Assembly: GCA_947460175.1 (NCBI GenBank)
Contig: CANHGW010000004.1
Location: forward strand, 1 to 64,000
Direction: 5' to 3'
DNA from: Bacteroidota bacterium
GTDB lineage: Bacteria > Bacteroidota > Bacteroidia > Chitinophagales > Chitinophagaceae
DNA: 64,000 nt
Positions 1 through 64,000 of the stretch are shown here, one piece after another. The translations under genes were made by a program, and so were the position numbers. Below the pieces are notes generated by a model that saw nothing but the letters and a program-made list of their open reading frames with translations, was not told where the DNA came from and made no database searches. Position 1 is the first letter of the stretch. Every line of letters begins with the position of its first letter.

Positions 1-2759
1 TAACTCAAACCATTCCAACTAAGGAAGGTGTACCACCTTATAGTCAAATTTACTCACTTGAAACAGATACAAATGGCTATATATATATAGCCACAGATAA
101 TGGTCTCTATATTTATAATGGAGCTGAAATTGAAGTTTTCCACCCTAGCTTAATTGGTAACAACAGGCAATTTATTGGTTTCTACAAAGACGGAAATAAT
201 ATATATGCTTTACCACTCAATTATAAAATTATAAAAATTACAAATGGAAGAACTCATCAATTTAAAGAAATAAATTATGGCAACAACAACTACAGCGTTT
301 TTTCGGCCTATACAAATGCGAATAATGAATTAGAATTTATAGCTGCTGAAGAATATACATATCGATCACTATTGAGATTGACAAAGGACGATCAACTCAT
401 ACTTAAAGAAAAACAGATTAATCAGTTTGATGTATATAAAAAACTTATTGCAATAAAAACTATTGATTCAAATCAACAAAAATTAAATAAAAAATTAAAC
501 TCATGCGAAAAGCCTCTATTATACAATAATCAATTTTTGTTTTTAAATAGCGAAATATTTAAAATTGGCAATGGAAAATCTAGATTAATAATAGATATAG
601 AAAAATATAAATTGGAAGGATCCATCTTACGCTATTTTCAATTTAATGATAATGAATTTGCAATATCCATAATGGGTAAAAACTATGGCATATACAGATT
701 TAACAATAATCGATTAGATACTCTTTATAATAAAGAACCTTGTACAGGAATCACTCAAGATAAGTTTCAAAACATATGGATAAGTACATTAAATGGAAAG
801 CTGTTAAAAATCAATAAATTTGTAACTACCAAATCTAAACAAAATTTCAAGCCATTATCTGATATTGTGAATGTATTATCGCCATGCGATAATATACTTT
901 TTATATCTGATATGAATGCTAATTTATACGAATTGAATTTAATCAATGGAAACTTGAAACTACTGGTAAAAGCTACATCAAATTATAACAAACAAAATAA
1001 TTTATACAAATTAGATGGATTTACATTTTATACAAACAATAAATCTATATATCAATTTAAAGAAAATAAATTAATCAACACAACTCCCTTGCCAATTACA
1101 CAACAAGAAAGCTCGGTGAGAGTATACACACTAAATGGCCAAAAGGTGTATATCAATAATTTTCACATGGAGTATCTACCGAAGGGATTTAAAAAATTAG
1201 AAAGAATCATTACTTCAATCAGGATTAATCAAATAGAAAAAGATGAATATGAAAATTTATGGATTGCTTCACAATCTGGATTATTCACGTTTAATCTTAA
1301 TAAAAAAATATCATTTCAAAAATATATAACCAATACAGCAATTGACTCTACATCTGTCAACTCAATTATTTTATTAAAAAGCTATTTATTTTTATTATGC
1401 AATGGGATTATCTACAAATACAATATTGCGAATAAAAGTATTGAAAAAATATATACAGACAAATTAATCAAATCGCTCTTATTGCTTGATAACAATATAA
1501 TTGGGATAACTCAACATGGATATAAAATATTCAATATTTCGCTTGAAAACATTTCATCGTTTGAATTTCAAAAGGACATGATTAATGAAAAAATCAAAAA
1601 TGCCTACTGCGATCATAAACAACTTATCCTATTAAATAATTCTCAGTTATTTATAATACCTAAATCTGATTTGTCGTTAAAAAACAATGAAGAGACCAAT
1701 TTAATCATAACAAAAGCCACTTTCAACAACTCCCTTATTTCTATTGATAATAATACTAATAGCTTTTCATCTAAATGGGAAAAGTCGAATCAATTTAAAA
1801 TTGATTTTGATTTGCTTAATAATTTCATTTCGGATTTTGAAATAGGAACCTATTCTCTATTACTAGGCAAGGATACCCTTATTAAAAACACCAAACTAAC
1901 CAACAACTCTATAAATATTAATAATTTATTGCCAGGAAATTATACCATTTTAATTCAGTTAAAAAATAATATTAATCATAGAATATTCTACTACCTTCAA
2001 CCGCAATTTTACCAGACTAAGCTTTTCATTTTAATAAGCATATTATTATCGGGATTGTTGATATTTTTTATTGCAAGTTGGATATCCAGGAAATTACAAC
2101 TAATAAAATTCAACAATCAATTACAGCAAAGCAAACTATTACAACTTGAAAGTACCTCTCGATTAAATCAATTAAATCCTCACTTTATATTTAATGCACT
2201 GACCCCACTTCAAAACTACATTATTACCTCAGAGAAAGACAAAGCAGCAAAATACCTAACTCATTTTTCAAGTCTGCTTCGTAAAATGCTTATTATTTCT
2301 AGAAAAAGTACAATTTCCATTCATGAAGAAATCCAGTTTTTACAAGAATATTTATACATACAGTCTGTTGAAAAAGATCATTCATTTAAATATACAATCA
2401 ATAATTGCCTGTCAGAAAAAGATTCATTAAATTGTATGATTCCCAACATGATGATACAACCACTTGTAGAAAACGCCATCAATCATGGTATGGATTTGCG
2501 TAAAAATCAGATGGGATTACTTGAAATCACTTTTGAAAAAATAAATACATCTCAATTAAAAATTACTATTTTTGACAATGGCGAGGGGTTTGAAATTAAT
2601 GAAATTGAAAAAATAAAGGCAAATCATGCCATTGATATTATTAATGAACGACTTGAATTAATAAACAAAACGACAAAAAAAGAACTTAACAACTTAACAT
2701 TTCAAAAGACAGGAAAGGGGTTTGAATCAATTATTATTTTACCTACAACATTTTTTTAA
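1..2759 (+). CDS. Propeller-sensor histidine kinase, LytS type (5' end outside window)
   Basis: Sensor kinase of a two-component system. The frame is open from base 3, so the gene starts before the window; an ATG-less internal TTG at 372 is not the start. The N-terminal part shows beta-propeller blades of the Reg_prop kind (NGYIYIATDNGLYIYNG near base 75, QNIWISTLNGKLLKI near 775, ENLWIASQSGLFTF near 1250), then a Y_Y_Y-like domain (LLPGNYTILIQLKN), one membrane helix (about 2020-2090) and a His_kinase domain with the phospho-acceptor motif LNPHFIFNAL (about 2175). The ATPase N-box is QPLVENAINHG (about 2455) and the G-box FDNGEGF (about 2572). The propeller is predicted to be periplasmic and the kinase cytoplasmic. 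It lies 3 bp before its LytTR regulator. The ligand is unknown. Confidence 0.93.
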   Translation, partial: TQTIPTKEGVPPYSQIYSLETDTNGYIYIATDNGLYIYNGAEIEVFHPSLIGNNRQFIGFYKDGNNIYALPLNYKIIKITNGRTHQFKEINYGNNNYSVFSAYTNANNELEFIAAEEYTYRSLLRLTKDDQLILKEKQINQFDVYKKLIAIKTIDSNQQKLNKKLNSCEKPLLYNNQFLFLNSEIFKIGNGKSRLIIDIEKYKLEGSILRYFQFNDNEFAISIMGKNYGIYRFNNNRLDTLYNKEPCTGITQDKFQNIWISTLNGKLLKINKFVTTKSKQNFKPLSDIVNVLSPCDNILFISDMNANLYELNLINGNLKLLVKATSNYNKQNNLYKLDGFTFYTNNKSIYQFKENKLINTTPLPITQQESSVRVYTLNGQKVYINNFHMEYLPKGFKKLERIITSIRINQIEKDEYENLWIASQSGLFTFNLNKKISFQKYITNTAIDSTSVNSIILLKSYLFLLCNGIIYKYNIANKSIEKIYTDKLIKSLLLLDNNIIGITQHGYKIFNISLENISSFEFQKDMINEKIKNAYCDHKQLILLNNSQLFIIPKSDLSLKNNEETNLIITKATFNNSLISIDNNTNSFSSKWEKSNQFKIDFDLLNNFISDFEIGTYSLLLGKDTLIKNTKLTNNSININNLLPGNYTILIQLKNNINHRIFYYLQPQFYQTKLFILISILLSGLLIFFIASWISRKLQLIKFNNQLQQSKLLQLESTSRLNQLNPHFIFNALTPLQNYIITSEKDKAAKYLTHFSSLLRKMLIISRKSTISIHEEIQFLQEYLYIQSVEKDHSFKYTINNCLSEKDSLNCMIPNMMIQPLVENAINHGMDLRKNQMGLLEITFEKINTSQLKITIFDNGEGFEINEIEKIKANHAIDIINERLELINKTTKKELNNLTFQKTGKGFESIIILPTTFF

Positions 2760-2762
2760 ACA

Positions 2763-3535
2763 ATGAAAATTAAAGCATTTATAGTCGAAGACATATCACA
2801 TTCTATTAAAACATTAGAAATTTTATTACAAAAATACGATGAGATTGAATTGGTGGGCTTTGCTACAAATGCAGAAGAAGCTATAGAAAAATCAAAGAAT
2901 TAAAACCTGATGTATTGTTTATGGATATTAAACTTGGTAAAGATTCCGGGTTTACCGTATTAGATCAAACAAAGGGCTTTTATAAATTTGTAATTTTTAC
3001 AACTGCCTATTCTGAATACTCTCTTTCAGCATTTAATTATCAAACGCTACATTATTTGTTGAAACCAATCGATATCGACATGCTTGATAAAGCCGTTGAC
3101 AAAGTAATTAATTTTTTCGAAGCAACATCAAACACTGTCAATCCTTATGATGAAATCAACAAATTGAATCTTATTTTAAATAATAAAAATGGCAAAACTA
3201 TATTTGTCCCTGAAAAAAATAGTTGGCTTGCTATCAATACAGATCAAATTCTTTATGTTAAAGCAGAGGCTAGTTACTCATATATCAATACACTTGTCAA
3301 AAATATCAAAGTAAGTAAGAACTTAAGTGCAATGGAAAAAATGCTAGAAGGCCAAGATCATTTTTTTAGAGTTCATCGAAGTTATATTATCAATACGCTT
3401 TATATAAAATCATTAAAAAAAGGGAACGATAGTAGTATAGAATTGATTAATGGTGAAAACATTCCTATATCTCAAAATGAAAAGAATGTTTTTTTCACAA
3501 AACTTGGGGTTAAGCAAGATCAAGATGAATTATAA
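2763..3535 (+). pseudogene. LytTR-family response regulator, broken by a one-base frameshift
   Basis: Partner of the preceding kinase. The ATG at 2763 opens a receiver domain (MKIKAFIVEDISHSI) which runs into a TAA at 2901. The rest of the receiver continues in another frame from about 2891: phospho-acceptor Asp in LFMDIKLGKDSG, conserved Thr in FTTAYSEY, Lys in LLKPID. A LytTR DNA-binding domain follows (FRVHRSYIINTLYIKSL). Adding one A to the five-A run at 2887-2891 restores a single reading frame of about 257 codons, the normal length for the family. Either the gene has decayed, the A run varies between cells, or the base is a sequencing or assembly error. The domains downstream of the shift look intact, which favours a recent event or an error. 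Confidence 0.85.
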
Positions 3536-3579
3536 AATAAGCAATATTATATTTTTTATTTAGAATTCATTATAATAAC

Positions 3580-3606
3580 AAAAGCCGCTCAATGAGCGGC
3601 TTTTGT
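3580..3606. terminator. Bidirectional terminator hairpin
   Basis: GCCGCTC at 3584-3590 pairs with GAGCGGC at 3594-3600 across an AAT loop. It is flanked by AAAA on the left and TTTT on the right, so it can terminate both the + strand regulator and the - strand surface-protein gene that converge here. Confidence 0.85.
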
Positions 3607-3627
3607 ATTGAAATTACCAACTAAAAA

Positions 3628-6600
3628 CTATCGTTGTGTTTTTTGAAAACGAATGACTTTTGCTTCATTTTGCCCGTCAGAAACAATGATTGAATATATT
3701 CCTGATGCTAAATGCTCTACAGGTATAGTAACCAATTTGGTTTCATTGTTTACATCTACAGCTGAGTTGAACACTGATTTTCCTACAGCATCTATCATTT
3801 TGATTTCATACATCAATTCATCTGGCGAGCTGATTGAAACAGTGGTAGAGGTAGATGAAGGATTAGGATACAATTTAATGTCGCTAATTGCAGTACAACT
3901 AATATTCACATTTCGAATTGCTGAATATTCAAATTTGCCATCAATGTCTACAATGCGTAATCTATACTCCGTATTTCCTTTGGCTACATTTTTATCGGTA
4001 TAAGTGTAAGTTTGAGGCACTTGACTCAAACCAACAGCTGTTTTAGTTCCAATCATCTCAAAATTACTGTTCTCAACTTTTCGTTCAATTTCAAATCGTG
4101 CAACATTGAATTCTTGTGCTGTTGTCCATTCTAATCGAGCATTACAATCATTGGCAATTACGTCGAATTGATTCATGATTGCAGGTAAAGCAGCATTTGG
4201 TTTGAAGATTGTAATATAGACAGTTGCTGTATCACATACTACAGGAATTCCATTATCACATTTGCTGTAGATAAATTGATCAGGTCCATCGTAATTGTTA
4301 TTAGGTGTGTATACAAATGTTCCGTCAGTATTGAATACGACTGTTCCATTTGCAGGGTTTGATACTTGAGTGAAAGTCACTAGATGATCTTGAGGATCTG
4401 TATCATTTAATCCTACACTTCCTGGCACTGGTGTGTTTACCGATGTTACATACGCATCATCATTGGCATATGTTTGATTTGTAGAAAGTGGTATTCCTGT
4501 TACATCGATATATACATCTGCAGTATCACATGCAATTGGACTACCATTGTCACAGATATAGTATGTATACATATCTGTTCCTGTAAATCCAGGGTTTGGC
4601 GTATACGTTACTGTTCCATTCGGGTTTACAACAATCGTACCATTCGAAGGGTTTGAAATTACTACAGGTGCTCCAACAGCATCTCCTTGAGGGTCGTTAT
4701 CGTTACACTTGATACACATTGTAATAGGAGTATTAAATGGTGTCGTACCATGATCATCTTGAGCAATGACTGTATTTATACCTAGTTTGAAACCAGGTGA
4801 AACAATAATTGTTAATGTAGTAGTATCACACAAACTAATAGGTGCTGGTGAGCAAACTATGTACTGAACACTATCTCTACCAATAAATCCTGGATTAGGT
4901 GTATAGGTATAAGTACCGTCAGTATTTAATACCAAAGTTCCATTACTCATTGTTCCTAATTGTGTAAATGTACTTCCAGGAATTACATCATCATTTGTAG
5001 CAACAGTTCCAGATACCGGAATGTTCACAGTTGTTTGATTGATATCAGGATTAGCATTTTGTTGAGGTTGGTTGATGGTAATATATGCGGTAGCCGTATC
5101 ACAAACCACAGGAGTACCATTGTCACATTTGCTATATACAAATTGATCTGGGCCAGTATAGTCACCATTAGGAGTATATGTAAATGATCCATCAGGATTT
5201 AATACGACTGTTCCGTTTGATGGTCCAGTTACTAATGTAAATGTAACACCATCATTTTGTGGATCTGTATCATTTCCAGCGACACTATTATTGATTGGCG
5301 TATTCACAGGAGTTGTGTAAGCATCATCGTTTGCATATGTTTGATTGTTGGTAATTGGATTATCTACAATGGTAACATATGCATAAGCTGTATCACAAGC
5401 AGTAGGTGTGCCATTATCACAGATATAGTATTGATATACATCCTCACCTGTAAATCCAGGATTAGGCGTGTATGTAACAGTTCCGTTTGGATTTACAACC
5501 ACGGTACCATTTGAAGGATTTGCAATCACTGTTGGATTGCTAATCGTGTTTCCGTTTGGATCGCTATCGTTGCACAATAAACACATCGTTACGGGTGTAT
5601 TTACTGGAGTCGTAGCATGATCATCTTGAGCTATAATCATATTTCCAATATTTGAATACAATGGGGTTACTACAATAGTTAACGTTGTAGTATCACACAA
5701 ATTTACAGGAGCTGGTGAACATACTACGTAACTAATACTATCAGTACCTACAAAATTAGGATTAGGCGTATAGGTATAAGTACCATTAGGATTCATCACT
5801 AACGTTCCATTTTCCATTGTACCAATTGGCGTGAATGTACTTCCTGGTATTACGTTATCATTTGTTGCTACAGATCCACTAACTGGTGTATTTACAATAG
5901 TTTGGTTGATATCTGGTGTTGCATCTTGTATTGGTGCATGAATTGTAATGTAAGCAGTAGCTGTATCACATACTACTGGAGTTCCATTATCACATTTACT
6001 ATACAAGAATTGATCAGGACCTGTATAATCACCATTTGGTGTATAGGTAAATGACCCATCTGTATTCAATGTTAATGTACCATTTGAAGGTCCACTTACC
6101 AATGTAAATGTAACACCATCATTTTGAGGATCGGTATCATTGCCAGCAACGCTATTGTTAATTGGGGTATTGATATTCGTTACATATGCATCATCGTTTG
6201 CATAAGTTTGATTATCAGTAATAGGTGTTCCCACAATAGTTACATAAGCATAAGCTGTATCACATGCGGTTGGAGTGCCATTATCACAGATATAATACTG
6301 ATATACATCTTCACCTGTAAATCCTGGATTTGGGGTGTAGGTCACTGTTCCGTTTGGATTTACTGTTACTGTTCCATTGGCTGGATTTGCAATGATTGTT
6401 GGATTACTGATAGTATTACCATTCGGATCGCTATCATTGCATAATAAACACATTGATACCGGTGTATTAATAGGTGTTGTAGCATGATCATCTTGAGCCA
6501 AGACTGTATTTCCATAAGTAGAAATCAACGGAGTAACAATAATAGTCAACGTAGTTGTATCACATATCACAGTTGGTGCTGGAGAACAAGCTACATAGCT

Positions 6601-9576
6601 TATACTATCTCTTCCAACAAATCCAGGTGCTGGCGTGTAAGTATATGTTCCATCAGGATTCATTACCAACGTACCGCCATTGGCCATAGTACCTATTGGT
6701 GTGAACGAACTTCCTGGAATCACATTGTCATTAGTAGCTACAGAACCGCTTACTGGTGTATTCACTAAAGTTTGATTAATATCTGGCGTTACATCTTGTT
6801 GAGTATTGATTGTAATATAGGCTGTTGCTGTATCGCATACCACCGGAGTTCCAGTATCACATTTGCTATATACAAATTGATCAGGTCCTGTATATCCTGG
6901 GTTAGGTGTATACGTGAATGTACCATTTGGATTTAAAACTACCGTACCATTCGATGTTCCAGAAACCAATGTAAAGGTTACTCCATCATTTTGTGGATCG
7001 GTATCATTGCCCGCTACACTGTTTTCAAGAGGTGTATTGATTGGTGTAGTGTATGCATCATCATTAGCATAAGTCTGATTTTGAGTTATAGGATCGGTTG
7101 TGATAGTTACATATGCATTTGCTGTATCACAAGCCGATGGGTTATTATTATCACAAATTACATACGTATAAACATCTTCACCAAAGAAACCTGGATTTGG
7201 AGTATAAGTTACGGTTCCATTTGGATTTACTACCACACTTCCATTTGCAGGATTGGATAGAACCGTTGGATTTCCTATGGCATTACCATTTGGATCGCTA
7301 TCGTTGCACAACAAACACATTATAACCGCTGTATTGATTGGTGTAGTTGCATGATCGTCTTGCGCAATAACCGTATTATTATTGTTTGAAGTTAATGGAG
7401 TCACGACAATAGTTAATGTAGTAGTATCACAAATAACTGGTGTTGGTGAACAAGCTACATAGCTAATACTATCTCTTCCCACAAATCCAGGTGCTGGAGT
7501 ATAGGTATATGTTCCGTTTGGATTCATAACCAAAGTACCACCATTTGCCATATTACCTATTGGAGTGAATGTAGAACCAGGTAAAACATTATCATTGGTT
7601 GCAACAGATCCAGATACAGGAGTATTCACAATTGTTTGATTGATATCTGGCGTTACATCTTGTGTACGAACACCAAAATCAAAGCCTGTTAAATTTACTG
7701 TACCTGAATTGAATGTTTGAAACAATGGTGACGTGTTTTGCCATTTTGGATCTATTGCTGGAACTGGAGGCACATTACCTGTAACACCAGCTACATTAGA
7801 AACAACTATTTCTAGTCCAATCGCATTTGGTGGCACTGCTGTAAATAAATACGTGCCATCAGGATTTACAGGAACACTTTGCAATACAGTTCCTGTTAAT
7901 GGATCAACAAGAGATACATACAAAGTATTTCCTAAATTAGTTCCATTTTCACCAGCAGTAAAAATATTTGAATTCGTTCCATTGGCGCTGTTATTTATAT
8001 CATTCCAAATTGTACCTGATGCTTGCAAGCAGGCAAACAAAACAGTTGCTGAATCTTGAGCAAAAATCGCCCACCCATAGGTATTAATTGTACGTACATT
8101 TCCAAAATCATCACATTGTAAATTGGTTGTTTCATTGGCACCTACTGCAGGTGCTGGAATAGTTTGTGATATATTTCCATTACCATTCCATGCATGACAA
8201 GGGGAGATGGAACCATTGAATATATTGTCTAATCCTGCACCTGTGACATTATTTTGATTATCACCACTTCCTGAACACGAACTCCCTACATTTGTCAACT
8301 GAGAATCATCCCAAAATACTCGGATATTGGGGTTAAATATAGGTGCAATTGTTGTAAATATTAATCCATTTTTATTGATTTCGGCATCATATAAAGGCAC
8401 GTTGAAACGACCTTTGTAATATGTCAAAACCATCTTGAATTGGGTACCAGAAGGCACTGGAGCACCTAAGCCATCCAATCCATTCCATAAAATTGTATTT
8501 AAACCTGGCACAGCACCAAATTGCTCTAAAGCGACATCGGTAGTATTAGGTTGGTAGCCGTCCACTCCATTTAAATCCAGAAGCAAACGAACATCCCCTG
8601 CACCAAATACAGTGTATCGAATTTGAAAAGGTGCACTACATCCCACTATAATGGGTTGTTGCAATTGCGGATTTTGAGGTGCAACTCCTGCTGGATAAAT
8701 GGCTGGATCTGGGGTATTTACAAATAAAGTATACCCATTAGAAAAAGAAGGTGACACAGCATTATTTTGGGATCTTCGGTCCACTGCAAAGTTATTTGTA
8801 TTTGTTACACCATATTCTGTAACAGCCACATCAAAGGCAATAGGCTTGAATTCAGAGGTGAAATTTATTTTAATAATGTTACTATCTGCTGACCAAGCGT
8901 ATATTTCAGGTGCTGCATCTTGATCATAAGAAGTATAATATTGAGTTGGATTAACAGCATTAAATGCAAATTTATCACAATGTATACGACCGTTAAATCT
9001 TGTACCAGCAGAAGTTGCTATTTGCATATCCCAAAAAGGTGTAAAGCTCCATGTCCCTGTATTAGCTTGTGTATTGCCCCCATCATCACTTCTATAAATC
9101 TCAACCCAATACTCACCATTCATGGTAGGTGTAAAAGTTAAGGGAGTATAACCTCCAGGTGCAGAACCAGCAATGTTGGCACCTAGACTAGCTTCATTCC
9201 ATGTAGAAATAAACCCATTTCCACTAGAAGGTAAATTGATTTGTGCGACTTGAGTACCAAGTGGGTTAAAAACTCTCATGTAAACATTGGTAATAGCCGG
9301 ATTGAGTGCTACTGTAGAAGAATAATTTCTCCAACTAAACCCATAATAAAGATTTTCAGTATTAAAATCTGAAATTCTAAAATATAACCTATTGTCAGCT
9401 GGGCATCCTAAAAAAGTCCCCCGATTCTGACTAGGCAATAAAGACAACGCCGTAATTACTGAACTGTTTTGAGAAACGGTAGAAGTTCCTTCGGCATGTA
9501 GCTGACTTGTGGCCATTCCGAGTAGTAGGAATGCCAATAATAAATGTTTGAAAAATTTGTTGATTTTTTTAATCAT
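3628..9576 (-). CDS. Giant T9SS-exported surface protein with four copies of a three-domain Ig-like module
   Basis: A 1982-residue secreted protein, probably an adhesin or cell-surface fibre. Residues 1-28 are a signal peptide ending at LHA. The first 640 residues form a non-repeated head that includes an SdrD-B-like segment (SGTIWNDINN, NPDGTYLFTAV). Residues about 642-1793 are four copies of a module of about 289 residues, each made of three cadherin-like/tandem-95 domains: one beginning DINQT.VNTPVSGSVATND, one beginning DDHATTP and carrying MCLLCNDSDPNGN, and one beginning DDAY with NDTDPQNDGVTFT. Each ends in a TYTPNP.F.G.D strand. An FN3-like segment and a T9SS type A sorting domain (IKLYPNPSS, LASGIYSIIVSD) close the protein. 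The binding target is unknown. It has its own promoter and faces a shared terminator. Confidence 0.93.
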   Translation of the reverse strand: MIKKINKFFKHLLLAFLLLGMATSQLHAEGTSTVSQNSSVITALSLLPSQNRGTFLGCPADNRLYFRISDFNTENLYYGFSWRNYSSTVALNPAITNVYMRVFNPLGTQVAQINLPSSGNGFISTWNEASLGANIAGSAPGGYTPLTFTPTMNGEYWVEIYRSDDGGNTQANTGTWSFTPFWDMQIATSAGTRFNGRIHCDKFAFNAVNPTQYYTSYDQDAAPEIYAWSADSNIIKINFTSEFKPIAFDVAVTEYGVTNTNNFAVDRRSQNNAVSPSFSNGYTLFVNTPDPAIYPAGVAPQNPQLQQPIIVGCSAPFQIRYTVFGAGDVRLLLDLNGVDGYQPNTTDVALEQFGAVPGLNTILWNGLDGLGAPVPSGTQFKMVLTYYKGRFNVPLYDAEINKNGLIFTTIAPIFNPNIRVFWDDSQLTNVGSSCSGSGDNQNNVTGAGLDNIFNGSISPCHAWNGNGNISQTIPAPAVGANETTNLQCDDFGNVRTINTYGWAIFAQDSATVLFACLQASGTIWNDINNSANGTNSNIFTAGENGTNLGNTLYVSLVDPLTGTVLQSVPVNPDGTYLFTAVPPNAIGLEIVVSNVAGVTGNVPPVPAIDPKWQNTSPLFQTFNSGTVNLTGFDFGVRTQDVTPDINQTIVNTPVSGSVATNDNVLPGSTFTPIGNMANGGTLVMNPNGTYTYTPAPGFVGRDSISYVACSPTPVICDTTTLTIVVTPLTSNNNNTVIAQDDHATTPINTAVIMCLLCNDSDPNGNAIGNPTVLSNPANGSVVVNPNGTVTYTPNPGFFGEDVYTYVICDNNNPSACDTANAYVTITTDPITQNQTYANDDAYTTPINTPLENSVAGNDTDPQNDGVTFTLVSGTSNGTVVLNPNGTFTYTPNPGYTGPDQFVYSKCDTGTPVVCDTATAYITINTQQDVTPDINQTLVNTPVSGSVATNDNVIPGSSFTPIGTMANGGTLVMNPDGTYTYTPAPGFVGRDSISYVACSPAPTVICDTTTLTIIVTPLISTYGNTVLAQDDHATTPINTPVSMCLLCNDSDPNGNTISNPTIIANPANGTVTVNPNGTVTYTPNPGFTGEDVYQYYICDNGTPTACDTAYAYVTIVGTPITDNQTYANDDAYVTNINTPINNSVAGNDTDPQNDGVTFTLVSGPSNGTLTLNTDGSFTYTPNGDYTGPDQFLYSKCDNGTPVVCDTATAYITIHAPIQDATPDINQTIVNTPVSGSVATNDNVIPGSTFTPIGTMENGTLVMNPNGTYTYTPNPNFVGTDSISYVVCSPAPVNLCDTTTLTIVVTPLYSNIGNMIIAQDDHATTPVNTPVTMCLLCNDSDPNGNTISNPTVIANPSNGTVVVNPNGTVTYTPNPGFTGEDVYQYYICDNGTPTACDTAYAYVTIVDNPITNNQTYANDDAYTTPVNTPINNSVAGNDTDPQNDGVTFTLVTGPSNGTVVLNPDGSFTYTPNGDYTGPDQFVYSKCDNGTPVVCDTATAYITINQPQQNANPDINQTTVNIPVSGTVATNDDVIPGSTFTQLGTMSNGTLVLNTDGTYTYTPNPGFIGRDSVQYIVCSPAPISLCDTTTLTIIVSPGFKLGINTVIAQDDHGTTPFNTPITMCIKCNDNDPQGDAVGAPVVISNPSNGTIVVNPNGTVTYTPNPGFTGTDMYTYYICDNGSPIACDTADVYIDVTGIPLSTNQTYANDDAYVTSVNTPVPGSVGLNDTDPQDHLVTFTQVSNPANGTVVFNTDGTFVYTPNNNYDGPDQFIYSKCDNGIPVVCDTATVYITIFKPNAALPAIMNQFDVIANDCNARLEWTTAQEFNVARFEIERKVENSNFEMIGTKTAVGLSQVPQTYTYTDKNVAKGNTEYRLRIVDIDGKFEYSAIRNVNISCTAISDIKLYPNPSSTSTTVSISSPDELMYEIKMIDAVGKSVFNSAVDVNNETKLVTIPVEHLASGIYSIIVSDGQNEAKVIRFQKTQR
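4195..7654 (-). repeat. Four direct copies of an ~867-bp coding super-repeat
   Basis: The anchor encoding PDIN at the head of each copy lies at about 7645, 6781, 5911 and 5044, giving periods of 864, 870 and 867 bp (288-290 codons). Each copy encodes three different Ig-like domains in the same order. The fourth copy is the most divergent (for example CIKCNDNDPQGD in place of CLLCNDSDPNGN). Intragenic recombination between copies could change protein length. Confidence 0.9.
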
Positions 9577-10054
9577 AAAGTAGTTTTTAAGTGAAAGAAT
9601 AGAAAATGCTATACAGTAGGTTATAATAACACGTTCGTTTGCAAATATATTTAAAACAATTAATTTACCAAATTATAAATGTATTTGGAAAATGTTACTT
9701 CAAATAGGTATATAATTTATTTTATATATATAAATTAATTAAGTATTATAATTAATATTATGTATAATTAATTGTTCTTTACATATAATAAAGACACTAT
9801 TTTTTTTATACCTGCATAGTGCTTTTCTAAAAAATTAATTATTTAAGCAATAAATATTTTGTTATTAATATGCTAATAGAATTTAAGTAATATTAATTCA
9901 AATAAACTTTCTCTGTAAAATAAGTTGAGTTTGTTTGACTATTTACAATGAATATACCTTTTTTTAGTATTGACGAAAGCTATAACCATTCTTTTCGTTT
10001 GAATTGGTATAAACAAAAGCCAAAACGTGTTTGAAAATGAATTTTGTTAATGAA
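9577..10054. other. AT-rich intergenic region, 478 bp
   Basis: Apart from the promoter at 9642-9671 this gap is very AT-rich, with TATATA and AATTAATT runs around 9700-9800. It holds no recognisable gene. A 28-codon frame starting at ATG 9948 (MNIPFFSIDESYNH...) is open, but it has no promoter or ribosome-binding signal that I can see. Confidence 0.6.
9642..9671 (-). promoter_or_regulatory. Bacteroidota promoter of the giant surface-protein gene
   Basis: On the minus strand TTG (9671-9669), exactly 19 bases, then TATATTTG (9649-9642) match the Bacteroidota sigma factor consensus TTG-N19-TAnnTTTG. The predicted transcript starts near 9636 and leaves a leader of about 60 bases before the ATG at 9576. 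Confidence 0.75.
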
Positions 10055-11179
10055 TTACAAAAACAATTCACTTGCCACCCAATCGGCAAACAATTTTCCT
10101 TTTTGTGTTAAATGTATATTTTCAGATTTAAGTTGAATCATTTCAGTTTCGGTCAATTGCGTTAATTTTTGATCGAATAGATTCCATTCATGCGTGAATA
10201 ATTGTTCTTTCATTGCGTTGATTGAAATTCCCTTTGAAGTTCTAAGTTGCGTCAAAATTTGATCATTCATTTTTTCTTCTCGCGAAAGAATTTCTTGTTC
10301 AAAATCCAATTGCTTAGTTTCTACCCCATGTAGGTATTTTATGTTATTTGCTATATTCCATTGACGACTAATTCCATTGTACGAATGGGCAGATGGTCCT
10401 ATGCCTATATATTGTTTCCCATTCCAATAATTACTATTATGAATTGCATGTTTGCTAGGTTTTGAAAAACTTGATATCTCATAATGTTCAAATCCATGTT
10501 CTTCCATTTTATACATTAAGTATTCATATTGTTCGGCGCTTTGTTCATGATTCACTGGCTTTTCATTGCCCTTTTTGATCAATGATGCCAAAGCTGTTTT
10601 AGGTTCTACCGTCATTGCATAACAAGATAAGTGAGGTATTTCAAGCTTCATCATTGTTTCAATATTCTTATGCCATTTTTCGTGGGTAAGCATTGGAAAT
10701 CCAAAAATCAAATCTGCACTTATATTTTCTACTCCAGCATCTTGTGCTATTTGTATACATCGCAAAGCGTCATGAGCATTATGTGCACGATTCATATATA
10801 GTAAGTCTTCATCATAAAAGCTCTGTACACCGATGCTTAATCGATCAATACCCACTTTATTGAACGCTTTTATTTTATCATTACTTACATCATCAGGGTT
10901 GGCCTCTAAGGTGCATTCCGAAATGGAATCTATCGAATAATGTTCGTATACGCCATTTAATAATCGATCAATGTCACTTACTTCTAACAAACTGGGCGTT
11001 CCTCCACCAAAATAGATGGTTTCTATTTTCTCACCATTCAAATATTCTTTTCGCAATTTCAACTCACACAATAAAGATTCAATCATCTCGTTTTTGTACT
11101 TCAAACTTGTAGAGAAATGAAAATTGCAATAATGGCATGCTTTTTTGCAAAATGGAATATGAAAATAAATACCTGCCAT
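10055..11179 (-). CDS. hemW: HemW-like radical SAM heme chaperone
   Basis: Radical SAM protein of the HemN/HemW family, 374 residues, cytoplasmic. It carries the [4Fe-4S]-binding CxxxCxxC (CKKACHYC) close to the N terminus, the glycine-rich SAM contact YFGGGTPS and the family segment IGVQSF. True coproporphyrinogen dehydrogenases (HemN) have a fourth Cys two residues after the motif; here that position is Phe (CHYCNFHF), as in HemW, which is thought to hand heme to target enzymes rather than oxidise coproporphyrinogen. I chose the ATG at 11179 (MAGIYFHIPF) because the family starts there; an upstream in-frame ATG at 11248 would add 23 atypical residues overlapping the divergent gene's leader. 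Confidence 0.9.
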   Translation of the reverse strand: MAGIYFHIPFCKKACHYCNFHFSTSLKYKNEMIESLLCELKLRKEYLNGEKIETIYFGGGTPSLLEVSDIDRLLNGVYEHYSIDSISECTLEANPDDVSNDKIKAFNKVGIDRLSIGVQSFYDEDLLYMNRAHNAHDALRCIQIAQDAGVENISADLIFGFPMLTHEKWHKNIETMMKLEIPHLSCYAMTVEPKTALASLIKKGNEKPVNHEQSAEQYEYLMYKMEEHGFEHYEISSFSKPSKHAIHNSNYWNGKQYIGIGPSAHSYNGISRQWNIANNIKYLHGVETKQLDFEQEILSREEKMNDQILTQLRTSKGISINAMKEQLFTHEWNLFDQKLTQLTETEMIQLKSENIHLTQKGKLFADWVASELFL

Positions 11180-11270
11180 ACAAGAAATAATGATTCGCTG
11201 TAAAAGTACTTTCTTTGCAATGAATATTTTATTCAAAAATAAAATCAACTACAAGCGACTCATTAGAAAT

Positions 11271-13052
11271 ATGAACATGAAACTTATCTATCAGTTAGTT
11301 ATCTTACTATTAGTTTCATTTCAAATGAATGCACAAGTCGTATCACTCGTACTTAAAGGGATGTACAAAGATACATTTCTATCATTGACATCAATACCCT
11401 TACAATACAATTCACCTACCGAATGCACCGAATCTCTTCAAAAAGCTCACCTTGAACTTTACAAACAAGGCTATCTTGCAGCGAGTATTGATAGCATCGA
11501 GTATCTTGAAAAAGAAGTAATCGCCTCTGTATATGTTGGCGAAAAATATGTGTGGGCTCATCTTAAAAATAACAACATCCCATCCAACTTGCTAAATCAA
11601 AGTCGATTTGACGAAAAGAAATTTTTTGGCAAACCTGTGGAAGTAAAAAAACTGTATCCAGTATTTGAAAAAATAATTACCTATTACGAAGACAATGGAT
11701 TCCCTTTTTGTCATTTGTATTTAGATAGCATAAGCTCATCCAATGGGAATGTATCAGGTGTATTGACGTTGAATAAAGGACCCATCACTCGACTCGACAC
11801 CATCATCATCAACGAAGATGTAAATATTTCTCGTAACTATGTAATGCATTATTTAGGATTTAAAAATCGAATGCTTTACAATGAAAGTAAAATAAAAGCA
11901 ATCAATAAACGCATCAATGAACTTCCATTTCTCACAGAGTCCTATCCGTGGCGAATTGATTTTAATGTTGCTAAAACAACCTTGAATCTTTACCTCAAAA
12001 ACAAATCGGCCAATCGTGCAGATGTATTAATAGGGCTTCTTCCCAACAATGACGAACTTGGTGGCAAATTCCTTTTAACCGGCGATATTAAACTTGGCTT
12101 TGTAAATGCATTAGGACAAGGCGAACAAATTCAAATCAATTGGCAAAACCTTCAATACAAATCACCACGATACAATATTCAATTTCAACTTCCATATTTA
12201 CTCAATACACCTATTGGAATTTCTGGAAAATTTGATTTTTACAAAAAAGATACCACCTTTAAAACGACCAATGGAGAACTTGGGTTATTGTATCAACTCA
12301 ATGCATCCGATCAAATAAAAGCCTATTATCAATTGGCGAGTAATCGTGTTGGCAGCATTAATATTCCTTCCTTACTTGCTACAAGAGCCTTACCTGCCAA
12401 TGGCGATGTTACCTATCGTACTTTTGGTATAGAATTATTGCTCAATAGAGTCGATTACAAAATCAATCCTCGCAAAGGCTATAGGCTTTTAGTGAACGGC
12501 GGAGTTTCATTTCGCAATTTGATAAAAAATACAACCATTGAAACTACCTTCGATCCTATTGCCAACAAACCTTTTGCATACCTGTATGATAGCATTGCTA
12601 CTAAAAGTTATAAATACAATCTATTTGGTCAATTCAGCTATTTCGTTCCGCTCCGCAAACGATTGATATTGGCAAGTATCTACTCAGGTGGGTTTACTTA
12701 TAGCACCAATCCATTGTTTCGCAATGAACTCTATCAAATAGGTGGTTATCGATTATTGCGTGGCTTTGATGAAGGAAGTCTTTTTGTGAATCAATACCAT
12801 GTATTGACAATCGAACCTCGTTATTTACTTTCGGCCAACTCATACTTTTTTCTTTTTGGTGATATAAGTCATATCCAATCCAATTACAATCAAATCAAAT
12901 TGAATGACAACCCTTATAGTCTTGGAGCAGGAATGACCTTCGAAACGCGAGCAGGTTTATTTAATATTAGTTATGCCGTTGGAGCTCGTAATCAAACCTC
13001 ATTACAATTGCGTAGTTCTAAAATTCATTTTGGGTATATCAATTATTTTTAA
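11271..13052 (+). CDS. BamA/TamA-like outer-membrane beta-barrel protein
   Basis: Outer-membrane protein of about 593 residues. The start at 11271 (or 11277) gives a clean signal peptide (MKLIYQLVILLLVSFQMNAQ); the longer open frame from 11190 would bury it. The N-terminal third has POTRA-like features (YEDNGFPFCHLYLDSI, LNKGPITRLDTIIINED). The C-terminal half is rich in alternating strands and shows the surface-antigen signature YQIGGYRLLRGFDEGSLF, and ends in an aromatic residue typical of barrels (GYINYF). By length it is smaller than true BamA (five POTRA domains), so it is a TamA-like or accessory Omp85 relative of unknown cargo. It is divergent from hemW and 77 bp ahead of a T9SS cargo gene. 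Confidence 0.85.
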   Translation: MNMKLIYQLVILLLVSFQMNAQVVSLVLKGMYKDTFLSLTSIPLQYNSPTECTESLQKAHLELYKQGYLAASIDSIEYLEKEVIASVYVGEKYVWAHLKNNNIPSNLLNQSRFDEKKFFGKPVEVKKLYPVFEKIITYYEDNGFPFCHLYLDSISSSNGNVSGVLTLNKGPITRLDTIIINEDVNISRNYVMHYLGFKNRMLYNESKIKAINKRINELPFLTESYPWRIDFNVAKTTLNLYLKNKSANRADVLIGLLPNNDELGGKFLLTGDIKLGFVNALGQGEQIQINWQNLQYKSPRYNIQFQLPYLLNTPIGISGKFDFYKKDTTFKTTNGELGLLYQLNASDQIKAYYQLASNRVGSINIPSLLATRALPANGDVTYRTFGIELLLNRVDYKINPRKGYRLLVNGGVSFRNLIKNTTIETTFDPIANKPFAYLYDSIATKSYKYNLFGQFSYFVPLRKRLILASIYSGGFTYSTNPLFRNELYQIGGYRLLRGFDEGSLFVNQYHVLTIEPRYLLSANSYFFLFGDISHIQSNYNQIKLNDNPYSLGAGMTFETRAGLFNISYAVGARNQTSLQLRSSKIHFGYINYF

Positions 13053-13129
13053 ACCAAAATAGATTTAAAAAATACCCCTCTTCATCATTCAATCTTGTTT
13101 TGTTGTATCTTCGATAAAAATACATTGAA

Positions 13130-15031
13130 ATGAAAACTACTATATATCTTATTTCTTTCATTCTTCTTAGTCAGTTTTTGGGTGCTCAAACCAAATCTAC
13201 AACTGGCACTTTCTCGGGTATACAATCTACACCTTTATTTTCAAGTACTGATGCGTCTAATCTGAGTGCGCCGCATTGGAATATAAACTTTCAAAGTTTG
13301 TATGCAAAAAGTAAAGGCGGTATAAAAAATACAGGCATTTTAAAACAACAAAAGTTGAAAGAAAAATTAGAATCAATCGCAGAACATAATTTTGGCACAA
13401 CGAATCTAAACAAAACAACAGCCACCAATCCTACCATAGGAACAAATTTCAAAGGCAATGAATTAAAAACATGGACACCTACTGATAATACCGTAGCAGT
13501 TTCCAACAATGGCATAATCGTTAGTTGTATAAATTATGGAGTAGAATATTACGATACAGCGGGTACGGCCATTGTGCAAAATCAAACATGGGATGCGTTT
13601 GTAAATAATGCAGCATTAAACCAGGCGAAATTTGACCCTCGAGTAGTATATGATAATAAACATGATCGGTTCATTATAGTTCTATTGCACGGATTTTCAT
13701 CTACTACTTCAAAAATATTAGTTTGTTTTTCAAAAACAAACAACCCTGTAGATGGATGGAATATTTATCAACTAAGTGGCAATCCATACAATGATAGCAC
13801 ATGGACCGACTATCCTACTATCGGTATCAGCGACGATGATTTATTTATCAATGGCAATCGTTTTGGGAATGCGCCCAATTATCTTTTCAAGGAATCTTAT
13901 ATCTATCAAATTGGTTTAACAGAAGGCTATGCTGGTACTACGTTGAACTATGGACTATGGAATAATATCTACACTCCCGACAGTAAAGAAGGGATTACCT
14001 TGTATCCAGCACAAGATGGACAAGGACGAAGCCTCAAAGACAAAATGTATTTTGTAAGTCTCATGCCTGATTCTGGTTCGCATGTCTATTTATTCGAAAT
14101 CAATGGCAACTTACTTTCACCTAACAAATCAATGACAGCATCACAATATGCAATTCCACATTATGAAGTATGCGCCAATGCGTTTGAAAAAGATCCTACT
14201 ACAAACAATATTGATTCCTTGTATACAGGAAGTGCTTGGACTCAAAATGCATTTTCACTCAACAGAACTATACACTTTACGTATTGTGCCGATATCTTAA
14301 ATGGATGGTGTGGCATTCAATATGGTCGTATCATGCTTGATTCAAATAGAGCTGATGTAGTATCCTTTGGTCAACAAGGAACCGACCTATCCTATCCAGC
14401 TATTGCTTCATTTGGATATGACTCACTAGACCAAGGCGCCGTGATTGCCTATCTGCAATCAGACTCAAGCATGACTCCTCAATGTGGTGTAATCTCTGTT
14501 GACCATGCATTGACTTGGAGCTCACTTCAAACTGTGAAAACAGGTGATACTGTTGTGAATATATTATTCCCTCCTAACTATGCCACTTCACCTGAACGCT
14601 GGGGTGACTATACTGGCATATGTCGTAAATACAACTCTCCTATTCCACAAGCTTGGATGGCAGCAGCTTATGGTGCCAATACACTTCCTCGTCGTGCATC
14701 CTTTGGTACTTGGATAGCTCAGTTGATTACCGGCGAAAATCCTTTACCTGTTTTCACACAAGACATTGAAGAACCTTCCACTTCAATACTATATCCAAAT
14801 CCAGCAAGTGATGCTTTTACGATTGAATTTAAAAATAATAAAACAGGCTTGGTTAGTATTTATCTGTATGACATCAATGGTCGTATTGTAAAAACACTCT
14901 TCAACGATCATTTACGTGTAAGCAATAACCAGTTGAGCTTCAATCGTTTGATGTTATCGCCAGGGATGTATTACATCAAGGTAATGAGAGAAGGCGAATT
15001 ACTAGCTATTGAAAAGCTGACTATACAATAG
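13130..15031 (+). CDS. Secreted protein with T9SS C-terminal sorting domain
   Basis: A 633-residue exported protein. Residues 1-19 form a signal peptide (MKTTIYLISFILLSQFLGAQ). The body has a propeller-like look (FDPRVVYDNKHDRFIIV, TDYPTIGISDDDLFI, ERWGDYTGICRKY), a set of motifs common in secreted Bacteroidota proteins without assigned function. The last 80 residues are a T9SS sorting domain (SILYPNPASDAFTIEF, LSPGMYYIKVMREGE), so the protein should cross the outer membrane and be anchored or released. No catalytic motif is apparent. It may be co-transcribed with the barrel protein upstream, although a 77-bp gap leaves room for a promoter (TATCTTCG at 13106, no clear upstream element). Confidence 0.85.
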   Translation: MKTTIYLISFILLSQFLGAQTKSTTGTFSGIQSTPLFSSTDASNLSAPHWNINFQSLYAKSKGGIKNTGILKQQKLKEKLESIAEHNFGTTNLNKTTATNPTIGTNFKGNELKTWTPTDNTVAVSNNGIIVSCINYGVEYYDTAGTAIVQNQTWDAFVNNAALNQAKFDPRVVYDNKHDRFIIVLLHGFSSTTSKILVCFSKTNNPVDGWNIYQLSGNPYNDSTWTDYPTIGISDDDLFINGNRFGNAPNYLFKESYIYQIGLTEGYAGTTLNYGLWNNIYTPDSKEGITLYPAQDGQGRSLKDKMYFVSLMPDSGSHVYLFEINGNLLSPNKSMTASQYAIPHYEVCANAFEKDPTTNNIDSLYTGSAWTQNAFSLNRTIHFTYCADILNGWCGIQYGRIMLDSNRADVVSFGQQGTDLSYPAIASFGYDSLDQGAVIAYLQSDSSMTPQCGVISVDHALTWSSLQTVKTGDTVVNILFPPNYATSPERWGDYTGICRKYNSPIPQAWMAAAYGANTLPRRASFGTWIAQLITGENPLPVFTQDIEEPSTSILYPNPASDAFTIEFKNNKTGLVSIYLYDINGRIVKTLFNDHLRVSNNQLSFNRLMLSPGMYYIKVMREGELLAIEKLTIQ

Positions 15032-15045
15032 CAGCATTGTTTCAT

Positions 15046-15804
15046 TTATCCAAAATGACCTCCAATATAATTTTGAGTCAATTCCATTTTTGGATGATTA
15101 AAGATTGTGTCACATGAATCAAACTCTATTAATTCTCCCAAATACATAAACGCCACTTTATCAGATATACGTTGCGCTTGTTGCATATTGTGCGTTACAA
15201 TTATAATCGTATAATCCTCTTTTAATTTCACAATCAAATCTTCAATTTTTCGAGTACTGATTGGATCTAATGCTGAGCAAGGTTCATCCATCAATATCAC
15301 TTCTGGTCTCAAAACCACTGTTCGTGCAATGCATAATCGTTGTTGTTGTCCACCTGATAATTTAGTCGCAGGCTTTTTCAATTCATCCTTAACTTCATCC
15401 CATAAAAAACTTTCACGTAATGCTGATTCAATCATATCAGGAATTTCATTTTTGGGAAACTTATGAATATTCAATGCATAAGCCATATTATCATAAATAC
15501 TTTTAGGCAATGGATTCGGCTTTTGAAAAACCATTCCGATTCTTTTTCTTATTTCAGTGACAGAACACGCTTTGTCATACAAATTAATATCATCCAATTT
15601 GAATATCCCTTCTATTTTTACATCATTCACCAAATCATGCATCCTATTGAATGATCGAAGCAATGTTGATTTTCCACATCCTGATGGACCTATCAATGAA
15701 GTGACTTGATTTTTTTGAAATTCAATAGACACATTTTTCAATATCTGTTTGTTTCCAAAAAATAAGTTTATATCGTTTGCTGATAATTTAATTTCTTCTT
15801 TCAT
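15046..15804 (-). CDS. pstB: Phosphate ABC transporter ATP-binding protein PstB
   Basis: ATPase of the high-affinity phosphate importer, 252 residues, membrane-associated on the cytoplasmic side. Walker A is GPSGCGKST, the ABC signature LSGGQQQRLCIA, Walker B VILMDEPCSALD, and the switch His lies in IIIVTHNMQQA. I place the start at 15804 (MKEEIKLSAND), one base after the pstA stop; the open frame extends 14 codons further into pstA, but that would be a long overlap and is not conserved in the family. It is the last gene of pstS-C-A-B, and no phoU follows. Confidence 0.95.
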   Translation of the reverse strand: MKEEIKLSANDINLFFGNKQILKNVSIEFQKNQVTSLIGPSGCGKSTLLRSFNRMHDLVNDVKIEGIFKLDDINLYDKACSVTEIRKRIGMVFQKPNPLPKSIYDNMAYALNIHKFPKNEIPDMIESALRESFLWDEVKDELKKPATKLSGGQQQRLCIARTVVLRPEVILMDEPCSALDPISTRKIEDLIVKLKEDYTIIIVTHNMQQAQRISDKVAFMYLGELIEFDSCDTIFNHPKMELTQNYIGGHFG

Positions 15805-15805
15805 G

Positions 15806-16651
15806 TTAATCTTGTGTTCTGTGTTTAAATCGAATGTAGAAGGCAACTAGATTTAGTATAAAAACCAATGAAATCAAAACAACGGCTGTAGCATATGCCA
15901 ACGGCCTTACTTGTTCGATTGCTTGATGTTGAGTAGACAACATATACAAGTGGTACGGAAGGGACATAAATTCTTGATTCAATGAGGTAGTAAAATCATT
16001 GATATAAAAAGCCACTCCCGTAAATAAAATAGGTGCTGTTTCACCTGCAGCTCTCGACAATGTAAGTATCACACCTGTTAATATTCCAGACAATGCTTTG
16101 GGTAATACCACATCTTTGATTGTTTCAAATTGAGTTGCCCCTAATGCAAGTGTAGCTTCTCGCATTGAGTTAGGAATTTGCTTTAAGGCTTCTTCTGTAG
16201 TTGTGATAATGTATGGTAATGAGAGTAATCCAAGGGTGAGTCCTGCAGATAATACCGAAGTGCCTAATTGCATGGCTTGTACAAACAAAGCCAATCCAAA
16301 CAATCCATAAATAATAGACGGGATACCCGATAAATTTCGGATAGATGCTCGTATGATATTGGTCAATATCGAAGGCTTTGAATACTCATTTAAATAAATA
16401 GCACATGATACACCAAATGGAACTGCAAATAAAGTAGTTATCATGGTTAACATGAGTGTTCCGATTATAGCTGGTAGTATTCCGCCTTTTGTCATACCAT
16501 TCGTTGGGAATTGGCTTATAAAATGCCATGAAACAGATGACAATCCTTTTGAAAAAATATCAAACAATACAATGCCTAAAATGGCACATACTATTCCTGT
16601 ACTTATTAGCAAAATAAACCAATTTATATAGTTCTTTACTTGCTTTATCAT
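15806..16651 (-). CDS. pstA: Phosphate ABC transporter permease PstA
   Basis: Inner-membrane permease of the phosphate importer, 281 residues with about six hydrophobic segments. The family features are the N-terminal segment GILPAIIGTLMLT and the coupling loop EALKQIPNSMREATLALGAT, which docks on PstB. Its ATG overlaps the pstC stop by 4 bp (ATGA), indicating translational coupling. Confidence 0.95.
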   Translation of the reverse strand: MIKQVKNYINWFILLISTGIVCAILGIVLFDIFSKGLSSVSWHFISQFPTNGMTKGGILPAIIGTLMLTMITTLFAVPFGVSCAIYLNEYSKPSILTNIIRASIRNLSGIPSIIYGLFGLALFVQAMQLGTSVLSAGLTLGLLSLPYIITTTEEALKQIPNSMREATLALGATQFETIKDVVLPKALSGILTGVILTLSRAAGETAPILFTGVAFYINDFTTSLNQEFMSLPYHLYMLSTQHQAIEQVRPLAYATAVVLISLVFILNLVAFYIRFKHRTQD

Positions 16652-17535
16652 GAATGAAAATTTCGCAATCTATTGGCATAGTTTTCACCAATGAGATTAA
16701 TGATGAATGTAATACAAAACAAGACTGCAGCTATCGCAAATAATGCATAATAATGGGTTGTTTGAAAAGGCACTTCCCCCATTTCAATTGCAATGGTAGC
16801 AGTAATAGTTCGTATGGAATCAAAAAAGCCTTTTGGGAATGCTGATGCATTTCCAGTTGCCATTAATACGGTCATAGTTTCGCCCAATGCCCTTCCAAGT
16901 CCAAGCATGATTGCAGCTATTAAACCAGGCATAGCGGCAGGCAATGTAACTTGATACAATGTTTCCCATTTATTGGCACCCAATGCCAATGAAGCTTCTC
17001 TATGCGATTTAGGCACTGCATTAATTGCATCTTCACTAATGGTAATGATTGTAGGCAATGCCATAATGGCCAACAGAAAAGAACCATTCAATGCATTCAA
17101 ACCATTTTGCAATCCAACAATATTTGCAATGCCTGGCCCTACAAGTACAATTCCTAAAAATCCAATGGCAACAGAAGGAACCGATGCCAACATCTCAATA
17201 ATAGGTTTCAAAATAGCTTGGACTCTCTTTGGTGCAAAATCAGACAAATATGCGGCTGTTAAAATACCAATAGGTATTGAAATTACCATAGCGCCTAAGG
17301 AAACTAATCCTGTACTTACTAGTAATGGAAGAATACCATAATTTTCGTTGTTACTTCCAGGACTCCATTGATTCCCCGTGAAAAAATCAATTGGACTTTT
17401 ATGTAAAAAAAACGAAATACTATTGTAAATCAACATAGAAAAAATGCCAAATAAAAGTATAATTGTAAGCAAGCCTGTAACCTTAAACAACAGTTTAAAA
17501 AATGCATCTTTATTTTCTCTTTTTTCTATACTCAT
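16648..17535 (-). CDS. pstC: Phosphate ABC transporter permease PstC
   Basis: Second permease of the phosphate importer, 295 residues. It has a long cytoplasmic N terminus, a first helix at about residues 17-35, and the coupling loop EDAINAVPKSHREASLALGAN, followed by GRALGETMTVLMATGNA, typical of PstC. It follows pstS with a 2-bp gap and overlaps pstA by 4 bp, so the four genes form one operon. Confidence 0.95.
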   Translation of the reverse strand: MSIEKRENKDAFFKLLFKVTGLLTIILLFGIFSMLIYNSISFFLHKSPIDFFTGNQWSPGSNNENYGILPLLVSTGLVSLGAMVISIPIGILTAAYLSDFAPKRVQAILKPIIEMLASVPSVAIGFLGIVLVGPGIANIVGLQNGLNALNGSFLLAIMALPTIITISEDAINAVPKSHREASLALGANKWETLYQVTLPAAMPGLIAAIMLGLGRALGETMTVLMATGNASAFPKGFFDSIRTITATIAIEMGEVPFQTTHYYALFAIAAVLFCITFIINLIGENYANRLRNFHS

Positions 17536-17537
17536 TT

Positions 17538-18380
17538 TTATTTATTGATAGGATAATAGCCTGCTTCTTGTATGATATTCATGCCACTAGTATTTTGCTC
17601 AAATGCCAATAACTCTTTAATTTTTTCAAACGAAGATTTTTTATAATACTGATACAATGGCCGTTGGAAAAAATAATTACTTTTCGCTATTTGAACTGCA
17701 TCCAATGGAGAAACTGACTTCGCAGAATCATTCTCTTTAATACACAATACCTTTAAATTAGAATTCGTTTGACGAGATACATATCCTGCTCCTACATACC
17801 CTATACCAGAATGATCGTATTTAATCGCTTCCAATATCTGTGCATTGCCATTCATTTCTTTTGCTTTATCACTAAATTCAATATTTAATTTGTGCTTAAT
17901 AAATTCGTGTGTACCAGAATTACTTTGTCGACCATAAATATTAATTTTTTTATTGACGGATGTAATCTCATTCCAATTATTGATACTTCCACTCAATATC
18001 CCTTTTAATGTTTCAATAGTAATAGAATCAATCGGTATCTCTGTTGAAACTACAAACGCAATGGCATCTTGTGCAAATATGAATGAATCTATTTGAATAT
18101 TCTTTTGATTAAATAATTCCATTTCAGTAAGCTTCATTCGTCTTGAAGAATTGGCCATGTCGGCAGTACCGTTTAGAAGAGAAGCAATACCTAATCCAGA
18201 ACCACCACCAGAAATTGAAATGAATATAGATTTTTGTTCAACATGAAACGCTTCTGCTAACTGTACAGATAAATTCACTTCTGTATCGGATCCTTTTATC
18301 TTTATGGTTTCATTGGTTGAATTACATGACACACAAATACTAACAACAAGTAACATCAACAGTATACTCCGAAATCCCAT
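17538..18380 (-). CDS. pstS: Phosphate-binding lipoprotein PstS
   Basis: Solute-binding protein of the phosphate importer, 280 residues. The N terminus is a lipoprotein signal with Cys19 (SICVSCN), so it should sit as a lipid-anchored periplasmic receptor. Phosphate-ligand regions of the PBP-like family are visible: IKGSDTEVNLS, ISGGGSGLGI with TADMANSSR, and YGRQSNSGTHEFI. It is first in the operon. A TACTTTTG box lies only a few bases before its ATG, suggesting a near-leaderless transcript. Confidence 0.93.
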   Translation of the reverse strand: MGFRSILLMLLVVSICVSCNSTNETIKIKGSDTEVNLSVQLAEAFHVEQKSIFISISGGGSGLGIASLLNGTADMANSSRRMKLTEMELFNQKNIQIDSFIFAQDAIAFVVSTEIPIDSITIETLKGILSGSINNWNEITSVNKKINIYGRQSNSGTHEFIKHKLNIEFSDKAKEMNGNAQILEAIKYDHSGIGYVGAGYVSRQTNSNLKVLCIKENDSAKSVSPLDAVQIAKSNYFFQRPLYQYYKKSSFEKIKELLAFEQNTSGMNIIQEAGYYPINK

Positions 18381-18385
18381 AATTA

Positions 18386-18393
18386 CAAAAGTA
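18386..18393 (-). promoter_or_regulatory. -7 box upstream of pstS
   Basis: TACTTTTG on the minus strand matches TAnnTTTG and ends 5 bases before the pstS ATG (18380). No TTG lies at the expected 19-base distance, so only the -7 element is supported. Confidence 0.45.
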
Positions 18394-18439
18394 GATGATG
18401 GGTATTACTCAACTGTTACACACTCTTTACATTTATGTT

Positions 18440-18550
18440 ATCAAAATGAATCTTAATGATTAAATTTTCGGTGATTACAATTCGATAATAATGCATTGTC
18501 CAAATGTTCAAATGTAATTTTCATCTTTGCATCATCAAAATGAATCTTAA
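18440..18550 (+). repeat. 17-bp direct repeat duplicating the start-codon region of the LpxH-like gene
   Basis: ATCAAAATGAATCTTAA occurs at 18440-18456 and again at 18534-18550, where its ATG is the start codon of the phosphoesterase. The upstream copy encodes only MNLND followed by a stop. Confidence 0.8.
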
Positions 18551-19364
18551 AAGAACATTAGATGTAGTTGTAATTAGTGATGTCCATTTGGGCACATACG
18601 GCTGCCACGCCAAAGAACTCTTAACTTACCTAAAATCGATACAGCCTCAAAAATTAATCCTGAATGGAGATATTATAGACATTTGGAATTTTAGCAAACG
18701 GTATTTTCCCAAATCACATATGAATGTTTTGAGAAGAATCATGAAGATGGCAAATAATGGTGTAGAGGTAATTTACATCACAGGCAATCATGATGATATG
18801 CTTCGAAAATATACCGATTTAGAATTTGGCAATTTAAAATTGGTTGATAAATATGTGTTGGATCTAGAAGATAAAAAAGCATGGGTTTTCCATGGTGATA
18901 TTTTTGACAGCACTACAAATGGATCGGCCAAATTCATTGCAAAATTAGGTGGCAAGGGTTATGATTTATTAATCCTTATCAATCGATTCGTAAACTGGTG
19001 CTTGGAGAAAGCGGGTAAAGAAAAAATGAGCTTTTCTAAAAAGGTAAAAGATAGTGTTAAGAAAGCTGTATCATGGATCAACAATTTTGAAACCATAGCT
19101 GCAGAACTTGCAATAGAAAAAGGATTTGACTATGTATTATGTGGACATATTCATAAACAGCAAAGCAGAATAGTAACAACCGAAAAAGGATCTGTGCATT
19201 ATTTAAATAGCGGTGATTGGGTCGAAAACCTTACAGCTCTTGAATACAGCAACTCATCATGGAGTATTTATCAATTCAATCAAAACCGATCGTTGATTGT
19301 AGAAGAAGTAGACAATGAAACAGAATACGCATCTGATTTATTAAGCAAAATATTAGCCCTTTAG
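18540..19364 (+). CDS. LpxH-like metallophosphoesterase (UDP-2,3-diacylglucosamine diphosphatase family)
   Basis: Calcineurin-type phosphoesterase of 274 residues with all metal-binding blocks: ISDVHLGTYG, LNGDIIDIW, ITGNHDD, VFHGDIFD and CGHIHKQ. The SDVHLG opening and spacing match the UDP-2,3-diacylglucosamine hydrolase branch, which makes lipid X in lipid A synthesis, but several Bacteroidota paralogs exist, so the exact substrate is uncertain. I chose ATG 18540 (MNLKRTLDVVVISD); the open frame upstream has no family residues. It lies 15 bp before a glycosyltransferase gene, which suggests a joint role in envelope glycolipid metabolism. Confidence 0.8.
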   Translation: MNLKRTLDVVVISDVHLGTYGCHAKELLTYLKSIQPQKLILNGDIIDIWNFSKRYFPKSHMNVLRRIMKMANNGVEVIYITGNHDDMLRKYTDLEFGNLKLVDKYVLDLEDKKAWVFHGDIFDSTTNGSAKFIAKLGGKGYDLLILINRFVNWCLEKAGKEKMSFSKKVKDSVKKAVSWINNFETIAAELAIEKGFDYVLCGHIHKQQSRIVTTEKGSVHYLNSGDWVENLTALEYSNSSWSIYQFNQNRSLIVEEVDNETEYASDLLSKILAL

Positions 19365-19379
19365 AAATAATAAAACAAT

Positions 19380-20408
19380 ATGAAAATATTTTATGCAATT
19401 CAAGCCACAGGAAATGGCCATTTAAGCAGAGCTACTCAATTATATCCCTATCTATCTAAAATAGGTGATGTGGATTTTTTTGTAAGTGGCAATAACTCTT
19501 CCATCGACACTCCATTTCCTGTTAAATATAAAAGCAAAGGACTTAGCTTACATTATAGCAAATGTGGCGGCCTTAACTATTTGGATATTGTCAAAAACAC
19601 CAAACCCCTAAAGATTATGAAAGAAGCATATGAATTACCATTAAAGCAGTATGATATCATTATCAATGATTTTGAATGTATTACCTCACTAGCATGTAAA
19701 TTTCAAAAAAGAAATTCAGTTCAATTTGGACATCAAGCTAGTTTTAAAAGTGACAAATCACCACGACCACTTAAGAAAAACAATATGGGCGAATTAGTAT
19801 TAAAACATTATTCATCATCTTCAAACTATATGGGATTACATTTTCAATCGTATGATGATTTTATATTTCCTCCAGTAATCAAACAAGAACTTATGAATAA
19901 AAAAGTAACCGACCATAAACATATTACAGTTTATCTTCCAGCTTTTGAGCAAGATTGCCTTCAAGCAGCTTTTGAAAAATTACCCCATATTGAGTTTCAT
20001 TGGTATTTATCTTCAGTCAAAAATAGTTACAAAGAAAAGAACATCACATATTTTCCTATCTTTCAAAAGCTTTTCAATGAAAGTCTTTTATCCTGCCATG
20101 GACTGATTACTGGAGGTGGTTTCGAAACACCCTCTGAAGCATTATTTCTTGGTAAAAAACTCATGAGTATTCCAATTCAAGATCATTATGAACAACAATG
20201 CAATGCTGCCGCATTATCTAAAATGGGAGTATGTGTATTAGATGCTATCGATGAAAAATTCTCAAATCACATTGCCCAATGGTATGACAATCCAAATCAA
20301 GATATCAATATAAAAGCAAACAATATTCAAGAAACCTTACAATATCTTGTAGATACTTATCCATACAAAAAAGATAGTTTTTTGGAAGAGCAATTAATGT
20401 TTATATAA
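19380..20408 (+). CDS. MurG-like glycosyltransferase family protein
   Basis: A 342-residue GT-B fold protein. The N terminus has the family motif YAIQATGNGHLSRA (glycine loop), and the C-terminal half has the nucleotide-sugar block LITGGGFETPSEALFLGK followed by PIQDHYEQQCNAAAL, as in MurG/family 28 transferases. It resembles the widespread uncharacterised group annotated as conserved hypothetical glycosyltransferases. It is the second gene of a two-gene unit with the LpxH-like phosphoesterase. Donor and acceptor are unknown. Confidence 0.8.
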   Translation: MKIFYAIQATGNGHLSRATQLYPYLSKIGDVDFFVSGNNSSIDTPFPVKYKSKGLSLHYSKCGGLNYLDIVKNTKPLKIMKEAYELPLKQYDIIINDFECITSLACKFQKRNSVQFGHQASFKSDKSPRPLKKNNMGELVLKHYSSSSNYMGLHFQSYDDFIFPPVIKQELMNKKVTDHKHITVYLPAFEQDCLQAAFEKLPHIEFHWYLSSVKNSYKEKNITYFPIFQKLFNESLLSCHGLITGGGFETPSEALFLGKKLMSIPIQDHYEQQCNAAALSKMGVCVLDAIDEKFSNHIAQWYDNPNQDINIKANNIQETLQYLVDTYPYKKDSFLEEQLMFI

Positions 20409-20512
20409 ATCCATCATCAGCATTTTAAAGGCGAAAAAGATCAAGTATTTGTAAATATTTTTTTAAAGGTAATTAACACAAAATCTGGATTATTGGTATT
20501 ATAAACTTATCA

Positions 20513-21499
20513 TTACAAATTCCTTTTCTTTAAATTCTTAGGCATTTCCAATTGCATATTTTTTTGTTGCCCATTACGTTTTACTTCTATGTCTACCTTC
20601 GATTTGGATTGATTCTCTCCTATGGCTTGCATCAATTCATCCACATTGCCAATCGATTTTGACCCAAATTGTGTAATCACATCGCCTTGTTTAATTCCTG
20701 CTTTTGCTGCGGCAGACTGTTCAGTCACTTCATTGACCATTACTCCATCGCCATCGGCTCTATCTTCTACACTCACACCTATTTTGGGAGAAGTGCTATT
20801 GCTAGGCGAACCAAATGAGTTGAAAGGACTATCTCCTTGATCAAACATTCGTCCAAATCCTTTAAAGAAATCTTCTTGATCTAAGGGCATAGTGCCATTG
20901 AATGTCATACTATTTTTTCGTTCGCTTAATTGTACATTTTTAGTAAGAAATTGGTTTCCTCGCTCAAAAGTGATGTTGACCTTATCCCCGGCTTTATAGC
21001 CTGCTATGGCATCCACTAGATCTTTGGGTGTAAGAATCGTTTTTTCATCGACCTTCGTAATGATATCTCCAGCTTTTAAGCCAAATTTTTCAGCTGCCGA
21101 ACCAGGTACTACATTCTCTATTTCAGCGCCGTCATTATTTTTGGATGGCTTGGTATTCACACCCAGCATGGGTTTATCATTGGATTCCATATCCATGCCT
21201 TGAAATGGGAAAGAAAAATCCTGAAATTCGGGATCGTCAGTTACATCTTTTCCATTGATAATAATTTTCTTCTGAAATACGCGTGGTCCATCACCTTTTG
21301 TATCCCCTTCTACTTTTTTACCATCTATATACACATCACCATCTTGGATTTCAATCGTCATATTTGGACTATTTCCTTTTTTGGAATCCTTGAGTATTAT
21401 TTTTTCTTCCTCAATTTCCTTTTTTTCTTTTTTGGTTTGTGCCGATAAAGTTTGATATGCAATCAAACTTGCAAATGTTACAAGAATTATTTTTTTCAT
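20513..21499 (-). CDS. Periplasmic protein with two PDZ domains
   Basis: A 328-residue exported protein. The signal peptide starts at 21499 (MKKIILVTFASLIAYQTLSAQ), the reason for preferring that ATG over the one 8 codons upstream. A charged linker follows (KEKKEIEEEK). PDZ1 spans about residues 108-190 (GAEIENVVPGSAAEKFGLKA with GDIITKVD) and PDZ2 about 235-325 (GVMVNEVTEQSAAAKAGIKQ). It looks like an HtrA protease that lacks the protease domain; there is no serine-protease motif. It probably acts as a scaffold or substrate-binding factor in the periplasm. It is separated from the isomerase gene by a terminator hairpin. Confidence 0.85.
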   Translation of the reverse strand: MKKIILVTFASLIAYQTLSAQTKKEKKEIEEEKIILKDSKKGNSPNMTIEIQDGDVYIDGKKVEGDTKGDGPRVFQKKIIINGKDVTDDPEFQDFSFPFQGMDMESNDKPMLGVNTKPSKNNDGAEIENVVPGSAAEKFGLKAGDIITKVDEKTILTPKDLVDAIAGYKAGDKVNITFERGNQFLTKNVQLSERKNSMTFNGTMPLDQEDFFKGFGRMFDQGDSPFNSFGSPSNSTSPKIGVSVEDRADGDGVMVNEVTEQSAAAKAGIKQGDVITQFGSKSIGNVDELMQAIGENQSKSKVDIEVKRNGQQKNMQLEMPKNLKKRNL

Positions 21500-21588
21500 A
21501 TCGTTTATTTTTTTGAACCACAAATTTATTTACAAATAAAAAAAGTCGGTTTGAGATGAAGTTAAAAAAAAATGAAAAATGTGTTAAA

Positions 21589-21620
21589 AAAAAGGTTAGG
21601 CATTGCCTAACCTTTTAAGT
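21589..21620 (-). terminator. Terminator after the PpiC gene
   Basis: AAAAGGTTAGGC pairs with GCCTAACCTTTT around an ATT loop (about 21590-21616). Read on the minus strand the hairpin is followed by a run of T, so it ends the transcript of the thioredoxin-isomerase operon before the PDZ gene. Confidence 0.8.
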
Positions 21621-21638
21621 TATTAATATGAAGTTGTA

Positions 21639-23618
21639 TTATTTTTTAATCATACTCTTCAACGTCGATTCTTTGATTGACACTGGATAAGTTGCTTCCA
21701 AGTTAGCAATCCATTGTTTTTCAAGATATTCTTGATAATCAGAAATTATATAACCTCGTGCTTCACTCAACGTTTTCTGTGTTGGTTCTGCATAGATTTC
21801 TTTTACATCTACAATAGAATAACTGCCATCGTCATTTTTGTAATAAGGAGCATATTTACCTGCTTCTAATTTTAATTTTTCCGGGAAACGACTACGTTCA
21901 AATTTTCCTGATTCGTATACCACTTTGTTTTGTGGTCCGTCACCATTAGCAGCTTTTCCAACTTCTTCTTGAGTTTGGTTTACTTTTGGATCGTTTAATG
22001 CTTTTACTACACGCTTTGCATACTCTTCGTCTTGTGTGCGGTATAAGTTTGCTTTGATGATATTAGCAGGCCACATGTATTTACTTTTATTTTCTTGATA
22101 AAATTTATCGAGCCCAGTAGTATCCTGCGATGCTTTGCTCCATACTTTTCGGTCAGTCAATTCAAACAACATAATGCCATCTTTGTACTCAGTCAATAAG
22201 TTACGGTATTCATCATTTTCATCAATCAATTTATTTTCTTGGTAATCATACAATGCTTTCTCAGCATAGTTTTTAAACAAGGATTTCAGTGTCAATTCTT
22301 TAGCGCCATATATTTTCCCTTTGGTATAATCTTGAATATAGTTTGCAAAATCAGCTTGTGTAAACTGAGTCCCTGTCATTTCAAACAAATTTTTAGTGTA
22401 TTTGCCATAAGTACTTCCATTGAATGTACCATTGCGCAAGGTACTATCTGGTATAGCATTGATAAGTTCCATCAATGCTGTTGGATTGTCTTTGTAGTTT
22501 AGTTTTTGTTTGATTTTGTAGGTATACTGATCTCGTGCTACATCAATACGGCCATCTTTTTCAATTCGTTTTTTCAATTCATTGCGCATAGAATCGTATG
22601 GTCGCAAAGGTGTTTTTTTGATTAATTTGATAATGTGGTATCCATATTCTGTTTTTACTGGCTCAGAATAATCCCCTGATTTTTTAAGTGCAAAAGCGGC
22701 ATCTTCAAACTCAGGCATCATTTGTCCTACACCAAACGAAGCCAATAAGCCTTTAGTATTTTTTGAAAATTTATCATCCGAATATTTTTCAACCATGTTT
22801 TCGAAATTACCACCTTTACGAAGTGCTGTTAAAATGGAATCAGCCGTTGTTTTTCCTGCTTTGTCGGCCGCTTCACCACCACTTTTTTTCACATTCAACA
22901 AAATTTGAGCTACTTGAATTTCACCTCTTGATGGACGTTGATCCAATTTTTTAATGATGTGATATCCAAAGGCCGTTTTGAATGGCTGTGATACTGCACC
23001 TACAGGTGTACTGTAAGCCATATTTTCGAAGTTATAAGCTGGAATTTGCATCGCTGTAAAAAAACCAACATCGCCATTTTTTTGACCTGAAGGTCTATCT
23101 TCGCTCATTGCTTTTGCAACAGCCCCAAAGTCTGCACCATTCTGAATCGCTTTATAAAGACTATCAATTTTTCGATAAGCAGCTACTGTATCATCCGATC
23201 CACGAGGTACTGTAATTAAAATATGAGCCACTCTTACATCTGTTTTCATGCGGTCATAGGCCTCCAATACTAATTTATCAGTTACTTCATTATCGGTTAA
23301 ATACGTTTTGGCCAATTGTTTTTTATAGGTTCCTAATTCATTGTTGATATTAGGCAATGTATCCATTCTCAATTGCTCTGCTTCCGCCACTTTCATCTTG
23401 AATCGACTATAAAGCGTCATATATTCTCTTAGGGCTTTTTCGCTAAAATCAGGTTTTTGGTTATTGATATTTTTAGTATACATCCTCAAAAATTCACTCT
23501 TAGTTACGTTATTACCTCCATAGGTGAACAAAACAGGGTCTGCACTTTTTTGAGCTTGTGATTGGAAGCCTGTAAATAAGGCACTCATCATTGTAATTGC
23601 TAAAATGTATCTCTTCAT
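21639..23618 (-). CDS. Periplasmic peptidyl-prolyl isomerase with two parvulin domains (SurA/PpiC-like)
   Basis: A 659-residue foldase for outer-membrane or secreted proteins. The signal peptide is MKRYILAITMMSALFTGFQSQAQ. Two rotamase domains follow: about residues 130-235 (VRVAHILITVPRG through PVGAVSQPFKTAFGYHIIK) and 236-340 (IQVAQILLNVK through YSEPVKTEYGYHIIKL). The tail of about 310 residues is alpha-helical and resembles a chaperone arm. Two parvulin domains are usual for SurA-type proteins in this phylum. The gene lies 32 bp downstream of the TlpA-like gene, so the pair may be co-transcribed as an envelope-folding unit. Confidence 0.88.
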   Translation of the reverse strand: MKRYILAITMMSALFTGFQSQAQKSADPVLFTYGGNNVTKSEFLRMYTKNINNQKPDFSEKALREYMTLYSRFKMKVAEAEQLRMDTLPNINNELGTYKKQLAKTYLTDNEVTDKLVLEAYDRMKTDVRVAHILITVPRGSDDTVAAYRKIDSLYKAIQNGADFGAVAKAMSEDRPSGQKNGDVGFFTAMQIPAYNFENMAYSTPVGAVSQPFKTAFGYHIIKKLDQRPSRGEIQVAQILLNVKKSGGEAADKAGKTTADSILTALRKGGNFENMVEKYSDDKFSKNTKGLLASFGVGQMMPEFEDAAFALKKSGDYSEPVKTEYGYHIIKLIKKTPLRPYDSMRNELKKRIEKDGRIDVARDQYTYKIKQKLNYKDNPTALMELINAIPDSTLRNGTFNGSTYGKYTKNLFEMTGTQFTQADFANYIQDYTKGKIYGAKELTLKSLFKNYAEKALYDYQENKLIDENDEYRNLLTEYKDGIMLFELTDRKVWSKASQDTTGLDKFYQENKSKYMWPANIIKANLYRTQDEEYAKRVVKALNDPKVNQTQEEVGKAANGDGPQNKVVYESGKFERSRFPEKLKLEAGKYAPYYKNDDGSYSIVDVKEIYAEPTQKTLSEARGYIISDYQEYLEKQWIANLEATYPVSIKESTLKSMIKK

Positions 23619-23650
23619 ACTACTAGAACGTTTAAAAATTAATTGTTTTA

Positions 23651-25093
23651 TTATTTATCCTTTTTTTCTTCTTTTTTCTTCTTTTCGAGCCATTCTATAA
23701 GGCCTGTTATATTATTATGATCTATACGTTTCCCACGTATCACTTTTTTATCATCTAGCAAATATATGGTAGGCGTACTATATACATCATAAAATGATCT
23801 AAAGTTTGTAACACGTTTTGGGTCGTGCACATGAATCCAACCTTCACCTAACTTATTTTCTTTGATGAATGTTTTCCATTTGTCGGTCTCGAGGTCAGCA
23901 TCTACTGCATAAAATTTCACATCGTACTTTTTAAGGACTGCCTTATAAAGTGAATCGAATTGAGGGATTTCTTTTTTGCAATGTCCGCAATCGGGCGACC
24001 AAAAAATCAAAATGGTATAATTGGCTTTTACAGAGCTCAATGGGACTGTTGTATTACCTGTAGTATCTTGCATAAGCAAATTCATAGCAGGCTGTCCAAT
24101 CATGTTAGGAGCAATATCTCTCGCACGTTTGATGTATTTTTCCAATTGTGCCGAATCAATCCATGTAGCCATGCCTTTCATGTAATAGTTTTCGACAAGG
24201 TATACAAAGGCCTCATCCATGCCCATCACCTTGCTCGTTTCGGTCCAGCGTGTCAAATACCACAACGTGTATTTGAACCCTTCTTCCATGCCTTTGGTTT
24301 TGGTCAACAATTTATCACACTCTGCCTCTACTGAATCAGGTACAGGAATCACCAATTTTGTCATATAATCTTCCAACTTTCGTTCGTAAATCGGTGTATA
24401 AATCAAACGGTCATCTCTGAAATCGTATTTATCCCAATAATGTGTTTTATAAAAAATACGAGGATAGGAGGAATCTTTTTTACCATCAGGTAGTATAGGC
24501 AATTCGGTTGGTATTTCGGGCTCATCTACTGCATCAAATAATTTTCTTAAAAAAGTGTTTGGATTTTTTTGTGAATAATTGGCTCTAAAAGCAATCAATT
24601 CTTTGCCTTTTGTTTTCAATTTATCATAAACAGCGGTACTATCTTTTTTTGATTTAGCGGTCGCTAATTCTCCTTCAATTTTTTGGTACTCTCTACCATA
24701 AGTAGTCAAAAAACGCTGATAATCATAGAAACCTTCATTTTCAGATTTACCTGTAAATTTTGCAGTTGAGTAAATATTACTTTTTGTTACTTCTAGCGAA
24801 AAATTATCCCCATTTGAAATAATCATTTCCATTGAAGCTGATTTATCGGCAAATAATAACATGTAAATACCTCCTACTATTTTTTTATCTGAATTAAAGA
24901 TTGCTTCGCCTTTATTGTTCAATTTTACAGAGTCATCTTTAAATACGGTAGTGTTTTTACCAAAATAATGGCATAGGTAAACCAATGAATCTTTCGCATC
25001 GGCAAATTTTACTTTAATAGAATAACCATCTTTGGCTAAAGCGCTGGTCGCAAAAAGAAACGATAATGCGAGTACTGAAATTATTTTTTTCAT
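23651..25093 (-). CDS. TlpA-like thioredoxin-fold protein
   Basis: A 480-residue exported thiol oxidoreductase. The signal peptide is MKKIISVLALSFLFATSALAK. Residues 20-130 resemble the DUF4369-like beta domain found in front of Bacteroidota TlpA proteins (VYLCHYFGKNTTVFKDD). A helical middle section leads to a C-terminal thioredoxin domain with the active site CGHC (FWSPDCGHCKKEIPQFDSL) and the cis-Pro segment YSTPTIYLLDD. It should reduce or shuffle disulfides in the periplasm. It ends in a lysine-rich tail (KKKKEEKKDK). It is the first gene of the pair with the PpiC isomerase. Confidence 0.87.
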   Translation of the reverse strand: MKKIISVLALSFLFATSALAKDGYSIKVKFADAKDSLVYLCHYFGKNTTVFKDDSVKLNNKGEAIFNSDKKIVGGIYMLLFADKSASMEMIISNGDNFSLEVTKSNIYSTAKFTGKSENEGFYDYQRFLTTYGREYQKIEGELATAKSKKDSTAVYDKLKTKGKELIAFRANYSQKNPNTFLRKLFDAVDEPEIPTELPILPDGKKDSSYPRIFYKTHYWDKYDFRDDRLIYTPIYERKLEDYMTKLVIPVPDSVEAECDKLLTKTKGMEEGFKYTLWYLTRWTETSKVMGMDEAFVYLVENYYMKGMATWIDSAQLEKYIKRARDIAPNMIGQPAMNLLMQDTTGNTTVPLSSVKANYTILIFWSPDCGHCKKEIPQFDSLYKAVLKKYDVKFYAVDADLETDKWKTFIKENKLGEGWIHVHDPKRVTNFRSFYDVYSTPTIYLLDDKKVIRGKRIDHNNITGLIEWLEKKKKEEKKDK

Positions 25094-25158
25094 TGTGGAT
25101 ATTTAAAAAGTGTTCGAAAATACATCAAGTAGACGCAGGAAAGAAATAGAGAGTTGTT

Positions 25159-25166
25159 ACATTTGC
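25159..25166 (+). promoter_or_regulatory. -7 box upstream of rlmD
   Basis: TACATTTG matches TAnnTTTG, about 60 bases before the rlmD ATG at 25228. No TTG is found 19 bases upstream. Confidence 0.4.
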
Positions 25167-25227
25167 ACCACTTTAACACATCATTTAGGTAATAAGGTAC
25201 TTTACACTCAATGACTAATACAATAAC

Positions 25228-26655
25228 ATGGCCAAAAGAAAAAAATATGTAATTCCGAATCTCTTGATTGAAAACTATGCTGCTGAAGGTAAATGTATAG
25301 CCAGACACGAGGAGAAAGTAATTTTCGTGGAGGGTGCTGTACCTGGCGACGTAGCGAATGTATTTGTACATCGCAATAAAAAGGATTGGGCAGAAGCCAA
25401 TGTGAATGAAATTGTAAGCTATTCCAAGGATCGTGTGGATGCTTTCTGCGAACATTTCGGAATCTGTGGAGGATGTAAATGGCAAATGCTACCCTACAAA
25501 TTGCAATTGAAGTATAAAGAGCAACAAGTCAAAGATCAACTCAAACGAATTGGTCGTATTGAAGTGCAAGAATATTTACCTATCAAAGGCGCAGCCGAAA
25601 CTACACATTATCGTAACAAGTTGGAGTTTACGTTTTCGACCAAACAATATCTTACTTCCAAACAACTCAATGAAGGACTTCCTTTTGATAAAAATGTATT
25701 AGGATTTCATGCACCCAAATATTTTGATAAAGTAATTGATATCAACACATGTCATTTGCAACCCGAACCAACCAATGCCATTAAAAATTTTGTACGAGAT
25801 TATGCACTTCAACATCAACTCACTTATCACGACATCAAAAATCATCATGGGCTGTTACGTACCTTGATGATACGTGTTGCAAGTACCGGTGAAGTTCTCA
25901 TCAATCTTGTGTTTGGTGAAGATAATAAACCTGCTATTGAACATTTAATGTCGGCAATACAACTAGCATTTCCTTCGATTACTTCGTTGAATTATACCAT
26001 CAATCTGAAAATGAATGATACCATATATGATCAGGATGTGATATGCTATGCAGGCAAAGAATTCATTGAAGAAAAATTACATACTGGCAACGATGATATA
26101 GCTTTTACTTTCAAAATTAGTCCGAAATCCTTCTTTCAAACCAATACCAAACAAGCAGAAGAACTCTATCGTATCACACGTGATTTTGCTGAATGTACTG
26201 GTCAAGAAACACTGTATGATTTATACTGTGGCACCGGTAGTATTGGTATCTTTCTTTCACCTTTGGTAAAAACTATTATCGGTGTAGAAACCGTGGAAGA
26301 TGCTATCCTAGATGCTCGAATCAATGCAGAAAATAATCAAGTTTCGAATGCGCATTTTTATGCAGGTGACGTAATCAAAATTTGCAATGATGCTTTTTTT
26401 AATTTAAATGGCAAACCAGATGTTGTCGTGATAGATCCACCCAGAGCAGGTTGTCACGAAAAGTTATTGGAAAAACTGATCGAAATAAAATCACCAACCA
26501 TTGTTTATGTAAGTTGCAACCCTGCTACACAAGCGAGAGATTTAGCCTTTTTATCTTCACATTATATCGCTACCAAATCGCAAGCGGTCGATATGTTTCC
26601 GCATACCCATCATGTAGAAAATGTAGTGCAATTGAAGTTGAGAGATGAGGGGTGA
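25228..26655 (+). CDS. rlmD: 23S rRNA (uracil-5-)-methyltransferase, RlmD/RumA type
   Basis: SAM-dependent methyltransferase, 475 residues, cytoplasmic. An N-terminal TRAM domain (about 10-65, AEGKCIARHEEKVIFVEGAV) is followed by the iron-sulfur motif CEHFGICGGC with a further Cys in INTCHLQ. The methyltransferase part has YDLYCGTGSIGIFL (SAM binding), IDPPRAGCHEKLL (motif IV) and the catalytic VSCNPATQARDL. The modified base (U1939 or U747) cannot be told from sequence. The last codons (KLRDEG) and the stop lie inside a heptanucleotide repeat array, so the C-terminal end may have been rewritten by the repeat. Confidence 0.92.
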   Translation: MAKRKKYVIPNLLIENYAAEGKCIARHEEKVIFVEGAVPGDVANVFVHRNKKDWAEANVNEIVSYSKDRVDAFCEHFGICGGCKWQMLPYKLQLKYKEQQVKDQLKRIGRIEVQEYLPIKGAAETTHYRNKLEFTFSTKQYLTSKQLNEGLPFDKNVLGFHAPKYFDKVIDINTCHLQPEPTNAIKNFVRDYALQHQLTYHDIKNHHGLLRTLMIRVASTGEVLINLVFGEDNKPAIEHLMSAIQLAFPSITSLNYTINLKMNDTIYDQDVICYAGKEFIEEKLHTGNDDIAFTFKISPKSFFQTNTKQAEELYRITRDFAECTGQETLYDLYCGTGSIGIFLSPLVKTIIGVETVEDAILDARINAENNQVSNAHFYAGDVIKICNDAFFNLNGKPDVVVIDPPRAGCHEKLLEKLIEIKSPTIVYVSCNPATQARDLAFLSSHYIATKSQAVDMFPHTHHVENVVQLKLRDEG

Positions 26656-26734
26656 GATTTGAGATTTGAGATGTGAGAGTTGGGAGTTGGGAGTTGGGAG
26701 TTGGGAGTTGGGAAATTAGGGATGGGAGAATAGG
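26637..26734 (+). repeat. Heptanucleotide repeat array overlapping the rlmD stop codon
   Basis: Fourteen contiguous 7-mers in one register: GTTGAGA, GATGAGG, GGTGAGA, TTTGAGA twice, TGTGAGA, GTTGGGA five times (26679-26713), AATTAGG, GATGGGA and GAATAGG. The TGA of rlmD lies in the third unit. The same unit GTTGAGA recurs in the array inside the alpha-2-macroglobulin gene. Confidence 0.9.
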
Positions 26735-26761
26735 AATAATTCTTTTTAAAAAATTAAAAAA

Positions 26762-27400
26762 ATGATAGACTTAATAGAAAAATTAAAAGATCGGCTTTTG
26801 CATCCTTTGCCAGGTGAAATTGCACAATTTAAAATGGCACCAAAAGGTCGAACTCGACAACAAGATTTACCTGATAATATCCGACACGGTGGCGTCATGA
26901 TTTTATTATTTATCATCGACAAAAAATGGAATACCATACTCATTCGTCGTACTGAAGATGGGAATCATCACAGCGGACAAATTAGTTTTCCTGGAGGTCG
27001 CAAGGACGCGACTGATCAAGATATCATTTATACAGCCTGTAGAGAATGTGAAGAAGAAATAGGCGTACCCATGAATGAAATCAATGTGCTTGGTACATTA
27101 TCACCCTTGTACATACCACCGAGCAATTACTTAGTAACACCTACGATTGGCTATGTAAGCACCTTACAAAACTATAAAGCCTCTGAGCGTGAGGTACAAG
27201 AGATTATTCAATTGCCCATCGAATTGTTGTTTGATGATCGAATTAAAAATGAAAAAACAGTTGTACCATCTAGTCAATTGAATACAACTATACAAACACC
27301 TGTGTATGAATTAGGCGAAGACACGATTGTATGGGGCGCTACAGCCATGATGATTTCTGAATTGGAACATATCATGAAAGAAATACAAACACAACATTAA
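26762..27400 (+). CDS. NUDIX hydrolase, CoA pyrophosphatase-like
   Basis: A 212-residue NUDIX protein. The NUDIX box is visible as ISFPGGRKDATDQD followed by ACRECEEEIGV, with the CoA-pyrophosphatase variant (Asp in place of the first box Glu) and the preceding HSGQISFPGG typical of the NudL/PCD1 branch that splits CoA into phosphopantetheine and 3',5'-ADP. A C-terminal segment IVWGATAMMISELE also fits that branch. It lies between the repeat array and an SDR gene 54 bp downstream. Confidence 0.87.
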   Translation: MIDLIEKLKDRLLHPLPGEIAQFKMAPKGRTRQQDLPDNIRHGGVMILLFIIDKKWNTILIRRTEDGNHHSGQISFPGGRKDATDQDIIYTACRECEEEIGVPMNEINVLGTLSPLYIPPSNYLVTPTIGYVSTLQNYKASEREVQEIIQLPIELLFDDRIKNEKTVVPSSQLNTTIQTPVYELGEDTIVWGATAMMISELEHIMKEIQTQH

Positions 27401-27454
27401 TTATCTCATGTGCATTTAAGTTATCTTTACTAAATAATACAAAACTCAATTATC

Positions 27455-28156
27455 ATGTACGCGGTCATTACAGGAGCTAGCAAAGGAATAGGAAAAGCCA
27501 TAGCCGAAAAATTTATTCGAAATGGATTTCACATAGCCATCTGTGCGAGAAACAAAACAGAATTAGAAGCAACCAAACAGTATTTACAATCCATCAATCC
27601 TGATGCATGTATATTGGCTGTTGCTTGCGACTTGAGTGATGCACAGCAAGCCATTGATTTTGGAAATGAAATTTTAACTGCCTATTCTTCCATTGATGTG
27701 TTAGTGAATAATACTGGTCGATTTATACCCGGCGATGTATCAACCGAAGCTGATGGCATTTTGGAAACCTTGATAGCTACCAATCTTTACAGTGCGTATC
27801 ATCTTACTCGTACATTATTACCCTCTATGATTGCGCACCGCAAAGGACATATATTCAATATGAGTTCTGTAGCAGCACTGAAGGCCTATCCACATGGCGG
27901 TTCGTATAGCATTAGCAAATATGCACTCGAAGGTTTTTCTAAAAACCTACGTGAAGAAATGAAACCTTATAATGTAAAAGTAACCACTGTGAACCCAGGC
28001 GCTACCATGAGTGACTCCTGGAAAGGAAGCAATATTGACGAAAACCGCATTATGAAAGCCAAGGATATTGCCGATATCATTTGGAGTGTATTTCATTTAT
28101 CGCCACAGGCAGTAGTAGAAGAAATTGTATTGAGACCACAGTTGGGGGATTTGTAA
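27455..28156 (+). CDS. Short-chain dehydrogenase/reductase
   Basis: A 233-residue classical SDR. The NAD(P)-binding motif is TGASKGIGKAIA, the stabilising NNTG replaces the usual NNAG (DVLVNNTGRF), the catalytic Ser is in NMSSVAALKAYP and the active-site pair is YSISK. An Arg in CARN after beta-2 favours NADP. It matches 3-ketoacyl-ACP reductase-like SDRs of unknown substrate. It converges on the APH-RapZ gene with a 7-bp gap. Confidence 0.87.
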   Translation: MYAVITGASKGIGKAIAEKFIRNGFHIAICARNKTELEATKQYLQSINPDACILAVACDLSDAQQAIDFGNEILTAYSSIDVLVNNTGRFIPGDVSTEADGILETLIATNLYSAYHLTRTLLPSMIAHRKGHIFNMSSVAALKAYPHGGSYSISKYALEGFSKNLREEMKPYNVKVTTVNPGATMSDSWKGSNIDENRIMKAKDIADIIWSVFHLSPQAVVEEIVLRPQLGDL

Positions 28157-28163
28157 ATCTTCT

Positions 28164-29582
28164 TTAATTCACCCACCCTTTCGCTTCTTGTTCTACATGT
28201 GTCACCACAGCATTCAAGTTGTATTTTTCTTTCAAGTGCTTTGCCATAGCATCGGCACTGTATACCGAGCGATGTTGTCCGCCGGTACAACCAAAACTAA
28301 TCATCAAATGTTCAAATCCACGAGCAAGATAATCGTCTACACTTATTTCTACAGCTTGCTTGGCAGCAGCTAAAAATTCATGCATGCGTGTTTTAGATTC
28401 TAAAAAATCAATCACTGGCTTATCTCTTCCTGTTAGTTTTTTATACTCGTCAAATCTACCTGGATTTAATACCCCTCGGCAGTCAAATACAAATCCACCA
28501 CCATTGCCACTAGCATCTTGTGGAATTCCTTTTTTATAAGAAAAACTATTGACTCGTATGGTTAATTTGGTATCGGATGTTGCTTTCACGTTGGTATATT
28601 TTTTTATAAATTCTTCTGTAGTTAATTGTTGTAGTACATGGGTTAACACTGAGTAGTTTGGCAAGTTGTATTCACTCATCCATGCAACTATATTTTGCAA
28701 TCCTTGTGGTATGCTCGATAAAAAATGACTTCGCTTTTCAATCAATCCCCGCAGTCCATAAGCACCTAATACTTGCACTAATCGCACGAGCAATAGTTGA
28801 CTATAATCTTTATCAAACTGACTATCATCAATTGCAATAAAATGACTTAATTCATTTTTGTAATATTGATACAATTCAGTACGCCATGCCATCGGCAAAT
28901 TAGCTTTGGCTTGCCATAGCAAGGAGGCTACATCGTATTGCAAAGGCCCTTTCATACCACCTTGATAATCTATGAAATAAGGTTGCTGATGATCGATCAA
29001 AATATTTCTTCCTTGAAAATCGCGGAACATAAAATATTGATTCGCATTGGCAGCTACTTCATTTGCCAATTGTTCAAATTCAAGATTCAAGGATGCTTTG
29101 TCGTATATGATTTTATGTAAGTCGAGAAAGTAATATTTGAAATAATTCAAATCGGCTAATACAGCTTGTTTGTCAAACTGCTTAGCCGCAAAGCAATACG
29201 TATAATCCATGAGCTTATCGGCTTCCACTTGCATACGGGCTAACTGTGACAATGACAATTCATACAATTTTTTCACCTCATCTGTATATCCATTTTTCAT
29301 TACTTCATCGAGTAACGAACTACGTCCATTGTCGCTTAATAGATAATCTTTCCGATCGTCACTTACAGCATAAATAGTAGGTACAGGAAGTTTTACTTCA
29401 TGAAAGATTTGTGTAAAATAGATAAAGGTATTGTTCTCTTGCACATTTTCATTGTGACAAAGAATATAGCTTTTCCCGTTGGTCAATATACGTTCATAAT
29501 GCCTGTCTGAGCCTGCTTGCATAATAGATTCAACTCCTATTACATTGCCTTCCCCAATAAATTCAATTGCTTCTTTAAACAT
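28164..29582 (-). CDS. Fusion of an aminoglycoside-phosphotransferase-like kinase and a RapZ C-terminal domain
   Basis: A 472-residue cytoplasmic protein of two parts. Residues 1-320 resemble the APH/choline-kinase fold and sugar kinases of the AmgK type: nucleotide-loop region AGSDRHYERI, catalytic-loop FRDFQGRNILID (Arg where His is usual) and metal-binding FIDYQGG. Residues 335-472 match the RapZ C-terminal domain: RVNSFSYKKG, FVFDCRGVLNPGR, and the signature ISFGCTGGQHRSV. In E. coli that domain of RapZ senses glucosamine-6-phosphate and binds small RNAs; the N-terminal P-loop ATPase of RapZ is absent here. A joint role in amino-sugar or cell-wall recycling is an inference. It lies 16 bp downstream of an M28 peptidase gene. 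Confidence 0.85.
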   Translation of the reverse strand: MFKEAIEFIGEGNVIGVESIMQAGSDRHYERILTNGKSYILCHNENVQENNTFIYFTQIFHEVKLPVPTIYAVSDDRKDYLLSDNGRSSLLDEVMKNGYTDEVKKLYELSLSQLARMQVEADKLMDYTYCFAAKQFDKQAVLADLNYFKYYFLDLHKIIYDKASLNLEFEQLANEVAANANQYFMFRDFQGRNILIDHQQPYFIDYQGGMKGPLQYDVASLLWQAKANLPMAWRTELYQYYKNELSHFIAIDDSQFDKDYSQLLLVRLVQVLGAYGLRGLIEKRSHFLSSIPQGLQNIVAWMSEYNLPNYSVLTHVLQQLTTEEFIKKYTNVKATSDTKLTIRVNSFSYKKGIPQDASGNGGGFVFDCRGVLNPGRFDEYKKLTGRDKPVIDFLESKTRMHEFLAAAKQAVEISVDDYLARGFEHLMISFGCTGGQHRSVYSADAMAKHLKEKYNLNAVVTHVEQEAKGWVN

Positions 29583-29598
29583 ATCTATTTACAATCAA

Positions 29599-30975
29599 TT
29601 ACAAGCCATACATACTTACTAAATAAACCATTTGAGCCATGGCAATGGCACCTAAACTGAGCTCACGACGATGTACATTTTCAAACACATCATTCTCACT
29701 GTGATGCATATCAAAATAGCGTTGCGAATCGGGCATCAACTCCATTACAGGTGTTTTAAATTTACGATTCAATGGGCCTACATCTGCACCACCACCTTCG
29801 CGATCAAAACTATATAAGCCATAAGGCAATAATAAGTTAGACCATCGTTTTACTTTTTCTCTTTTTTCTTTTTCCATGGTCATGGAAAAACCAAATGGTG
29901 TAGAACCTCCTGCATCACTTTCTATTGCTAAAATATGATGTTCACTATTTTGCTCTGCAAGTTCTGCATATCGTTTGGCACCACGCAATCCATTCTCCTC
30001 ATTCATAAACAAAATAGCACGTATCGTTCGTTTTGGGCGAATGCCTAATTCTAGGAATACTCTCAATACTTCCATTGCTTGCACTACACCTGCACCATCA
30101 TCATGTGCGCCTTCGCCTATATCCCATGAATCGAGATGACCGCCAAAGCAAATAATCTCTTCAGGATGTTCGGTTCCTTTTATTTCTCCTATCACATTGT
30201 ACGACATTACATCAGGCAACATTTGACAAGTGGTGGTCATTTGCATTGAAATATGCTGATCGGTCTTCAACATAGTTTCAAGCTGATCGGCATCAAGGTT
30301 GGAGATAGCCACCGCAGGAATCGAAGGATATTTTTTGTCATAGGCAATACTTCCTGTATGAGGCTTATCATCAAATGCCGAAGAAACCGAACGAATCACG
30401 ACACCAACTGCACCCAATTTAGCTGCTTCACTAGGCGCTCCCCATCGATAATACACGCATGGGCCATAGCTTTCAAATGTATTGATATTGGTCTGATCAA
30501 ATTTGAAATTATAAAAAACAATTTTTCCTTTTACATCGTTCGGGTTCATTCGTTTCAAATCATCAATATGATTGATTTGTAAAATGGACGCATTTAAACC
30601 GCCTGCACCGGTACCAATTGCATTTCCCAAGGATGATATCAACATGGAAATTGGCTTCCCTTTGGAAGGAATAATAGAAGCCTTTGCTTCACCTCTTACC
30701 CAATGTGGCACCATCACTTCTTGTAAATACACTCGATCACATCCGATTTTTTCCATCACCTCTTTGCCCCATTTTACAGCTTCGGCTGCTTGTGGTGAAC
30801 CACTGATACGATGACCGATATGTTTACATAAATCATGCAAATCCTTGTAGCATTGATAGTTTGTTAAAATATGATTTGACATCAATTTTAAATTCAAACT
30901 ATCTGATTTGTAATTCTGTGCATTCGCAAGTAATGCCGATAGGCTAAACAAGATAAAAGGAAATATTTTTTTCAT
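29599..30975 (-). CDS. Secreted M28-family zinc peptidase with PA domain
   Basis: A 458-residue exported aminopeptidase/carboxypeptidase of the glutamate-carboxypeptidase II/plasma aminopeptidase type. The signal peptide is MKKIFPFILFSLSALLANAQ. A protease-associated insert follows (PNDVKGKIVFYNFKFDQ through PSIPAVAISNLDADQL). Zinc ligands and catalytic Glu are in GGHLDSWDIGEGAHDDGAG, FMNEENGLRGAK and ESDAGGSTPFG, and the last His in MHHSENDVFENV. It should trim peptides in the periplasm or outside. It forms a unit with the APH-RapZ gene downstream and is divergent from a cytochrome lipoprotein. Confidence 0.9.
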   Translation of the reverse strand: MKKIFPFILFSLSALLANAQNYKSDSLNLKLMSNHILTNYQCYKDLHDLCKHIGHRISGSPQAAEAVKWGKEVMEKIGCDRVYLQEVMVPHWVRGEAKASIIPSKGKPISMLISSLGNAIGTGAGGLNASILQINHIDDLKRMNPNDVKGKIVFYNFKFDQTNINTFESYGPCVYYRWGAPSEAAKLGAVGVVIRSVSSAFDDKPHTGSIAYDKKYPSIPAVAISNLDADQLETMLKTDQHISMQMTTTCQMLPDVMSYNVIGEIKGTEHPEEIICFGGHLDSWDIGEGAHDDGAGVVQAMEVLRVFLELGIRPKRTIRAILFMNEENGLRGAKRYAELAEQNSEHHILAIESDAGGSTPFGFSMTMEKEKREKVKRWSNLLLPYGLYSFDREGGGADVGPLNRKFKTPVMELMPDSQRYFDMHHSENDVFENVHRRELSLGAIAMAQMVYLVSMYGL

Positions 30976-31017
30976 TAAGCTTTTATTTCTATTTTTAAAA
31001 TCTAAATGTACAACTTC

Positions 31018-31419
31018 ATGAAAAAAATCCTTGTTTTTTCTTTTGCAATTCTAACAATCTTATTGGCTATTCAATGCTCTCCCAAAACATCGAAGTCAAC
31101 AGCGGCATCCAATGACAATACAAAAAGTAACGCTAGTTCAAAACCTGAAGCAGTTGAACCACCCAAGCCAGCAAGTATCCCTTCTACACAATTACCAACT
31201 GAAAATGCGGATGCAGCATTGGCTATGAAGGAACGTTTGAATGAAGGAGAACAACTATTTTCTACTTCATGTAAAAAATGTCATAAGCTATATGCGCCAT
31301 CCTCCAGAACAGCACAAGAATGGAAACCCATTTTGGTTGTCATGACAGGCAAAGCAAAATTATCAGATACTGAAACTTCCAAAGTGGCTGATTATATTTA
31401 TTCTTCATGTAAAAAATAA
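31018..31419 (+). CDS. Monoheme cytochrome c-like lipoprotein
   Basis: About 133 residues. The start at 31018 (MKKILVFSFAILTILLAIQCSP) gives a lipoprotein signal with Cys in AIQCS. After a Ser/Pro/Ala-rich linker comes a small cytochrome c domain: heme site CKKCH (EQLFSTSCKKCHKLYAP) and a likely axial Met in ILVVMTGKAKL. It would be a membrane-anchored periplasmic electron carrier. It is followed after 13 bp by a shorter lipoprotein with a matching linker, and is divergent from the M28 peptidase gene. Confidence 0.85.
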   Translation: MKKILVFSFAILTILLAIQCSPKTSKSTAASNDNTKSNASSKPEAVEPPKPASIPSTQLPTENADAALAMKERLNEGEQLFSTSCKKCHKLYAPSSRTAQEWKPILVVMTGKAKLSDTETSKVADYIYSSCKK

Positions 31420-31432
31420 ATCCATCAACAAT

Positions 31433-31687
31433 ATGACATTCTATAAATCAAGTCTCTATACACTATCTTTTTTTCTGTTTGCATTCTTGCTATCAGCTTG
31501 TTCCCCTAAAGTAAACAAATCAACTACCTCAACTCCTCAAGCTTCTATACCTGCTGCTAACCAAACGAATAATGTATTAATGTCTGCACCTGTAGAGAAT
31601 GAAAAATTAGATATTGGAAACGAAAATCCAAGATCAATCCCTGCTAGTACATTACCTGTAGAACGAACTCAATTGATTAAAAAATAA
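31433..31687 (+). CDS. Small lipoprotein resembling the linker of the preceding cytochrome
   Basis: An 84-residue protein with a lipoprotein signal (FAFLLSACSPK) and a mature part of only about 60 residues. The pattern CSPKVNKST then IPASTLPVE parallels CSPKTSKST then IPSTQLPTE in the gene just upstream, but the protein stops where the cytochrome domain would begin. It is probably a truncated duplicate or a short companion lipoprotein. No function can be assigned. It converges on the hydrolase gene with a 5-bp gap. Confidence 0.7.
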   Translation: MTFYKSSLYTLSFFLFAFLLSACSPKVNKSTTSTPQASIPAANQTNNVLMSAPVENEKLDIGNENPRSIPASTLPVERTQLIKK

Positions 31688-31692
31688 ACATA

Positions 31693-32628
31693 TTATTTCA
31701 ATACAAACAATATCATTTCGTCCATCATCTTTTTAGAAATAGCTAATTCTGGTTTTTGATAAGATGCATAATTATCTTCTGCCTTATCAGATTCTATTTC
31801 AGTTAATAGATGATTCATATTTGGAATAATCACCATTTTAGAAGAAGGGTTTGCTTTGTTTAAAGCCACTGCATTTTTTTCTGCAACTTGTAAATCTTTA
31901 GTTCCATTTAATATTAATACTGGACATTTTAATTTTTTCACTTCTGCTGTAGGGTTCAATGCCATCCATGATTTTAAGAATGGTTGCGCACTAGGACGAA
32001 ATAAAGATTCCAAGCCTTTCAAATCATTTGTTACACTTTTTCCTTTTTGAAGACTGTCCAATTTAGCAAAGGTAGCTTTCTCCATAGTACCTAATTTACC
32101 CTTCAATTGTTCCTTCATTGTTACAGCAATAGGAAACCCACTACCAGCTAAGGAAATGTATTTATTTTTTTCGTTCACAACCAACATACCTACTAACGAA
32201 CCTTCGCTATGTCCAGCAATAATGACTTTACTAAACCGAGTATCTTTATCAAAATTGGCAACAATCGTTTTGGCATCTTCTATCATTACATTAAACGTTA
32301 CATCTTCCTCTTTCATATTTTCGACAGTACTTTTCCCTACACCACGTTTGTCATATCTATATGTTGCAATTCCATTTAATGCAAATTGGACTGCCATTTT
32401 TTTATAGGCATCACTTTTAAAACCTTGACCATTACAGTCTCTATCTGTAGGACCGCTACCAGCAATAATGATTACCAACGGAACTGCACCATGTGCATGT
32501 GCAGGCATTGTTAATGTGCCAGATAATTTTACACCTTTTGCATCTATGCCAATTTCAAACTCATCGGAGCCATGTGCAAAAGACAAAAAAGGAAAACAAA
32601 TAACAAGTAATAAAAATAGTTTTTTCAT
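31693..32628 (-). CDS. Exported alpha/beta-hydrolase
   Basis: A 311-residue secreted hydrolase. The signal peptide is MKKLFLLLVICFPFLSFAHG. Alpha/beta-fold landmarks: oxyanion region IIAGSGPTDRD, YDKRGVGKS, nucleophile elbow GHSEGSLVG, acid in LILNGTKDLQVA and catalytic His in NMNHLL. It is close to the dienelactone-hydrolase/peptidase S9-like esterases found in many Bacteroidota. The substrate is unknown. A TACTTTTG box on the minus strand at 32640-32633 ends 4 bases before the ATG, suggesting a near-leaderless message. Confidence 0.87.
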   Translation of the reverse strand: MKKLFLLLVICFPFLSFAHGSDEFEIGIDAKGVKLSGTLTMPAHAHGAVPLVIIIAGSGPTDRDCNGQGFKSDAYKKMAVQFALNGIATYRYDKRGVGKSTVENMKEEDVTFNVMIEDAKTIVANFDKDTRFSKVIIAGHSEGSLVGMLVVNEKNKYISLAGSGFPIAVTMKEQLKGKLGTMEKATFAKLDSLQKGKSVTNDLKGLESLFRPSAQPFLKSWMALNPTAEVKKLKCPVLILNGTKDLQVAEKNAVALNKANPSSKMVIIPNMNHLLTEIESDKAEDNYASYQKPELAISKKMMDEMILFVLK

Positions 32629-32632
32629 AAAT

Positions 32633-32640
32633 CAAAAGTA
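32633..32640 (-). promoter_or_regulatory. -7 box abutting the hydrolase start codon
   Basis: TACTTTTG (minus strand) matches TAnnTTTG and is separated from ATG 32628 by four bases (ATTT). No TTG lies at 19 bases. The arrangement is nearly the same as at pstS. Confidence 0.4.
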
Positions 32641-32734
32641 ATAAATATTACAAACAATCAGACATTCATAATTTCAATAAGACTTCATTATCATTACTAA
32701 TCTATTAAATCTATAAAATCAGTGTTCGAAATTT

Positions 32735-35700
32735 CTATTTCACCTTCACTCTTATCCCTTCACTATGACTACTAAATTCAGGCGCATACATACATTGTAT
32801 AGTTGCAATACCATTTGAGAAATCGCCTTTGTTGGTTACAAACATAGGATATTCAAATACATACGTGCCTTTGTTTAGCCAGTTGAAAAAGAAATTAGTA
32901 GATGCATCTTTGGTAGCTTCATAATAACCCAAGCCTCCTTGATATTTATAATTGCTCAATACATTGATAGGCTCAAAGCATGCACCTCTCATATCTTTCA
33001 TGTGTACATATTCCATGGCTCTATCTACTCTTAATTCAATCCGAACTTTTACTTTATCACCCACATTCAACGGACTATTTTCTGTAATGGGTGTCAATAC
33101 TTCGCCTTTATCAGAATTGGAAATTTTATACAATTGCTTCTTCAATGAAAGTGGTGTTTCATGTGATTCTATTTTATCTAAATTTTCAAAATATTGCCAA
33201 TACACTGCACCCCAAGTTGTACCACCAATATTCTTTCCTGTTTCAGCATTATTTTTAACATTCACAGAAATTTTCCCCATGTCTGCATTGATATCTTCTT
33301 TTGGAATTGATGTTTTAAAATAACCTGTTCCTGCTTCTTGTTGTTGTTCTTTGCTTTGAATTAATTTATTTCCTAATTTGATTTCAACATCAGGTTGAGT
33401 AGACAACCAACTTGTTCCATTTAGAAGTAAAGCATAAATAGCATCAGCAGTTGCTTTGGTGGTTTTCCAATTCGTAGTTTGTTTATTTTTCAACAACCAA
33501 ATTTTCAATTCATCTACTTCTTTATCATCGCCACCAATTTCTTTAAATGTTTCTACCAACAAACTTTGTGTTTCAATAGGCGCTTCATACCACCAATAGC
33601 CACCACTGTTTTCTTTCCAATACATACCCATTTCTTCATTGCGAATCGCATTTTCACGAAGTGATTTAATGATATCTTGTGGTGTGGTTTTGTCGTCCAA
33701 ACGATTCAATGCCAAGGCTGTCATGCCTTGCATATAACGATTTCCTTTGAGCCAATATTTAGCAGCTTGTTTTTTATAAAAATCAAATGCTGTTTTAGAA
33801 GCTGGTGCAATTTCATTTTCTTTAAAGAACGTTCTCATGTATAAATATTGAATTTGCATATAATCAATTTGTTGTTGATTCAAATCAGCCTTGTTTCTTT
33901 TCAACTCATCATAATCATCTTTTATTCGAGCATCTAAATATGGCAAAGCCTTTTCTACAATTTGTAATATTCGTCTATCGCTTCCAGTTTCTGTAATGCC
34001 AATATGCATCAAACGACCTATACCTGTAACAATATATTGTGTCATGAAACGGTCGTCAGGCATTCCTTTGAACCAAGTGAAACCACCATTGGGTGTTTGC
34101 ATAATTTCTAACTCTCGAACAGTACGTTCCAATTCCTTGCTCATTCTATTGAGGTTAAATAAATTGGCAATATTTCGTTTTTGGTCTGCTTCATTTTTAG
34201 CTTCTAAAACCCAAGGTGTTTCTTGCAATAAAGCCGATTTCAATTCTTGATTTTTTGATAGATTTGATAATAATGCTGATGTATCTTTCTCACTCCATGA
34301 TGAAAATATTTCTTTTACTTTCGGACTTGAATTGGCAATATGTGTTGCTAATGCATTCGCATAATATCTATTAAAGGTTTGCTCTGCACATTCGTAAGGA
34401 TAGTCGGTTAAGTATGGCAATGCTTGAACGGCATACCAAGCTGGATTGCTTGTATATTCAACCGATAAATTATAATGACGAATGGTATTCGATGATTTTG
34501 AATTCAATAAATTTTTAAATGTAAAATCTTTCGTTGAATTCATTCGAACAGGTAGTGGCAAGGTTTCTGTTACTAACATTGAGTTGAGTAAAACAGGCAC
34601 TACATTTTGTTCGCCGTCAGAAAAATTATTTGCCTTTGCAATAGTTTTTACTAAAATAGGATTCGTAAAACTTTGTGGTATTTCTATTTGCCAAACACAA
34701 TTTTGACTTGATCCTTTCTTGACTGGAAATTGTGTATTTGGAAATTTTTTAAATAACTCATTTACGTTTTCTCCTGTTATAGCATCTTCTAAAATAAGTT
34801 CTGCTGTAACTGACAAATCTTTTTCACTCAAATTAGTCACCTTAGCACTATACACCATCTTATCACCTTCTCTAAAAAAACGTGGTGTATTCGGCACTAT
34901 CATTAATTCTTTTGACGTAGTTGCAGTTTCTTTTAATGTTCCACTTTGCATTTCTTTGGTATGGCCAAATGCCATTAGTTTCCAACGAGTGAGTGCATCA
35001 GGTGCTTTAAATTTTAATAAAATATTTCCTTCAGCATCTGTATGTAATTGAGGAAAGAAAAATGCTGTTTCTTGGAAGTTGCTTCGTAATGATGGTTGAG
35101 AGTTGAGGGTTGTGGGTTGTGGCTTTGTAGAATCGGATTGAATCGGTGGTGTGAATTTTACGTTTGCTGTTTGCAAACTTTCATCATCTTCATTTCTTCC
35201 TTCTTCTCTTGATATTGGCTTTGCCATCATGGGTGCTGCTGCTGCATCAGCTTCCATCATGACAGCTTTGCCACCTCGAGCCATTTTTATATTTCTATTA
35301 TAATATATACTTAGATTACTGTTCAAACCCCACCAATTCAAATTTCTATACATTTTCTCATAAGGATGAACTTCTTTAAATCCACCAAAGTAAAATTGCC
35401 GTCCTGTTTCAACTGAAAAGTTAGAGGCAGTATTAAAATTCAACATATTGTAGGTTCCTCTAAAGAAGTCAAAGCCTTGCCAACTATGCGGTTTAAATGC
35501 ATCTAAACTGGCATCATACATGGTGGCTAATAATTCAGCACTTACTTTTTCCTTTTTATTGCCACTAATTTTCAAAGTCCATTCTTGCTCACTGCCAGGC
35601 AACATTTTATCTCTAAATGTTCCTAAAGAAATTTTTAATTCTTTATTGGTCCAAGGCACATCAATAAATTCATTAAATGAATAGTAACGATTATTTTTGA

Positions 35701-38700
35701 TGTACCAACATAGGACATGAAACCCACCTCGATCAGCTTCCGAAATCTGAAAATCAAATTTTTTATTTTTATTTATGGTCATCCATCCTATTTTATCATA
35801 AGATGCAAAACCTCTTTTCCGTTCACCACCTAATTCCTCAATATTAGCCTGTTTCTTATAACTACATAATGCATTTATGTTATCAAACGGTGTCGATACA
35901 TTCAGGGTTGCAATTTCGCCAGGTTCTACTATGGTTTTTACTTTGGTTACCAATAAATTTTCATTAGGCAAAGCCTCAGGATTTGTGAAGTTTGATAAAC
36001 GAATATATTTTTTGTCCATCACTTCATTACCATCTTTACCTGCCTTGTCGGCAGACAGGTCTTTTGTAGTAGCTTCTAACACAAACCATCCCTGACTTGC
36101 ACCTGTTTTTTGCAAATACTCTAATCCTTCTTTTGTAGTCGTGAATGTTTTTGTCCAAACTGTTCTTTCTTCTTTCCAATTCAAATAATTATTCTCATCA
36201 TTGTATTCATCCAATGGAAAATCGTTTCTAAATTCTGTTTCAGAAATAGAAATAATTTCAACCTTTTCCCATAATCGTTTGCGATAGGTTTTAGTTGGCG
36301 AAACTAATTTTTTTAAGGTCAATGTTACTTGTGATGGAACATGCGTTCCGGCTAAATTAGTTGAGAAAATTTTCACTGCATTGAAGTTGTTATAATCAAC
36401 TTGTTCAGGTGTTTCTATTTTCAACAACAAACTTTCATATGAAACAGATACATGGGTTTCACCACTTCGAGTTTCCCCATTCAAATCGGTTACATCGGCA
36501 TAAACGGTATAATCAAAAATGGGCTTTGTTTGTGCATCAATACTTTCATCAGCAATGGCTTTGAAATCAATGTCAAACGAGCCATCTGCTTTAGTCACAG
36601 CAGTTCCATGGGTTAACTCCATACTCGGACTTGACGGTTGCCCCCATCTGTAAAAACACCAATAATATGGAAAACGAGCGTTGCGTTCAACACGATATTT
36701 TACAGTTGCACCATCAATATTATTGCCTGCAAATGCCTTGGCTAAACCTTTTACTTTTACAACATCATTTAATTTGTAAGTGCCTTTGATGGTATCAAAT
36801 GTCACTTCAAATTTTGGTCGTTTATATTCTTCAATATTGAAAAAGGTTTGCCCACTTTCAGCAACGATTTGAAACTGTCCAGTCAATAAACCATCTGGTG
36901 CTGTGAATGTTCCAGTGAATGAACCAAACTCATTCGTCGTCAATTCTATCGTTTTTACATCTTGATAATTGGCATCTTTTAATGTTACGGATGTCTTTCT
37001 ATCTTTTAAAACTTCATAGGTTTTAGTATCGCCTTTTGTTTTTTGCATTACCGAAATACCTTTAAAATAAATGGTTTGACCAGGACGGTAAATACTTCTA
37101 TCAGTAAACAAAAATGTTCTTACATAATCATTATCTGGTTGTTTATAATATTCGTTGATGTAAATATTATCATCTAAAAATAACACATCATCACCTTTTA
37201 TTAATTCCAATGCATAACCACCTTCATGTGGATTTACCCTTAACATTTTTGCAAACCCATCTTTATCGGTTGTAAAGGTTGGACCTTGTTTTGCCTTATA
37301 TTTTCTACTTTCATAATCGTAATTATTGACCCATGTTTTGATGGTTACATTTTCAATGGGTTCGCCCGTAGTTCTATTCACTACATAAATACCAGTACCA
37401 TCTTTATTCTGCTCTGTCAATTGAACATTGGCTAAATTTGATACACGTAAAAAAGCAGCTGCATAATATTTTTTACTATCAAAATTAGCATCTTCTGAAA
37501 CGATTAATGCATAGGTTCCTAAAGGCAACGCATCTATTTTAATTTCAGTATTATGACCTTTGTAATCATGTCTATCAGGTAAATTAACTGACCAATTTTT
37601 AATACCTTTTCTACTAGCAATGACTTGATAATCGTTGTTGTAATCATAGGTTTTGTCTTTCATTTCTTGCATAGAAACAGTCACTACCTTACAATACAAG
37701 GTTTTTACTTCTTTGTAAGAAATCTTTGCCAATGAAGGCTGATTTGGAATAATTACCTTCTCTACATTAATGCCTAAACTTCGTTGTTCAATTTGTTGCA
37801 ATAAACTTTCAGCTCTTGACGAAGCTTCCGTTTTAGGAAACTTTTCGATTACAGCATCGCAAAGTTTTTTTGCTTCAACATAGTTGATATTGTCTTCATT
37901 TTTTACCTGTGGTTGACTTCCTCTTTTTCCTCTTCGAGCTTGTCCTTGTGTAAATGTTTCAGCCATCAAAACCATTGCCATACCTGCTTGTGTATTGTTT
38001 GGATAGTTGGTTGAAATAGATTTTAATGCATCAAAATATAATTCATTTTTGTTTTGTAAAATGCTTTTATCTTTTACAAATTGAAGTCGAGTTATATCTA
38101 TATCTATCAAGGCACTTGGGTCAGCATCTGCTAAATGAAATCCTATAATATCTTGATACAATTTTAAGACATTATACTTTTGAGATGTTTTATCAGATGT
38201 ATTAAATGTTGTTTTTGAAAATATACTTGCATCTGCAAATGCTTTTTCATCATTGATTTCAAATGCATATGCAGGTTTGGTAATTTCATTTTCTTCGTTA
38301 GTAAAATAATCAATGGCTCGATGTACTAAAAGGTCATATAATGTTGGACGAAGAGTTTCTGTGTTTTTACCTTTATCTAAAATGAGGTTCAAATTCTTTA
38401 ATGGAAATGTTTTTGATTTTTCAGATTCAGAAAGCGAAGTAGTATAATTTTCAAATGCTTTATTGTAAAAATCATCTGCAGACCAGGTCTCGATATCTAT
38501 ATTGGAATTTATTTTTTTTTCATTTGGAATTTCAATAGTAGTTCGATCTAATATTTTCCAACGATTTTCTTGATAATAAGTCCAATACAAATCACCTAAC
38601 ATTGATTGCAAGATTTGCTTAGTAGGAAACTTGGCTTCTTTCAATTCCTTTTCAAAAAATAAAATATCATTGAGTCGAGATTTTTCATCTCTATCCCGAA

Positions 38701-38929
38701 GACTCACTCTATAATTGCACAATGCTTTAATAGTTTGTTCAGCATTGTTTTCAGCTTTAGCCAATTTTAAAATGCTTTCAATTTCGGTTTGAGCCGTTTT
38801 ATTTAAGCCTTTCTGAAAAGCAGCTTCAACTGATTTCCATTTTGAGTCATATTTTGTAGTCATACTTGTTTGTGCAAATGAAATATGTAGCGATGCTACG
38901 AGTAGGATAGATAAAAAAAGTTTACGCAT
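32735..38929 (-). CDS. Giant alpha-2-macroglobulin family protein
   Basis: A 2064-residue exported protein of the bacterial alpha-2-macroglobulin (protease-trap) group. The signal peptide is MRKLFLSILLVASLHISFAQ. Residues 25-400 are helical and TPR-like, and MG domains follow, with the MG2 signature FLFTDRSIYRPGQTIYFKG near 606. The low-complexity segment about 1225-1285 lies where the bait region is expected, just before the A2M domain (FFFPQLHTDAEGNILLKFKAP). The thioester-type motif CAEQ is near Cys1514 (YPYECAEQTFNRYYA), opening the alpha-helical TED domain, and a receptor-binding-like end closes the protein. There is no lipobox, so it may be periplasmic or secreted. Its role is likely defence against foreign proteases. 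Part of the bait-like segment is encoded by a heptanucleotide repeat. Confidence 0.9.
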   Translation of the reverse strand: MRKLFLSILLVASLHISFAQTSMTTKYDSKWKSVEAAFQKGLNKTAQTEIESILKLAKAENNAEQTIKALCNYRVSLRDRDEKSRLNDILFFEKELKEAKFPTKQILQSMLGDLYWTYYQENRWKILDRTTIEIPNEKKINSNIDIETWSADDFYNKAFENYTTSLSESEKSKTFPLKNLNLILDKGKNTETLRPTLYDLLVHRAIDYFTNEENEITKPAYAFEINDEKAFADASIFSKTTFNTSDKTSQKYNVLKLYQDIIGFHLADADPSALIDIDITRLQFVKDKSILQNKNELYFDALKSISTNYPNNTQAGMAMVLMAETFTQGQARRGKRGSQPQVKNEDNINYVEAKKLCDAVIEKFPKTEASSRAESLLQQIEQRSLGINVEKVIIPNQPSLAKISYKEVKTLYCKVVTVSMQEMKDKTYDYNNDYQVIASRKGIKNWSVNLPDRHDYKGHNTEIKIDALPLGTYALIVSEDANFDSKKYYAAAFLRVSNLANVQLTEQNKDGTGIYVVNRTTGEPIENVTIKTWVNNYDYESRKYKAKQGPTFTTDKDGFAKMLRVNPHEGGYALELIKGDDVLFLDDNIYINEYYKQPDNDYVRTFLFTDRSIYRPGQTIYFKGISVMQKTKGDTKTYEVLKDRKTSVTLKDANYQDVKTIELTTNEFGSFTGTFTAPDGLLTGQFQIVAESGQTFFNIEEYKRPKFEVTFDTIKGTYKLNDVVKVKGLAKAFAGNNIDGATVKYRVERNARFPYYWCFYRWGQPSSPSMELTHGTAVTKADGSFDIDFKAIADESIDAQTKPIFDYTVYADVTDLNGETRSGETHVSVSYESLLLKIETPEQVDYNNFNAVKIFSTNLAGTHVPSQVTLTLKKLVSPTKTYRKRLWEKVEIISISETEFRNDFPLDEYNDENNYLNWKEERTVWTKTFTTTKEGLEYLQKTGASQGWFVLEATTKDLSADKAGKDGNEVMDKKYIRLSNFTNPEALPNENLLVTKVKTIVEPGEIATLNVSTPFDNINALCSYKKQANIEELGGERKRGFASYDKIGWMTINKNKKFDFQISEADRGGFHVLCWYIKNNRYYSFNEFIDVPWTNKELKISLGTFRDKMLPGSEQEWTLKISGNKKEKVSAELLATMYDASLDAFKPHSWQGFDFFRGTYNMLNFNTASNFSVETGRQFYFGGFKEVHPYEKMYRNLNWWGLNSNLSIYYNRNIKMARGGKAVMMEADAAAAPMMAKPISREEGRNEDDESLQTANVKFTPPIQSDSTKPQPTTLNSQPSLRSNFQETAFFFPQLHTDAEGNILLKFKAPDALTRWKLMAFGHTKEMQSGTLKETATTSKELMIVPNTPRFFREGDKMVYSAKVTNLSEKDLSVTAELILEDAITGENVNELFKKFPNTQFPVKKGSSQNCVWQIEIPQSFTNPILVKTIAKANNFSDGEQNVVPVLLNSMLVTETLPLPVRMNSTKDFTFKNLLNSKSSNTIRHYNLSVEYTSNPAWYAVQALPYLTDYPYECAEQTFNRYYANALATHIANSSPKVKEIFSSWSEKDTSALLSNLSKNQELKSALLQETPWVLEAKNEADQKRNIANLFNLNRMSKELERTVRELEIMQTPNGGFTWFKGMPDDRFMTQYIVTGIGRLMHIGITETGSDRRILQIVEKALPYLDARIKDDYDELKRNKADLNQQQIDYMQIQYLYMRTFFKENEIAPASKTAFDFYKKQAAKYWLKGNRYMQGMTALALNRLDDKTTPQDIIKSLRENAIRNEEMGMYWKENSGGYWWYEAPIETQSLLVETFKEIGGDDKEVDELKIWLLKNKQTTNWKTTKATADAIYALLLNGTSWLSTQPDVEIKLGNKLIQSKEQQQEAGTGYFKTSIPKEDINADMGKISVNVKNNAETGKNIGGTTWGAVYWQYFENLDKIESHETPLSLKKQLYKISNSDKGEVLTPITENSPLNVGDKVKVRIELRVDRAMEYVHMKDMRGACFEPINVLSNYKYQGGLGYYEATKDASTNFFFNWLNKGTYVFEYPMFVTNKGDFSNGIATIQCMYAPEFSSHSEGIRVKVK
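35095..35122 (+). repeat. Heptanucleotide repeat inside the alpha-2-macroglobulin gene
   Basis: Four 7-mers in register, GTTGAGA, GTTGAGG, GTTGTGG, GTTGTGG. On the coding (minus) strand they encode about QPTTLNSQPS (residues about 1270-1279). The unit is the same family as the array at 26637-26734. Confidence 0.85.
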
Positions 38930-38947
38930 AGAAATAATATTGAGACC

Positions 38948-39046
38948 AAATACTAGTTTTCATTTTGAAAACATTATACATATGGTTATTAGTAGACACA
39001 AAGATGCAGAAAATTCCATATAGAATTTTGTTAACAACTAGTATTT
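38948..39046. repeat. 99-bp segment bounded by 11-bp inverted repeats
   Basis: AAATACTAGTT (38948-38958) and its exact reverse complement AACTAGTATTT (39036-39046) frame a non-coding segment between purF and the macroglobulin gene. Inside is a second short hairpin, AAAATTC with GAATTTT (39010-39029). No target-site duplication is visible. It could be a miniature element or a regulatory structure. Confidence 0.5.
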
Positions 39047-39067
39047 AATAATTGAACAGCGTTAACT

Positions 39068-40918
39068 CTAATAGCCTCGACCATCTTTTCCTTCCATATA
39101 ATTCATGAAGGCTCGATTTACAACAGCATTACCACCTGGAGTAGGATAATCTCCAGTAAAATACCAATCTCCTTTGTTGTCAGGGCATGCTTCATGTAAA
39201 CCTTCTATAGTTTGATAAATCACTTTAACTTCTGCATTGACATCTTCAGGTCGTAGCATACTACCAATTTTTTTACTGATTTCATCGACCGAGAATGGTT
39301 TGTAAATGGCTTTTACAAAGTTTTTAGAACTTAACTTGTTTGACTTTTCAGCCTGTACACATTCGGTATATACATCTAATAATAATTGTTTTTGCCCGCT
39401 TTCTTTCAACAATTCAATGGCAGCTTGGAAGGCAATAAAATCACCCATTTTACTCATATCAATTCCATAACAATCTGGATAACGAATTTGTGGAGCACTT
39501 GAAACCACAAAAATTTTAACAGGCCCTAATCGGTCAAGCATACGTATAATACTTTCACGTAGCGTAGTTCCCCTAACGATCGAATCATCTATGATAACGA
39601 GCGAGTCAATTCCAGCACGTACTGTACCGTATGTAATATCGTACACATGTTGAACCATTTCATTGCGAGCACCTTCTTCAGTAATAAAGGTTCGCATTTT
39701 AACGTCTTTGATTGCAATTTTTTCAATTCGAACTCGGCGTTCAATCATTTCACGCAATTTTTCTTCGTCAAAATTTTTATCCCAACTTTGTATTCGTTGA
39801 ATTTTAATTTCGTTTAAGTAGGCTTCTGCACCTTTGATTAAGCCATAAAAAGCCGTCTCTGCCGTATTAGGTATGAATGAGAAAATGGTATTTCTCAAAT
39901 CATATTTAATCATTTTCAATACCTTTTCGGACAATAAACGACCAAGTTGTTTTCTTTCTTTATAAATTTCTTCATCACTACCTCGTGAAAAATAAATACG
40001 TTCGAAACTACATGACTTTTTTTCTGCTGAAGTAAGAATTTTTTCAATTGAATAATCTCCATTGGCTCTTACGATTAACGCATGTCCTGGAGGCACTTCA
40101 TGTATATTTTCCAATTTTGCTTTGAAAGCTGTCATTAATACAGGTCTCTCAGAGGCAGCACTAATTATTTCATCATCGATATAATAATATGCAGGTCGAA
40201 TACCATGCTTGTCTCTTAATACAAAACTATCTCCGTTGCCACAAATGCCTTCTGCTACGAACCCACCATCAAAAAGATTGGTAGCCTTACTTAACACTTC
40301 TTTCCAATTGATATGCTCAGGATTTTTCTCTTCTTCTTCACGCAAGTAATGGTGAATTACTTCTATCATAGCCGCCAAATCACTATCAGCCTTCATATTG
40401 ATCAATTCATCTTTGTGTATAAAATGAAAAAGCTCCTTCGTATTGACTAAATTAAAATTGCCTGCCAAACACAAATTTCGATTCGGATTTATATCTGATT
40501 TGATAAATGGATGACAGTATTCGATATTGTTACGCCCTTGTGTTCCATATCGTAAATGCCCCATCATCACTTCGCCCATATAGCTTAAGTATCCCTTCAA
40601 TAAATCAGGGTATTGGCGTATGTCGGGTTGCAGTTTTTCTACATCTTCGATTTCTTTCTGTACCTGCTTGAAAATATCTGCAATACTTTGTCCTATATTA
40701 CTTCGAATACGCTTCATATAAGGCGTACCTGCTGGCGTATCGAGCTTTACAGTTGCGATACCCGCACCATCTTGGCCACGGTTGTGTTGCTTTTCCATCA
40801 ACAAATACAATTTGTTGAGTCCGTAAAAAGCTGTTCCATACTTTTGATGGTAAAATGAGAGGGGTTTGCGTAGCCTTAAATAGGCGATGCCACATTCGTG
40901 CTGAATAGCGTCAGACAT
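39068..40918 (-). CDS. purF: Amidophosphoribosyltransferase (PurF) family protein
   Basis: Enzyme of the first committed step of purine synthesis (PRPP plus glutamine to phosphoribosylamine), 616 residues, cytoplasmic. The class II glutaminase domain begins with Cys9 (HECGIAYLRL), followed by KQHNRGQDGAGIA and MGHLRYGTQGRNN. The C-terminal phosphoribosyltransferase domain has the PRPP loop VIIDDSIVRGTTLRESI. It is about 130 residues longer than the enteric enzyme, as in the long PurF branch seen in Bacteroidota; the extra C-terminal residues (about 485-616) have no assigned role. A second, canonical purF may exist elsewhere. A TAACTTTG box lies just before the start. Confidence 0.88.
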   Translation of the reverse strand: MSDAIQHECGIAYLRLRKPLSFYHQKYGTAFYGLNKLYLLMEKQHNRGQDGAGIATVKLDTPAGTPYMKRIRSNIGQSIADIFKQVQKEIEDVEKLQPDIRQYPDLLKGYLSYMGEVMMGHLRYGTQGRNNIEYCHPFIKSDINPNRNLCLAGNFNLVNTKELFHFIHKDELINMKADSDLAAMIEVIHHYLREEEEKNPEHINWKEVLSKATNLFDGGFVAEGICGNGDSFVLRDKHGIRPAYYYIDDEIISAASERPVLMTAFKAKLENIHEVPPGHALIVRANGDYSIEKILTSAEKKSCSFERIYFSRGSDEEIYKERKQLGRLLSEKVLKMIKYDLRNTIFSFIPNTAETAFYGLIKGAEAYLNEIKIQRIQSWDKNFDEEKLREMIERRVRIEKIAIKDVKMRTFITEEGARNEMVQHVYDITYGTVRAGIDSLVIIDDSIVRGTTLRESIIRMLDRLGPVKIFVVSSAPQIRYPDCYGIDMSKMGDFIAFQAAIELLKESGQKQLLLDVYTECVQAEKSNKLSSKNFVKAIYKPFSVDEISKKIGSMLRPEDVNAEVKVIYQTIEGLHEACPDNKGDWYFTGDYPTPGGNAVVNRAFMNYMEGKDGRGY

Positions 40919-40925
40919 AGGACCG

Positions 40926-40933
40926 CAAAGTTA
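40926..40933 (-). promoter_or_regulatory. -7 box upstream of purF
   Basis: TAACTTTG on the minus strand matches TAnnTTTG and lies 7 bases before the purF ATG (40918). No TTG is seen 19 bases upstream. Confidence 0.4.
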
Positions 40934-41025
40934 GGTTAATAAATCTTTATTTCTTAGGTTAGAATTATGAATAATATGCTAATGCATCTTATTCCTTTAA
41001 AAAATTTATTTTTCTTGATTTTAAT

Positions 41026-41033
41026 TACATTTG
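41026..41033 (+). promoter_or_regulatory. -7 box upstream of a small lipoprotein gene
   Basis: TACATTTG matches TAnnTTTG, 18 bases before the ATG at 41052. The upstream TTG element is missing at the 19-base distance. Confidence 0.45.
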
Positions 41034-41051
41034 CAAAGTAAAAAACACATC

Positions 41052-41297
41052 ATGAAAAATCTTATACTTGGCTTTATCGTATTATCATCATTGAGTTCTT
41101 GTTTACAAAGCAAAGACTATGATTGCGAGTGCACTTATGTACCGATGGCTGCATGGCACCCTGTCGGTACACCTAATAAAGTAGAAACAGTAAAAGTATC
41201 AGGCCGAATCAAGGAAGATGCTGCATCAAATTGTTCTATTGACAATGAAGGAAAGTATTTCACTCAACATTATGATGGTACTTGTATTTTAAAATAA
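41052..41297 (+). CDS. Small cysteine-rich lipoprotein, unknown function
   Basis: An 81-residue protein. The start at 41052 (MKNLILGFIVLSSLSSCLQS) gives a lipoprotein signal with Cys in LSSCL; the longer frame begins with a TTG inside the promoter box and is rejected. The mature part holds four Cys (DCECTY, SNCS, GTCIL) that could form two disulfides, around the segment TVKVSGRIKEDAASN. I do not recognise the family. It converges on a membrane protein gene with an 11-bp gap. Confidence 0.72.
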   Translation: MKNLILGFIVLSSLSSCLQSKDYDCECTYVPMAAWHPVGTPNKVETVKVSGRIKEDAASNCSIDNEGKYFTQHYDGTCILK

Positions 41298-41308
41298 ATC
41301 TTACAAAA

Positions 41309-41770
41309 CTACATCCAGCTTAATCCTTCAAACCCTGGTCTAAATGGCCAAGGGATACTTGACAAAATCAAGATAAGACCGATTAAATAAAACCAAAAAG
41401 CAGCACTATGCTTAGACGAATCTTTGATTGCCTTTTTAGTTTTTGATCTGCCAATATGAATTAAAATTATTGCCAATAGCATCATAGAAATATGTTCTAC
41501 AGCAAAAAATCGCATATAGCTATTTTTCATAGCTTCTGCCATCCCATTTGCTTGAATTAATTTAAAACCTTTTTCTCCTACAAAATAGAGTATTAATCCA
41601 ATCAGTAATTGCATATCACATACTATAGTTAGAAACAATCCAGCTTTATTGTCAGATTCGGTAAAGGATGATTTATTCATCATACCCATTAATGATTTCA
41701 CAATAGCATATATAGCTACTATCAAAACAAGCCAACGTAATATACTATGTATTTGAACGACCATTTGCAT
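41309..41770 (-). CDS. Four-helix membrane protein, cytochrome-b-like, unknown function
   Basis: About 153 residues with four hydrophobic segments (WLVLIVAIYAIV, AGLFLTIVCDMQLLIGLILYF, VEHISMMLLAIILIHI, FWFYLIGLILILSSI). His residues near helices 1 and 3 (QIHSILRW, AVEHISM) and after helix 3 (IHIGRSK) would allow heme binding, and similar Bacteroidota proteins are often called cytochrome b, but this is unproven. I prefer ATG 41770 (MQMVVQIHS); the 16 residues upstream (MRTRKVDYLC...) are polar and probably non-coding. Confidence 0.7.
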   Translation of the reverse strand: MQMVVQIHSILRWLVLIVAIYAIVKSLMGMMNKSSFTESDNKAGLFLTIVCDMQLLIGLILYFVGEKGFKLIQANGMAEAMKNSYMRFFAVEHISMMLLAIILIHIGRSKTKKAIKDSSKHSAAFWFYLIGLILILSSIPWPFRPGFEGLSWM

Positions 41771-41929
41771 ATGATAAAAATTTGAATAACAAAGATAATC
41801 TACTTTTCGAGTCCTCAAATCTAAATGTTATAAACATGTACGTGGATTAATAAACAATTAATATTGAACAAACAAAAGAAATAATCTCTATGTTTACCTT
41901 AATTTTACAATAACGAAAAAACGTAGCAC

Positions 41930-43348
41930 ATGTATAACGACGATTTTTTTGATGATGATTTTCGTGATATTGAAGATTTATTGATAGAATTTCATAAAAT
42001 CAAACGTGGCGAACCTCATGGATTGATTACCGAAGACGACTTCGAATACCTCATCGACTTTTTTGAAACAAACAATGATAGGGAAAATGCCCTTCTAGCT
42101 TGTGACGTGTCTACAACACTTTATCCTTTTTCATCTGCATTATTTCTTCGAAAGGCTGAGTTACTGATGGATCAAAAAAAATATGGACAAGCCTTAAAAG
42201 TACTTGACCAAATTGATGATATTGACCCCAACAATATTGAATGTGTTTTCTTAAAATCTGATATATTGCTTGAGCAAAATCGATTTTCGGAGGCCGTTGA
42301 TATACTCGAAAAACATGCCGACCAATTTGAAAGCGTTGATAAAACAGATATCTTATTAGAGCTTTCTGAAATATATGACGAACTAGAAGAGTTTGACAAA
42401 GTATATGCTACACTCAAACGTATATTAAAATACGAACCTACCAATGAAGACGCCTTATTGCGAATTTGTTTTTGGGCCGAAATCAATAATAAACATGAAG
42501 ATAGCATAACACTCCATCAAGAAATACTGGAAGAAACACCGTTTAATGCTATGGCATGGTATAATCTTGGCGTGGCTTATCAAGGATTAAAATTATACGA
42601 AAAAGCAATTGATTCATACGAGTATTGTCTTGCAATTGATGATAAATTTGAATACGCTTATCGCAATCAGGGAGATGCTTATATGCAATTGAAACAATAC
42701 AATAAAGCAATCGAAGTGTTGGAAATGCATTTATCTATTGCCAAACCCGAAGATGTTATATTGGATGCTATAGGCTACTGTTGGGAAAAACAAAAAGAGT
42801 ACAAAAAAGCTCGTCAGTATTACCGCAAAGCATCGCAACTAAACCCACAAGACGATCAAATATTTTTCAAAATCGGCGAAACATATTCAAAAGAATTACA
42901 ATGGGAGAAAGCTATAAAAGCATATTCAGTTGCTTTACATATTAATAAAAATAATGCTTCCTATTGTATGGCCTTAGGCAATTGCTTAATGGAAATGGGA
43001 GCCGAAAAGGAAGCCTTGGTTTGTTATTTAAATGCAGTACAGCTTAGACCCGATATTAAATCGACTTGGCAAGCATTGGTAAAAGCACTTTATATAGCTA
43101 ACTATTATGATGAGGCCCTTGCTCAATTAGTCATTGCAGAAAGTCATTATTCTTATAAGGTTGAATTTGTTTATTACAAAGCAGCCATTTTACTTGCTCA
43201 GGGTAAAACGAAAGATGCCGTATTGTTTTTAGAAGAAGCGCTGGAAGAAAATCCTAAAAAAGTGACTGCTTTGAAATTTATTGATAAGGATATAGTGCAT
43301 CATCCTGTTTTTGCTGAAGTGCTGGTTAGATATAAAAAGAAAAAATAA
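41930..43348 (+). CDS. Tetratricopeptide repeat protein
   Basis: A 472-residue soluble protein with no signal peptide. After an acidic start (MYNDDFFDDDFRDIED) it consists almost entirely of TPR helices, at least ten units in steps of 34 residues, for example AWYNLGVAYQGLKLYEKAID, YRNQGDAYMQLKQYNKAIE and FFKIGETYSKELQWEKAIKA. It is probably a cytoplasmic scaffold; the partner is unknown. It is separated from neighbours by 110-160 bp on both sides. Confidence 0.87.
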   Translation: MYNDDFFDDDFRDIEDLLIEFHKIKRGEPHGLITEDDFEYLIDFFETNNDRENALLACDVSTTLYPFSSALFLRKAELLMDQKKYGQALKVLDQIDDIDPNNIECVFLKSDILLEQNRFSEAVDILEKHADQFESVDKTDILLELSEIYDELEEFDKVYATLKRILKYEPTNEDALLRICFWAEINNKHEDSITLHQEILEETPFNAMAWYNLGVAYQGLKLYEKAIDSYEYCLAIDDKFEYAYRNQGDAYMQLKQYNKAIEVLEMHLSIAKPEDVILDAIGYCWEKQKEYKKARQYYRKASQLNPQDDQIFFKIGETYSKELQWEKAIKAYSVALHINKNNASYCMALGNCLMEMGAEKEALVCYLNAVQLRPDIKSTWQALVKALYIANYYDEALAQLVIAESHYSYKVEFVYYKAAILLAQGKTKDAVLFLEEALEENPKKVTALKFIDKDIVHHPVFAEVLVRYKKKK

Positions 43349-43411
43349 TTTTCAACAAGAATTTCCTCTTGATATTATTTCTAAGTGTCTATATTCTATC
43401 TAATTTGTGAA

Positions 43412-43441
43412 TTGACTAATTCTCATTTTAGACTACCTTTG
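43412..43441 (+). promoter_or_regulatory. Promoter of the FAH-family gene
   Basis: TTG (43412-43414), 19 bases, TACCTTTG (43434-43441): an exact match to TTG-N19-TAnnTTTG, 20 bases before the ATG at 43461. Confidence 0.75.
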
Positions 43442-43460
43442 CGTTTCAAATAATTAAAAA

Positions 43461-44468
43461 ATGAAACTGGTAACACACTCAATTCAGGGCAATGAACATT
43501 TAGCCATTTTAATCGACCATAAACTATACAATATAAGTGATGCAGATATATTGCTACCTGCAACAATGAAAGAATTATTGAATCATTGGGAAGACTCAAT
43601 AGACAAATTGAAAGAACTTGAAGTCAAAATAAAGAAAGGTCAAATTTTAGAAAATCAATATACCCATTATAACGAAGCTCGTATTATGGCGCCAGTTCCA
43701 AATCCTACAAGCTGTAGAGATGGTTATGCATTTCGTCAACACGTAGCAGCTGCTCGTCGCAATCGCAAGGTTGATATGATTCCTGAGTTTGATCAATATC
43801 CAATTTTTTATTTCACCAATCATAATGCTATTCAAGGACCTGGCGATATTGAGTGTATGCCCGATCATTTTCAAAAATTGGATTTTGAATTGGAAGTCGC
43901 AATTGTGGTTTCTAAAAAAGGAAGAAACATCAAAGCTGCCGAGGCGGATAATTATATTGGTGGTTATATGATTATGAACGACATGAGTGCTCGTACATTG
44001 CAGATGGAAGAAATGTTGTTAAATCTTGGACCTGCAAAAGGTAAAGATTTCTCTACTGTGATAGGACCGATGTTAGTCACTCCAGACGAATTAGAATCTT
44101 ATAAAGTACCTTGTAAAGAGAATCATGTAGGAAATAATTACAACCTAGGGATGAAATGTTGGGTCAATGGTGAATTATTGAGCGAAGGTAATGTATCATC
44201 AATGGACTGGACTTTTGCTGAAATACTCGAGCGATGTGCTTATGGTGTAGATATATTACCAGGTGATGTAATTGGAAGTGGAACAGTTGGCACTGGATGT
44301 TTATTAGAATTAAACGGCACAGGATTATTAAACGACCCAAATTATAAAGTACAATGGCTTCAAGATGGCGATGTAGTTGAAATGGCTATTGATGGACTTG
44401 GACATTTATCTAATACAATTAGAAAAGTGGAGACTGATTTTTCGATTTTAGCGTTGAAGAAGTTTTAG
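43461..44468 (+). CDS. Fumarylacetoacetate hydrolase family protein
   Basis: A 335-residue cytoplasmic C-C bond hydrolase. The metal site is visible as the Glu pair in DFELEVAIVVSKKG and Asp in GGYMIMNDMSAR; the active-site loop is RDGYAFRQHV and the C-terminal glycine segment GSGTVGTGCLLELNG. In the phylum such proteins act in tyrosine or aromatic breakdown or on acylpyruvates. No other pathway genes are next to it. It has a consensus promoter. Its last codons and stop fall within the first unit of a short-repeat array. Confidence 0.87.
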   Translation: MKLVTHSIQGNEHLAILIDHKLYNISDADILLPATMKELLNHWEDSIDKLKELEVKIKKGQILENQYTHYNEARIMAPVPNPTSCRDGYAFRQHVAAARRNRKVDMIPEFDQYPIFYFTNHNAIQGPGDIECMPDHFQKLDFELEVAIVVSKKGRNIKAAEADNYIGGYMIMNDMSARTLQMEEMLLNLGPAKGKDFSTVIGPMLVTPDELESYKVPCKENHVGNNYNLGMKCWVNGELLSEGNVSSMDWTFAEILERCAYGVDILPGDVIGSGTVGTGCLLELNGTGLLNDPNYKVQWLQDGDVVEMAIDGLGHLSNTIRKVETDFSILALKKF

Positions 44469-44506
44469 AAGGTTTACAAGTTTTGAAGGTTGCAACGTTT
44501 TACATC
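44462..44506 (+). repeat. Left short-repeat array flanking the S23 gene
   Basis: Units GTTTTAGAAGGTTTACAA (44462-44479), GTTTTGAAGGTTGCAAC (44480-44496) and a partial GTTTTACATC. The FAH stop codon (TAG, 44466-44468) lies in the first unit. The units match, in inverted orientation, the array on the other side of the S23 gene. Confidence 0.7.
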
Positions 44507-44534
44507 TTAAAGCGCTAAATAAAGTTATTAATCA

Positions 44535-44921
44535 ATGGCTACAATAAAATCTTTTGAGGACTTAGATATTTGGAAAAATTCACATGATTTAGGAAAAGAT
44601 ATTTTTAATTTATGTGAAACTAACTTTAAAATCCAAAAAGACTTTTCATTTAAAGATCAAATAAAACGTGCTACCTTGTCCGTTTCAAACAACATTGCAG
44701 AAGGATTTGAATATAGCAATAATCGTCAATTTTATCGCTTTTTAGCCATTGCAAAAGCTTCTTGTGGTGAAGTAAGAAATTGTTTGCTATTTTTAATTTC
44801 AATAAATTATTCAGAAGAAAAAGAAGTTGAAGCTTTAATTTTAAAAACAAGAATATTATCTGGCCAAATTGGCAACTTTATGAAATATTTAAACAAACTT
44901 AATAAAGAATCAAAAACATAA
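44535..44921 (+). CDS. Four-helix-bundle protein of the S23/Avd-like family
   Basis: A 128-residue all-helical protein. The family hallmarks are EDLDIWKNSHDLGKDIF at the start, DQIKRATLSVSNNIAEGFEY in the middle, and FYRFLAIAKASCGEVRNCL. Relatives occur as the protein encoded in intervening sequences of 23S rRNA genes, as free genes all over Bacteroidota, and as Avd, the RNA-binding accessory protein of diversity-generating retroelements. This gene is not in an rRNA gene and has no reverse transcriptase near it. It lies between two arrays of a 16-18-bp repeat in opposite orientation, which suggests a mobile or repeat-associated unit. Its molecular role is unknown. Confidence 0.88.
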   Translation: MATIKSFEDLDIWKNSHDLGKDIFNLCETNFKIQKDFSFKDQIKRATLSVSNNIAEGFEYSNNRQFYRFLAIAKASCGEVRNCLLFLISINYSEEKEVEALILKTRILSGQIGNFMKYLNKLNKESKT

Positions 44922-44923
44922 AA

Positions 44924-44988
44924 CCTATAAATATTCAAAGCCTGTAACATTCAAAACCTATAACATTCAAAACCTGTAACAATAAATA
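44924..44988 (-). repeat. Right short-repeat array flanking the S23 gene
   Basis: Four units on the + strand: CCTATAAATATTCAAAG, CCTGTAACATTCAAAA, CCTATAACATTCAAAA and CCTGTAACAATAAATA (16-17 bp each). On the minus strand they read GTTTTGAATGTTACAG, close to GTTTTGAAGGTTGCAAC in the left array. The array ends 1 bp before the flavin reductase ATG. Confidence 0.85.
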
Positions 44989-44989
44989 A

Positions 44990-45829
44990 ATGACTATAAC
45001 ACCAGGCTCCATTAAAACAGCACAATTACATGCTTATCTTTTAGGCTCTGTTTCACCACGACCTATATGTTTTGCATCTACTATTGATAGCGAAGGCAAT
45101 GCTAATTTATCACCATTTAGTTTCTTTAATGTATTTGGGAGCAATCCAGTTACATTGATATTTTCACCAGCTCGCAGGGTGAGAGATAATACAATTAAAC
45201 ACACATTGGAAAATTGCATTGAAACGAAAGAAGTAGTCATCAGTGTAGTTAACTATGCAATGGTTCAACAAATGAGTTTGGCTAGTTGTGAATACCCAAA
45301 AGGAATTTCTGAATTTGAAAAGGCAGGATTTACTCCGGTGAAAGCTGATAAAGTAAAACCCTTTTTGGTAAAAGAAAGTCCTGTGAATATGGAATGCATT
45401 GTGAAGCAAGTCATAGAAACTGGACAAGAAGGTGGTGCTGGCAATTTGATTATTTGTGAAATGGTGGCCATGCATATCAACGATGATGTATTAAATGAAG
45501 CACAACAAATCGACCCACATAAAATAGATTTAGTGGCTCGTATGGGCGGCGACTATTATTGCAGAGCAAGTGGCGATGCTGTATTTACCGTTCCAAAACC
45601 AAACATGAATTTAGGTATGGGCATCGATCATTTGCCAGAAGACATTCGCACTAGTACTATATTATCAGGAAACGACTTAGGCCAATTAGCCAATGTAACG
45701 TCATTACCGCTAATTGATAATACATTTGTTTATGTTCCTAAAATAGATGCTCATACCGATGCAAAATATTTATTAAGTGAAGGTAAGATAGATGATGCAT
45801 GGCAAGTACTTCTTGGAAATTCAAAATAA
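44990..45829 (+). CDS. Flavin reductase-like FMN-binding split-barrel protein
   Basis: A 279-residue cytoplasmic protein. The fold is recognisable from SVSPRPICFASTIDSEGNANLSPFSFF, PVTLIFSPARRVRDNT and FVISV-like strands, typical of flavoredoxin-type flavin reductases that bind FMN and pass electrons from NAD(P)H. The C-terminal 90 residues (ARMGGDYYCRA, PNMNLGMGIDHLPEDI) are the extension seen in a Bacteroidota subgroup. The leader is entirely repeat sequence, so any native promoter must lie upstream of or inside the array. Confidence 0.85.
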   Translation: MTITPGSIKTAQLHAYLLGSVSPRPICFASTIDSEGNANLSPFSFFNVFGSNPVTLIFSPARRVRDNTIKHTLENCIETKEVVISVVNYAMVQQMSLASCEYPKGISEFEKAGFTPVKADKVKPFLVKESPVNMECIVKQVIETGQEGGAGNLIICEMVAMHINDDVLNEAQQIDPHKIDLVARMGGDYYCRASGDAVFTVPKPNMNLGMGIDHLPEDIRTSTILSGNDLGQLANVTSLPLIDNTFVYVPKIDAHTDAKYLLSEGKIDDAWQVLLGNSK

Positions 45830-45896
45830 AACTCAATCCAAATTCTAACTTATAGCACTATTTCAATTTAGTTAAAAAATAAAAATAATTTTATAG

Positions 45897-45920
45897 TACG
45901 GAAATTTGTCCGTAAATTTG
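45897..45920 (+). promoter_or_regulatory. Palindromic operator and -7 box of the parS-res operon
   Basis: TACGGA (45897-45902) and TCCGTA (45909-45914) form a perfect inverted repeat around AATTTG. It overlaps a TAAATTTG -7 box (45913-45920) that ends 6 bases before the antitoxin ATG. A direct repeat AAATTTG (45902, 45914) lies in the same site. This fits autoregulation by the antitoxin. Confidence 0.6.
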
Positions 45921-45926
45921 TGTCAA

Positions 45927-46424
45927 ATGCCGATGCAAATGAACCCTTTAAATCAAAAAACGAACAAAGTACTAAAGAATGAATCGTTGATGGTAGAAGA
46001 AGCTGCAATTGCCTATTCCCCTGCAATGAAAATTGGTTACATTTCAAATACAAGTTCAGAAATGGATGTATTAAATTTAATCAAAAAGGGAATTCCCAAA
46101 AAAGCATTGGATAAAACCATGCAAATGATGGACTTTTCATTAGACGAAATGTCAAGTATACTTCATGTATCTGAAAGAACGTTGCGTCGTTACGATGACA
46201 AAACACATTTAAATATTGAACAAAGTGAGCGAATCATTGAGCTCAATAATTTGTATAATTATGGCGTGGAAGTATTTGGCAATTTAAGCAATTTTAAAAG
46301 TTGGATCAATAGTCCTATAATGGCTTTAGGTCAGCAAAAACCAAAAGAATTTCTTGATACATCGCTCGGTATTCAAATGCTTAAAAATATTCTTGGACGA
46401 ATAGAACAAGGTGTATATTCCTAA
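45927..46424 (+). CDS. ParS/Xre/MbcA-family antitoxin
   Basis: A 165-residue antitoxin of a type II toxin-antitoxin pair. The central helix-turn-helix-like part (MDFSLDEMSSILHVSERTLRRYDD) and the C-terminal DUF2384 toxin-binding domain (FGNLSNFKSWINSPIMALGQQKPKEFLDT) are diagnostic. I use ATG 45927, next to the -7 box, and not the upstream TTG. The stop overlaps the toxin start (TAATG at 46422-46426). It should repress its own operon through the palindrome at 45897-45914 and neutralise the RES toxin. Confidence 0.9.
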   Translation: MPMQMNPLNQKTNKVLKNESLMVEEAAIAYSPAMKIGYISNTSSEMDVLNLIKKGIPKKALDKTMQMMDFSLDEMSSILHVSERTLRRYDDKTHLNIEQSERIIELNNLYNYGVEVFGNLSNFKSWINSPIMALGQQKPKEFLDTSLGIQMLKNILGRIEQGVYS

Positions 46425-46885
46425 TGATAGTTTATAGAATTAGTAAATGTAAATACATCGATGACTTATCGGGATATGGAGCATATCTAGAGAGTGGTCG
46501 ATGGAATTCAGCAGGGCGTGAAATGATATACACCTCACAGTCTGTTGCATTATCTATGCTAGAGATTCTGGCACATTTGCCTGCATCCATTGCACCAACT
46601 GGTTTTTGTTTACTTACATTAGAAATCCCTGACAACGAAATTGAAACAATTAATACAAAGCAATTACCTAAAAATTGGAATTCATATCCAAGCATCAATG
46701 CTACAAAACATATTGGAGATATATTTTTAGAAAAAAGAAACACCATTGCACTTCAAATACCTTCATCCATTGTAGAACGTGAAAATAATATTTTACTCAA
46801 CCCGCTACATCCTAATTTCAAGAAAAAAGTGAAAATGATTTCAAAAGAAGAAATACGAATAGATAAAAGATTTAGCCACAGATAG
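46424..46885 (+). CDS. RES-domain toxin (NAD-degrading family)
   Basis: A 153-residue RES toxin paired with the ParS antitoxin. The conserved residues lie at the expected places: Arg26 (SGRWN), Tyr36 (MIYTSQS), Glu47 (SMLEILAH) and Ser114/115 (IPSSIVERENN), and the family ending LLNPLHPNF is present. Characterised members destroy NAD+ and stop growth. The last residues (RFSHR) and the stop codon are encoded by a repeat of the CCACAGAT type that overlaps the 3' end; this is outside the catalytic core, so activity is probably kept. Confidence 0.9.
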   Translation: MIVYRISKCKYIDDLSGYGAYLESGRWNSAGREMIYTSQSVALSMLEILAHLPASIAPTGFCLLTLEIPDNEIETINTKQLPKNWNSYPSINATKHIGDIFLEKRNTIALQIPSSIVERENNILLNPLHPNFKKKVKMISKEEIRIDKRFSHR

Positions 46886-46902
46886 CGCAGATTTTCACTG
46901 AT
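46871..46902 (+). repeat. CCACAGAT-type dispersed repeat at the end of the toxin gene
   Basis: The stretch TAGCCACAGATAGCGCAG (46873-46890) followed by ATTTTCACTGAT (46891-46902) resembles the dispersed element (CCACAGATT...CGCAGATTTTCAC...GAT) that I know from many Bacteroidota intergenic regions. It contains the toxin stop codon. Confidence 0.55.
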
Positions 46903-46969
46903 GTTTGAATGTTAAGTATTTCTTTAACTATTTTTGTGTGTTACTGCCCATCAGTAAAAAAGTATATAT

Positions 46970-49051
46970 ATGTATTCTATCCAACAAGAAAAAGAATTTA
47001 TTGAACAAGCAAAACATTTTCAAACTAAAGAAATTAATGAAAATGATTTGACTATTGTAAGAGAAATTATTGAATATGCCGACTGGAAATATTATGTACA
47101 AGACAATCCCGTTTTGGCAGATGCTGAGTATGATATTTTATTCAAAAAGTTAAAAACATTTGAAGAACAAAATCCAATTTTCATTTCACCAACATCTCCT
47201 ACTCAACGTGTTGCAAAAGGCTTAAACACAAGCTTTCCAACGGTTGCCCATTTGGTACCTATGTTGAGTTTAGAAAATAGTTACAATGCCGAAGACCTAT
47301 TAGACTGGGATAGAAAATGTAAAGAATTAAGTGGTGAAACGCAAGTAGAATATTGTGTTGAACCTAAATTTGACGGAGCAAGTATTTCATTGGTTTATGA
47401 AAATGATATTCTTACAAGAGGTGCCACCAGAGGCAATGGAACTGAAGGTGATGACATTACGTTGAATACAAAACAAATTCGTTCTATTCCAATTAAAGCT
47501 GAAATTAGTAAGTTCAATTTAAAGCAAGTTGAAATAAGAGGCGAAGTTGTAATTACTAAAAAACGATTTGAAGAATACAATAATAAATTGATTGCAGATG
47601 GACAACAACCATTAGCCAATGCACGTAATGCAGCTAGTGGAAGTCTTCGAATTAAAGATCCACAAGAAGTAGCTAAACGAAATTTAGATGCATTTTTGTA
47701 TAACATTAGCTACACTTCATTGCAAGAAGGCAAGCAAACACATCCTCACATGCAAACACATCGAGGTATGCTAGAATCCTTGTCATCATTGGGTTTTAAG
47801 ACTTCATTGGAAAATATAAAAACATTTTCAACTATTGAAGAAGTTACCAATTATGTACAAGAATTTGAACTAAAAAGAGATAATCTTCCCTATGAAATTG
47901 ATGGTATGGTAATCAAAGTAAATCGATTGGATTTGCAAGAAAAAACAGGACAAACTTCACATCATCCACGTTGGGCTATTGCATTTAAATTCAAAGCACG
48001 ACAAGCCACCAGCAAACTACTCAATGTAGAATATCAAGTTGGAAGAACAGGTAGCGTTACACCTGTGGCAAAAATTGAACCTGTTGCTGTTGGTGGTGTA
48101 ACGATTTCATCATTATCGATGTTTAATGAAGATGTCATCAAAGAAAAACAATTGATGATAGGCGATACTGTTTTGATAGAACGAGCAGGTGATGTCATTC
48201 CATATATCGTAAAATCATTTCCTGAATTAAGAGATGGAAGTGAACAGGAAATTATTTTTCCAATAGCATGTCCTGTTTGTAACGAACAACTTTATAAACC
48301 AGAAGGAGAAGCTGTTTGGCGTTGCACCAATATCAATTGCGAAGCACAAGTCATTGAAAAAATTGCACACTATGCATCAAAAGATGCATTGGATATTCGA
48401 GGTTTAGGTGATGCATTAGTCAGACGATTTTTTGAGCAAGGGTTTTTAAAAAACATTGTGGGCATTTATCATTTGCCTTATGACCAATTAAAAACATTAG
48501 AAGGATTTGGCGAAAAATCGATGTTGAATTTAAAAGATGCTATTGAGAAATCAAAGTCACAACCTCTGCATCGGTTGATATTTGGTTTGGGCATTCGTTA
48601 TGTTGGAGAAACCACTGCAAAGGCATTAGCACGAACGGTTTCACATTTAACCGATTTATATCATAAAACAAAAGAAGACTTATTGACTATTGAAGATGTG
48701 GGTGAAAAAGTAGCTACGTCTATTGTTGAATTTTTCTCACATCATGATAACAGAGCCATTTTAGAAGCCTTGGAAAAGGAAGGCGTTTGTTTAGCCAATA
48801 CACAAAAAAATGAAGCCATGAGTGGTAGTTTAGTAGGTAAAACATTTTTATTTACAGGCACACTTTCTATGAAAAGAAGCGAAGCTGAAGCTATTGCAGA
48901 AAAAAATGGAGGAACAATTATTGGTAGTGTTAGCACCAAATTAAATTACTTGGTTGTAGGTGAAGATGCTGGTAGCAAACTTGAAAAAGCAAAGAAATTA
49001 GGTACAGTAACAATTTTAAGTGAAGAAGAGTTTTTGAAGTTGGTGGAGTAA
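46970..49051 (+). CDS. ligA: NAD-dependent DNA ligase LigA
   Basis: Essential replication and repair ligase, 693 residues. The adenylation domain has the nucleotide-accepting Lys in EPKFDGASISL and an N-terminal Ia domain (DYKYY-like ADAEYDILFKKL). It is followed by an OB fold (YQVGRTGSVTPVAKIEPV), a four-Cys zinc site (CPVCNEQL, CTNINC), helix-hairpin-helix repeats (GFGEKSMLNL, DVGEKVATSIV) and a C-terminal BRCT domain (LVGKTFLFTGTL). A TATTTTTG box lies at 46929-46936. It is unrelated in function to the toxin pair upstream, although both deal with NAD. Confidence 0.96.
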   Translation: MYSIQQEKEFIEQAKHFQTKEINENDLTIVREIIEYADWKYYVQDNPVLADAEYDILFKKLKTFEEQNPIFISPTSPTQRVAKGLNTSFPTVAHLVPMLSLENSYNAEDLLDWDRKCKELSGETQVEYCVEPKFDGASISLVYENDILTRGATRGNGTEGDDITLNTKQIRSIPIKAEISKFNLKQVEIRGEVVITKKRFEEYNNKLIADGQQPLANARNAASGSLRIKDPQEVAKRNLDAFLYNISYTSLQEGKQTHPHMQTHRGMLESLSSLGFKTSLENIKTFSTIEEVTNYVQEFELKRDNLPYEIDGMVIKVNRLDLQEKTGQTSHHPRWAIAFKFKARQATSKLLNVEYQVGRTGSVTPVAKIEPVAVGGVTISSLSMFNEDVIKEKQLMIGDTVLIERAGDVIPYIVKSFPELRDGSEQEIIFPIACPVCNEQLYKPEGEAVWRCTNINCEAQVIEKIAHYASKDALDIRGLGDALVRRFFEQGFLKNIVGIYHLPYDQLKTLEGFGEKSMLNLKDAIEKSKSQPLHRLIFGLGIRYVGETTAKALARTVSHLTDLYHKTKEDLLTIEDVGEKVATSIVEFFSHHDNRAILEALEKEGVCLANTQKNEAMSGSLVGKTFLFTGTLSMKRSEAEAIAEKNGGTIIGSVSTKLNYLVVGEDAGSKLEKAKKLGTVTILSEEEFLKLVE

Positions 49052-49123
49052 ATTGGATCTCGCAAATTGCTACATCCAATTTATAATATTTAATATATTT
49101 GAAAATTAATAATAACCTACTTT

Positions 49124-49769
49124 ATGCTATTAACAGACGGACAAATAGTCAATAAATATACCATATCAGAGGACAAAAAGTAATGCTCGATAGAGATTTG
49201 GCTGAAATGTATGGTGTTGAAACAAAAATTTTAAATCAGCGTATTAAAAGAAATCTTATTCGATTTCCTGAAGACTTTATGTTTTCTCTTACAGAAATAG
49301 AATGGGGAAACTTGAGGTCACAAATTGTGACCTCAAGTTGGGGAGGTTTAAGAATAATGCCGTTTGCCTTTACAGAACAAGGCGTAGCTATGTTGTCAAG
49401 TGTTTTATACCGTGAAATATGTAATAGTCCAATTTCATTGAACTAAACATCTTTCCTATCGGTATGTACCACTGTAAGATTTGGTCTACGACACAAATCA
49501 CATTGGTATTAAATAGTGATAGGGCTATCGAAGTGAATATTCAAATAATACGATTATTTACAAAACTTCGAAATGCTGTTTTGGACAACAAAGAAGTTCT
49601 TTTTAAATTAGAAAAGATAGATAAAAAAATAATGAACCTTGGTTTTGATGTAAAAATGCACGATGATGAAATAGAAACTATTTTTAAACTCATTGATGAA
49701 CTAAGAGATAAAAAAGAAGATGCACCTCCAAAAAGAAATCCCGTAGGTTTTAAAACGAAGACTCAATAA
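49124..49769 (+). pseudogene. ORF6N-domain (KilA-N type) gene, disrupted by a frameshift and an insertion
   Basis: The ancestral product is recognisable in three pieces. ATG 49124 opens [19 protein letters not shown], then a stop; one missing A in the run at about 49174-49178 separates it from [14 protein letters not shown]...[11 protein letters not shown]...[22 protein letters not shown] (49183-49407), the ORF6N DNA-binding domain of phage and plasmid origin. The tail (LNSDRAIEVNIQIIRLFTKLR, helical, to 49769) resumes in another frame after an extra 101 bp at 49408-49508. The gene is therefore non-functional as read. It sits in a 0.8-kb region between ligA and small lipoproteins. Confidence 0.85.
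49408..49508. mobile_element. 101-bp insertion flanked by TTA in the ORF6N gene
   Basis: The segment begins TACCGTG and ends ATTGGTA, so the outer four bases are inverted (TACC/GGTA). It is preceded and followed by TTA (49405-49407, 49509-49511), a possible 3-bp target duplication. Removing one TTA plus the insert (104 bp) joins AMLSSVL to NSDRAIEVNIQ exactly as in intact ORF6N proteins. Internally, GGTA-TG-TACC (49461-49470) repeats the end motif. No protein is encoded. Confidence 0.55.
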
Positions 49770-49839
49770 ACAGCACGAAAATCATTCATATTAATAAAGT
49801 AAGATTAAATATCGCTTCTGTTTTTCAGTTTTAAAATTA

Positions 49840-49847
49840 TATATTTG
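49840..49847 (+). promoter_or_regulatory. -7 box of the DUF4920 lipoprotein gene
   Basis: TATATTTG matches TAnnTTTG, 19 bases before ATG 49867. At the 19-base distance the upstream element is CTG (49818-49820), one base from TTG. Confidence 0.55.
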
Positions 49848-49866
49848 TCTACAAATTATTTCGATC

Positions 49867-50367
49867 ATGAAAAAAATCATCCTTCCTTTTTTAGCTATTG
49901 CCTTATTGGCATCTTGTGCTAATAATGAATCTAAAGAAACGAAAACCGATGCTGCAAAAACAGAAGTATCTGCTAAAGCCCCCCAATTTTTTGGTGAAAA
50001 AATAACGGAAGATGGAGCAACTCCTTCTGATAGTTTAAAAGCAATGATGGGTGACAAAACTGAATTGAATTGCAAATTGAGTGGCAAGGTAGATGCTGTT
50101 TGCCAAAAGAAAGGTTGCTGGATGGAATTAAAAAATAATGATGGGACATCACTGCGAGTTACATTTAAAGACTATGCATTCTTTATGCCTAAAGATGGTG
50201 CAGGCTTAACAGCTATAGTAGATGGTATAGCAAAAGTAGAAGTTACCTCTGTGGCCGATTTGCAGGAATATGCAAAAGACGATGGTAAATCAAAAGAAGA
50301 CATTGCAAAAATTACCGAGCCATTGAAAGAATTGGTTTTCGAAGCCAAAGGCGTTATACTTAAATAA
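49867..50367 (+). CDS. DUF4920-like lipoprotein
   Basis: A 166-residue lipoprotein (signal MKKIILPFLAIALLASCANN). After a Lys/Thr/Ala linker comes a compact domain with PQFFGEKITEDGATPSDSL, the pair of Cys in VDAVCQKKGCWMEL and TFKDYAFFMPKD, matching the uncharacterised DUF4920 family. The CxxxxxC next to Trp and Met could bind copper or be redox active; this is an inference. It is followed after 9 bp by a heme-motif lipoprotein, which supports a redox role. Confidence 0.8.
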   Translation: MKKIILPFLAIALLASCANNESKETKTDAAKTEVSAKAPQFFGEKITEDGATPSDSLKAMMGDKTELNCKLSGKVDAVCQKKGCWMELKNNDGTSLRVTFKDYAFFMPKDGAGLTAIVDGIAKVEVTSVADLQEYAKDDGKSKEDIAKITEPLKELVFEAKGVILK

Positions 50368-50376
50368 GCATTTTAT

Positions 50377-50835
50377 ATGAAAAAAATAATTATTACACTT
50401 TGTATCATCACAAGTGTGTTGGCTGTCGCATGCAATGAAAACAATCAAGCTAAGAAAGCAGAAAAAGAAGACTGTAAAAGTGAAACCATCAAAGATCCCA
50501 ATGATCCAAAGCCAATGGCGTTGATGATGCGAACCATGGCTAATAATTGTGATAGTATGCGTCTTGAAATCAATGCTGGCAAAACGGTTGATTCAGTGAA
50601 ATATCCGTTGATGCCTTTCTGGACTGCCGAACCTACCGATTCCGCCAACTTAGTAGAGCTATTTTACAACAATGCCTCTCAATTTGAAATCGCATATCGT
50701 ACCTTGATGAGCAATAAAGAACATCAACGTGAAAACTACACCGCTGTGATTAATTCCTGCGTGAATTGTCATAATAGCTTTTGTAGTGGCCCATTGCGTA
50801 GAATAAAGAAACTTCCGCTGGATTATAAAGAGTAG
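50377..50835 (+). CDS. Lipoprotein with a c-type heme motif
   Basis: A 152-residue lipoprotein (signal MKKIIITLCIITSVLAVACNE). The only cofactor motif is CVNCH near the C terminus (INSCVNCHNSFCSGPLRRIKKL), arranged as in four-helical cytochrome c-prime-like proteins where CxxCH lies at the end. The central helices (MALMMRTMANNCDSMRLEI, LVELFYNNASQFEIAYRTL) fit that fold. It is the second gene of a pair with the DUF4920 lipoprotein. Confidence 0.8.
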   Translation: MKKIIITLCIITSVLAVACNENNQAKKAEKEDCKSETIKDPNDPKPMALMMRTMANNCDSMRLEINAGKTVDSVKYPLMPFWTAEPTDSANLVELFYNNASQFEIAYRTLMSNKEHQRENYTAVINSCVNCHNSFCSGPLRRIKKLPLDYKE

Positions 50836-50958
50836 TGTTTATGTTTCCTTCCAATCTCTTCCATTTCCCAACTCAATTTAATAACTTCGCCCTTTCTCGC
50901 AAACGAATACCGAATCAGCTTCGTCTATCGTATGTACACAAACATTAAAAACAATTTT

Positions 50959-52752
50959 ATGATGAAAAAGAATCTTCTTCTATGGTTAATTGCCATTATT
51001 ACGTTTTCACTTACAGGCTTACAGTCGTGTAAGTATAAAACCGATTACCAAATCAATACGAATCCTAATGTATACGACAATAGTAAAATTGTGGTAGCAT
51101 CCTTTTATGGTCAATTGCTAGATGAAGCCGGTGCTCCTATCGAAAATGCAACTGTAACTACGAGTGGATACACCACACAGACCGATGTGAATGGTTTGTA
51201 TTTTTTCAACAATATCAATACCCCTGAACATAATACTAGTATCAAAGCAAGCAAAATAGGCTTTTTCAATGGGTTCCGTTCTATGATGGTGAAAGCAGGT
51301 GATAAACACCAAGTGATTTTAACTTTAATGAAAAAAGACAATGCACAATCCTATGTATCATCAGCTGGTGGAACCATCAGCACTGGAAATGGGTTAAGCA
51401 TTACGTTTCCTGCATCAGCCTTAAAAAATAAAGCAACTGGCTTGCCTTACAATGGTCAAGTTTATGTATACGCTAAACGCATCGACCCTACTACCTCTTT
51501 GGGTAGAAATACGATGCCGGGCGATTTAAGAGGTATTTCTACAGATCAAAACGAAAACATGCTTCGTAGTTTTGGGATGTTAGTGGCTGAGTTATACGAT
51601 GCCAATGGCAACGCATTACAATTAGCCGAAACTCAAGAAGCGACTATCAGTCTTGATATTCCTACCTCTAGTGTTTCGAGCGCTCCTGCATCAATTGCTC
51701 TTTGGTATTTTGATGAGGCAAAAGGTATTTGGGTAGAAGAAGGTCGTGCTATGTTGCAAGGCAATAAATATGTAGGGACTGTAAAGCATTTTTCTTTCTG
51801 GAACTGCGATACGCCTGAAGCTGCTATTCAACTTGAAATGACATTGATTGATCAGAACAACAATCCTCTATCAGGTTATACAGTAAAATTAACAAACACG
51901 ACAAACCTTGATCAACGATATGGCACTACAAATGCAAGCGGATGGGTAGGAGGATTAGTATATTCAAATGCCACACTTACAATGGAAGTGTTCTCAAACA
52001 TCAATGTATGTGGCGCTTCTACACCAATGTACACTCAAACTGTTACTACAGGAGCTATCAATCAAAATTTAGGAACTATCATTGTAAATGTTGCAAGCCC
52101 TGCATCGGCTACAATCGCTGGTACTATTGTAGACTGCGCAAATAATCCTATTTCAAATGCTAGTTTGTTAGTACAACCACTTGGTCTAGTGATTGTGCCA
52201 AATGCAGCTGGTCAGTTTTCATATACCATTCCATGTACACCTACTGGAGTTCTTACGTATTATGCTTACGATTTAACCAATAATGTATACGGTTCTACTA
52301 CAGGTACTGTTGTATCTGGAAACAATATCATTGGCAATCAAGCAGCCTGTGGCAATGTGACACCTTATTTGAACATCACCTTGACCAACACTGTTACACT
52401 TGTAAGCGCAACCAAAAACTTTTTATCCCCTGTTGACAATGTAACCGCAATGGTTGATAGTGCAATGGCAAATGCTTATTCAACCATTACAGCTAGCGGT
52501 AGTACTGGTTTTGTGTATATACAAGCAAATGACTCTACAGTAGGGTCACATTTAGTTATTGGTTCTACACTTTATGGAATTGGAACATTTACCGATACAC
52601 AGTTTTCTGTAGTTTCAGGTAGTGTAAATTATACAAGCTTTCCTTTATTCCCTGGCGATGTAATAGGTACTTTCTCATTGAATCTCACAGGAAATCCAAG
52701 CGGAAATACATACACTGCAACGGGCAATTTCAGAGCACCACGTCAAAACTAA
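50959..52752 (+). CDS. Large surface or periplasmic lipoprotein with a carboxypeptidase-regulatory-like domain
   Basis: A 597-residue lipoprotein; ATG 50959 gives MMKKNLLLWLIAIITFSLTGLQSC, with Cys as the lipid site. Residues about 40-115 form a CarboxypepD_reg-like domain (VASFYGQLLDEAGAPIENATVTTSGYTTQTD). Residues about 125-300 resemble the ZU5/FAM171-like unit (GLSITFPASALKNKATGLPY, HFSFWNCDTP). Further Ig-like repeats follow (TIAGTIVDCANNPISNASLLV). No catalytic motif is present. It probably works as a surface-exposed binding or structural protein. A terminator hairpin follows. Confidence 0.82.
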   Translation: MMKKNLLLWLIAIITFSLTGLQSCKYKTDYQINTNPNVYDNSKIVVASFYGQLLDEAGAPIENATVTTSGYTTQTDVNGLYFFNNINTPEHNTSIKASKIGFFNGFRSMMVKAGDKHQVILTLMKKDNAQSYVSSAGGTISTGNGLSITFPASALKNKATGLPYNGQVYVYAKRIDPTTSLGRNTMPGDLRGISTDQNENMLRSFGMLVAELYDANGNALQLAETQEATISLDIPTSSVSSAPASIALWYFDEAKGIWVEEGRAMLQGNKYVGTVKHFSFWNCDTPEAAIQLEMTLIDQNNNPLSGYTVKLTNTTNLDQRYGTTNASGWVGGLVYSNATLTMEVFSNINVCGASTPMYTQTVTTGAINQNLGTIIVNVASPASATIAGTIVDCANNPISNASLLVQPLGLVIVPNAAGQFSYTIPCTPTGVLTYYAYDLTNNVYGSTTGTVVSGNNIIGNQAACGNVTPYLNITLTNTVTLVSATKNFLSPVDNVTAMVDSAMANAYSTITASGSTGFVYIQANDSTVGSHLVIGSTLYGIGTFTDTQFSVVSGSVNYTSFPLFPGDVIGTFSLNLTGNPSGNTYTATGNFRAPRQN

Positions 52753-52772
52753 CATTTCAATTATTATCTAGT

Positions 52773-52806
52773 AAAACTGCTTTCAAATGAAAGCAGTTTT
52801 TTTTAT
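52773..52806 (+). terminator. Rho-independent terminator
   Basis: AAAACTGCTTTC (52773-52784) pairs with GAAAGCAGTTTT (52789-52800) across AAAT, followed by more T. It ends the lipoprotein transcript before the ileS promoter. Confidence 0.88.
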
Positions 52807-52860
52807 TCAAGCTAGTAAAAGACTCATATAATTTGAATCGATTGCAATAGTTCTTACAAA

Positions 52861-52890
52861 TTGCTGTTGTATTTTTTTTAATTACCTTTG
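52861..52890 (+). promoter_or_regulatory. Promoter of ileS
   Basis: TTG (52861-52863), 19 bases, TACCTTTG (52883-52890): an exact TTG-N19-TAnnTTTG promoter, 18 bases before the ileS ATG at 52909. Confidence 0.78.
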
Positions 52891-52908
52891 CACCCATTTT
52901 TAAGCATC

Positions 52909-55900
52909 ATGTCAGATAATACTTATAATATACTCAAACACCTTCATTTACCTACACTAGAGTCTGAAATATTAGCTCGCTGGAAGGAAGAAAATACATT
53001 TGAAAAAAGCGTTCAACATCGTGAGGGCAAGGAATCCTTTGTTTTTTACGAAGGACCACCAAGTGCCAATGGTATGCCGGGCATACATCACGTAATTTCA
53101 AGAACAATCAAAGATTTGTTTTGTAGGTATAAAACCATGAAAGGATTTCAAGTAAATCGCAAAGCTGGTTGGGATACACATGGTTTACCCGTAGAATTGG
53201 GTGTTGAAAAAGAACTTGGTATAACCAAAGAAGATATAGGAAAAAAAATATCGGTAGAAGAATATAATCAAAAATGTAGAGAAGCAGTTGGTCGATTTAA
53301 AGACAAGTGGGATGACATAACCGAAAAAATGGGTTATTGGGTAGACTTATCCGACCCTTATGTAACTTACGAAAATGACTATATTGAATCCTTGTGGTGG
53401 TGCCTTAAAACACTTCATACAAAAGGATATTTATATAAAAGCGTATCCATACAGCCATATTCCCCTGCAGCAGGTACAGGACTTAGTTCTCATGAATTGA
53501 ATCAACCAGGATGCTATAAGGACGTAAAAGATACAAGCGCAACAGTGTTGTTTAAGTTGGCAGAAGTCAGCAAACAATCGGCACAGAAACAGGAATTGGT
53601 AAATTCAATCAAATCTCTACTTCCAACTGACAACGTACAACTCTACTTCATGGCTTGGACGACAACTCCATGGACATTGCCATCCAATCTAGGTTTAACT
53701 GTAGGCCCCAATATCAATTATTGTTTAGTCAAAACATTCAATCCTTACACGCACGAATTGCAATTTGTAATACTTGCCGAAAATTTAATATCTAAGTATT
53801 TCAAAACAGAGGCAGAAGACGGTGATTTTGAGATTTATACAGCTGAGACTAAACTAATTCCCTATCAAGTACTGGGTCTTTACAAAGGAACCGAACTAGA
53901 AGGACTTCAATACGAACAATTATTACCATTTGAATCCAATTCCCTTGAAAAAATAAATGAGCAAACTCCAGATGCCAAACCATTCAGAGTTATATGTGGT
54001 GATTTTGTTACTACAGAAGATGGAACGGGTATCGTACATACTGCACCTGCATTCGGAGCAGATGATTACAAAGTAGGACAAAAAAACAATTTAGGCATCA
54101 TCACACTCGTAGATCGTGAAGGAAAATTTATAGATGGAACTGGAGAATACACTGGTCGATATGTAAAAAACTACAAAGACCAAAAAGATTATCAAGATGT
54201 CAATGTAGATATATCTATCGAATTGAAAAAAAGAGGTCAAGCCTTTAAAGTAGAAAAATACGAACACTCTTATCCGCATTGTTGGCGTACCGACAAACCA
54301 ATTATTTATTATCCATTAGATGCCTGGTTCATACGTACAACTGCTGTAAAAGACAGAATGGTAGAGTTAAATGCAACCATCAATTGGAAGCCAAAAGCAA
54401 CTGGTGAAGGTCGATTTGGCAATTGGCTCGAAAACATGGTAGATTGGAACTTAAGTCGAAGTCGATATTGGGGTACTCCATTACCAGTATGGCGTAGTGA
54501 AGATGGAACAGAAGAAGTTTGCTGTGGTAGCATTGAAGAAATAAAATCAATGATGCATGAAGAAAGTCCTGAAAAGGATTTGAAAGATGTACACAAACCA
54601 TATATTGATAATGTAATTTTAAAGTCATCGACTGGTCAAAAAATGTATCGCGAACCAGACTTAATTGATGTTTGGTTTGATAGTGGAGCCATGCCTTATG
54701 CTCAATGGCATTATCCATTTGAAAAAGATTCTATCGACCCTTCATCAAAAGTAAAAGCATTCCCTGCCGACTTCATTGCAGAAGGTGTGGACCAAACGCG
54801 TGGGTGGTTTTATACATTACATGCATTAGGTGTTTTATTATTCGATTCTGTTGCTTACAAAACGGTCATTGCCAATGGATTTGTATTGGATAAAAATGGC
54901 AACAAAATGAGTAAACGACTAGGCAATGTCGTAGATCCATTTGCTACGATAGATCAATATGGTGCAGATGCTACTCGCTGGTATTTGGTTACCAATGCCT
55001 CTCCATGGGATAGCTTGAAATTTGATATAAAAGGCATTGAAGAATCTCAACGAAAACTATTCAATACACTTTATAACACTTATACATTCTTTGCTCTGTA
55101 TGCGAATGTTGATGGGTTTACATATAAAGAGCAATATATACCACTTAAAGACAAACCTGAGATTGATCGTTGGATTATTTCATCGTTGAATACGCTGATA
55201 GGTAAGGTAGAAGAATACATGGACGATTACGAACCTACAAAAGCAGGAAGAGCTATTGATGAATTTGTGGATGAACACTTAAGTAATTGGTATGTAAGAT
55301 TATGCCGTCGTAGATTCTGGAAAGGAGAATACGAATTTGACAAAATATGTGCTTATCAAACCTTGTATGAATGTTTGGAGGTATTATCTAAACTTATCGC
55401 GCCTATATCTCCTTTCTTTAGTGATTGGTTATATACAAGCTTAAATAAGGTAACAGGAAGAGAATCATCAATTTCAGTTCACCTAACTGATTTCCCACAC
55501 ATCATACTTGATGATATTGATCAAAATCTTGAGCATCGAATGCAATTGGCTCAAGATGCCTGTTCTCTTTTACTTTCTTTGCGCAAAAAAGCTAATATCA
55601 AAGTAAGACAGCCTTTACAAAAAGCGATTATTCCTATCATGGATGAATCTGTTAAAAATCATATTACAGCAGTTGAATCTATAATTAAAAGCGAGGTCAA
55701 TATCAAAGAAATAGAATATATAAGTGCGGACAACAATCTAATCAAGAAAAAAATAAAGGCAAATTTCAAGACCTTAGGAAGCCGATTAGGCGGCAAAATG
55801 AAATCAGCTGCTGCTCTTATTGCCCAATTCACTCCTTCAGAAATCAATGAATTAGAAAAAAATGGTCAATACAATTTGACTATAGATGAAGAGCAAGTTG

Positions 55901-56265
55901 AAATTTTCATATCAGATGTAGAAATTACATCCGATGATATCCCAGGCTTATTGGTAGCTAATAAAGGCGCTTTGACAGTTGCATTAGACATTACACTTAC
56001 TTCAGAATTAGAACAAGAAGGCCTTGCTAGAGAATTTGTAAATAAAATTCAGAAAATAAGAAAAGACAGTGATTTTGCTTTAACCGATCGTATCAATGTT
56101 ACTATTGAAGATACTGAATTGTTAAAAAACGCTGTAAATCATTTTAATTCCTATATTTGCACGGAAATTTTGGCTGACAGCATCAGTTTTTCTTCTGAAA
56201 TACAGAGTGGGACTGATATAGAGGTCAATGACAACATAATTAAAGTATTTATTTCTAAAACCTAA
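52909..56265 (+). CDS. ileS: Isoleucyl-tRNA synthetase
   Basis: Class I aminoacyl-tRNA synthetase, 1118 residues, cytoplasmic. The HIGH motif appears as GIHH (GPPSANGMPGIHHVISR) and KMSKS as KMSKR (NKMSKRLGNVVDPF). The editing domain carries the TTPWTLPSNL block and the DGTGIVHTAPAFGADD segment. The anticodon-binding domain follows (DRWIISSLNTLI), and the C-terminal extension has no four-Cys zinc site, as in the longer eukaryote-like IleS type. ATG 52909 (MSDNTYNIL) is right: the frame's upstream TTG lies inside the -7 box. The DksA-like gene begins 8 bp downstream, so they may share a transcript. Confidence 0.96.
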   Translation: MSDNTYNILKHLHLPTLESEILARWKEENTFEKSVQHREGKESFVFYEGPPSANGMPGIHHVISRTIKDLFCRYKTMKGFQVNRKAGWDTHGLPVELGVEKELGITKEDIGKKISVEEYNQKCREAVGRFKDKWDDITEKMGYWVDLSDPYVTYENDYIESLWWCLKTLHTKGYLYKSVSIQPYSPAAGTGLSSHELNQPGCYKDVKDTSATVLFKLAEVSKQSAQKQELVNSIKSLLPTDNVQLYFMAWTTTPWTLPSNLGLTVGPNINYCLVKTFNPYTHELQFVILAENLISKYFKTEAEDGDFEIYTAETKLIPYQVLGLYKGTELEGLQYEQLLPFESNSLEKINEQTPDAKPFRVICGDFVTTEDGTGIVHTAPAFGADDYKVGQKNNLGIITLVDREGKFIDGTGEYTGRYVKNYKDQKDYQDVNVDISIELKKRGQAFKVEKYEHSYPHCWRTDKPIIYYPLDAWFIRTTAVKDRMVELNATINWKPKATGEGRFGNWLENMVDWNLSRSRYWGTPLPVWRSEDGTEEVCCGSIEEIKSMMHEESPEKDLKDVHKPYIDNVILKSSTGQKMYREPDLIDVWFDSGAMPYAQWHYPFEKDSIDPSSKVKAFPADFIAEGVDQTRGWFYTLHALGVLLFDSVAYKTVIANGFVLDKNGNKMSKRLGNVVDPFATIDQYGADATRWYLVTNASPWDSLKFDIKGIEESQRKLFNTLYNTYTFFALYANVDGFTYKEQYIPLKDKPEIDRWIISSLNTLIGKVEEYMDDYEPTKAGRAIDEFVDEHLSNWYVRLCRRRFWKGEYEFDKICAYQTLYECLEVLSKLIAPISPFFSDWLYTSLNKVTGRESSISVHLTDFPHIILDDIDQNLEHRMQLAQDACSLLLSLRKKANIKVRQPLQKAIIPIMDESVKNHITAVESIIKSEVNIKEIEYISADNNLIKKKIKANFKTLGSRLGGKMKSAAALIAQFTPSEINELEKNGQYNLTIDEEQVEIFISDVEITSDDIPGLLVANKGALTVALDITLTSELEQEGLAREFVNKIQKIRKDSDFALTDRINVTIEDTELLKNAVNHFNSYICTEILADSISFSSEIQSGTDIEVNDNIIKVFISKT

Positions 56266-56273
56266 AAAACGCC

Positions 56274-57431
56274 ATGGCTACTAAAAAACCCGTTGCGAAA
56301 AATGCAAAACCTGCTCCTAAGAAAGCTGTTGCAAAAGCACCAGCTAAACCAGTTGCAAAAAAACCAGTTGCGAAAGCAGCTCCAAAACCTGCTCCTAAAA
56401 AAGTTGCAGCTAAACCCGCAGCTAAACCTGCACCTAAAAAAGCGGCTCCTAAAAAAGCAGCAAAACCTGTAGCTAAGCCTACAGCAAAACCTATGGCAAA
56501 AAAAGCAACACCCAAAGCCCCCGTAAAGGCAGTATCAAAAGCACCAGTGAAACCTGCTGCAAAAGCTCCAGTGAAACCGGCTCCAAAATCTCCAGCGAAA
56601 CCTGCTGCGAAACCTGCTGCAAAACCTGTAGCAAAACCTGTAGCAAAAGCACCAGAGAAACCTGTAGCGAAAGCTGCTGCAAAACCTGCTGCAAAACCTG
56701 TAGCAAAAGCACCAGAGAAACCTGTAGCGAAAGAAGTTGTAAAAAAAGAAACCCCTAAAGTTGAGCCTACTAGAAATACAACTACCACAACGACTAAATC
56801 GAGTGTGAACAAAGCAGGAAAAAAATCGGGCCCTACAAAAACAATTATAACAAGTTCTTTTAATAATTTACCTAAAAAATCAGATGTATTTAAAACGAAT
56901 ACATTTGGCACTCCTAATCTGAAAAATGATACAGGAAAGGTAATAGCACATAGAAAGACATCAGAATTGAAAAGAAAATCCGAAGACACTTTAGTAAAAA
57001 AATACGAACCAGAAAGTACAAGATCAATATTAGACATGGGCGATACAAAAGCAGGACCAAGCTACCGATATAGCGACGAAGATTTACAAGAATTCAGAGA
57101 ATTAATAATGAGAAAATTGGAAACAGCAAAAGCTGAATTACAATACCTCCAAGGTGTAATCATGCGTAAAGATGAAGGTGGCACAGAAGACACTGAAAAT
57201 AAATACCAAAACATGGAAGACGGAAGTGCTTCAATGGAGCGTGAGCAATTTACTCAATTGGCAAGTCGTCAAATAACCTTCATTAGCCATTTGGAACAAG
57301 CTATGGTAAGAATTGAAAACAAAACCTATGGCATCTGTCGTGAAACTGGTAAATTAATCGACAAAGCTCGTTTACGTGCCGTACCTCATGCTACATTAAG
57401 TATCGAAGCTAAAAATGCAAAGAAAAATTAA
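56274..57431 (+). CDS. DksA/TraR-like protein with a long histone-H1-like Lys/Ala/Pro arm
   Basis: A 385-residue fusion. Residues 1-160 are almost only Lys, Ala, Pro and Val in a repeating AKPAAKPVAKAP pattern, as in histone H1 or AlgP tails, and should bind DNA or RNA without a fixed fold. Residues 160-255 are a polar linker. Residues about 262-380 are the DksA/TraR coiled-coil and C4-type region (YSDEDLQEFRELIMRKLETA, YGICRETGKLIDKARLRAVP). Only the first zinc-site Cys remains; the other three positions are Thr, Ser and Ala, as in many Bacteroidota relatives. It probably binds RNA polymerase or the nucleoid. It sits between ileS and pssA. Confidence 0.88.
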   Translation: MATKKPVAKNAKPAPKKAVAKAPAKPVAKKPVAKAAPKPAPKKVAAKPAAKPAPKKAAPKKAAKPVAKPTAKPMAKKATPKAPVKAVSKAPVKPAAKAPVKPAPKSPAKPAAKPAAKPVAKPVAKAPEKPVAKAAAKPAAKPVAKAPEKPVAKEVVKKETPKVEPTRNTTTTTTKSSVNKAGKKSGPTKTIITSSFNNLPKKSDVFKTNTFGTPNLKNDTGKVIAHRKTSELKRKSEDTLVKKYEPESTRSILDMGDTKAGPSYRYSDEDLQEFRELIMRKLETAKAELQYLQGVIMRKDEGGTEDTENKYQNMEDGSASMEREQFTQLASRQITFISHLEQAMVRIENKTYGICRETGKLIDKARLRAVPHATLSIEAKNAKKN

Positions 57432-57455
57432 TTTTTAAACTTTCAAATCATATTT

Positions 57456-57486
57456 AAAAAGTCGACAGTTTGTCGACTTTTTTTTA
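57456..57486 (+). terminator. Rho-independent terminator
   Basis: AAAAAGTCGAC pairs with GTCGACTTTTT across AGTTT, with further T. It ends the ileS/DksA-like transcript. Confidence 0.88.
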
Positions 57487-57509
57487 TTTTCTTTAGCTTT
57501 TAGAAATTG

Positions 57510-57517
57510 TATATTTG
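57510..57517 (+). promoter_or_regulatory. -7 box of pssA
   Basis: TATATTTG matches TAnnTTTG, 12 bases before the pssA ATG at 57530. The upstream element at 19 bases is TTT, not TTG. Confidence 0.5.
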
Positions 57518-57529
57518 CTGATACTAATT

Positions 57530-58294
57530 ATGAAGCACCTTCCCAATATTCTTACACTAGGCAATTTATTTTGTGGCTGTATCGCAATCGCTTTTATTCT
57601 TAATTCAGAGCCCTTAAAAATTGATTTAGAGGGTGAACGAGCTTATTGGATTATTGGTAATACACAAGCTTATTATGGTAGCATCTTCATTATGATTGCA
57701 GGTATCCTAGATTTGTTTGATGGTATGGTAGCACGTTGGCTAGGAGTATCTTCTCCATTGGGAAAAGACCTAGATTCTTTAGCAGATGTTGTATCATTTG
57801 GGGTAGCTCCAAGTATGATTATAATGAAAATGCTCTGGGCCGGATGGATGCAATATCCTAATGCCATCGATATTTCAATGTTATCGATGAGTCCTGCTTT
57901 TTTAATAGCCTGCTTTGGAGCACTCCGATTAGCTCGATTTAATAATTCCCCAGCAACTACAACTTATTTTACTGGTGTTCCCATTCCAGCTATAGGGCTT
58001 ACTGTGGCTTCGTTTCCACTTATCAATTTATATAACCCTCTTGGCATAGGACTTTCAATGCAAAATCCATGGATTTTATATCTTATAATAGCTGTTTTGT
58101 GCTGGTTGATGGTAAGTAAAATCAAATTATTCACCTTAAAATTCAATCAGTTTTCTATAAAAAAGAATTGGGTACAAGTTGCTTGGATTGGCTTAACCCT
58201 TATTTCTTTACCCTTTTTAAAAATATTAGCGATCCCCTTTTCATTTTTACTTTACATCGCACTATCTTTCGCCCATAAACCATCAGAAGCATGA
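57530..58294 (+). CDS. pssA: CDP-diacylglycerol-serine O-phosphatidyltransferase
   Basis: Makes phosphatidylserine, the precursor of phosphatidylethanolamine, 254 residues, inner membrane. The CDP-alcohol phosphotransferase motif DG..AR...G...D..D is visible as DLFDGMVARWLGVSSPLGKD with LDSLAD following. There are about seven hydrophobic segments and the family start MKHLPNILTLGNLFCG. I use ATG 57530; the upstream TTG belongs to the -7 box. purS overlaps its end by 4 bp, a coupling without obvious pathway logic. Confidence 0.92.
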   Translation: MKHLPNILTLGNLFCGCIAIAFILNSEPLKIDLEGERAYWIIGNTQAYYGSIFIMIAGILDLFDGMVARWLGVSSPLGKDLDSLADVVSFGVAPSMIIMKMLWAGWMQYPNAIDISMLSMSPAFLIACFGALRLARFNNSPATTTYFTGVPIPAIGLTVASFPLINLYNPLGIGLSMQNPWILYLIIAVLCWLMVSKIKLFTLKFNQFSIKKNWVQVAWIGLTLISLPFLKILAIPFSFLLYIALSFAHKPSEA

Positions 58295-58536
58295 TTTTTA
58301 CAGCACACGTCAATATAATGCCATTAAAAGAACTTCTTGACCCGCAAGGAAAAGCAGTCAACGAAAGCCTTCATAGCCTAGGAATTCAGGCAATTCAAAA
58401 TGTACGCATTGGTAAACATATTACCTTATTCATAGAGGCCGAGACCAAAGAAGCAGCTCATACAATAGCTGACGAAGCCACTAAAAAAATGCTTTACAAT
58501 GCTGTAATGGAAAGTTATACAATTACCGTAGAGTAA
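58291..58536 (+). CDS. purS: Phosphoribosylformylglycinamidine synthase subunit PurS
   Basis: An 81-residue small subunit of the purine-pathway FGAM synthase (with PurL and PurQ). The family pattern is clear: LLDPQGKAVNESLHSLGI, then VRIGKHITLFIEA, matching the usual length of about 80. Its ATG overlaps the pssA stop (ATGA). purL and purQ are not in the window. It ends directly against the converging nadK gene. Confidence 0.88.
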   Translation: MIFTAHVNIMPLKELLDPQGKAVNESLHSLGIQAIQNVRIGKHITLFIEAETKEAAHTIADEATKKMLYNAVMESYTITVE

Positions 58537-59415
58537 TTAATTTCTGTGATCCACACCCCAATATAATTTTGTTCGAAGGGTATTCAAAAAATTTTGCCCT
58601 TCGAGACGAATCAAATTAATATGGAAATTTTCTTTTTTTACAGCTAGCGATACAGTACTATCAATAGTTTCAGATCGAGCATCTAAGGTGCATAAAAAAT
58701 GATCTGCTCTCCCTTCTATTTCAAATGAAATAATACTATTGTCTGAAATGATAATTGGACGCACATTTAAATTATGAGGTGCTACTGGTGTAATTACAAA
58801 GCTATTTGCCTGAGGAAAAATAACAGGACCTCCGCAACTCAGTGAATACCCTGTAGATCCAGTTGGTGTAGAAACTATTAAACCATCAGCCCAATAAGTG
58901 CACAAAAACTCTCCATTTAAGTAGGTATGAATTTTAATTAATGAAGAACTATCTTTTCGATGTATAGAAAATTCATTCAGTGCAAAAGGCGCATCTTGAA
59001 ACAATGGAATACTCGTATCTAAATGTATCAGGGTTCTAGGATCGAGTATATAAGCGCCCTTGATTAATGAATCAACCGCAAAACTGATTTCATCGGCCAC
59101 TGTACTAGCCAGAAAACCAAGTCGACCAAGATTAATACCAAGTATGGGAATATTTTTATCGCCAACATACTTTACAATATCAAGCATGGTGCCATCACCA
59201 CCAAGACTAAATACAAATTTAACTTTTGCACTGAGTGGCTGTATATCAGAAAACACTTCATACTTTAAAGGCATTTCTATTTTGGAATGAAGTCGATTCG
59301 CTAAATCTTCGTAGAAAACAGCTGTTATATTATTATCAACAAATAAGGTTACCAATTGCTGAAAAAGAGAAATATCTTCTTCATCAAATGTTCTGTTGTA
59401 AATAGCTATCTGCAT
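58537..59415 (-). CDS. nadK: NAD kinase
   Basis: Phosphorylates NAD+ to NADP+, 292 residues, cytoplasmic. The catalytic GGDGT motif is in FSLGGDGTMLDIVKYVG, followed by ILGINLGRLGFLA and the nucleotide-binding segment ADGLIVSTPTGSTGYSLSCGGPV. It is the last gene of a minus-strand run with an Omp85-like protein, a propeller protein and a lipoprotein, 3 bp after the Omp85-like stop. Confidence 0.95.
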   Translation of the reverse strand: MQIAIYNRTFDEEDISLFQQLVTLFVDNNITAVFYEDLANRLHSKIEMPLKYEVFSDIQPLSAKVKFVFSLGGDGTMLDIVKYVGDKNIPILGINLGRLGFLASTVADEISFAVDSLIKGAYILDPRTLIHLDTSIPLFQDAPFALNEFSIHRKDSSSLIKIHTYLNGEFLCTYWADGLIVSTPTGSTGYSLSCGGPVIFPQANSFVITPVAPHNLNVRPIIISDNSIISFEIEGRADHFLCTLDARSETIDSTVSLAVKKENFHINLIRLEGQNFLNTLRTKLYWGVDHRN

Positions 59416-59418
59416 GTG

Positions 59419-60870
59419 TTATTCTTTAGATCCGTGTAAAAATAAACCATTTTGCATTAAATGATTAAAACTATACTCAATTCTGAATTTAGCATAATAC
59501 GAAATTACAATATCCAAGCCTGCTCCATACCCATTTAAAAATCTATTGTTTAAAAAACTATTACCCGGAAATTGATTCTTTACATAGCCTACGTCATCAA
59601 ATACTTTTGCATATAATCGAACAGGGATATATTTTATAAATTTCACGATATTCTGTGATATTAATTTGTCCAACAACTTATATCTTAAATTGGATCTTAA
59701 AATGGCATAATGACTACCATCTATAACAAAATATTCATACCCACGTACATATTCGTTTTTGTATCCTAATGCCCTATTTGTAATATATGGTTGTTTATCA
59801 TCAAACGACAGTCGGCCTCTGAATACAAACGATGTAGAAAACGCATTGCTTAGCTTTTTATAATATGAAGTTTCATTGTAAATCATAAATTGGTTGATAT
59901 CTTTGTCAATACCAAGTCCTTTTTTGGAAATATTAATTCTGAAATCCATTCCATTCGTTGGGTATACCCTCACATCTGTATTGTTGTACTCGTAATTATA
60001 CATCAATTCAAAATAATTTACGCGCTTTTTCCCTCCTAAAAAATCTGGGTTTCGATCAAATAAACTCTGTGTGATTGAAAAAAAATTATAACTCAATTGC
60101 AATTCATGAATGGCTACATACTTTTTTCGAAATGTGGTTCCAAATCGTGCTTGAAATTTCTGATAAGGGTATTGTTCATTTGAATAGAATAATATTTTAT
60201 TTGAATCAGTCATGAAATTTATTTCACGACCAGTAGAATAACTTACGCCAAAATTTAATCCATGTTTTAATCCCTTATCAATATATGGAATACGATATCC
60301 AAGATTAAATACTTTATTGTACCCAACTTGGACAATAGCATTAATCCGTTCATTGCGCCCCCTGAAATTGAGTCTAGTCAATTCCAATCCAATATTCGTT
60401 CGATCTAACCTATGGTTCTCTTCCACCCACCATACATTAATATTTCGATCGGCTAATGAAAAGATAGGGCTTGGCAGCCAATACAATATCTCAGTAACAG
60501 TATATTCAATTTCTATACCACTCGAATCCCATCGATCAATACAATATTCGACTCTTGAAAATAATTGCAAATTTAAAATTCTACGTTTGTTAAATTCCAG
60601 CAAGGATTCCAACTCATCTGTATTGATTGAATCTCCAGATTGTATACTCATTTCACGTGCTATGATTTTATCTTTTGTTATCTTATTGCCATAAAAGACA
60701 ATGTTTTTAATAAATAGCTTTTGAGATTTCTCCTTATCTGATTGAGCATATGCCTTTTTACCACACATTGTCAGCACTATGAAAAACAACAACAAAAAAT
60801 ATAGTAGTCGATTCAGAAAAATAGATTTGATACAAAAATAAAGAACTCTCTGTGGATTATCTGTTTTCAT
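59419..60870 (-). CDS. Omp85/BamA-like outer-membrane protein with one POTRA domain
   Basis: A 483-residue outer-membrane protein. The signal peptide has a long basic start (LLYFLLLFFIVLTMCGKKAYAQ). One POTRA domain is visible at about residues 50-130 (LFIKNIVFYGNKITKDKII, RRILNLQLFSRVEYCID), then a beta-barrel of about 330 residues (FRGRNERINAIVQVGYN, YEYFVIDGSHYAILRSNLRYKL). The size fits the short surface-antigen (D15) variants. The ATG overlaps the upstream propeller gene by 14 bp. The cargo is unknown; the neighbouring propeller proteins are candidates. Confidence 0.83.
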   Translation of the reverse strand: MKTDNPQRVLYFCIKSIFLNRLLYFLLLFFIVLTMCGKKAYAQSDKEKSQKLFIKNIVFYGNKITKDKIIAREMSIQSGDSINTDELESLLEFNKRRILNLQLFSRVEYCIDRWDSSGIEIEYTVTEILYWLPSPIFSLADRNINVWWVEENHRLDRTNIGLELTRLNFRGRNERINAIVQVGYNKVFNLGYRIPYIDKGLKHGLNFGVSYSTGREINFMTDSNKILFYSNEQYPYQKFQARFGTTFRKKYVAIHELQLSYNFFSITQSLFDRNPDFLGGKKRVNYFELMYNYEYNNTDVRVYPTNGMDFRINISKKGLGIDKDINQFMIYNETSYYKKLSNAFSTSFVFRGRLSFDDKQPYITNRALGYKNEYVRGYEYFVIDGSHYAILRSNLRYKLLDKLISQNIVKFIKYIPVRLYAKVFDDVGYVKNQFPGNSFLNNRFLNGYGAGLDIVISYYAKFRIEYSFNHLMQNGLFLHGSKE

Positions 60871-61657
60871 TTAATTGATAAATATCCAATGATTCTTTTC
60901 TGAGTATATATACATTGTTACGTTCTGTTCTTACTTGTAAGATATCTTCTTGATTGGGTAATTTCAAAGTTGCTTCATTGAATGTTTGTGTATTATAGGA
61001 ATACAACAATGGATGCTTATAATACACCAAATAACGATTGATGTATTGTACCTCATTTGTAAGAAATGGAAATCCTGATTGATAAAATCCAAATTGATCA
61101 AACTTTTTTATACCCTGAATACTATCCACGATAAATAATGACCGGTCTTGCTCTACCATAAATACAGGATCAATATTTTCTTCTATTATATTTTTTAGCG
61201 TAGTAGTAAACCGTATAGAAGGCACATCGTCTATCTTCATCAATGTACCACTTACTGGTTCGTACAGCCATATATTCCCATCGGCAGAATTTGCAATGCA
61301 ATTCACATTAAACAAGCCTATTAACGGAAGTTTCAGGGTGCTTTTTTTCGTAAGTAATCGATCCAAAATTACTATTTGGCCATACTCAGAAAAATAAAGC
61401 AATACCCTCATAGGATTTGTTGCATCTATTTGCGTTATTTTTCCTTTTTTTATCTCATTAAAAAAGCCTGTACTATCTCCAATAGAATTGTATCTTATAA
61501 ATGAATTATCATCTCGAACAATATAAATATTCCCATTGGGGTCAGTTGAAAATAAAGTTGCTTTCACAGGTATAGAAAATTTCCATATCAGTGTATCATT
61601 CGAAAATGAGTTGAAAGAAAAAAATAGAAAGAAAAAAAACTGGATTAAAAATCTCAT
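60857..61657 (-). CDS. Exported propeller-like protein, unknown function
   Basis: A 266-residue secreted protein (signal MRFLIQFFFFLFFSFNSFS). Five short repeats have the look of beta-propeller strands (STDPNGNIYIVRDDNSFIRYN, GNIWLYEPVSGTLMKID, FMVEQDRSLFIVDSIQGIKKF). No enzyme motif is present. It overlaps the Omp85-like gene downstream by 14 bp, so the two are coupled and may act together at the outer membrane. Confidence 0.7.
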   Translation of the reverse strand: MRFLIQFFFFLFFSFNSFSNDTLIWKFSIPVKATLFSTDPNGNIYIVRDDNSFIRYNSIGDSTGFFNEIKKGKITQIDATNPMRVLLYFSEYGQIVILDRLLTKKSTLKLPLIGLFNVNCIANSADGNIWLYEPVSGTLMKIDDVPSIRFTTTLKNIIEENIDPVFMVEQDRSLFIVDSIQGIKKFDQFGFYQSGFPFLTNEVQYINRYLVYYKHPLLYSYNTQTFNEATLKLPNQEDILQVRTERNNVYILRKESLDIYQLNENR

Positions 61658-61678
61658 AATTACTAAACGTAATTCTGA

Positions 61679-62707
61679 CTATCTTAGTGTAGAGTATGTT
61701 CCACTTCTTGTAAGCTTCCAGTCCAACCCATTGGTCTCACTGATATACAATCCATGATCGGTAGCACAGAATTGATAATAGCGAGCTACATCTGTACGAT
61801 ATACTACACGTTTCCCTTCTACATAACTTACTTTAGCATACCATGGTATACCTGCACTTGTTGACGAAAAATTAGTAGCATTCATTCTGTATAATCCACC
61901 ACTGTCAATACCTACATAAAAGGCTTCCGTTCCGAAAGCTTGATTACCAAACAATAATTTGTGACGCTTTGGAATACCTGGTACTGCAGCCCAATCAGCA
62001 CCATTATTGGTACTATACTGCACACCATACTTACCAAAGAAATCAATAGCAATCAATGTATCATGTGAATGTGAGAAATACCAAGTAGTGTCACGAGGCA
62101 AATCGTTAACATTATCAGCCAACATATTTTTCCATGATGCTCCTGGAGCTTTATAGAAATGCAAACTAGAATCATACATTAAAAAAAGTGTACCATTATC
62201 TAATTGAGTAATGGATGTTGGTGGTTTTGCTGGTGGCATGGCCGTATTCGTAACATCCCAATCCGTTTCAGCTGTAAATGTGTAACCCAAATCGGTACTA
62301 ACTTCTAAACCAGTTTTTGTACACAAATAAACTTTTTTAGCACTCTTATCGTATAAAGCTGAATTAGGATAATAATATTTATAAAATTCATCAATGAAAT
62401 CAAGTGCATGATCATTACTGATTGGAAATGACAATCCATTGTCACGACTTGTATAAAAATTATGTTTCAGATACATGATATTAGTATCTGCAACTACTAC
62501 CTGTCGAATACAAGAATTATCAGTTGGAAACCATGTATTGAAATACAAGGATTCATTGGTTTTATGCAAGGTACCATTGTATCCTCCAATGAAAAGCACA
62601 TAAGGTGTTTTCACAGTAGATGAATTGTCAATCTGATTATATTTTTCACAACTGCTCATACCAAGCATCACGACAACAGCCATCAATAAAGTAATTCGAA
62701 TCTTCAT
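61679..62707 (-). CDS. Lipoprotein with BNR/sialidase-type propeller repeats
   Basis: A 342-residue lipoprotein (signal MKIRITLLMAVVVMLGMSSCEKYNQ). The body has repeated Asp-box-like turns (YTSRDNGLSFPISNDHAL, VSTDLGYTFTAETDWDV, YSTNNGADWAAVPGIPKR, ISETNGLDWKLTRSGT). This repeat class folds as a propeller and often marks surface binding proteins; sialidase catalytic residues are not apparent. It is first in the minus-strand run that leads to nadK. It has no recognisable promoter box. Confidence 0.78.
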   Translation of the reverse strand: MKIRITLLMAVVVMLGMSSCEKYNQIDNSSTVKTPYVLFIGGYNGTLHKTNESLYFNTWFPTDNSCIRQVVVADTNIMYLKHNFYTSRDNGLSFPISNDHALDFIDEFYKYYYPNSALYDKSAKKVYLCTKTGLEVSTDLGYTFTAETDWDVTNTAMPPAKPPTSITQLDNGTLFLMYDSSLHFYKAPGASWKNMLADNVNDLPRDTTWYFSHSHDTLIAIDFFGKYGVQYSTNNGADWAAVPGIPKRHKLLFGNQAFGTEAFYVGIDSGGLYRMNATNFSSTSAGIPWYAKVSYVEGKRVVYRTDVARYYQFCATDHGLYISETNGLDWKLTRSGTYSTLR

Positions 62708-62856
62708 GTTAGTCTATTAATTGTACAAATTAAGTAAAAAATAAGCATAAATACTATCTCTAATTAATATTTCAATTAGTTAAATATGCATACATTTACA
62801 TCTATTAGACGCTAATATACATTAAAACGTTAGAAAATCATTAAAAAAAGGAATAA

Positions 62857-64000
62857 ATGAAAATATCATTTCATGGTGCTGCCCGAACAGTCACTGGCTC
62901 TAAACATCTTATTCATCTTAAAAATGGCAAAAAAGTATTGCTGGATTGCGGTCTTTTTCAAGGCCTAGGCGATGAAACACTTGAACATAATAGTCATTTT
63001 GGATTTGATCCAATGGAGGTTGATTATATGATTCTTTCTCATGCGCATATAGACCATTCAGGACTTTTGCCAAAACTAGTTAAAGAAGGGTTCAAAGGTC
63101 CTATTTACTGCACACCTGCAACAGCCGACTTGACCGAAATTCTATTATTAGATTCAGCATTTATTCAGGAGTCCGATGTGGCTTTTGTAAACAAGCGTCG
63201 TGCAGCACAAGGATTACCTTATATTAAGCCTCTCTATACTGTGGCTGACGCCAACAATGTATTTCCATTGTTTAAGGAAGTTCCTTATGGCGAAGTAACT
63301 CATATTGATGATGACATATCATTTCAATATACTGATACTGGTCATATCTTAGGAAGTGCTGCTGTTCATGTTACTATACGTGAAGAAGGAAAAGTTACAA
63401 CTATTACATTCAGTGGAGACGTAGGTCGCTACCGAGATGTGATATTGCGCTCACCTGAGGTTTTCCCTCAATCAGATTATATTATTCTTGAAAGTACATA
63501 TGGCAACTCGCTTCACGAAGACATTGATGGTACAGAAGAACTATTATTGAAGTATATCCAAGAAACTTGTATTGAAAATAAAGGCAAGTTGATCATTCCA
63601 GCTTTCAGTGTTGGCCGAACCCAAGAAATCCTTTACGCTCTCAACAAGCTAGAAACTCAAGGTCGCTTACCTGATGTTCCTTATTATGTAGACAGTCCCT
63701 TATCAAATAAAACAACTGAAATCGTAAAAAAACATGCTGAGTTGTATAACAAACATGTACAAGAATTAATGAAACATGATAAGTTTCCATTTGAATTTAA
63801 AGGACTAAAATTCATTACACAAGTAGAAGATTCTAAGCATCTTAATAATCGTAAAGAACCACTAGTAATCATATCTGCATCAGGCATGGCCGAAGCAGGC
63901 AGAGTCAAACATCATATTGCCAACAATATTGAAAACCCTCGAAATACTATATTAATGACAGGCTTTTGCGAATTTCGCTCACTCGGGGCTAAACTCATGA
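62857..64000 (+). CDS. Metallo-beta-lactamase-fold beta-CASP ribonuclease-like protein (3' end outside window)
   Basis: The frame is open from ATG 62857 to the window end (at least 381 codons), so the gene is cut. The metal site is HAHIDHSG (LSHAHIDHSGLLPKL) and a later His in DTGHILGSAAV; Asp in FSGDVGRY completes the MBL core. The beta-CASP motifs follow: ESTYGNS, PAFSVGRTQEILYAL, and ISASGMAEAGRVKHH. This group acts in RNA processing (RNase J/CPSF-73-like, the YSH1 type), and the intact motifs predict activity. It is divergent from the lipoprotein gene and 149 bp away. Confidence 0.92.
   Translation, partial: MKISFHGAARTVTGSKHLIHLKNGKKVLLDCGLFQGLGDETLEHNSHFGFDPMEVDYMILSHAHIDHSGLLPKLVKEGFKGPIYCTPATADLTEILLLDSAFIQESDVAFVNKRRAAQGLPYIKPLYTVADANNVFPLFKEVPYGEVTHIDDDISFQYTDTGHILGSAAVHVTIREEGKVTTITFSGDVGRYRDVILRSPEVFPQSDYIILESTYGNSLHEDIDGTEELLLKYIQETCIENKGKLIIPAFSVGRTQEILYALNKLETQGRLPDVPYYVDSPLSNKTTEIVKKHAELYNKHVQELMKHDKFPFEFKGLKFITQVEDSKHLNNRKEPLVIISASGMAEAGRVKHHIANNIENPRNTILMTGFCEFRSLGAKLM

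What the first reader, a model, noticed from the sequence alone, without database searches (positions are those of the whole stretch)
44462..44988. S23 four-helix-bundle gene bracketed by inverted short-repeat arrays
Seen: the 128-residue S23-family gene (44535-44921) has GTTTTGAAGGTTGCAAC-type units on its left (+ strand) and four 16-17-bp units on its right that read GTTTTGAATGTTACAG on the minus strand. The arrays therefore face each other, like the ends of an element. Known: S23 proteins are related to Avd, an RNA-binding accessory protein of diversity-generating retroelements, and free S23 genes are scattered through Bacteroidota without known role. Inference: protein and arrays form one unit, comparable to REP sequences with their RAYT protein, in which the S23 protein binds the repeat (DNA or transcript) and helps it spread.
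Basis: partly seen in the sequence, partly recalled or inferred. Interest (0 to 1): 0.72.

Follow-up and report, generated by a model that had tools for sequence, protein, structure and literature searches.

The report
S23 gene bracketed by inverted repeats
A small gene of unknown role, best known as an insert inside ribosomal RNA genes, here and in many relatives sits inside ordinary operons as a roughly 500-base, apparently mobile unit whose two ends are mirror-image arrays of short, mostly seven-base repeats that differ from place to place.

Summary
The S23 gene is real and its right array is clear (3.8 copies of 16 bp). The left side is one good unit plus decayed ones; the inverted match alone is modest (10 of 2000 shuffles reach it). 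Over many S23 genes the pattern is strong: inverted flank matches at 91 of 125 S23 genes in the same order versus 8 of 177 control genes, and in a later set at the same threshold 42 of 59 versus 0 of 35. Units are mostly 7 nt and locus-specific; the window's unit occurs nowhere else in its genome. S23 genes lie in sense inside operons (86 sense, 4 antisense of 102). Arms and gene can move together: two copies in one genome share exactly arms+gene, and relatives show empty sites. The arms of a locus stay matched while units change. One S23 clade sits just 3' of tRNA/tmRNA genes, and an Azospirillum copy lies inside 23S rRNA with the same inverted heptad arms. S23-less arrays and array pairs exist. 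I read these as intervening elements of the 23S rRNA IVS kind living in operons, probably recognised at the arms by the S23 oligomer. Binding and the transfer mechanism are untested.

The parts
43461..44468 (+). host gene upstream: fumarylacetoacetate hydrolase family (FAH)
   Evidence: PF01557 179.5 bits; next to the flavin reductase with a gap of 7-43 bp (from FAH alignment end to flavin reductase start) in 7 relatives
44458..44502 (+). left arm: degenerate array with one clear unit (GTTTTGAAGGTTGCAAC); begins over the FAH stop codon
44535..44921 (+). S23 / four-helix-bundle / 23S rRNA IVS protein gene, 128 aa
   Evidence: PF05635 and TIGR02436; a profile of 22 S23 proteins including this one matches solved structures 2rld and 2gsc, 5 chains each
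44920..44981 (-). right arm: 3.8 copies of a 16-bp unit (GTTTTGAATGTTACAG on the minus strand), inverted relative to the left arm
44990..45829 (+). host gene downstream: flavin reductase-like
   Evidence: PF01613 59.3 bits

Best explanation
The finding is one member of a widespread class of small (about 420-580 bp) mobile intervening elements. Each consists of one S23 gene between two inverted arms built of degenerate, mostly 7-nt repeats (8/16 nt in the window). The element usually sits in sense between the stop codon of one operon gene and the start codon of the next, or, in one clade, just 3' of a tRNA/tmRNA gene, or inside 23S rRNA, where it is the classical IVS. Shown: the unit structure, mobility in the cases cited, the inverted symmetry, matched change of both arms, the sense bias, purifying selection on S23, and arrays without S23. 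Inferred: the S23 oligomer recognises the periodic repeats of its own arms (as DNA, or as RNA leader and trailer), and this recognition lets the element spread and keeps the arms matched. Also inferred: in the transcript the arms can pair and set the insert off from its neighbours, as in rRNA IVS. The strand-transfer chemistry would then come from host enzymes, because the only gene in the element is S23.
For: Inverted flank match: 91 of 125 S23 genes vs 8 of 177 control genes (no repeated control flanks); 73 of 102 when each shared site counts once; 56 of 78 named loci, 2 of which repeat the first set; later set 42 of 59 vs 0 of 35 controls; 10 of 18 plasmid loci, 16 of them cyanobacterial. 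Period 7 dominates the arms. Mobility: L123/L133 in one genome, 80% identical from 60 bp before ATG to 44 bp after stop in both, unrelated flanks; empty FAH-flavin reductase sites; atpD-atpC site with S23, without S23 or array-only in the 11 genomes of the genus read. In 33 of 38 same-site pairs (not independent; 4 the other way, 1 tie) the two arms of a locus match each other better than the corresponding arms of the other species. Unit similarity rises with S23 protein identity at different sites: Mantel r 0.25, 0 of 1000 permutations reach it. Sense:antisense to both neighbours 86:4, 64:0, 42:5. Arms abut ORFs: left end within 15 nt of the stop in 47 of 63, right end within 15 nt of the start in 40 of 63. 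dN/dS 0.06-0.28 in six pairs, including the two copies in one genome. tRNA/tmRNA clade: 9 of 10 loci, against 0 of the 117 other S23 genes scanned with ARAGORN. Azospirillum 23S rRNA IVS with inverted heptad arms; the Coxiella IVS has heptamers before S23 and a 28-bp terminal stem (PMC4990558, passages).
Against: 34 of 125 S23 genes show no inverted match at the threshold, among them 3 of the 5 S23 genes of the window's own genome. Some arrays match in direct orientation (21 of 125 above the 95% null; L288). 11 of 91 left arms have C-richer polarity. No strand-specific G-U signal: 113 sense-compatible vs 114 antisense-compatible mismatches. The window RNA folds only slightly better than shuffles (z -1.66, 7 of 100). 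Unit-protein co-variation could be linkage. No target-site duplication was identified. No binding or movement experiment was seen.
Confidence: 0.6

Rival explanations
1. RNA-level reading only: the arms exist so that the transcript folds into a stem that loops the S23 ORF out of the operon mRNA, to be cut by an RNase III-type enzyme as in rRNA IVS. S23 itself does not act on the arms.
For: Sense bias; arms pair in the predicted fold of the window; IVS precedent with RNase III (PMC4990558, passages); sites 3' of tRNA/tmRNA and in rRNA.
Against: No excess of G-U pairs in the sense transcript (113 vs 114). Sense bias may simply reflect the need to borrow the host promoter. It does not explain, beyond linkage, why unit sequence follows S23 protein similarity.
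Confidence: 0.3
2. Arrays are the target: heptad arrays arise in gaps between genes by slippage and S23 genes insert into them.
For: Solo heptad arrays without S23 are common; array-only version at the atpD-atpC site in two species.
Against: The empty FAH-flavin reductase sites read show no array. Arms travelled with the gene in L123/L133. Arms are inverted and matched across the gene, which a single pre-existing array would not give.
Confidence: 0.1
3. REP/RAYT-like: S23 spreads S23-less arrays in trans through the genome.
For: S23-less inverted array pairs and solo arrays; no S23 remnant near 20 such loci covering 13 sites.
Against: The window's unit has no dispersed copies. No S23 gene of this genome was seen with arms of the GAGATTTGAG type that is dispersed in it. 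The protein's only Pfam match is S23.
Confidence: 0.25
4. S23 is an Avd-like partner of a reverse transcriptase acting in trans, and the arms are ends of its RNA template.
For: Avd and S23 are described as homologous (PMC10053308, passages); one S23 pair lies near an RT (G050).
Against: PF00078 was found in 18 of 59 genomes, S23 in 49 of 59; 35 of the 49 show no RT, among them G010 and G023 with 7 S23 matches each (some genomes are incomplete).
Confidence: 0.1
5. Repeat-RNA/protein pair like a type III toxin-antitoxin.
For: Tandem repeats next to a small protein gene.
Against: Repeats lie on both sides and inverted; the protein's only Pfam match is S23, not a ToxN family.
Confidence: 0.03

Closest known systems
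S23-encoding intervening sequence (IVS) of 23S rRNA (Leptospira, Coxiella; here Azospirillum lipoferum 4B plasmid 2)
   Same: S23 ORF, terminal inverted repeats, heptamer repeats beside the ORF, similar length (Coxiella 428 nt in PMC4990558; median 500 bp here), co-oriented with the interrupted transcript
   Different: The window's element lies between protein genes, not in rRNA; excision by RNase III is unknown; the arms are inverted arrays that differ from locus to locus
REP/REPIN sequences with RAYT protein (recalled; one REPIN paper seen only in a search listing)
   Same: Short repeats flanking a single protein gene; protein-less arrays elsewhere in genomes
   Different: S23 is not a HUH transposase; tandem heptads instead of palindromic hairpins; unit differs from locus to locus
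Avd of diversity-generating retroelements
   Same: Homologous protein family per PMC10053308 (passages)
   Different: No RT beside the window gene; no RT hit in 41 of the 59 genomes searched
Heptanucleotide repeats of cyanobacteria (STRR) and of Xanthomonas/Nostoc (PMC4692102, PMC2670836, passages)
   Same: 7-bp tandem arrays in intergenic gaps; 70 and 75 convergent pairs reported in two Xanthomonas genomes
   Different: No passage seen links them to S23; in five cyanobacterial plasmids 8 of 15 arrays of one pattern flank S23 genes; Xanthomonas was not tested here
S23 genes listed in cas loci (PMC3936711, passages)
   Same: cas6-S23-cas4 and cmr2-S23-cmr3 seen here too
   Different: L296 and L297 carry inverted arms, so they look like inserted elements rather than cas genes; L288 has arrays in direct orientation

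Membership tests
S23 / 23S_rRNA_IVP protein family (PF05635, TIGR02436) | profile match over the curated cut-off | tested here: met
   98.8 vs 33.8 bits; 93.6 vs 24 bits
23S rRNA IVS | S23 ORF between terminal inverted repeats | tested here: met
   window: 18 nt, 89%, modest alone; ensemble
23S rRNA IVS | location inside 23S rRNA | tested here: not met
   window element lies between FAH and flavin reductase genes; a relative in Azospirillum does lie in 23S rRNA
23S rRNA IVS | excision by RNase III without religation | not testable with these tools
   needs RNA from the organism
REP/RAYT | protein is a Y1/HUH (RAYT) transposase | tested here: not met
   only PF05635 hit in Pfam
REP/RAYT | the flanking unit is dispersed in many copies | tested here: not met
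   window unit unique in 3.12 Mb
REP/RAYT | protein-less repeats or repeat pairs elsewhere | tested here: inconclusive
   other heptad arrays and pairs exist in the genome but with another unit
Diversity-generating retroelement (Avd) | reverse transcriptase in the same locus | tested here: not met
   the only PF00078 hits in the genome are on contig C59, the window is on C4
Diversity-generating retroelement (Avd) | TR/VR repeat pair | not tested
   -
Insertion sequence (IS) | own DDE/HUH/Ser/Tyr recombinase | tested here: not met
   the only annotated-size ORF between the arms is S23
Insertion sequence (IS) | target-site duplication | tested here: inconclusive
   none evident by eye at L123/L133; no near-identical empty site available
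Mobile element in general | same unit at different sites with unrelated flanks, and empty sites | tested here: met
   one intragenomic pair with unrelated flanks in a relative; empty sites for the window's own position

The most novel reading that the evidence does not exclude
S23 elements are a distinct class of autonomous mobile intervening element. Their only protein is a non-enzymatic ring-forming four-helix bundle that reads a 7-nt-periodic code in its own inverted termini. Protein and repeat co-evolve, both arms are rewritten together, and the unexplained heptameric repeats of Bacteroidota, cyanobacteria and perhaps xanthomonads are their ends, miniature derivatives and remains.
Probability: 0.35. 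Interest if true: 0.92.

Novelty: new variant of a known kind. Interest (0 to 1): 0.8.

Why it matters
S23 (four helix bundle) genes were found in 232 of 296 genomes drawn across the phylum and have no known role that I saw in the papers consulted; heptameric intergenic repeats have been described without a settled explanation (PMC4692102, PMC4679880, passages). This links the two. It turns the rRNA IVS puzzle into a general question about a mobile element that lives in operons and behind tRNA/tmRNA genes with no recognisable recombinase. It predicts testable protein-repeat specificities, and it suggests that some S23 genes counted as cas-associated or operon members are insertions.

Tried and rejected
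Dispersed-repeat search with the window unit: nothing beyond the locus. RNA-strand test by G-U compatible mismatches: no signal. RT as the mobility source: RT in 18 of 59 genomes against S23 in 49 of 59. Rfam families around 20 named loci (the non-Bacteroidota ones and low scorers): no match. S23 in phage records: no match with one query. S23 remnants beside 20 solo-array loci (13 distinct sites): none at E 0.01. A universal heptad core (about WWKTNAG) carries 3.11 bits vs 2.60 +/- 0.06 in letter-permuted heptads; the null used fewer restarts (8 against 30), the excess is small and the loci are related, so I only mention it. The likeness to (G/U)AG repeats read by TRAP is recalled, not tested. 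Literature: ten searches; among the papers they listed (several lists were cut, for example 20 of 91 and 10 of 985) and the passages I opened, none describes heptad arms around S23 genes outside rRNA. The library lacks preprints and most subscription journals, so this is not proof of absence.

Rows dropped: order-level set 144 S23 ORFs, 134 distinct, 128 near full length, 125 with usable flanks. One search's table was truncated; 100 stretches were fetched from it besides the 30 loci it returned. Named set: 80 loci kept by the tool out of 587, 78 usable; two (L208, L245) repeat first-set loci, both above threshold. Plasmid set: 18 of 29 hit records fetched. Later set: 60 loci, one per genome, chosen from the strongest matches listed; 63 ORFs, 62 new, 59 usable. 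Score threshold 14 was set after seeing the first set's null and then kept for the other sets. In the named and plasmid sets the mismatched null at 14 is higher (15% and 11%). Neighbour orientation rests on mechanical ORF calls and on loci whose two neighbours are at least 120 aa.

Full report
What is there. The window gene (44535-44921, 128 aa) is a clear S23 / 23S_rRNA_IVP protein. Downstream lies a strong array of 3.8 units of 16 bp (44920-44981). Upstream lies one good unit in inverted orientation plus decayed ones. The inverted flank match scores 17; 10 of 2000 shuffles and 2.5% of mismatched S23 flank pairs reach that. The unit occurs nowhere else in this 3.12-Mb genome.

The other S23 genes of the genome. 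The genome has five S23 matches (four). L002 sits between atpD and atpC with arms built on another unit, AGTAGAAAGTCTAAAG. L003, by eye, has a GCAGTAGGCAG-type repeat on both sides. L004, broken by stops, lies behind a tRNA with GAGTGAAAATGAGAG-type repeats on both sides, also by eye. The numerical test passes at 2 of the 5: window 17 and L002 18, against L074 12, L003 10 and L004 8. Where arms can be seen, each locus has its own unit.

Ensemble test. S23 loci were collected from 59 genomes of the same order. For each, the best local alignment between the upstream 150 bp and the reverse complement of the downstream 150 bp was scored. 91 of 125 S23 genes reach 14, against 8 of 177 control genes and 5% of mismatched S23 pairs; direct-orientation matches exceed the 95% null at 21 of 125 S23 genes and 10 of 177 controls. 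Counting each shared site once gives 73 of 102. With threshold and pipeline fixed, a later set drawn across the phylum gave 42 of 59 S23 genes against 0 of 35 control genes and 5.9% of mismatched pairs; direct matches 7 of 59. A named set gave 56 of 78 (mismatched null 15%, because units there resemble each other), mostly Bacteroidota; MAGs labelled Clostridia, Ruminococcus, Chlorobiota, Peregrinibacteria and Planctomycetaceae pass, those labelled Treponema and Alphaproteobacteria do not, and two others (Methanophagales, Desulfuromonadales) had unusable flanks. Plasmid loci, 16 of 18 cyanobacterial, gave 10 of 18 with an 11% null. In the arms the match at lag 7 is 0.54 against 0.33 expected, with echoes at 14 and 21. 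Tandem arrays are about nine times denser in S23 flanks than in control-gene flanks (1.33 vs 0.15 per kb at TRF score 50).

Arms and gene as one mobile unit. In genome G017 two S23 loci (L123, L133) are 80% identical over 455 bp. The homology starts 60 bp before the ATG and ends 44 bp after the stop in both; outside it the flanks are unrelated. This is the one such pair among the loci compared. In the window, the FAH-flavin reductase gap is 525 bp with the element and 7-43 bp in 7 relatives with the same gene order, measured from the end of the FAH alignment; two more congeners (L191, L197) also have FAH directly followed by flavin reductase. In the three nearest FAH relatives (L187-L189) no flavin reductase follows FAH, so the closest empty site is about 77-80% identical only. 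At atpD-atpC in the genus, 11 genomes were read: three hold S23 (G000, G007, G010), four have a gap without S23 or visible array (G004, G005, G008, G011), two hold arrays without S23 (G001, G013), and in G006 and G009 the gap carries what looks by eye like array remnants, in G009 a piece of the right arm seen in G010. Elements are 419-580 bp long (5th-95th percentile, median 500). Arms start at the upstream stop codon (within 15 nt in 47 of 63) and end at the downstream start (40 of 63).

Arms change together. Thirteen sites are shared by two or more loci. In 33 of 38 same-site pairs (not independent; 4 the other way, 1 tie) the two arms of one locus resemble each other more than they resemble the corresponding arms of the other species. 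In L162, L145 and L135 even non-heptad inserts are present in both arms. Across different sites, unit similarity rises with S23 protein identity (Mantel r 0.25, 0 of 1000 permutations), more in the same than in the opposite orientation. This fits recognition of the arms by the protein, but linkage alone would also give it. S23 is under purifying selection: dN/dS is 0.06-0.09 in five pairs, including the two copies in one genome, and 0.28 for L002/L014; dS is high (0.8-2.4), so the ratios are rough, and two further pairs were saturated.

Sense orientation and structured RNA neighbours. Where both neighbours are at least 120 aa, S23 is in sense with both in 86 loci, antisense to both in 4 and mixed in 12; 64, 0 and 3 in the named set; 42, 5 and 4 in the later set. 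One clade lies just 3' of tRNA or tmRNA genes on the same strand: tRNA-Gln (L148, L159), Glu (L004), Leu (L166), Arg (L135), Lys (L128) and tmRNA (L153, L160, L137); 9 of 10 loci, at seven separate sites, since L148/L159 share a site and L153/L160 are copies in one genome. ARAGORN over all 128 S23 genes of the set finds such a gene within 300 nt upstream at 8, all in this clade, and at none of the other 117 (the tmRNA of L137 was found by Rfam). On Azospirillum lipoferum plasmid 2 an S23 gene lies inside the 23S rRNA gene (Rfam RF02541 spans 286-3348 of L305). It is bracketed by facing arrays of GACAGAG/GACGGAT-type heptads; its score in the automatic test was only 10, because the left array runs past the start codon first chosen. 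The Coxiella IVS is reported with tandem GACAGAT heptamers before S23, a 28-bp terminal stem and RNase III excision (PMC4990558, passages). The operon elements and these rRNA IVS therefore share their anatomy.

Arrays without S23. In five cyanobacterial plasmids, which hold nine S23 genes, one heptad pattern gives 15 array clusters: four convergent pairs lying around four S23 genes (8 arrays) and 7 solo arrays. In the window's genome GAGATTTGAG-type heptads with at most one mismatch form 19 clusters, counted by hand. None lies at an S23 gene. By coordinates three places hold S23-less facing pairs (C5, C12, C52), two of which I read. No S23 remnant was found near 20 such loci covering 13 sites. 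One of the arrays is in the window at 26636-26728.

Mechanism. I favour recognition of the arms by the S23 oligomer. The two S23 relatives with solved structures each have 5 chains, and the Xanthomonas protein is described as a homopentamer (PMC4990558, passages). No recombinase gene lies in the element, and 35 of the 49 S23-bearing genomes show no RT, so strand transfer must come from the host or from an unknown activity. RNA-level processing as in rRNA IVS is the main rival and could be true at the same time. The lack of strand-specific G-U pairing and the weak folding z-score speak against RNA folding as the only constraint.

Novelty. The searches of the held library and the passages opened showed rRNA IVS, Avd homology, S23 in cas loci and unexplained heptamers, but no link between heptad arms and S23 genes outside rRNA. 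I file it as a new variant of a known kind (S23 IVS), with a wider reading as the novel case.

Noticed in passing
window 26636-26728: Solo heptad array (GAGATTTGAG / GAGTTGG) overlapping the 3' end of an ORF at 25228-26655 and ending before a gene starting at 26762; no S23 gene there.
   Followed up: partly
window 35085-35120: Short TGAGAGTTGAGGGTTGTGGGTTGTGG heptad-like stretch (TRF unit TGAGGGT, 4.3 copies).
   Followed up: no
L137 (G050:C24:2100-6400): Two S23 genes in tandem just 3' of tmRNA, with a reverse transcriptase hit (PF00078) a few hundred bp away (G050:C24:2609-3265).
   Followed up: no
L153 and L160 (G004): Two copies 96% identical over 1163 bp, each with an S23 gene behind tmRNA: the tmRNA region appears duplicated in that genome.
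   Followed up: no
L288, L296 and L297 (cyanobacterial plasmids): S23 genes inside CRISPR operons (cas6-S23-cas4 twice, cmr2-S23-cmr3); the L288 arrays are in direct, not inverted, orientation.
   Followed up: partly
L322 and L329 (own genome, contigs C5 and C12): S23-less facing heptad array pairs about 40-110 bp apart, like miniature elements.
   Followed up: partly
L115: S23 locus whose arrays (TTCACGA type) look like the reverse complement of the units of its S23 clade, i.e. arm polarity swapped relative to the gene.
   Followed up: no
window 56283-56732: Long 12/24/39/78-nt repeats (AAACCTGCAGCA type).
   Followed up: no
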